A DNA stretch of 22,036 nt from a virus: positions 1 through 22,036 of IMG/VR virus record IMGVR_UViG_3300042731_011531; one strand, 5' to 3'. Below are positions 1-22,036 of the stretch, one piece after another. Within the stretch, counting starts at the first letter, position 1. Every line of letters starts with the position of its first letter. The position numbers and the translations under genes are program-made. Below the pieces are notes generated by a model that did no database searches, had not been told where the DNA came from, and saw nothing but the letters and a program-made list of their open reading frames with translations.

Positions 1-2
1 CA

Positions 3-20
3 AGCCGGGTTAACCCGGCT
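3..20. repeat. perfect 18-bp palindrome
   Basis: AGCCGGGTTAACCCGGCT is a perfect dyad able to form a 7-bp stem with a TTAA loop. No T-run follows on the plus strand; on the minus strand the sequence leaves the window after TTG. It could be half of a bidirectional terminator for a gene to the left, or a protein binding site. Only the palindrome itself is certain. Confidence 0.5.
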
Positions 21-69
21 GAGTGCTGCCCCGGCACGCTGATCAACAATGGGGTAAGGGGAAGTGTGC

Positions 70-183
70 ATGAAAGGCAGGAAAACCGGCCTTATTGGGA
101 GTTTTATTCCTACGCATGCTGTTCCTTCGGAATCCGCTCGCATGTTTGAACAAATTGAAAAACGGATGAAACATTCGGGTTAG
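70..183 (+). CDS. possible 37-aa small protein, unknown
   Basis: A short open frame starts at ATG 70 after an AAGGGGAA stretch that could serve as a ribosome binding site, and ends at TAG 181-183. The product (begins MKGRKTGLIG, ends KRMKHSG) is basic and has no recognisable domain, signal peptide or membrane segment. In-frame stops at 40 and 55 exclude a longer version. It lies convergent to the recombinase cassette. It may be chance, or the tail of a gene damaged when the cassette arrived. No function is proposed. Confidence 0.2.
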   Translation: MKGRKTGLIGSFIPTHAVPSESARMFEQIEKRMKHSG

Positions 184-281
184 AGCGAATGGATCAAAGG
201 AGAGCTGATAAAAAGGGATTGTCACGTATGAGCAATGGATTGTTAGCGGGTGACGGACATCGCCGATGCCTGCATATGAGT

Positions 282-692
282 TCAGAAACCAAACTGCTTC
301 CTCTGCAGATCCCAGATCTGGGGAAAAGGATCCATAAAATCAGCCAGGGTGAGGGTCGCCGGATGGGCGCTGTCGAGGATCGCCTCCTGGATGTCGGGGG
401 CGAGCAGGACCAGGCGGAGGATGCGCGATGCGTAGCTGGGGCTGGTGATTCCCTCATTGGTGGCGATCTCCTTGACGCTGCCATATTCGCCGTTGGCCAG
501 CCAGTAGTTCCAGCGATGGGCTCGGATGAGGGCGTTGATCAGCGTAGTATCCGCCTCCAGGTCGCGGTCGGGGTTTACCGGCCGTCCCGTGGGGGAGAGG
601 ATGCGCTTGCGACCTGAGTGGCGCCCCAACTGGGCCGGGATGAAGATCTGGATTCGTTTGCCGTCGCGGCTCAGGTTGATGCTGGGTTTCAC
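282..692 (-). CDS. recombinase-associated HTH protein
   Basis: A 136-aa protein whose ATG overlaps the recombinase stop codon (ATGA), so it is the last gene of a coupled operon. Residues about 60-110 look like a ParB/KorB-type helix-turn-helix: VKEIATNEGI followed by SYASRILRLVLLAPDIQEAI. The C-terminus (LTLADFMDPFPQIWDLQRKQ) resembles the end of proteins often encoded beside DUF2924-linked recombinases. The N-terminal 40 residues are basic and may contact DNA. Seen: HTH-like stretch, coupling and position. Inferred: a DNA-binding accessory factor for the recombinase, such as a site-recognition or directionality protein. No biochemical role is known to me. Confidence 0.7.
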   Translation of the reverse strand: MKPSINLSRDGKRIQIFIPAQLGRHSGRKRILSPTGRPVNPDRDLEADTTLINALIRAHRWNYWLANGEYGSVKEIATNEGITSPSYASRILRLVLLAPDIQEAILDSAHPATLTLADFMDPFPQIWDLQRKQFGF

Positions 693-2035
693 GCGCTCAT
701 CTCCTGGGTTTTCCGGGCCGCGGCCTTGAGGTCCAGCACTAGGCTGTTAATGCCGTTAGTCCGCAGGTCGATGTGGACACCCTCGGGCTCCACCCGAATC
801 CTCTCGACGAAGAGCTGCAACAGCCGGGCCTGCTCCTGGTGGTAGAGGTGGTCCCAGACCGTCTCGATGGATTGGAGCCCTTTGCGCACCTCCTCTTCGG
901 TGATGCCCTCATCCATGGTGGCCGCCGCCTTCCAGGTGCTGACGATCATGGTGGGGTTCCGGAAGAGGGTTTTGATCTGGTCGAAGACGATGCCCTCGAT
1001 ATCCCCGGCCCGCACCATGCGCACTGGACACTCTTTGTGATTGCGCTTGTTGGCGGTGTGAGTGACGTAATAGCGGTACCGCTTGTCGCCCCGCTTCGTA
1101 TGGGTGGGCGTCATCGCCATGCCGTCGGGGCCGTAGAGTAGCCCCTTGAGCGGGGCCGGGGTCTGTCGCCGAGCGTCAGCAGCGCGCTGGGTTTTATCTC
1201 GGGCCATGATGGCGTGGGCCTTGTCCCAAAGGTCTTGATCGATGATGGCCTGGTGCTCGCCGGGGTACCACTTCTCCTTGTGCCGGATCTCGCCCAGGTA
1301 GATGCGGTTGTTGAGGATCTTGTAGAGGGCGGTCTTGTTGAAGGGGTGACCGCCGCTCAGCCGGCCGTCGCGACCACGGCGGCGCTTGGTGCGGAAGCCG
1401 TGGTCACTGAGTTCCTTGCATAGCAGGGTGGTGGAGCCCAGGCGGATGAAGCGGTTGAAGATGCGCCGCACCAGATCCGCCTCCGGCTCATTGGGTACCA
1501 GCTTGCGGCTGGCCACGTCGTAGCCCAGGGGCACGTAGCCGCCCATCCACATCCCTTTCTGCTTCGACAGGGCGATCTTGTCGCGGATGCGTTCGCCGGT
1601 GACCTCCCGCTCGAACTGGGCAAAGGAGAGCAGGATGTTCAGCGTAAGCCGCCCCATGGAGGAGGTGGTGTTGAACTGCTGTGTGACGGAGACGAAGGAG
1701 ACACCGTGTTTGTCGAACAGGTCGATGATCTGGGAGAAGTCCCCCAGGGAGCGGCTGAGGCGGTCCACCTTGTAGACCACCACCACATCGACCTTGCCGA
1801 CCGTCACATCGCTCAGCAGCTGCTGCAACCCAGGCCGCTCCATGGTGCCGCCGGAGATGCCGCCATCGTCGTAGCGGTTGGATAGCAGCGTCCAGCCCTC
1901 ATGCTTCTGCGAGTGGATATAGGCTTCGCCCGCCTCCCGCTGGGCGTCCAGCGAGTTGAATTCCTGTTCCAGTCCCTCCTCGGAAGACTTGCGTGTGTAG
2001 ACCACGCAGCGGATGGGTCTCTTCTTGTCGCTCAT
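689..2035 (-). CDS. serine recombinase (resolvase/integrase type)
   Basis: A 448-aa serine recombinase that would cut and rejoin DNA through a phosphoserine link. The resolvase domain covers about residues 9-160: YTRKSS holds the predicted catalytic Arg15 and Ser17, YKVDRLSRS lies near 105, and FAQFEREVTGERIRDK is the end of the domain. A recombinase DNA-binding domain follows at about 165-290 (GYVPLGYD, then FNKTALYKILNNRIYLGEIR). The next segment corresponds to the zinc-ribbon domain, but the usual CxxC is replaced by YGPDG (LLYGPDGMAM), so metal binding is doubtful. The length is at the short end for large serine recombinases. Its start overlaps the DUF2924 stop and its stop overlaps the HTH gene start. 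Target sites are unknown; it may move the element or only its own cassette. Confidence 0.93.
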   Translation of the reverse strand: MSDKKRPIRCVVYTRKSSEEGLEQEFNSLDAQREAGEAYIHSQKHEGWTLLSNRYDDGGISGGTMERPGLQQLLSDVTVGKVDVVVVYKVDRLSRSLGDFSQIIDLFDKHGVSFVSVTQQFNTTSSMGRLTLNILLSFAQFEREVTGERIRDKIALSKQKGMWMGGYVPLGYDVASRKLVPNEPEADLVRRIFNRFIRLGSTTLLCKELSDHGFRTKRRRGRDGRLSGGHPFNKTALYKILNNRIYLGEIRHKEKWYPGEHQAIIDQDLWDKAHAIMARDKTQRAADARRQTPAPLKGLLYGPDGMAMTPTHTKRGDKRYRYYVTHTANKRNHKECPVRMVRAGDIEGIVFDQIKTLFRNPTMIVSTWKAAATMDEGITEEEVRKGLQSIETVWDHLYHQEQARLLQLFVERIRVEPEGVHIDLRTNGINSLVLDLKAAARKTQEMSA

Positions 2036-2463
2036 TTGCCGCCCCGGGTCAGGCCGAAGAAGAGGGGGCCCGACCAGCGGGTTCCGGTGATCTCTCGGGC
2101 GACATGGGAGAGGCTGCGAAAGGTGCGGCCCTGGTACTCGAAACCGTTGCGGGTGACGGTGACCTGGTGCTCGATGCCCTGGTACTCGCGGATTAGCTTG
2201 GTGCCCACGGTGGGTCGCTGGATCCGGCCGCCCTTCGGCTTGATCGGCGCTTCACGGCGCATCAGGTGGTTCAGGCGTTCTCGTGTCGTGTCAGAAAGAC
2301 CTCCGTAGGCGAGTTCCTGAATGCGCCAGGCGAGCCGTGGGATCAGATAGTCCCGGCGCTTGCGCGGGGCCGGTTCGTCGAACAGTTCCTGCCACAGTTT
2401 GTGCAAATCATCCTTCTCCAGTGACGTAAGCGCCGCCACCTTGCCGATCACCGCTGTGCTCAT
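2032..2463 (-). CDS. DUF2924 domain protein
   Basis: A 143-aa protein recognised as the DUF2924 family from its ordered motifs: LWQELFDEPAP and RDYLIPRLAWRIQELAYGGL in the first half, then GTKLIREYQG, HQVTVTRNGFEYQGRTFRSL and SHVAREITGTRWSGPLFFGL in the second. The family commonly sits directly upstream of a serine recombinase, as here. The second half is a compact beta-rich domain resembling those that read DNA in some mobile-element proteins, but its function is unestablished. Both ends overlap neighbours by four bases (ATGA), implying fixed stoichiometry with the recombinase. It probably helps the recombinase bind DNA or choose sites; that is inference from neighbourhood. Confidence 0.85.
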   Translation of the reverse strand: MSTAVIGKVAALTSLEKDDLHKLWQELFDEPAPRKRRDYLIPRLAWRIQELAYGGLSDTTRERLNHLMRREAPIKPKGGRIQRPTVGTKLIREYQGIEHQVTVTRNGFEYQGRTFRSLSHVAREITGTRWSGPLFFGLTRGGK

Positions 2464-2645
2464 CGTGGGTTTTCTCCGTTGGGATAACGGTCATGATGAA
2501 CGCTTCCGGTGGGCAGGAAGTCCAGTGGAAACTCGCTCTCTATTTGCACATTCCTGAGCCGGATCAGACCGGTGGCGAGGATCTCGGCCGCTTCAGCCGT
2601 GCGCTCTGCATCAGACAGTGATTCCACAGGTAGAATAGTTTGCAT
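2460..2645 (-). CDS. small first protein of the recombinase operon
   Basis: A 61-aa protein (begins MQTILPVESL, ends YPNGENPR) with no domain I recognise. The N-terminal half is predicted helical and acidic (SDAERTAEAAEILATGLIRL), with no signal peptide or membrane segment. AGGA lies about seven bases before the ATG. The stop overlaps the DUF2924 start (ATGA), which supports real translation and makes it the first gene of the operon. The start codon lies in one arm of a 10-bp inverted repeat (2644-2693). A regulatory or recombinase-accessory role is possible but only inferred from position. Confidence 0.6.
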   Translation of the reverse strand: MQTILPVESLSDAERTAEAAEILATGLIRLRNVQIESEFPLDFLPTGSVHHDRYPNGENPR

Positions 2646-2693
2646 CGCTTATCCTGGTGAGCATCTGAGATCTCGAAACTATTGATAAGCGAT
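2644..2693. repeat. 50-bp span with 10-bp inverted repeat arms over the recombinase operon start
   Basis: ATCGCTTATC (2644-2653) and GATAAGCGAT (2684-2693) are perfect inverted repeats 30 bp apart. In the minus-strand transcript the second arm contains the AT of the first gene's start codon and sits directly after the AGGA element, so pairing would occlude translation initiation. The span also has a palindromic GAGATCTC near its centre. Possible readings: an operator for the cassette's HTH protein, an RNA switch, or a recombinase crossover site. The sequence alone does not decide. Confidence 0.5.
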
Positions 2694-2756
2694 ATTGTTC
2701 CCTGAGAGGGATAATTCCTCATCCCGAAAGGGCGTAGCGGTGCGTAGTCGTTACGG

Positions 2757-3644
2757 TCAGATCCCCCTTGAGAAGCGATCGGCGACCTCTTCCTCGGGTA
2801 CTTCCTCCAGCTGATCGTAACCGCCGGTTTCATCGAGCATCAGTACGGTCAGGGTCATGCCGTATTCTTCAGAATAGAGGGTATGCTCGACTACCGCTTC
2901 ATCCTCGAACCAGACGCCGGGCCCGTGGCGAATGCCGTCTCGAGCGGTGAGGGAGAAGGCCGGCTCGGAAGCCAGGGATCCCGCAGGAACTTCAATAGGC
3001 CCGGCACGGCGAGTGGCGAAATATTTGCCCGACTTGAAAGCCTTGCTACTGGATTTCGCCCAATGCATGAACCCGGCCTCTGAGAACACGGCAATGGCCC
3101 GCCTGGGGGTGAAGTCCAGCCAGCGCAACACCGCCGAGGTCAAAGAGACGCCGTAACGGTCTGCGCAGTGCCCCAGCAGGTCGAAACCAAAGCCCTCGTT
3201 TTCGACCTGGCGCCGGAAGTCGTGGGCGGGCATCAGCAAGGTGGCGGCGAAGGCATTGGCCTCCTCTTCCCGCACCGCATAGCCAGTGTCGTAGCGCAGC
3301 ATGTCGCCGCTGCCGCACTCGAACCCGTCGAGACCGGCCTCCTGCCGGTGCAGCATGTAGTGACCCAGTTCATGGGCCAGGGTAAAGCGGATTCGGCCAG
3401 GGTGCTGGATATTGGTGTTAAAGAAGATTCCCCAGCGCGGATTGGCCGGGTCTTTGAGCAGTGCGCCTTCGAACTTGTTGAAGGTATGGCCCTGAACTTC
3501 GGTGATCGGGTCATCGTTGAAGGCGGGTGTCAGTTCAAGAGCAACCTTTGTGACATCGACAGGGTAGCGCTCTTCCGGTGGCAGGGTGTCAAGGATGCGA
3601 GAGAGGCGGTTCGCTTCCTTGTGGGGCCGCTTCTTCTCAGTCAC
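2757..3644 (-). CDS. ImmA/IrrE-type zinc metallopeptidase
   Basis: A 295-aa cytoplasmic metalloprotease. The zinc motif HELGH is at residues 91-95 within RIRFTLAHELGHYMLHRQEA, and the third ligand is probably a glutamate in REEEANAFAATLLMP (about 125-139). This is the PF06114 signature. In known systems such as ImmA of ICEBs1, the partner protease cleaves its cognate XRE repressor after DNA damage or cell-cell signalling. The C-terminal third (about 195-295) is a beta-rich domain that may sense a signal or hold the repressor. Translation starts at GTG, overlapping the XRE stop as GTGA, so the two are coupled. A degraded second copy of this gene lies at 20897-21086. Family is certain; that it cleaves the adjacent repressor is inference. 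Confidence 0.92.
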   Translation of the reverse strand: MTEKKRPHKEANRLSRILDTLPPEERYPVDVTKVALELTPAFNDDPITEVQGHTFNKFEGALLKDPANPRWGIFFNTNIQHPGRIRFTLAHELGHYMLHRQEAGLDGFECGSGDMLRYDTGYAVREEEANAFAATLLMPAHDFRRQVENEGFGFDLLGHCADRYGVSLTSAVLRWLDFTPRRAIAVFSEAGFMHWAKSSSKAFKSGKYFATRRAGPIEVPAGSLASEPAFSLTARDGIRHGPGVWFEDEAVVEHTLYSEEYGMTLTVLMLDETGGYDQLEEVPEEEVADRFSRGI

Positions 3645-3964
3645 TTTTTCCGGCTCCAGGCATCGACAATGTCTTCAATCTTCTGCTGATCCTCCGCATC
3701 CAGACTGTCGAACTTGCGAAAGAAGACCTCGCGCTTGACGGTGTCGGTCGGCTGGGTCATGCCGTTGTCGACCAGATAATCGGTGGTCGTGTCCAGTGCG
3801 CGGGCAATGGCGGCCAGCTTCTCTGCCGAAGGTCGCTTCACGCCCCGGTTCTCCAGCTCCCAGATGTAGCTCTTGCCGGAGCCGATCTGCCCGGCGAGTT
3901 GTTCGAGCGTCAGCTGTTTGGCCTTGCGCAGCTCCTTGATCTTGGCCCCGAGTAGGTTGGCCAC
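3641..3964 (-). CDS. XRE-family repressor
   Basis: A 107-aa transcription regulator with an XRE/Cro helix-turn-helix at about residues 5-63: AKIKELRKAKQLTLEQLAGQ, then SGKSYIWELENRGVKRPSAE. The C-terminal 40 residues form an acidic tail ending IEDIVDAWSRKK, where the ImmA partner could act. The start is GTG at 3962-3964, preceded by AGAGGAG with 7-base spacing. The gene reads away from the 4115 operon, and its -10 overlaps a GTTCA-type site, so autorepression plus control of the divergent genes is likely. The operator assignment is from sequence symmetry only. Confidence 0.9.
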   Translation of the reverse strand: MANLLGAKIKELRKAKQLTLEQLAGQIGSGKSYIWELENRGVKRPSAEKLAAIARALDTTTDYLVDNGMTQPTDTVKREVFFRKFDSLDAEDQQKIEDIVDAWSRKK

Positions 3965-4008
3965 GGTGTCGCTCCTCTTGGTGTGTCGTGATGATAATCC
4001 GAAGGTTC

Positions 4009-4037
4009 AGTATAGAAATACTAAATATGCTTGACAA
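4009..4037 (-). promoter_or_regulatory. sigma70-type promoter for XRE-ImmA genes
   Basis: On the minus strand, TTGTCA (plus 4032-4037) and TATACT (plus 4009-4014) are separated by 17 bp. The -10 lies inside an imperfect operator (plus 4004-4022; GTTCAGTATA with an AGTAT/ATACT dyad). The -35 overlaps that of the divergent plus-strand promoter. Confidence 0.65.
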
Positions 4038-4060
4038 GCGATACAGGTGGCCCCTATCCT
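4031..4060 (+). promoter_or_regulatory. sigma70-type promoter for the 4115 operon
   Basis: TTGACA (4031-4036) and TATCCT (4055-4060) are 18 bp apart and point to the 4115 gene. Transcription would begin near 4067, inside the palindromic operator at 4063-4082, an arrangement expected to be shut off by bound repressor. Confidence 0.6.
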
Positions 4061-4062
4061 GA

Positions 4063-4082
4063 AAGTTCATTATATTGAACTT
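4063..4082. promoter_or_regulatory. palindromic operator, probable XRE repressor site
   Basis: AAGTTCA and TGAACTT form perfect 7-bp arms around TTATAT. The half-site GTTCAnTATA recurs at 4005-4014 (GTTCAGTATA) over the repressor's own -10. Two related sites, one over each divergent promoter, are the usual layout for a phage-type repressor that controls itself and an opposing operon. Confidence 0.65.
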
Positions 4083-4114
4083 CCTGTGATTCTGTAGCAA
4101 GGAGATGCGTTTTC

Positions 4115-5284
4115 ATGCCGGTTGTCCGTAATTTTGTCCGCCACACCTCACCCGCACGACTGCGGGAGTACTTCGTCAGCAAGAAAATCGCCGTCAGCGG
4201 CGTCGACTGGAGCCAGGATCAGGCCGAAGTTGCCAAGAATGTTATCCGGCTGGTCGACCACCTGAGTGACAGCGACCGGGCACGGCTCCGGATCGATGCG
4301 GAGCGAATTTGTCAGATGGCGGACGAGGTCGGGCAGGCCGCCCTGTTGAGCGTTGTGGAGAACCGGGCCACCTTCGACGGCCTGCAGAACGGCATCGAAC
4401 GCAGTCACTGGGTCTATGTCAACGAACCGGAATCGTTCCGGCACGCCGAGGACATCCGCTACGCCGACCAGTACCGCCATGGCCGGAACTGGAGCGGCTA
4501 CCAGGTGGAAGCGGGGATTGCGCTGGCGACCGATAGGGCATCTCTCACGGCGTTCAAGGAGAAGATCAAAACCCTGTTCGGCCTGGGTGACAAGGTGAAG
4601 CTGGAGCTGTTCGAAAGAATCGTAACCGACGAAGAGGGTAGGGATGTCGCATGGATGCAGGTGATGGTCTACCAGGAAGGCATGCCCGACGCCTACCTGG
4701 AGTTCGAAGGGGAGGATATCGTCTCGCGCATCCGCCGGCCGGTTTCGGAACACGCCATTACCTATGCCTCAGAGACCGGCGTCATCGAGGTGGTGGCAGC
4801 ACGCAGGGAGCGCCGTGACAGCATCGCGAAGGCCTTCACCGAGGATCTGCTGAAACGCCCGAACGAAGCCGATACCCTTCCCCTGCGGCGCTACAGCCTG
4901 ACGCCACTGTTGCAGAAGCAACCGCTGGACTGGGACAGGGAAGACGGTATCGAATCGGTACAGGTGGTCATGATAAAGCTCAAGGATCTGGCAGGGGACG
5001 GCCGTATCCAGCTGGAGGTGCCGGCGAGGAGTGAGATCGGTTTTTACGACTATGTCGACGAGCATTTTGGCGATCGCAATCCCTTGACCTCGGGAAACTT
5101 CACACCCACCCAGGCACAACTCTCCATTCGCTTCTATCCTGAAAACGGCTCCAACCGGCGCAAGGTCCTGCCGGTGAAGATCACTATGCCCAACGGCTGT
5201 GACCTGCGAAGCCGCACCGAGCGCGAAAGGTTGATCGGAGAGAAGTATCTGAAGCGCTGGGGCTTGCTGGAAGAGATCGCTTGA
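4115..5284 (+). CDS. unknown 389-aa protein, first gene of the repressor-controlled operon
   Basis: I recognise no characterised family. The ATG at 4115 is preceded by AAGGAG with 10-base spacing. The N-terminus (VVRNFVRHTSPARLREYF) followed by VDWSQDQAEV looks like a conserved opening that I believe recurs in island proteins beside XRE/ImmA pairs, but I cannot cite it. Residues about 95-150 are rich in aromatics and charge (ESFRHAEDIRYADQYRHG); about 150-230 alternate hydrophobic and acidic residues like a beta-rich domain; about 275-389 form another compact domain ending KYLKRWGLLEEIA. There is no signal peptide, membrane helix or Walker motif. The stop overlaps the next gene's ATG by one base (TGATG). 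Being under repressor and protease control suggests a costly or conditional activity. Function unknown. Confidence 0.85.
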   Translation: MPVVRNFVRHTSPARLREYFVSKKIAVSGVDWSQDQAEVAKNVIRLVDHLSDSDRARLRIDAERICQMADEVGQAALLSVVENRATFDGLQNGIERSHWVYVNEPESFRHAEDIRYADQYRHGRNWSGYQVEAGIALATDRASLTAFKEKIKTLFGLGDKVKLELFERIVTDEEGRDVAWMQVMVYQEGMPDAYLEFEGEDIVSRIRRPVSEHAITYASETGVIEVVAARRERRDSIAKAFTEDLLKRPNEADTLPLRRYSLTPLLQKQPLDWDREDGIESVQVVMIKLKDLAGDGRIQLEVPARSEIGFYDYVDEHFGDRNPLTSGNFTPTQAQLSIRFYPENGSNRRKVLPVKITMPNGCDLRSRTERERLIGEKYLKRWGLLEEIA

Positions 5285-6255
5285 TGGCGGAACCACCGGT
5301 ACTGCGTAGAGAGGAATTGGCGCTCTTGCTTCGCATCACCGCCCATCCACGGGCGGTGATCGGCAGCGAATACGTCATGCAATCGGAGAATGGGCTCGGA
5401 CTGGTCGAGAAAGGACTGCTAAGGCCCTACGCAAACGGGTCGGAGTTTATCGAGGTTGACGATGAAGACCGGGAGCTGGTCTGGGATAGCGTCAGTCGGA
5501 CTTATCGTTATTTCACGCCAGCGGAGGGTTGGGTCGTAGTGCCTTCTGACTGTTTGAAAGCCTACCGGGTGGATTTTGAAGCAGTGTTGGCTGTCATCAG
5601 TCGATGGTTTCAGATGCCTACTCGTTCCGGTCCAACAAATCTCGTGCTGGAGTTGTTGTGGGATCTTGGAGAAACCTGGATTAGCAAGCGCCGGGTAGCC
5701 CTACTTTTTCTTCGTCGAGCCGGGCTTCCAGAGACACTTTCCAAGGTGCGTGCCGCGCTGCAGGGATATCCTCGACGAGGCGCCAGTCTCATTCTCACCG
5801 ACGGGCGACCGAGCGGTTATGGACCGGATCTTCCAGGAAACCCCATTCTTGTATCTCTGATGGATCTGTTCTCCCCGGAGAAGGAAGTTCTAGATAGCCT
5901 TGATGCAGAATCCCTTGTCGTAAACGGGGGTGCTGTTCGGGAGCCTAGGCGGAAGTGGAGCTCTGTGGAGTGCAACGAGGATGGTGGGTATCTACGCCTT
6001 CATGATCGGGAATTCCATTTCAGTGGCTTGACTCATAGGCGAATCATTCGAATCTTGTACGAGACCTGGGAGCGTGGTGAACCCCATATGAGGACCGCAT
6101 CGGTTCTCGAAGAAGCCGAGTCGCGCTCAAGAGCCATGAGTCAAGCGTTTAGCGGCTGTAAGGAAGACTGGAAAGGCGCCATCGCCTATGGCGGTGGATA
6201 TTGTTGGTTGATCGTTGATGAGCCAGCGCAATCGGTTCTTCAAGCGTTGGGATAA
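5284..6255 (+). CDS. unknown 323-aa protein with probable C-terminal winged helix
   Basis: Function unknown. I chose ATG 5284-5286, sharing one base with the upstream stop, rather than the TTG one codon earlier. Residues about 120-200 (LWDLGETWISKRRVALLFLR, then SLILTDGRPSGYG) resemble a conserved segment of uncharacterised island proteins. Residues about 243-313 look like a winged helix: FSGLTHRRIIRILYETWERG, RSRAMSQAFSG, DWKGAI and a final strand GGGYCWLI. That suggests DNA or protein binding. No membrane segment, signal peptide or nuclease motif is evident. Base composition becomes AT-richer through this gene. Coupling to the 389-aa protein implies that they act together. Confidence 0.8.
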   Translation: MAEPPVLRREELALLLRITAHPRAVIGSEYVMQSENGLGLVEKGLLRPYANGSEFIEVDDEDRELVWDSVSRTYRYFTPAEGWVVVPSDCLKAYRVDFEAVLAVISRWFQMPTRSGPTNLVLELLWDLGETWISKRRVALLFLRRAGLPETLSKVRAALQGYPRRGASLILTDGRPSGYGPDLPGNPILVSLMDLFSPEKEVLDSLDAESLVVNGGAVREPRRKWSSVECNEDGGYLRLHDREFHFSGLTHRRIIRILYETWERGEPHMRTASVLEEAESRSRAMSQAFSGCKEDWKGAIAYGGGYCWLIVDEPAQSVLQALG

Positions 6256-6293
6256 GTTGCTGTGGATATTGCGGAATAGAGGATAAAGGAGAA

Positions 6294-6593
6294 ATGGGTT
6301 CTATTGATTTTGAAGGTTGGAATGTCGAGGTGGATGATATTGAGTTGCTGAATAAATCACCGGAAGTGGCAAAGCTTGGTCTTGTGTTTGAGCAATATCC
6401 CGGTCTTGTCAGTGCTTCGGCCAAGGGGAACGTATCTGCCTATTACGTTGTTTTGCAAGAAGTCAAGCGGCGGTTGGTTTCAGGTGGATTTAATGTCGAT
6501 GTCGAATTAAACGCCAATGCAAGAAAATCCATCCTGTTGACGCCGGATTCTGTTACAGAGGATGGAAAAGATATGACGTTTCTTTTTCAATGA
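6294..6593 (+). CDS. unknown 99-aa protein, third gene of the operon
   Basis: A small acidic protein with no recognised family, beginning MGSIDFEGWNVEVDDIELLN and ending DGKDMTFLFQ. AAGGAG (6286-6291) sits just before the ATG. The middle part (YYVVLQEVKRRLVSGGFNVD) looks like a helix followed by a strand, so a small alpha-beta fold is plausible. It lies 38 bp after the 323-aa gene on the same strand, consistent with one operon, and its stop is five bases from the stop of the convergent helicase. It could be a regulator, immunity-like or adaptor protein. None of these is shown. Confidence 0.7.
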   Translation: MGSIDFEGWNVEVDDIELLNKSPEVAKLGLVFEQYPGLVSASAKGNVSAYYVVLQEVKRRLVSGGFNVDVELNANARKSILLTPDSVTEDGKDMTFLFQ

Positions 6594-6598
6594 GGTCG

Positions 6599-8587
6599 TT
6601 ATGACGATGAGGATTCTTCAATCCAACTTCGTAGCGACTCGGGGGCAATCAATTTCTGACGCACACGGGTGGCGCCGATATAAAGCGCGGCCATCGCCTT
6701 GCGTGCAGTATCCTTGTCAGTCCTATCAGTTTTTTGGATTATGTCTGTGGTGTCCGGGCCTAACATGACGACGTCAAATTCTCTGTTCTTGGCTGCTGTG
6801 AGAGTGCTGAGCGCATATTTGTCAGGGGGGCTGGTTTTGATCCAGTACTGAGTGGATTCCCACTTCTTGGTGGAGTAGCCTTGTTCGAGCAGTGCGTAAA
6901 TCCTCTTGAATCCTCGATTCTTAGCCATAGCCTCGACGAGCCGGTCCCAGGTTCGGAAGCTAAATAGATCGCGGTGCCTAGGAGGCGTTCCGCGATTTTT
7001 AAGTTCTATGCAGTCCTGAACGAAAAGATTTAGGTCCTTATCCTCTGCATAGAGGGTAAATCGCACCCCATTCCTTAGGAGATGGTCTGCCCATGCCCAC
7101 AGGGCCCAGTAGTCACTGACAAGGATCGCGGCAGCCGGCTTAGGGATGGTTGGCTTTTGGTCCGGATAGAAGGTCACCGTTGTTTTGATGTCTTTGCTGC
7201 CTGCAAAAAGTTCCTTGGGTTTTATTACAGGGTGGGTAATGATGATGGGATTGATAATATCTTCAAGCTGATGACCTGCTCGACAAGATTGGGTAATGCT
7301 TGCTTTTCGTACTTTTCTTTCACGATAGACAGAACTCCCGGCTAATTTTTGGTAATCATCCGCCAGAGTAATGCAGGCCGCCATACTGTTATCAATCACT
7401 TGCAGCAGTGCTTGTGGGGCATCATGACATTCATCGATGATTACATGTGAATAGTGTTTGGGGATAGCGAAGCCATGTAGTGCCGCAAGCTTGATCTTAT
7501 GAAACCCACGTATCGGTGGCTTGAAGTCGCTAGTCGTGGGGTTTACGGTCTCCTGCCACAAACTCTCCGCTGTACGGATCACGATTGCCTCTAGCGCGGC
7601 GGAGTCAATAATGGATTTTTGCTTGGCGAGTTCATTCTGCTTGAACCATCTTGGTATGTGGTCTCCGAGGATGATGTCATCTGTGCTCGCACAGTAGCGG
7701 GAGAGGGCGCCTTTACTGGCGCTGGCAATCGAGTAAGCTGATGTGCGCCCTATGCCGGTGAGGCCATAAATTGACACGATATCTTTGGGGTCAAGTTGCT
7801 TGTTATGCTCGGCTTTGGTTCGTATGCGGGCGTACGCCTTGTCAAGCGGCCCTTTCGGAATGATCTGTTGCATCAGATCCTCATAGGTTAAGCTCGTGAT
7901 TGAGTTTCCAATTTTTTGCTTTAACGGCCTCAATTGCTGCCATGTCCTGGTAAGTAACAGGATGTTGTGTGGATTGAGACCTTGAGATAGCAAAAGGCTT
8001 GTGATTACTTTGATCAGGTACGATTTACCGGTACCAGCATAACCTTGAATATGTAGATGCTCGTCAATCTGACGGTTTAGGGTATAGGGGATCCTGAATT
8101 GCTGATCTGTAAGCCCAGTGTTCAGCGGAAGACCTGGAATCTGGTAGTGGGGGTCTTCGGCCGGAACCCGATTGGTTTGTAGGTTCCGTGTAAAGTTGAA
8201 ATCCCATTCGCCGTTTGGCTGCAGGTAGTTGCGGGACGCTACTTCGCCTTGCTCAAGCAAATCCACGCCCATATCACACATGGCTACGAAGCCGGCACGA
8301 AGAAAGCCTGGTTCGATTAGGCGTTCAATTTCATCAGAAAACTCATTGGAGCCATCATTTTTCGCTGCTGTATTCAATTCAGCAATAAGCTTGGCAAGCC
8401 GACGCTCAATTTCCAGAGTAGAGAGCCCCTTCGCGTGTAAATCGGGCAATTTCTGAAGAACGTATAGAGCAGATAGTTCCGAGCTGGAGAGCACGCGTAG
8501 GTGATCACTGATGGCAAGTTGATCATCTAAGAGAGTGGTGACGGTCTCTCTGCTCAGAGGGAGATAAAGACGCTTTGTATCAACCAC
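6599..8587 (-). CDS. SF1 (UvrD/Rep-like) helicase-family ATPase
   Basis: A 662-aa P-loop ATPase with superfamily 1 motifs in order: Walker A GYAGTGKS at 182-189; Walker B VIIDECHDA at about 382-390; a motif III-like LADDYQKL near 408-415; QSCRAG near 433-438; the helicase motif V region LSTLTAAKNREFDVVMLG near 600-615; and motif VI LYIGATRVRQKL near 640-651. The first 170 residues are a charged, helical domain without a recognised fold and may specify target or partner. Length is typical of compact UvrD-like proteins. The start is GTG. The gene is AT-richer than the replication module and meets the unknown operon tail to tail with 5 bp between stops. It may unwind DNA in repair or in a defence-like role. 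Family is firm, role is not. Confidence 0.88.
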   Translation of the reverse strand: MVDTKRLYLPLSRETVTTLLDDQLAISDHLRVLSSSELSALYVLQKLPDLHAKGLSTLEIERRLAKLIAELNTAAKNDGSNEFSDEIERLIEPGFLRAGFVAMCDMGVDLLEQGEVASRNYLQPNGEWDFNFTRNLQTNRVPAEDPHYQIPGLPLNTGLTDQQFRIPYTLNRQIDEHLHIQGYAGTGKSYLIKVITSLLLSQGLNPHNILLLTRTWQQLRPLKQKIGNSITSLTYEDLMQQIIPKGPLDKAYARIRTKAEHNKQLDPKDIVSIYGLTGIGRTSAYSIASASKGALSRYCASTDDIILGDHIPRWFKQNELAKQKSIIDSAALEAIVIRTAESLWQETVNPTTSDFKPPIRGFHKIKLAALHGFAIPKHYSHVIIDECHDAPQALLQVIDNSMAACITLADDYQKLAGSSVYRERKVRKASITQSCRAGHQLEDIINPIIITHPVIKPKELFAGSKDIKTTVTFYPDQKPTIPKPAAAILVSDYWALWAWADHLLRNGVRFTLYAEDKDLNLFVQDCIELKNRGTPPRHRDLFSFRTWDRLVEAMAKNRGFKRIYALLEQGYSTKKWESTQYWIKTSPPDKYALSTLTAAKNREFDVVMLGPDTTDIIQKTDRTDKDTARKAMAALYIGATRVRQKLIAPESLRSWIEESSSS

Positions 8588-8740
8588 GAAGATTCCCTAT
8601 TGGTGTTTTCTTGACTTCTATGTCACTGTTTTACTTGATAATACCCGACGAGTCATGCTGCCGCGTCGGACCAAGCCAAGCGCCATTATAAGCTAAGTTC
8701 GGTTTTCCATCAGTCAGATAAAAGGGATGGAGCAGCCATT

Positions 8741-8781
8741 CCTAACTGTATGCCTAACTCCACCCTGACCACCTCCTAACT
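8741..8781 (+). repeat. three CCTAACT direct repeats
   Basis: CCTAACT occurs at 8741-8747, 8753-8759 and 8775-8781, start-to-start spacings 12 and 22 bp, close to one and two helical turns. This suggests a binding site for a small DNA-bending protein. The AlpA-like product encoded just downstream is an obvious candidate, by inference. Confidence 0.45.
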
Positions 8782-8795
8782 ATCGCAACCGCATT

Positions 8796-8832
8796 CTTTC
8801 TCCTGCGTTTCGCAACAACCCGCAGGAGAAAG
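8796..8832 (+). promoter_or_regulatory. 12-bp hairpin burying the ribosome binding site
   Basis: CTTTCTCCTGCG (8796-8807) and CGCAGGAGAAAG (8821-8832) are perfectly complementary around a 13-nt loop. The AGGAG Shine-Dalgarno at 8824-8828 is wholly within the second arm and the ATG follows two bases later. In RNA this would block translation of the first gene of the replication operon; as DNA it could be a palindromic operator. Confidence 0.65.
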
Positions 8833-8834
8833 TG

Positions 8835-9056
8835 ATGACTGTAAAACACCTCAATCAGGCCGAACTGGCCGACCGCTGGGACCTCTCCCAGCGGACTCTG
8901 GAGCGCTGGCGCGTGATCGGCTGGGGACCCTGTTTCCTCAAGATCGGCGGCCGCGTGGTCTACCGGCTCGATGACATCGAGGCCTATGAACGACGGCACA
9001 TGCGTGCTTCCACTTCTGAACCTGCCGATCAAGGGCAGGCGGGAGCGGTGGCATGA
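8835..9056 (+). CDS. AlpA/excisionase-like HTH regulator
   Basis: A 73-aa DNA-binding protein with a MerR-like winged HTH as in AlpA and phage excisionases (HTH_17): LNQAELADRWDLSQRTLERW, then GPCFLKIGGRVVYRLDDIEA, ending with an unstructured tail. I chose ATG 8835 over the GTG three bases earlier because its spacing from AGGAG is 6 rather than 3. Proteins of this kind control integrase genes or help excision; here it leads the replication operon, so it may regulate that operon, possibly through the CCTAACT repeats. Its stop overlaps the next ATG (ATGA). Family is likely; partner and target are inferred. Confidence 0.85.
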   Translation: MTVKHLNQAELADRWDLSQRTLERWRVIGWGPCFLKIGGRVVYRLDDIEAYERRHMRASTSEPADQGQAGAVA

Positions 9057-9529
9057 CGATCACGCTGGAAAAAGCCCGAAGCCTGAGCATCGGTGAGGTA
9101 AGCGGCCTTACCGCCAGGGAGTTGATGCAGCTGCAGTCCGCTGCCGCCGAGTCTCTGCGCCATGCCAAAGATCTCAGTGATTGGATCCATGGGGCTATCG
9201 CCCTGAAGTATGAAGCCCAGACCAAGGAACTGCGTGCCCGACTTGGTAAAGAGACCGGGATCGTTCACTTCGATGACGAAGGTGTCCTTGTGACGGCCGA
9301 GCTTTCTAAAAAGCCTGTGTGGGATCAGAAGAAGCTGTCAGAGATTGCCGGCCGAATCGCCGCCGCCGGCGACGATCCCGCCGAGTTCCTGGAGATCACT
9401 TACAAGGTCGCCGAACGTAAATACACCGCCTGGCCCGAGAGCCTGCGCGAGGTATTCGCGCCTGCCCGCACCCTCAAGACCGGCAAGCCCGGCTTTCGAT
9501 TGACCCAGGTCGAGGGAGGTGCGGCATGA
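9053..9529 (+). CDS. uncharacterised phage-type protein
   Basis: A 158-aa protein of unknown function, coupled at both ends by ATGA overlaps. The N-terminal 70 residues are helical and charged (LTARELMQLQSAAAESLRHA) and may form a coiled coil. The second half has a compact pattern (KKPVWDQKKLSEIAGRIAAA, then YKVAERKYTAWPESLREVF and ARTLKTGKPGFRL) that I associate with conserved proteins in phage replication regions, though I know of no assigned activity. It directly precedes the Sak4-like ATPase, so a role in recombination or replication is plausible. Confidence 0.8.
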   Translation: MTITLEKARSLSIGEVSGLTARELMQLQSAAAESLRHAKDLSDWIHGAIALKYEAQTKELRARLGKETGIVHFDDEGVLVTAELSKKPVWDQKKLSEIAGRIAAAGDDPAEFLEITYKVAERKYTAWPESLREVFAPARTLKTGKPGFRLTQVEGGAA

Positions 9530-10410
9530 ACGGCGGCTTGCCCATCATCGGTGCCGATCAGCGGCTGGCGGAGAAGCGCGGCATCAAGGGCTGCATCTTC
9601 GGCAAGTCGGGCATCGGCAAGACCAGCCTGCTGTGGACCCTGGAACCGGAGAGCACCCTGTTCTTCGATCTGGAGGCAGGAGATCTGGCCATCGAGGGTT
9701 GGACCGGAGACAGCGTGCGGCCCAAGACCTGGCAGGAGTGCCGCGACTTCGCGGTCTTCATCGGTGGTCCCAATCCGGCGCTGCGCGAGGACCAGCCCTA
9801 TAGTCAGGCCCATTTCGACGCCGTGTGCGAGCGTTTCGGCGATCCGGCGCTACTGGCGAAGTACGAGACGGTGTTCATCGACTCGATCACGGTGGCGGGC
9901 CGTCTCTGTTTTCAATGGTGCAAGGGCCAGCCCCAGGCATTCAGCGAGCGCACCGGCAAGCCCGACATGCGCGGTGCCTACGGCCTGCATGGCCAGGAGA
10001 TGATCGCCTGGCTCACCCATCTGCAGCACACCCGCAACAAGAACATCTGGTTCGCCGGCATCCTCGACGAACGGATCGACGACTTCAACCGCAAGCTGTT
10101 CGTGCCTCAGATCGAAGGTTCCAAGACCGGCCTGGAGCTGCCCGGCATCGTCGATCAGGTGATCGCCATGGCAGAGCTTGCCGACGATGAGGGCAACGGT
10201 TACCGCGCCTTCATCAACCACACCCTGAATCCCTGGGGCTACCCGGCCAAGGATCGTAGCGGCCGCCTGGAGATGATCGAGGAACCCCACCTCGGCCGTC
10301 TCATGGCAAAGATCCGCAACCCCGTAAGACCGGCCGGAGAGCGGCTCGCCCACGCCATTCCTACAGCCGCCCCCGATACCCAACCCATTATCGAAAACGA
10401 AGGAGTTTGA
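9526..10410 (+). CDS. Sak4/RecA-like phage ATPase
   Basis: A 294-aa single-domain RecA-like NTPase. Walker A GKSGIGKT is at 26-33, FFDLEAGD near 46-53 is typical of phage AAA_24/Sak4 proteins, and Walker B ETVFIDS is at about 114-120. Sak4 proteins are compact Rad51/RecA relatives that promote single-strand annealing, usually helped by a cognate SSB, and the next gene is a plausible SSB. The later part (HLQHTRNKNIWFAGILDER, then GSKTGLELPGIVDQVIAMAE) also fits. ATG 9526 overlaps the upstream stop. Recombination function follows from the family; it could also load replication proteins. Confidence 0.82.
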   Translation: MNGGLPIIGADQRLAEKRGIKGCIFGKSGIGKTSLLWTLEPESTLFFDLEAGDLAIEGWTGDSVRPKTWQECRDFAVFIGGPNPALREDQPYSQAHFDAVCERFGDPALLAKYETVFIDSITVAGRLCFQWCKGQPQAFSERTGKPDMRGAYGLHGQEMIAWLTHLQHTRNKNIWFAGILDERIDDFNRKLFVPQIEGSKTGLELPGIVDQVIAMAELADDEGNGYRAFINHTLNPWGYPAKDRSGRLEMIEEPHLGRLMAKIRNPVRPAGERLAHAIPTAAPDTQPIIENEGV

Positions 10411-10412
10411 CC

Positions 10413-11006
10413 ATGACATCCGCCTGGAACGATTTCAATTCGGCCGACGACCAATACGGCTTCGACACCATCCCCAAAGGCACCCTGGTAAAGGTGCGCA
10501 TGACCATTAAACCGGGTGGCTACGACGATCACGCCCAAGGCTGGACCGGCGGCTACGCCACCCAGAGTGAGACCACCGGTTCGATCTATCTCAACGGCGA
10601 GTTCGTGGTACTGGAAGGCCCTTACGCAAGGCGCAAGATCTGGAGCCTGATCGGCCTGCACAGCAACAAAGGGCCCGAGTGGGCCAACATGGGCCGCGCC
10701 TTTATCAAGGGTATTCTCAACTCCGCCCGGGGCCTGCATCCCCAGGACAACTCGCCCCAGGCTCAGCAGGCCCGGCGCATCAACGGCTTCGCCGATCTCG
10801 ACGGCATCGAATTCGTCGGCAAGGTGGAGATGGAGAAGGACCAATACGGCGAAGACAAGAACGTCATCAGGATGGCAATCACGCCGGACCGCAAGGAGTA
10901 CGCCGCAGCGATGGGCAGCGCCGCTTCGCAACCGGCACAGCAGGCCCCAGCATCTCAGCAGCAACCGGCCGCGGCACCCACCGGCCGTCCCAGCTGGGCG
11001 CAGTAA
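10413..11006 (+). CDS. putative phage single-stranded DNA-binding protein
   Basis: A 197-aa protein. I chose ATG 10413, seven bases after AAGGAG, rather than the TTG at 10407 that overlaps the upstream stop. The body has alternating strands suggestive of an OB fold (GTLVKVRMTIKPGG, SIYLNGEFVVLEG, RKIWSLIGLHSN, then GIEFVGKVEMEKDQYGEDKN), followed by a disordered Q/A/P-rich tail after about residue 165 ending PSWAQ. Folded domain plus flexible tail is the usual SSB build, but the classical acidic tip DDDIPF is absent. Position right after the Sak4-like ATPase supports the call. Single-stranded DNA binding is inferred from fold pattern and context. Confidence 0.6.
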   Translation: MTSAWNDFNSADDQYGFDTIPKGTLVKVRMTIKPGGYDDHAQGWTGGYATQSETTGSIYLNGEFVVLEGPYARRKIWSLIGLHSNKGPEWANMGRAFIKGILNSARGLHPQDNSPQAQQARRINGFADLDGIEFVGKVEMEKDQYGEDKNVIRMAITPDRKEYAAAMGSAASQPAQQAPASQQQPAAAPTGRPSWAQ

Positions 11007-11018
11007 GGAGGGGCGGCG

Positions 11019-12692
11019 ATGATACTGAGACCCCGCCAGAAGGTGTTCGTCGAGCGTGCTGTCCGTGCCCTCGACGAGCACGGCAACACCCTCGGCGTCG
11101 CTCCGACCGGGGCGGGCAAGACCATCATGCTCTCCGGCGTTGCCGGGGAGTGGTTGGTCGACAACGACGCCAAGGCCTGCGTACTGGCCCACCGGGACGA
11201 GCTGACGAGCCAGAATGAGGCCAAGTTCCGCAAGGTGAATCCCGGCATCGAAACCTCCGTGTTCGATGCCCGGGAGAAGTCCTGGTCCGGCCGGACCACC
11301 TTCGCCATGGTCCAGACCCTCTCACGCGAGGCCAACCTCAAGCGCATGCCGGCGCTGGACCTGTTGGTGGTCGACGAGGCGCACCACGTGGCCGCGTCCA
11401 GCTACCGGCGCGTCATTGACTACGCCCGGGAGCGCAATCCGGATCTGGCCCTGTTTGGCGTGACTGCCACGCCCAACCGCGGCGACCGAAAGGGGCTGCG
11501 ACCGGTGTTCAGCAACGTGGCCGATCAGATCACCCTGGGCGAGTTGATCCAGTCCGGTCACCTGGTGCCGCCGCGCACCTTTGTCGTAGACATCGGTACC
11601 CAGGAGGCGCTGTCCAGCGTGAAGCGTGCCGCTGACGACTTCGTCATGACCCAGGTGGACGCCATCATGAACAAGGCGCCCATCACCGAGTCGGTCATTC
11701 TCCACTGGAAGGAGCGGGCAGGGGACCGCAAGACGGTGGTCTTCTGCTCCACCGTCAATCACGCCCGCAATGTCACGGAGGCCTTCAGGGCCACAGGTGT
11801 CGATGCTGTGCTGGTTCATGGCGAACTTTCCAATAGCACGCGTAAAGAGGCCCTGGCTCGATTCGAGCGGGGTGAGGCGCAGGTGGTGGTCAACGTGGCG
11901 GTGCTCACGGAGGGTTGGGATCACCCTCCGACTGATTGCGTCGTCCTCCTGCGCCCCAGCTCCTTCAAGTCCACCCTGATCCAGATGATCGGCCGTGGTC
12001 TGCGCACCGTCGATCCCAACGAGTATCCGGGTGTCACCAAGACGGATTGCATCGTTCTCGACTTCGGCACCAGCACTCTGCTGCACGGCTCGCTGGAGCA
12101 GGACGTCAATCTGGAGGGCCGGGACTTCACCGGCGAGGCGCCTCAGAAGGAGTGTCCGGAGTGTGGTGCACAGGTGCCCGCGGCATCGATGGAGTGCCCG
12201 CTCTGCGGCTACCGTTGGGAACGCGCCGAATCGGGGGAGAAGATCGAGCTGGGCGATTTCGTCATGTCGGAACTCGACCTGCTCAAGCGCTCCTCGTTTC
12301 GCTGGTGCGACCTGTTCGGCGACGACGGCGCGTTGATGGCCACCGGGTTTGATGCCTGGGCGGGTGTCTTTTTCCTCAACGGCCACTGGTACGGTGTTGG
12401 CGGCGGCAAGAACCAGAGAACGAACCTGCTGGCGCTCGGCGAGCGCACCGTCTGTCTCGCGGCGGCGGACGACTGGCTTAACGAGCACGAGTCGGAGGAT
12501 ACCGCACTCAAGTCTCGCCGTTGGCTGAACCAGTCCGCGACCCAGCAACAGCTGCACTATCTGCCGCCGGCTTATCGCCAGGACTTCGGCCTGACCCGCT
12601 ACCAAGCCTCCTGCCTGCTCGCCTTCCGGTTCAACAAGCGAGACATCCAATCCCGGGTGTTCGGTGCGGCGCAAAGCAGGGAGGCGGCATGA
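11019..12692 (+). CDS. SF2 DEAH-box helicase with zinc ribbon
   Basis: A 557-aa superfamily 2 helicase of the ResIII/RecG-like type found in phage replication modules. Motif I APTGAGKT is at 28-35, motif II DEAH at 119-122, motif III TAT at 149-151, a motif V-like NVAVLTEGWD at about 292-301 and motif VI QMIGRGLR at 322-329. A four-cysteine zinc ribbon follows: CPEC at 379-382 and CPLC at 393-396. The last 150 residues form an uncharacterised domain. An AAGGAG-like site precedes ATG 11019. It probably remodels forks or recombination intermediates together with the Sak4, SSB and nuclease products. Family is certain; substrate is not. Confidence 0.92.
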   Translation: MILRPRQKVFVERAVRALDEHGNTLGVAPTGAGKTIMLSGVAGEWLVDNDAKACVLAHRDELTSQNEAKFRKVNPGIETSVFDAREKSWSGRTTFAMVQTLSREANLKRMPALDLLVVDEAHHVAASSYRRVIDYARERNPDLALFGVTATPNRGDRKGLRPVFSNVADQITLGELIQSGHLVPPRTFVVDIGTQEALSSVKRAADDFVMTQVDAIMNKAPITESVILHWKERAGDRKTVVFCSTVNHARNVTEAFRATGVDAVLVHGELSNSTRKEALARFERGEAQVVVNVAVLTEGWDHPPTDCVVLLRPSSFKSTLIQMIGRGLRTVDPNEYPGVTKTDCIVLDFGTSTLLHGSLEQDVNLEGRDFTGEAPQKECPECGAQVPAASMECPLCGYRWERAESGEKIELGDFVMSELDLLKRSSFRWCDLFGDDGALMATGFDAWAGVFFLNGHWYGVGGGKNQRTNLLALGERTVCLAAADDWLNEHESEDTALKSRRWLNQSATQQQLHYLPPAYRQDFGLTRYQASCLLAFRFNKRDIQSRVFGAAQSREAA

Positions 12693-13037
12693 ATGCTTTG
12701 CGCGATCTGTGGACGGGAAGGGCGGGCCTTCTGCTGGGTATCGCCGCCGAGAACGGGGGTAAAGCGTCAGTTCAAGCGTTTTTGTTCGATGCGCTGCCAG
12801 AGCCTCTACGCAAAGCGCCTCAGGGCGGGAGGTGGCGTCATGATTGATCCCACCGGCAACGAAAAGAGCGCCATGGATGCCGTGCTGCCTCACCTCGGGG
12901 AGTACGTGGCGTCGGTCGGAATGGACAAACCGCTGTCGGCCTACCGCCGCGAGGAGATCCTGCAGATGGTGGACGTAGTGCTCACCGCCTACTTCGACAA
13001 CTTGCGGGAACTCACGCCTGACGACGTGCCGTTCTGA
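12693..13037 (+). CDS. DUF6511-type zinc-finger protein
   Basis: A 114-aa protein that begins immediately after the helicase stop. The N-terminus carries CAIC at about residues 3-6 and FCSMRC at about 30-35, four cysteines for one zinc. The C-terminal half (LGEYVASVGMDKPLSAYRRE, then MVDVVLTAYFDNL) fits my memory of the DUF6511 family, present in phage and prophage replication regions. Activity is unknown. An ATG at 12689 in another frame was not used because it gives a product without these motifs. The spacing suggests it is made together with the helicase and the following nuclease. Confidence 0.75.
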   Translation: MLCAICGREGRAFCWVSPPRTGVKRQFKRFCSMRCQSLYAKRLRAGGGVMIDPTGNEKSAMDAVLPHLGEYVASVGMDKPLSAYRREEILQMVDVVLTAYFDNLRELTPDDVPF

Positions 13038-13048
13038 GGGGGAGGCAG

Positions 13049-13807
13049 ATGCTGGATTTCAACTCTTCCGCCTCCTTCAGCGAGCGGGTAATGGGCTATA
13101 TCGACGGGGCGTTGGCTGCTGAACGGGACGCTCAGACCCCGCGCACCTATCTCGGCGCGTCACGTCTGGGCGTGGCCTGCGATCGGGCGCTGCAGTACGA
13201 GTATCTACAAGCGCCGGTGGATCCGGGGCGCGAGTTCTCCGGAAGGACACTGCGCATCTTCGAGGCGGGCCACCTGTTCGAAGATCTCGCCATCCGCTGG
13301 TTGCAGCAGGCCGGTTTCGAACTGCATACGGAAACCTCCCTCGGCGGGCAGTACGGTTTCTCTGTCGCCGGTGGCCGCATCCAGGGCCATGTGGACGGTA
13401 TCCTTGCCGCGGGACCGGAATCGCTGGGGCTCGGCTATCCGGCACTCTGGGAGTGCAAGTCGCTCAACGCCAGGTCGTGGAAGGAGACAGTCAAGCGCGG
13501 GGTGGCGCTCGCCAAACCGGTCTACGCCGCTCAGATCGCCCTCTACCAGGCCTACCTGGAGCCGCAGATCCCGGGTATCAGTGAGCACCCGGCGCTCTTC
13601 ACCGCCATCAACAAGGATACCGCCGAAATCTATTTCGAGGGGGTGCCCTTCAACGGCGAACTGGCGCAGCGCACCTCGGACCGGGGCGTGCGTGTCTTGC
13701 TGGCCTGTGACGCCCACGAGTTGCTGCCGCGTTTGACCAACGATCCAACCCACTACGAGTGTAAGTTCTGTCCCTGGCAGGACCGGTGTTGGGGAGGCGG
13801 ATCTTGA
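13049..13807 (+). CDS. Cas4/RecB-like Fe-S nuclease (PD-(D/E)XK)
   Basis: A 252-aa PD-(D/E)XK nuclease. Visible core: GHLFED with Glu78, GHVDGIL with Asp116, WECKS with Glu135 and Lys137, and QIALYQAY matching the QxxxY motif (Gln162, Tyr166). Cys44 together with CKFC (238-241) and Cys247 would hold a 4Fe-4S cluster, as in Cas4 and AddB. A GGAGG site precedes ATG 13049. Such phage proteins are probably 5'-3' or strand-processing exonucleases that create ends for single-strand annealing, which fits the Sak4 and SSB genes upstream. No CRISPR array or other cas gene is seen, so this is not a CRISPR adaptation gene. Confidence 0.9.
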   Translation: MLDFNSSASFSERVMGYIDGALAAERDAQTPRTYLGASRLGVACDRALQYEYLQAPVDPGREFSGRTLRIFEAGHLFEDLAIRWLQQAGFELHTETSLGGQYGFSVAGGRIQGHVDGILAAGPESLGLGYPALWECKSLNARSWKETVKRGVALAKPVYAAQIALYQAYLEPQIPGISEHPALFTAINKDTAEIYFEGVPFNGELAQRTSDRGVRVLLACDAHELLPRLTNDPTHYECKFCPWQDRCWGGGS

Positions 13808-15984
13808 AGCCGGACAAGATCGCCTGGCTCGACTTCAATGACGCGCCAGCTCAGGAGAACTCCCTTGACGACCCCGGGTTTGATGCCAGGGCCGTGAAGA
13901 CAAAGCTGCTGGAACGACTCCCCGAGGCGGTGGCCTGGCTGTTGCCCAACGGTAAAAGCCGGGGCAGGCAGTTTTTCATCGGCGACCTTCAGGGCAATCC
14001 CGGCAAAAGCCTGGTGGTGGAACTCGCAGGCCCCAAGGCGGGGATGTGGATCGATTTCGCCACCGGTGAGTGCGGCGACATCTTCGATCTTTGGGCCACG
14101 AACCTCGGCCTGGATAGCCGCCGGCAGTTTCCGGAGCTGGTGCACGAGATCGGCCGCTGGCTGGGCGACGTGCCGCTTATCGCCACCCTGTTGCCACAGC
14201 GCAAACCGCCGCTGGACGATCTCGGCCCCTGGTCGGCCAAGTGGGACTACTTCGACGCCGCGGGAAAACTGATTGCCTGCGTCTACCGCTACGACACGCC
14301 GGAGGGTAAGGAGTACCGCCCCTGGGATGTACGCGAGCGCAAAACCCGTGCCCCCGATCCAAGGCCCCTCTACAACCAGCCGGGGTTGTTGAACGCCGGT
14401 GAGGTGGTGGTGGCCGAGGGCGAGAAGGCCGCCGACGCCCTCATCGGTTCGGGCATCGCGGCGACCACCGCCATGAACGGCGCCCACGCGCCGGTGGACA
14501 AGACCGACTGGTCGCCGCTCAAGGGCAAGCATGTGCTGGTCTGGCCGGACAAGGATGAGGCTGGACGCCAATACGCCGAGCGCGTGCGGGATGTTCTACT
14601 TCGTTCGGGTGTGGCATCGGTGGCCATCCTCGAGCCGCCCATCGACAAGCCGGAGAAATGGGATGCCTTTGACGCGGTAGCGGAGGGGATGGACGTCGCT
14701 GCCTTCCTTCAATACGTTCCTAGAACCGAGGCGCAGGGCGTTTCAGAGATTCCTGTGTTCAGTCTGGGGCAACTGCTCGCTGACACATCCCCCATGCCCA
14801 ACGATCTGATCGAGCCCCGGGTGCTGACACCCGGCGGCATGATCGTCTTCGGTGGCGCGCCCAAGGTGGGCAAGAGCGACTTCCTGCTCACCATGCTCAC
14901 CCACATGGCCGCGGGCGAGCCGTTTCTGGAACTCAATCCGCCCCGGCCGCTTCGCGTCTTCTATCTGCAGGCCGAGGTGCAGTACCACTACCTGCGCGAG
15001 CGCTTCCAGTCGATGAACTTGCCGGAAGCGGTGATCAGAAAGGCGGCGAACCATCTCAAGGTCACGCCCCAACTCAAGCTGGTGCTCAACGACGAGGGTA
15101 TGGCCCAAGTCGCGCTGGCGATGCAAGCAGCCTTTGCCGGGCCGCCGCTGGACGTGCTGGTCATCGATCCGATCCGCAACGTCTTCGACGGTGGACCCGA
15201 AGGGGCGGGCGAGAACGACAACAACGCCATGCTCTTCTTCCTGCGCGAGCGAGTGGAACAGCTGCGCGACGCGGTCAATCCCGAGGCGGGCATCATCCTG
15301 GCCCACCACACCAAGAAGATCGGCAAGAAGCAGGTCGAGGAAGATCCCTTCCAGGCGCTCTCCGGCGCGGGCAGTCTGCGCGGCTACTACACCACGGGCA
15401 TGCTGCTCTATCGTCCGGATGAGAGCCGCACGGACCGCATGCTGGTGTTCGAACTGCGCAACGGACCAGGGTTGCCACCCAAGCGGGTCGATAAGTCCGG
15501 TGGTCGTTGGGTCGAGCTCGACCAACACAGCGAGCGTCTGGTCAACCAGGATCATGGCGCGCGTCTGGATGCCGAGCGCCGTCGCAAGCGCGACGTAATC
15601 CTGCAGCTGATCTTCGATGAGGCCGCCGAAGGCCGGATCTACACCGCCAACCAGTTCGCCGAGGCCTTCGAAGGCCAAGCCGGGCTCGGGGCCAACCGCA
15701 CCATCAACGAGCGGCTGGCCGTGCTGGCCACCAAGGGCTACATCAAATTCTTCCGCAACCCCGAAGACTACGGCTTGCCGCCGTTGTTCCGCAGCAAGTT
15801 CGGCAACCTCTGCGTCGAGCAGATGACCCTGCCGGGCAAGGAACAGATCGACACCGACACAGGCGAAATCACCCACTCGCACCTGGTCGTCAAACCCACC
15901 CACTACAAATGTCCGCAGACCGGCGCGGTGCTACCCGTCGAGGACCCGGACGTCTGGATCTATCACGAGGAGAACGAAACATGA
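13804..15984 (+). CDS. TOPRIM primase-helicase (RepA/AAA_25 type)
   Basis: A 726-aa replication protein. I chose TTG 13804, which overlaps the nuclease stop (TTGA) and follows GGGGAGG by about six bases; an upstream GTG at 13786 has no such site. Domains in order: an N-terminal region resembling a degenerate CHC2/primase zinc domain (GMWIDFATGECGDIFDLWA at about 81-99), a TOPRIM domain (VVVAEGEKAADAL near 201-213, VLVWPDKDEAG near 244-254), then a RecA-like helicase core with Walker A GAPKVGKS at about 351-358, Walker B LDVLVID at about 449-455 and LAHHTKK near 499-505. The last 130 residues look like a winged helix. It would make primers and unwind DNA at the element's origin, and iteron repeats lie directly downstream. 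Confidence 0.9.
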   Translation: MKPDKIAWLDFNDAPAQENSLDDPGFDARAVKTKLLERLPEAVAWLLPNGKSRGRQFFIGDLQGNPGKSLVVELAGPKAGMWIDFATGECGDIFDLWATNLGLDSRRQFPELVHEIGRWLGDVPLIATLLPQRKPPLDDLGPWSAKWDYFDAAGKLIACVYRYDTPEGKEYRPWDVRERKTRAPDPRPLYNQPGLLNAGEVVVAEGEKAADALIGSGIAATTAMNGAHAPVDKTDWSPLKGKHVLVWPDKDEAGRQYAERVRDVLLRSGVASVAILEPPIDKPEKWDAFDAVAEGMDVAAFLQYVPRTEAQGVSEIPVFSLGQLLADTSPMPNDLIEPRVLTPGGMIVFGGAPKVGKSDFLLTMLTHMAAGEPFLELNPPRPLRVFYLQAEVQYHYLRERFQSMNLPEAVIRKAANHLKVTPQLKLVLNDEGMAQVALAMQAAFAGPPLDVLVIDPIRNVFDGGPEGAGENDNNAMLFFLRERVEQLRDAVNPEAGIILAHHTKKIGKKQVEEDPFQALSGAGSLRGYYTTGMLLYRPDESRTDRMLVFELRNGPGLPPKRVDKSGGRWVELDQHSERLVNQDHGARLDAERRRKRDVILQLIFDEAAEGRIYTANQFAEAFEGQAGLGANRTINERLAVLATKGYIKFFRNPEDYGLPPLFRSKFGNLCVEQMTLPGKEQIDTDTGEITHSHLVVKPTHYKCPQTGAVLPVEDPDVWIYHEENET

Positions 15985-16331
15985 TCCAACCGACAAACAC
16001 CGCCACCACTACTCGCGCAGGCGCTCTGCAAACTGAACCAGTTTGCTGCAATCTGCAAACTGACTGCAAACTGGAATCGAGCAAAAACAACGACTTGCGC
16101 CAGGTTGCAGTTTGCAGGGTTCAGTTTGCAGAGACCCCCTGCAAACTGACCCAAAACCCAGTAACCACGCGGCTTTCAGAACGATTTTCAGATTGCACGC
16201 AGACCCCTACCCCTTTCAGGGGTAGTAGAGACTCCCGCGCTTACGCTGGGGGGCTCTACTCTTCACCACCGCCGGTTGGTTTGGCCGGGTTGACGGGTGG
16301 CCTGAGTTTGGCCGGGGAGAAAATTTCATGA
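15981..16331 (+). CDS. doubtful 116-aa ORF across the iteron region
   Basis: An open frame from ATG 15981 overlaps the primase stop and ends with an ATGA overlap with the next gene, as real operon members do here. The predicted protein is odd: rich in Cys, Gln and Thr (LQTEPVCCNLQTDCKL, VAVCRVQFAE), then Gly/Ser/Pro, because the frame runs through 10-bp repeats and two hairpins. No domain is recognised. The repeats have both orientations and spacings that do not keep one frame, so selection seems to act on DNA rather than protein. It may be translated only to keep coupling, or not at all. Confidence 0.3.
   Translation: MIQPTNTATTTRAGALQTEPVCCNLQTDCKLESSKNNDLRQVAVCRVQFAETPCKLTQNPVTTRLSERFSDCTQTPTPFRGSRDSRAYAGGLYSSPPPVGLAGLTGGLSLAGEKIS
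16026..16149 (+). repeat. iteron cluster, candidate replication origin
   Basis: CTGCAAACTG occurs seven times in 124 bp. Direct copies: 16026-16035, 16053-16062, 16064-16073 and 16139-16148. Inverted copies: 16039-16048 (one mismatch), 16108-16117 and 16122-16131. Two copies are in tandem at 11-bp spacing, and two pairs form dyads. Phage P4 places a comparable direct and inverted iteron array beside its primase-helicase gene, which binds it. The location right after a primase-helicase gene suggests an origin; origin function is inference. Confidence 0.65.
16207..16260 (+). other. two adjacent strong hairpins
   Basis: CTACCCCT (16207-16214) pairs with AGGGGTAG (16218-16225) around a 3-nt loop. 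It is followed by AGTAGAG (16224-16230) pairing with CTCTACT (16254-16260), enclosing CTCCC/GGGGG and GCG/CGC stems with a CTTA loop. The two share bases 16224-16225, so they may be alternative or coaxially stacked. No U-run follows, so a simple terminator is unlikely. An origin-associated single-strand structure or an RNA regulator of the next gene are alternatives. Confidence 0.5.
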
Positions 16332-16615
16332 CGTTAATACGATTCAAAGCAACCCCTCTCATTGGTGAGGCTTTCATACACCAGGGTCAACGCTATGAAC
16401 TCATCGAATCACGAAAGCACCTGCGAAAGGATGGATCACCCACCAGGATTTTCACTTGGCAGAGCCACTGTCCCGACTGTGGTGAGCCCTTTGTCATTAC
16501 GTCAGGGATGGCCATCCACCATCTCAATCGGCGCTGTGACGCTCACAAAGCGCGAGGCAAGCCCGTGTCAGGCAAGTACAAGCCGTATTACCACAGGAGA
16601 AAGCGCCATGGATAA
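16328..16615 (+). CDS. small basic zinc-binding-like protein
   Basis: A 95-aa basic protein of unknown function. It contains CPDCGEPF (Cys pair at about 48 and 51) and a later HHLNRRCDAH, giving Cys and His residues for a possible zinc site. The C-terminus is strongly positive (GKYKPYYHRRKRHG), consistent with nucleic acid binding. GGGGAG lies ahead of ATG 16328, and the frame ends eight bases inside the RuvC-like gene. A replication-accessory role is suggested by context only. Confidence 0.7.
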   Translation: MTLIRFKATPLIGEAFIHQGQRYELIESRKHLRKDGSPTRIFTWQSHCPDCGEPFVITSGMAIHHLNRRCDAHKARGKPVSGKYKPYYHRRKRHG

Positions 16616-17084
16616 CCCGACCATCCTGACCCTCGACCTCGGCACCAAGACCGGCTGGGCGCTGCGCTCGTCCGACGCCCTCATCACCAGCGGCACGGCG
16701 GAGTTCCGACACGACCGCTACCAGGGCGGTGGCATGCGTTTCCTGAGGTTCAAGCACTGGCTCGACCGGATGCTGACCACGGTGACCCGGATCGACGCCA
16801 TCTACTTCGAGGAGGTCCGGCGCCACCTGGGTGTCGATGCCGCTCACGCCTACGGTGGCTTCCTGGCCCATCTCTCGGCTTGGTGTGAGCAGTACGATAT
16901 CGCTTACGAGGGCGTGCCGGTGGGCACCATCAAGCGCCATGCCACCGGCAAGGGCAATGCGGGCAAGGCGAAGGTCATCCAGGCGGTGCGCCAACGGGGT
17001 CATCATCCTGCCGACGACAATGAGGCGGATGCCCTGGCGTTGCTGCACTGGGTCATCGATACGCGGCTGGGAGGTGCGGTATGA
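16608..17084 (+). CDS. RuvC-like Holliday junction resolvase
   Basis: A 158-aa RNase H-fold nuclease. The first catalytic Asp10 is in LTLDLGTKTGWA, the second acid in YFEEV (Glu68/69), and the final pair lies in DDNEADALAL (about 136-145), the order seen in RuvC and phage crossover junction endonucleases. Length is close to the RuvC norm. I chose ATG 16608, just after AGGAGA; an open frame extends further upstream but overlaps the preceding gene. It would resolve four-way or branched junctions made by the Sak4-like and SF2 helicase products, needing divalent metal. The stop overlaps the next gene (ATGA). Confidence 0.88.
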   Translation: MDNPTILTLDLGTKTGWALRSSDALITSGTAEFRHDRYQGGGMRFLRFKHWLDRMLTTVTRIDAIYFEEVRRHLGVDAAHAYGGFLAHLSAWCEQYDIAYEGVPVGTIKRHATGKGNAGKAKVIQAVRQRGHHPADDNEADALALLHWVIDTRLGGAV

Positions 17085-17290
17085 GCACACCCCATCCCCA
17101 TTATCGCTGTCCCCTTGGACGACTGCAGTCCAGCCGCCCCGACCCCGAAACCATCAAGCGAGAAGGCTGGCGGGAGGAGTGCATCCTAGTTATTTCGCCT
17201 GACGATGAACGGCTCGACTGGGCCGAGCGGGAACTGGTGAAGCGTATCGGCGAGCGGCTTTACGGTTACCGGGAGGCACACCATGGTTGA
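17081..17290 (+). CDS. small unknown protein
   Basis: A 69-aa protein coupled on both sides: ATGA overlap with the RuvC-like gene, and an 8-base overlap with the DUF6362 gene. It has a Pro-rich start (MSTPHPHYRCPLGRL) and a helical acidic second half (DDERLDWAERELVKRIGERL). No family is recognised. Tight packing in the operon is the main support for translation. Confidence 0.6.
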   Translation: MSTPHPHYRCPLGRLQSSRPDPETIKREGWREECILVISPDDERLDWAERELVKRIGERLYGYREAHHG

Positions 17291-17699
17291 GTGGACTCCC
17301 GAGCAGGTGGCCGAACGTTTCCGCGAGGCCGCCCAGACCGCCCATCGCCTGCCACCGGTGCGAGTGCAGGGTTACTTCAACACCTGGCCGACCATTGTGC
17401 GCCAGCCGTGGGAGACCCTCTCCGTGGACGATATGATCTACCGCATGCCACCGAACCCGGCCGCCATCGACCGCATGGAGGAGACCATGGGCTGGGTGCC
17501 GTGGCTCGCCGAGGAGGATCGCCACCTGGTCTGGATGCGGGCGGAGGGATATCGCTGGCGGGATATCTGCCGGCGTTTCGGCTGTGACCGGACGACGGCG
17601 TGGCGACGCTGGCAGAAAGCGCTTAGGTTGGTGGCCGACCACTTGAACGGTCGTTCGGGAACTTCTGGACAATCTATGCCACTAAGTGTCATACTTTAA
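17283..17699 (+). CDS. DUF6362-family HTH protein
   Basis: A 138-aa protein matching my memory of DUF6362. It opens WTPEQVAERFREAAQTAHRL, has a conserved aromatic stretch GYFNTWPTIVR, and a C-terminal helix-turn-helix (DICRRFGCDRTTAWRRWQKA, about residues 93-112). In phages this gene often sits late in the replication block, before packaging genes. It probably binds DNA and may regulate late genes or serve packaging; neither is shown. Its last codons contain the -35 and operator of the toxin-antitoxin pair, so the C-terminus may have changed when that pair was inserted. Confidence 0.75.
   Translation: MVEWTPEQVAERFREAAQTAHRLPPVRVQGYFNTWPTIVRQPWETLSVDDMIYRMPPNPAAIDRMEETMGWVPWLAEEDRHLVWMRAEGYRWRDICRRFGCDRTTAWRRWQKALRLVADHLNGRSGTSGQSMPLSVIL
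17666..17695 (+). promoter_or_regulatory. toxin-antitoxin promoter with palindromic operator
   Basis: TGGACA (17666-17671) and CATACT (17690-17695) are 18 bp apart. The spacer holds a 19-bp near-perfect palindrome, TATGCCACTAAGTGTCATA (17675-17693), overlapping the -10, a likely site for the HTH antitoxin. Transcription would begin at about 17702, the toxin's start codon itself. Confidence 0.6.
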
Positions 17700-17701
17700 A
17701 G

Positions 17702-18085
17702 ATGAGAAGAGTGTTCAAAACCCGCCACTTCAGCCGATGGATGCGCAAGACCGAACTGATCGACCGGGCGCTGTGCCAAGCGGTGGAAGAAATGACCCAG
17801 GGCCTGATCGATGCCGACTTGGGCAGCGGCATCGTCAAGAAACGGGTTGGACTCGCCGGGCGAGGCAAACGTGGCGGAGCACGAACGCTCGTTGCGACCA
17901 ACAAGGGTAACCGATGGTTTTTCGTCTTCGGATTCGAGAAGAACGAGCGAGCAAACATCAGCGACAAAGAATTGGAAGCCCTGCAAGAGATCGCCGCCGA
18001 TTTGCTGGCCCGAACCGCTCAGCAACTGAACAAGGCGATCGAAGACGATTCGCTACAGGAGATTTGCCATGACGACCAAGCCTAA
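17702..18085 (+). CDS. RelE/HigB-like toxin
   Basis: A 127-aa type II toxin. The core pattern VKKRVGLAGRGKRGGARTLV, then NRWFFVFGFEKNERANIS and ELEALQEIAADLL, matches the RelE-superfamily group of PF06296, expected to cut mRNA on the ribosome. The gene precedes its antitoxin and overlaps it by 17 bases, as in HigBA-like loci. No Shine-Dalgarno precedes ATG 17702, and the predicted transcript begins at or next to this ATG, so translation may be leaderless and weak. The pair probably stabilises the element. Family is likely; cleavage activity is unproven. Confidence 0.85.
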   Translation: MRRVFKTRHFSRWMRKTELIDRALCQAVEEMTQGLIDADLGSGIVKKRVGLAGRGKRGGARTLVATNKGNRWFFVFGFEKNERANISDKELEALQEIAADLLARTAQQLNKAIEDDSLQEICHDDQA

Positions 18086-18392
18086 GGCCAAAAGCCGAAT
18101 CCTCGAAGCCGTTCACGAGACAGCGGGTGATCTGCATCGTCTCGGATTCATCGACAAGCGAAAAATGCAGAAGTATGACGCCCTGTGCATGGAACCCGTC
18201 CCCGAGTACGACGCCGAGAAGATTCGCGCGTTGCGGAAGAACCTGCATCTGAGCCAGGCCGTACTGGCTGCCGTGCTCAACACCAGCCTGTCCACCGTGC
18301 GCAAGTGGGAGATCGGCGACAAGAGGCCGAGCGGCCCCTCTCTGAAGCTGCTCGATCTGATCGAGCGCAAGGGACTCGAAGCCGTGCTGTGA
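18069..18392 (+). CDS. HigA-like XRE antitoxin
   Basis: A 107-aa protein with an XRE HTH in the C-terminal half (IRALRKNLHLSQAVLAAVLN, then STVRKWEIGDKRPSGPSLKL) and a helical N-terminal region that could wrap the toxin. AGGAG lies eight bases before ATG 18069, a much better site than the toxin's, which would favour excess antitoxin. It likely represses the shared promoter through the palindrome at 17675-17693. Its stop overlaps a start codon of a broken regulator gene. Confidence 0.85.
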   Translation: MTTKPKAKSRILEAVHETAGDLHRLGFIDKRKMQKYDALCMEPVPEYDAEKIRALRKNLHLSQAVLAAVLNTSLSTVRKWEIGDKRPSGPSLKLLDLIERKGLEAVL

Positions 18393-18586
18393 TGGACAAG
18401 TCGATCGTTGGCATCCCGCCCCAGGACGAGATTTGAAAGCGCCTGCTGGAGATCGCCACCGGCAAGCGGCGACATAAGCCGCATGAGCCGAAGATCTGGT
18501 TTACATCCCAACAGTCTCTGAATGCTATGTTGGCCGACGAACGTCACCCGGTAGGCCAAATGCTCAGGAGTAGGGGAAAAGAGTGA
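18392..18586 (+). pseudogene. remnant of a MarR/HVO_A0114-like regulator
   Basis: An ATG overlapping the antitoxin stop opens a 65-codon frame interrupted by TGA at codon 15 (18434-18436). Beyond it the frame reads KRLLEIATGKRRHKPHEPKI then WFTSQQSLNAML, which resembles the opening of small winged-helix regulators or antitoxins of the HVO_A0114/MarR-like type. It ends at 18586, before the DNA-binding domain would be complete. Both an internal stop and a missing 3' part indicate decay. The homology is from pattern memory. Confidence 0.55.
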
Positions 18587-18892
18587 AGTGGCGTGGTGGT
18601 GCGCAGTGCAGCGCATTCGTTAGGGTCGCTGCGAAATTTTCACCCGCATAGGGCTGCAACACTTTTGCCGGTTTTGCGTTAGGATTGCTCTAACATCGCG
18701 AGAAAAGCCTGTGGGGCCGTGGATCGTTCCACGGCCCTTCTCATTTTCTGACCTCCCATTTCTTCCAAACGCTACGGGTCCTTCCTGGCCAAAAAGCCAT
18801 GCGGGGGGTGGAGGCGCGGCATTTCGCTAGCGTTGCCCGAGAAAACCGGGTTCGCAGGTTCGCGGTTCGCACTTTCATCCCAAGGTAATCAA
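18587..18892. other. 306-bp intergenic region before the methylase
   Basis: No gene is evident. It holds a small dyad GTTAG (18678-18682) with CTAAC (18690-18694) and the terminator-like hairpin at 18714-18747. The methylase may have its own promoter here, but no convincing -35/-10 pair stands out. Confidence 0.5.
18714..18747 (+). terminator. rho-independent terminator-like hairpin
   Basis: GGGCCGTGG (18714-18722) pairs perfectly with CCACGGCCC (18729-18737) around a 6-nt loop ATCGTT, followed by TTCTCATTTT. The U-tract is interrupted but the stem is very stable. It would end transcription of the replication and toxin-antitoxin genes before the methylase. Confidence 0.7.
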
Positions 18893-20197
18893 ATGCAATC
18901 AACCACGATCGATTCGGTGGAGCACTGGTCGCTCCAGCGCTTGATCCCCTATGCGCGCAACGCACGCACACATGATGATGGGCAGGTGTCGCAAATTGCC
19001 GGGTCGATTGCCGAGTTCGGTTTTGTCAATCCTATCCTGGTTGGTGACGACAACGTCATCATCGCCGGTCACGGGCGATTGCTGGCCGCGCAACAACTGG
19101 GACTCGAAAAGGTACCGGTGATCGTGCTTGGACATCTAACGGAGGCACAGCGCCGAGCGCTGGTGATCGCTGACAACAAGATCGCCGAGAACGCCGGCTG
19201 GAATGAGGAACTGCTTCAGTTGGAATTGGCCGAACTCCGAGAGCTCGATTTTGATCTTGATCTCATTGGTTTCAGCGATGAGGAACTCGACGCGTTGCTT
19301 GAGACAGAACCGGAGCCGGGTTTGACCGAGGACGACGCGATACCCGAGGTAGAGTCACAGACGGTGAGCCGCCCGGGCGACCTCTGGATCCTGGGTGGGC
19401 ACCGTTTGCTCTGTGGCGATGCCACCAACGCGGACGACATGACCCGCCTGATGGATGGTCAGCTGGCCGACATGGTCTTCACCGATCCACCCTACAACGT
19501 GGACTACGGCAACTCGGCCAAGGACAAGATGCGCGGTAAGGACCGTCGCATCCTGAACGACAATCTTGGCGAAGGCTTTTATGGCTTTTTGCAAAAAGCA
19601 CTGGCCAATCTGCTGGAAGTGACCAAAGGCGCGTGCTACATCGCCATGTCATCCAGCGAACTGGATACGCTGCAACAAGCCTTTCGAGATGCCGGTGGTA
19701 AATGGTCCACCTTCATCATCTGGGCCAAGAACACTTTTACCCTCGGGCGCTCTGACTATTAGCGCCAGTACGAGCCTATCCTCTACGGCTGGCGCGAAGG
19801 CTCTGAACACTTTTGGTGTGGTGCACGTGACCAGGGGGACGTTTGGTTTTTCAACAAACCGGCAAAGAATGATCTGCACCCCACCATGAAACCGGTGGAG
19901 CTGGTTGAACGCGCGGTGCGCAATTCCAGCAAGAGTCGGGACCTCATCCTGGATCCCTTCGGCGGTTCGGGCAGCACCCTGATTGCCTGTGAGAAGAGTG
20001 GGCGCCAAGCGCGCCTGATTGAGCTTGATCCCAAATACGTCGATGTGATCATCCGGCGCTGGCAGGAGTACACCGGTGCCGAGGCCGTATTGGAGGAATC
20101 CGGTGAAACCTTCGATGGCACATCCGTCGAGAGACTGAACACAGCAGAAAAAGAAGCTCAAACGCCCGACAAGGCGCTTGAGCCTGAGGAAGTGTGA
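18893..20197 (+). pseudogene. ParB-methyltransferase fusion gene with in-frame amber codon
   Basis: The frame encodes 434 residues but is cut by TAG at 19760-19762 (codon 290). Before the stop: a ParB-like domain (IIAGHGRLLAAQQLG near 56-70) and the methyltransferase catalytic motif TDPPY at 197-201. After it the same frame continues RQYEPILYGW, LHPTMKPVEL and the SAM-binding DPFGGSGS (354-361), the motif order of beta-class amino-methyltransferases. Relatives typically have Gln at the stop (SDYQRQYEPI), so one CAG-to-TAG change explains it. The 289-aa product would lack the SAM site; reinitiation at ATG 19886 could make the last 103 residues. I chose ATG 18893 over a TTG at 18833. Intact, it would methylate adenine or cytosine amino groups in phage DNA. 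Confidence 0.88.
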
Positions 20198-20200
20198 GGG

Positions 20201-20626
20201 TTAGGCGATCCGATACCGACGCGGTTCGCCGTCTGCCTTCTCGGAGGTCAGGGTGAGCCCCAATCGCTTTTTGAGCGCGTTGGTCATGGTGCCGCGCACC
20301 GTGTGGGGCAGCCAGCCGGTTTCCGCCACGATCTCGTCGATGCTGGCCCCCTCAGTGCGGCGCATGAGTTCGATCATCCGCGCTTGCTTGGTGCCGGTCC
20401 TGGTGGTTGGTTTGTAGACCTTGGGCTGTTTGCCGATGGCGTCAAAGCCGGTGGTGCTGATGCGGGAGACACCGACTTTGAATTCGATCAACCCACGCTT
20501 GAGTAGCCCATCGATAACCCGCTTACGGACGCCGGCATTCACGTTGGAAGGTAAGGGTTCGATGTCGCGGCTGGGTCGTCCGGCGGCGGCGTGAAGGATG
20601 TTCTCTTGAGTGGCTGTCAGTTTCAT
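20201..20626 (-). CDS. DUF3489 protein
   Basis: A 141-aa protein with a DUF3489-type C-terminal domain: KQARMIELMRRTEGASIDEI, then TGWLPHTVRGTMTNALKKRL and a final GEPRRYRIA strand, a winged-helix layout. The N-terminal half (MKLTATQENILHAAAGRP) looks like a second HTH-like unit. AAAGGAG precedes the ATG. It is convergent with the methylase, three bases between stops, and divergent from the terminase fragment. It is found near terminase genes in many prophages; DNA binding is inferred and no process is known. Confidence 0.85.
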   Translation of the reverse strand: MKLTATQENILHAAAGRPSRDIEPLPSNVNAGVRKRVIDGLLKRGLIEFKVGVSRISTTGFDAIGKQPKVYKPTTRTGTKQARMIELMRRTEGASIDEIVAETGWLPHTVRGTMTNALKKRLGLTLTSEKADGEPRRYRIA

Positions 20627-20758
20627 GGTCTTGGTTCTCCTTTGTGTCTCTGTATGTGCTTGACCGTGGTGACATGAACGCTTCCTTCGGCACGCTTATC
20701 AACTCATTTCTGCTTGTTTTTCAGATAAATATTCTGTTAGAAACAATGAGATAGGGTT

Positions 20759-20935
20759 ATGGGGATTTCCATCCGGGCCTACGGTCGCCATCGCGGGGTG
20801 TCGGATGCGGCGGTGCGCAAGGCGATCAAGGCTGGGCGCATCACGAGCGAGCCGGACGGCACAATTTCAACTGGCCGAGTCGCGTATGTGTACCTTTTTC
20901 CGTGTCACGTAGCCGGTATCATTGTGGGCATATAG
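20759..20935 (+). pseudogene. truncated phage terminase small subunit (5' fragment)
   Basis: ATG 20759 opens a frame reading MGISIRAYGRHRGVSDAAVR then KAIKAGRITSEPDGTIS, the HTH start of phage small terminase proteins that recognise the packaging site. After about codon 42 the frame turns into unrelated residues (YVYLFPCHVAGIIVGI) and stops at 20935. That foreign tail is antisense to the degraded ImmA copy, so the terminase gene has been cut and joined to it at about 20885-20897. A complete small terminase would be roughly 150-200 aa. Packaging from this copy is not possible. Confidence 0.75.
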
Positions 20936-21086
20936 CCGCTGTCGCGCTCGAAACCGTCGAGACCGGCACTCTGGCGGAGCAGCATGTAGTGACCCAGTTC
21001 ATAGGTCAGGGTAAAGCGGATGCGGCCAGGGTGCACGATGTTGGTGTTGCAGAAGATTCACCAGCGCAGGTTGGCCGGGTCTTTGG
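20897..21086 (-). pseudogene. degraded second copy of the ImmA/IrrE gene
   Basis: The stretch 20936-21085 aligns without gaps to 3307-3456 in the intact metalloprotease gene, about 131 of 150 bases identical by hand count, in the same orientation. Read on the minus strand it gives NTNIVHPGRIRFTL then TYELGHYMLLRQSAGLDGFE. The zinc motif HELGH has become YELGH, TGA replaces Gly72 (ANLRW-stop), and a single-base deletion between about 20917 and 20930 shifts the frame further on. Only the middle of the gene survives. No repressor gene accompanies it. Confidence 0.82.
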
Positions 21087-21203
21087 TTAATGGTCGTGGG
21101 CGCGCCACAACAGTAAAAGACGAGATCAAGGGCTACACAGAGTGGCTATGTAGCTCTTTCGGCGTCTAGAATCCAAGATAAAAGCCAGCGAAATATTCTC
21201 TAA

Positions 21204-22036
21204 TTACTTGTCGCGGTCCTTACTCGTTAATTTCCTCATGGCCTGCTCCGGTGTAAGCTCAGCCACCTGGGTAAGGGCATTCAAGGTTCGCTGACGTAGG
21301 ATGAGCCTGCCACTGCCGTTTTCCCAGTTGGATACCGTGGGTGGGGTTACACCAACCAACGCTGCAAATTGGGATGCGTTCATTTTAAACCGCTTACGTA
21401 GTCTGATGACTGCCGCTGCAGTTGGGGTAAATGCCTTGACCTTTTTCTTTACAGCAGAGGTCTTTTTGACACTCATTTTCTTGACTGCTTTTTTGTGAGT
21501 GCTGGTCTTTCTGGTGGCTACATTTTTTGTGTGCGTAGGTTTTACCGGCTCCGTCATCTCTACACCAAACACGCCTGAAAGATCCGCCCCGGCCAGTCGT
21601 CGCCGTTTTCCTGTTGCTGCTGTCGCTGTTTTTATGTCCAACTCGGCTGAAATCAGCTCTTGATGATCAACATTGCGAAGCAGAAAAATCAGTTCCGGCC
21701 GATGATCCAGTCGGGCGCCTACACCATACAGAACGGCGGCAATGTGTTTGCACATGCCGGCCCAGTCTGGACAGTCACAAGCGAGTTTTATCTCGCCGGG
21801 CTTGGGGAATAGCCCCTTATTCTGATCGGTTACTATTTCCATGACATTGTCTGAGAAACGTCCCTGCAAGAGTTCCAGCATGGAGCCGATCTGGCCGGTG
21901 CACTGTTTGCACACCTTTTTCCACTTACTCACAGAGAGCGGGGTGATGTTGATAGCTACTTTATAGAGTCTTGAACCGCTGACAAATGCCTCGATTTTGC
22001 CCTTTGAGATAGTTAGATGACAGACAGAACCGTTAC
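21204..22036 (-). CDS. SWIM zinc-finger/HTH fusion protein (5' end outside window)
   Basis: The frame is open from the window edge to the stop at 21204. A GTG at 21932 is not the true start: the same frame upstream reads GSVCHLTISKGKIEAFVSGS then RLYKVAINITPLSVSKWKKV, continuous with the SWIM-protein pattern. The SWIM finger is CDCPDWAGMCKH (CxCx6CxH). After it comes a Lys/Thr/Ser-rich linker resembling histone H1 tails (TRKTSTHKKAVKKMSVKK) and a C-terminal XRE-like HTH (MNASQFAALVGVTPPTVSNW). SWIM fingers bind DNA or protein, so this is probably a DNA-associated regulator. It may be an ordinary chromosomal gene, marking the edge of the element. About the first quarter of the protein is not visible. 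Confidence 0.85.
   Translation of the reverse strand, partial: NGSVCHLTISKGKIEAFVSGSRLYKVAINITPLSVSKWKKVCKQCTGQIGSMLELLQGRFSDNVMEIVTDQNKGLFPKPGEIKLACDCPDWAGMCKHIAAVLYGVGARLDHRPELIFLLRNVDHQELISAELDIKTATAATGKRRRLAGADLSGVFGVEMTEPVKPTHTKNVATRKTSTHKKAVKKMSVKKTSAVKKKVKAFTPTAAAVIRLRKRFKMNASQFAALVGVTPPTVSNWENGSGRLILRQRTLNALTQVAELTPEQAMRKLTSKDRDK

Follow-up and report, generated by a model that had tools for sequence, protein, structure and literature searches.

Organization of the locus

The window, by which the whole 22,036-nt stretch of viral DNA analysed here is meant, carries three consecutive genes (A, B and C) that face a helicase gene (H). A first-pass annotation had proposed that these four genes make up one defence or element-competition system, and the locus raises the question of whether they belong together and of what the conserved ones among them may do. 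The relevant features are:

2757..3644, minus strand: CapP homologue, an M78/ImmA-type protease of 295 aa with an HELGH motif (PADLOC capP 5.8e-71; Peptidase_M78 1.1e-16)
3641..3964, minus strand: CapH homologue, an XRE repressor of 107 aa (PADLOC capH 1.7e-29; HTH_3)
4003..4022, no strand assigned: upstream operator-like site of the repressor (GTTCAGTATAGAAATAC), seen as AAGTTCAtTATAGACATAC across 12 aligned intergenic regions
4031..4082, plus strand: promoter of A, with TTGACA at 4031, 18 nt, TATCCT at 4055, and the palindromic operator AAGTTCATTATATTGAACTT at 4063-4082
4115..5284, plus strand: gene A, 389 aa, phrog_37634 (unknown function), predicted RdgC/CENP-N/CENP-L-like fold with a helical N-terminal part
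5284..6255, plus strand: gene B, 323 aa, predicted winged-helix regions at the N-terminus and C-terminus
6294..6593, plus strand: gene C, 99 aa orphan, putative cargo, 43% GC
6599..8587, minus strand: gene H, 662 aa SF1 (UvrD-like) helicase, putative cargo, 49% GC
8741..8780, plus strand: four direct repeats (CCTAAC, CCTAAC, CCTGAC, CCTAAC) at 8741, 8753, 8764 and 8775, predicted B-binding iterons
8792..8797, plus strand: -10-like hexamer CATTCT, lying 18 nt past the point where the final 8-nt repeat unit starts
8832..9056, plus strand: gene d1, AlpA/HTH_17-type regulator (HTH_17 1.8e-6), first gene of the replication operon

Direct reading of the ORF list confirmed the coordinates first given for A, B, C and H, and the absence of a recognised family for A to C also stood, A belonging to a phrog without function and B and C having no family match. 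The start of B lies within the stop of A (TGATG), and the stops of C and of the convergent minus-strand gene H are five bases apart, as described before. The description of three coupled genes held for A and B, through their overlap, but not for C, which follows a gap of 38 nt with an AAGGAG site of its own and is missing in every relative. Likewise, the block had been called AT-richer than its flanks (60-62% GC), and this was clearly true of C and H only, whereas A (60%) was like the flanks and B (55%) was intermediate. Further downstream (18833-20197), two ORFs of 309 and 103 aa both matched single longer ParB-domain/DNA-methyltransferase genes in relatives (e.g. L005:9744-11066), and this gene looks interrupted in the window.

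Distribution of the A-B pair

Relatives were collected with A as query from viral contigs, genomes and one plasmid, giving 51 loci (L numbers), some of them nearly identical and not all independent. The A-B pair was present in 49: a recognisable B followed A in 41, the two were fused in two, and in six a same-strand ORF unmatched by the B profile lay directly behind A. The fusions encode one protein of 721-724 aa (L126:8077-10251 and L127:8263-10428). An AlpA-type gene, detected by profile, was found downstream of A in 42 of the 51 relatives, and nearly all phage-type loci showed the same order, in which recombinase, DUF2924 and repressor genes are followed by A, B, the AlpA-type gene and the replication block. 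Of 398 genomes sampled from the phylum, 33 contained relatives of A; a search of GenBank phages with the A protein of the window gave no useful match.

One relative (G776) encodes a GpA terminase, a lambda-type portal, capsid E and a tail sheath, which indicates a temperate tailed phage. No terminase, portal, capsid or tail gene was found in the window, a 22 kb fragment, and searching the relatives for TerL PF03354 gave no result, their terminase being of the GpA type. Gene content and order argue that A-B is a conserved core pair of a widespread family of temperate, sheath-tailed phages, and also of integrase islands. The phage of the window further encodes a Sak4-like annealing protein and a Cas4-type exonuclease.

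Distant A-B pairs adjoin restriction systems of types I, III and IIG in integrase islands (L121:4696-11587, L056:647-7186 and L122:8598-15702), the restriction system being different in every island. An AlpA-type gene was seen in L056 and L122. Assignment of AlpA-integrase islands to ubiquitin-like operons was rejected, their genes being AlpA, HTH_17 and integrase.

Cargo between gene B and the AlpA-type gene

The suggestion that the locus contains a cargo slot was borne out. The position between B and AlpA was empty in L017, L018, L025, L026 and L029, held C and H in the window, and was filled by AbiE in L001, L003, L012, L015, L019, L020 and L125. The AbiE toxin-antitoxin pairs stand on the opposite strand between B and the repeats (L001:10134-11736, L003:7631-9233, L012:10127-11732, L019:12283-13628, and L125) and belong to different lineages, which have repeatedly occupied this slot.

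C and H occurred in none of the A-B relatives. No family or relative of C was found by profile searches or among plasmids and viral contigs. H was indeed a UvrD-like SF1 ATPase (Walker A GYAGTGKS, DECHD; phrog_1967 1.3e-15); a search for its relatives in viral contigs was fruitless, and those found were on Pseudomonas and Stenotrophomonas plasmids, with about 32% identity over 97%, and without C or A-B. H represents an uncharacterised SF1 family present in 156 plasmid records, mainly from Pseudomonas, and in the one record read (Pseudomonas sp. P105) the gene adjoins umuD/Y-family polymerase and ParB-type genes. Assignment to Gabija was rejected, since H matches GajB in its C-terminal part only (2.2e-6) and lacks a neighbouring GajA gene. 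Composition and distribution indicate that C and H are AT-rich, recently acquired cargo.

The CapH and CapP homologues and the promoter of A

Control by an ImmA-type protease and an XRE repressor, already recognised in the first annotation, could be specified further by PADLOC profiles: the two proteins are homologues of CapP and CapH. The CapH match spans repressor residues 1-106, and the HExxH zinc motif of CapP is present in the protease. The divergent promoter with repressor operators before A proved real, both sites and the promoter being kept in 11 relatives. Alignment of 12 intergenic regions showed conserved -35 (TTGACA-like) and -10 elements and a pair of AAGTTC-type sites, of which one is a palindrome over the start region. 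In the window this downstream operator is an inverted repeat with perfect arms, to which the upstream site is related.

CapH and CapP, associated with CBASS and Bub, are known to control immune operons in response to DNA damage: CapP binds to ssDNA and cuts CapH, and the adjacent operon, usually one with an immune function, is thereby derepressed (PMC13373217). Placed where a lysogeny repressor would sit, the pair of the window probably takes over that role. CapH and CapP are missing from many phages of the family, which have unrelated or longer ImmA-type regulators at the same place.

A four-repeat array before the AlpA-type gene

The direct repeats lie beyond the block first described (4115-8587), and the array ends about 55 nt before AlpA. 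Arrays were called with a simple score and 60 shuffles per locus. Of 43,986 positions on the two strands of the window, this array scored highest, and arrays were likewise the single best in L115, L116, L119, L120, L018 and L025. An array of similar geometry, near (0, 12, 23, 34) and beginning 91-99 nt before AlpA, was significant in 28 loci; in L116 and L119 it consisted of four repeats identical at 8/8 positions. The repeat type depended on lineage, with CCTAAC, TCCCACC, TCACACC, CTCCTACC, CTCCTCAG and others. Across 23 loci, the -10 score peaked sharply, compared with all other distances, where the start of the final repeat unit lay 17-19 nt away, and no -35 was apparent before AlpA. Arrays were undetected in the integrase islands L051, L053, L056, L058, L121 and L122, and weak in phages L027, L028, L048 and L131, so that A-B may act differently there.

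A second array was observed about 180-200 nt upstream of the AlpA array, before a small ORF, in L116:10883-11106 and L129:7563-7794. A perfect 12-nt inverted repeat (CTTTCTCCTGCG / CGCAGGAGAAAG) was also noted at 8796-8832 of the window, and in L018; its 3' arm holds the ribosome-binding site of AlpA, which it may sequester.

One array stood elsewhere than before AlpA. On the plasmid of Candidatus Tenderia electrophaga (CP013100.1; L008:11989-16670), the genes behind A-B are Multi_ubiq, a JAB-type gene and ThiF/E1, not AlpA, and the 142 nt before Multi_ubiq hold the four-repeat array, here of the TTCACACC type, together with a -10-like site. Twelve Multi_ubiq loci were examined in Gammaproteobacteria, and A-B was present in this one only. 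The absence from the 11 others marks the plasmid as a single capture and not the rule, and A-B was on this ground rejected as a general part of ubiquitin-like systems.

Gene B and covariation with the repeats

Structure prediction for B gave a model with pLDDT 83. The best alignments of its C-terminal domain (residues 226-312) were OmpR-family DNA-binding domains, with modest VIA Z values up to 6.3 and all top 17 rows of the OmpR type. Its N-terminal 110 residues were predicted to form helices and strands resembling a wHTH, and a receiver domain was absent from this end according to Pfam and the predicted structure. B had no Pfam match, including Trans_reg_C, and Foldseek with the whole protein gave no E below 0.1.

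The repeats were found to vary with B. When A was controlled for, their similarity tracked that of B (partial Mantel p=0.0005 across 28 loci, and p=0.007 across the 22 that are non-redundant), and it was not significantly related to A when B was controlled for (p=0.13); as the loci are related, kinship is treated only approximately in these tests. Within B, the signal was confined to the winged helix at residues 226-312 (partial r 0.43, p=0.0005 given A). It persisted for this domain given residues 1-220 (p=0.0002), and residues 1-220 carried none given the winged helix (p=0.80). The four repeats are thus probably iterons bound by B, with the modelled domain 226-312 as their probable reader.

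Pairwise comparisons pointed the same way. Between the window and L001, identity was 90% for CapH, 83% for A and 90% for the replication proteins d3/d5, against 29% for B, and their repeats are not alike. In A, L018 is further from the window (67%), yet its B is 56% identical and the repeat type is the same. As judged from these two swapped alleles, B and its repeats are exchanged as one set within an otherwise conserved backbone, a set that brackets the C/H cargo in the window.

The fold of protein A

The model of A (pLDDT 88) gave strong structural matches only to RdgC, CENP-N/Chl4 and CENP-L/Iml3, although the matches listed do not exclude other folds. Foldseek E values were 7e-5 for RdgC and 3e-4 for CENP-N. 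VIA Z values reached 8.7, this group occupying ranks 1-17 (down to 6.7) before the next unrelated row at 5.8. Chl4 was aligned to model residues 57-258 and CENP-L to 70-389, with low TM-scores (about 0.3). The best match in the PDB was RdgC, and phage RdgC proteins led among the named models of the viral library. The RdgC-like fold was common to Foldseek, VIA and the viral-model comparison; likeness in sequence was undetectable. No profile match to the RdgC family (PF04381) was obtained in Pfam, hhalign gave a probability of 0.1%, and membership of A in this family was rejected for want of a sequence match. The resemblance of RdgC to Chl4/Iml3 was known earlier (PMC4080450). It is this predicted fold that suggests a possible part for A in an activator pair.

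A proposed induction switch and alternative explanations

Taking together the conserved genes, the operators, the array with its -10 spacing and the covariation of repeats with B, we infer that A-B is probably an early transcription-activator pair of this temperate phage family, with B and A acting at the repeats on the promoter of the AlpA-replication operon. CapH would repress the divergent promoter before A until its destruction by CapP allows A-B to be made. The C-terminal winged helix of B would then bind four direct repeats ahead of AlpA, spaced about 11-12 bp from one another. B together with A would activate a promoter that lacks a good -35, and so turn on the replication genes as well as AlpA, which serves excision. 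A B-dependent promoter belonging to the AlpA operon itself would allow the stretch between B and the repeats to take up foreign genes with the circuit left intact, and this model would explain why defence cargo gathers at that one point.

The main alternative, which we regard as unlikely, is that the repeats are the iterons of a replication origin and A-B a phage origin-recognition complex. The repeats directly precede the replication block, and binding to about four iterons is common among the initiators of phages and plasmids. However, a -10-like element stands at fixed spacing behind the array, the sole array not associated with AlpA precedes a multi-ubiquitin operon, and L116 and L129 have a second array upstream. 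The repeat spacing also equals one helical turn, as with OmpR-type activators.

Less probable still is a role of A as an RdgC-like recombination modulator that blocks RecA on DNA, acting early to protect the induced prophage, with B as a separate autoregulator. The leading position of RdgC among fold matches and the recombination proteins of the phage itself (Sak4-like and Cas4-type) would fit such a role, but neither a family match nor profile similarity to RdgC accompanies the fold. Separate roles are also hard to reconcile with the position of B, nearly always directly behind A and twice fused to it, which indicates a joint function.

A single defence or element-competition system made up of A, B, C and H is very improbable despite the Cap-type regulation, typical of immune operons (PMC13373217), and the restriction systems adjoining A-B in islands: the four genes do not co-occur, A-B is found with an empty slot, the plasmid relatives of H have neither C nor A-B, and the island restriction systems differ each time. 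The pair belongs to a phage-family core, and a defence role for it is without support.

If the activator reading is right, a large temperate-phage family would possess a two-step induction switch, in which ssDNA sensing by CapH/CapP is followed by the A-B activator, and would provide a natural collection of matching readers and sites, each a B winged helix with its repeats. phrog_37634, hitherto without function, would receive a specific proposal from this B-repeat relationship, and a phage protein with the RdgC/CENP-N/L fold would be a prokaryotic addition to a small fold group containing kinetochore subunits. More tentatively, we consider it possible that A-B is a portable, sequence-addressed activation cassette, composed of an RdgC/CENP-N-like protein and a winged-helix reader with a co-exchanged DNA code of four repeats, which phages would use for induction and which was captured at least once (on the Tenderia plasmid), where phage induction logic would drive an immune-type ubiquitin-like conjugation operon.

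Comparison with known systems

As in known CapH and CapP pairs (PMC13373217), in which the protease is ssDNA-activated, the XRE repressor of the window adjoins an M78 protease and is divergent from the controlled genes; here these would be a phage early operon and not an immune operon. The islands with distant A-B share AlpA-type, integrase or DUF3987 genes with PICMI-type satellites (integrase, AlpA, DUF3987 primase), whose excision is triggered by AlpA expression alone (PMC10803314). Described PICMIs are, however, not reported to carry A-B, and the repeat array was not found in the islands with distant A-B.

Protein A shares a predicted fold with RdgC and resembles CENP-N/Chl4 and CENP-L/Iml3 in its model, but differs by an extra N-terminal helical region, by its lack of sequence similarity and by having no known kinetochore or RecA link. 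A close parallel to B is offered by PhoB/OmpR activators at the Pho box, to which it would correspond in a predicted OmpR-like winged helix, in tandem direct repeats about 11 bp apart and in their placement about 10 bp upstream of the -10 element. PhoB binds direct repeats that overlap the -35 (PMC3348028). Unlike these activators, B has neither a receiver domain nor a Pfam Trans_reg_C match and is coupled to A, and four repeats, instead of the two of the Pho box, precede the AlpA gene.
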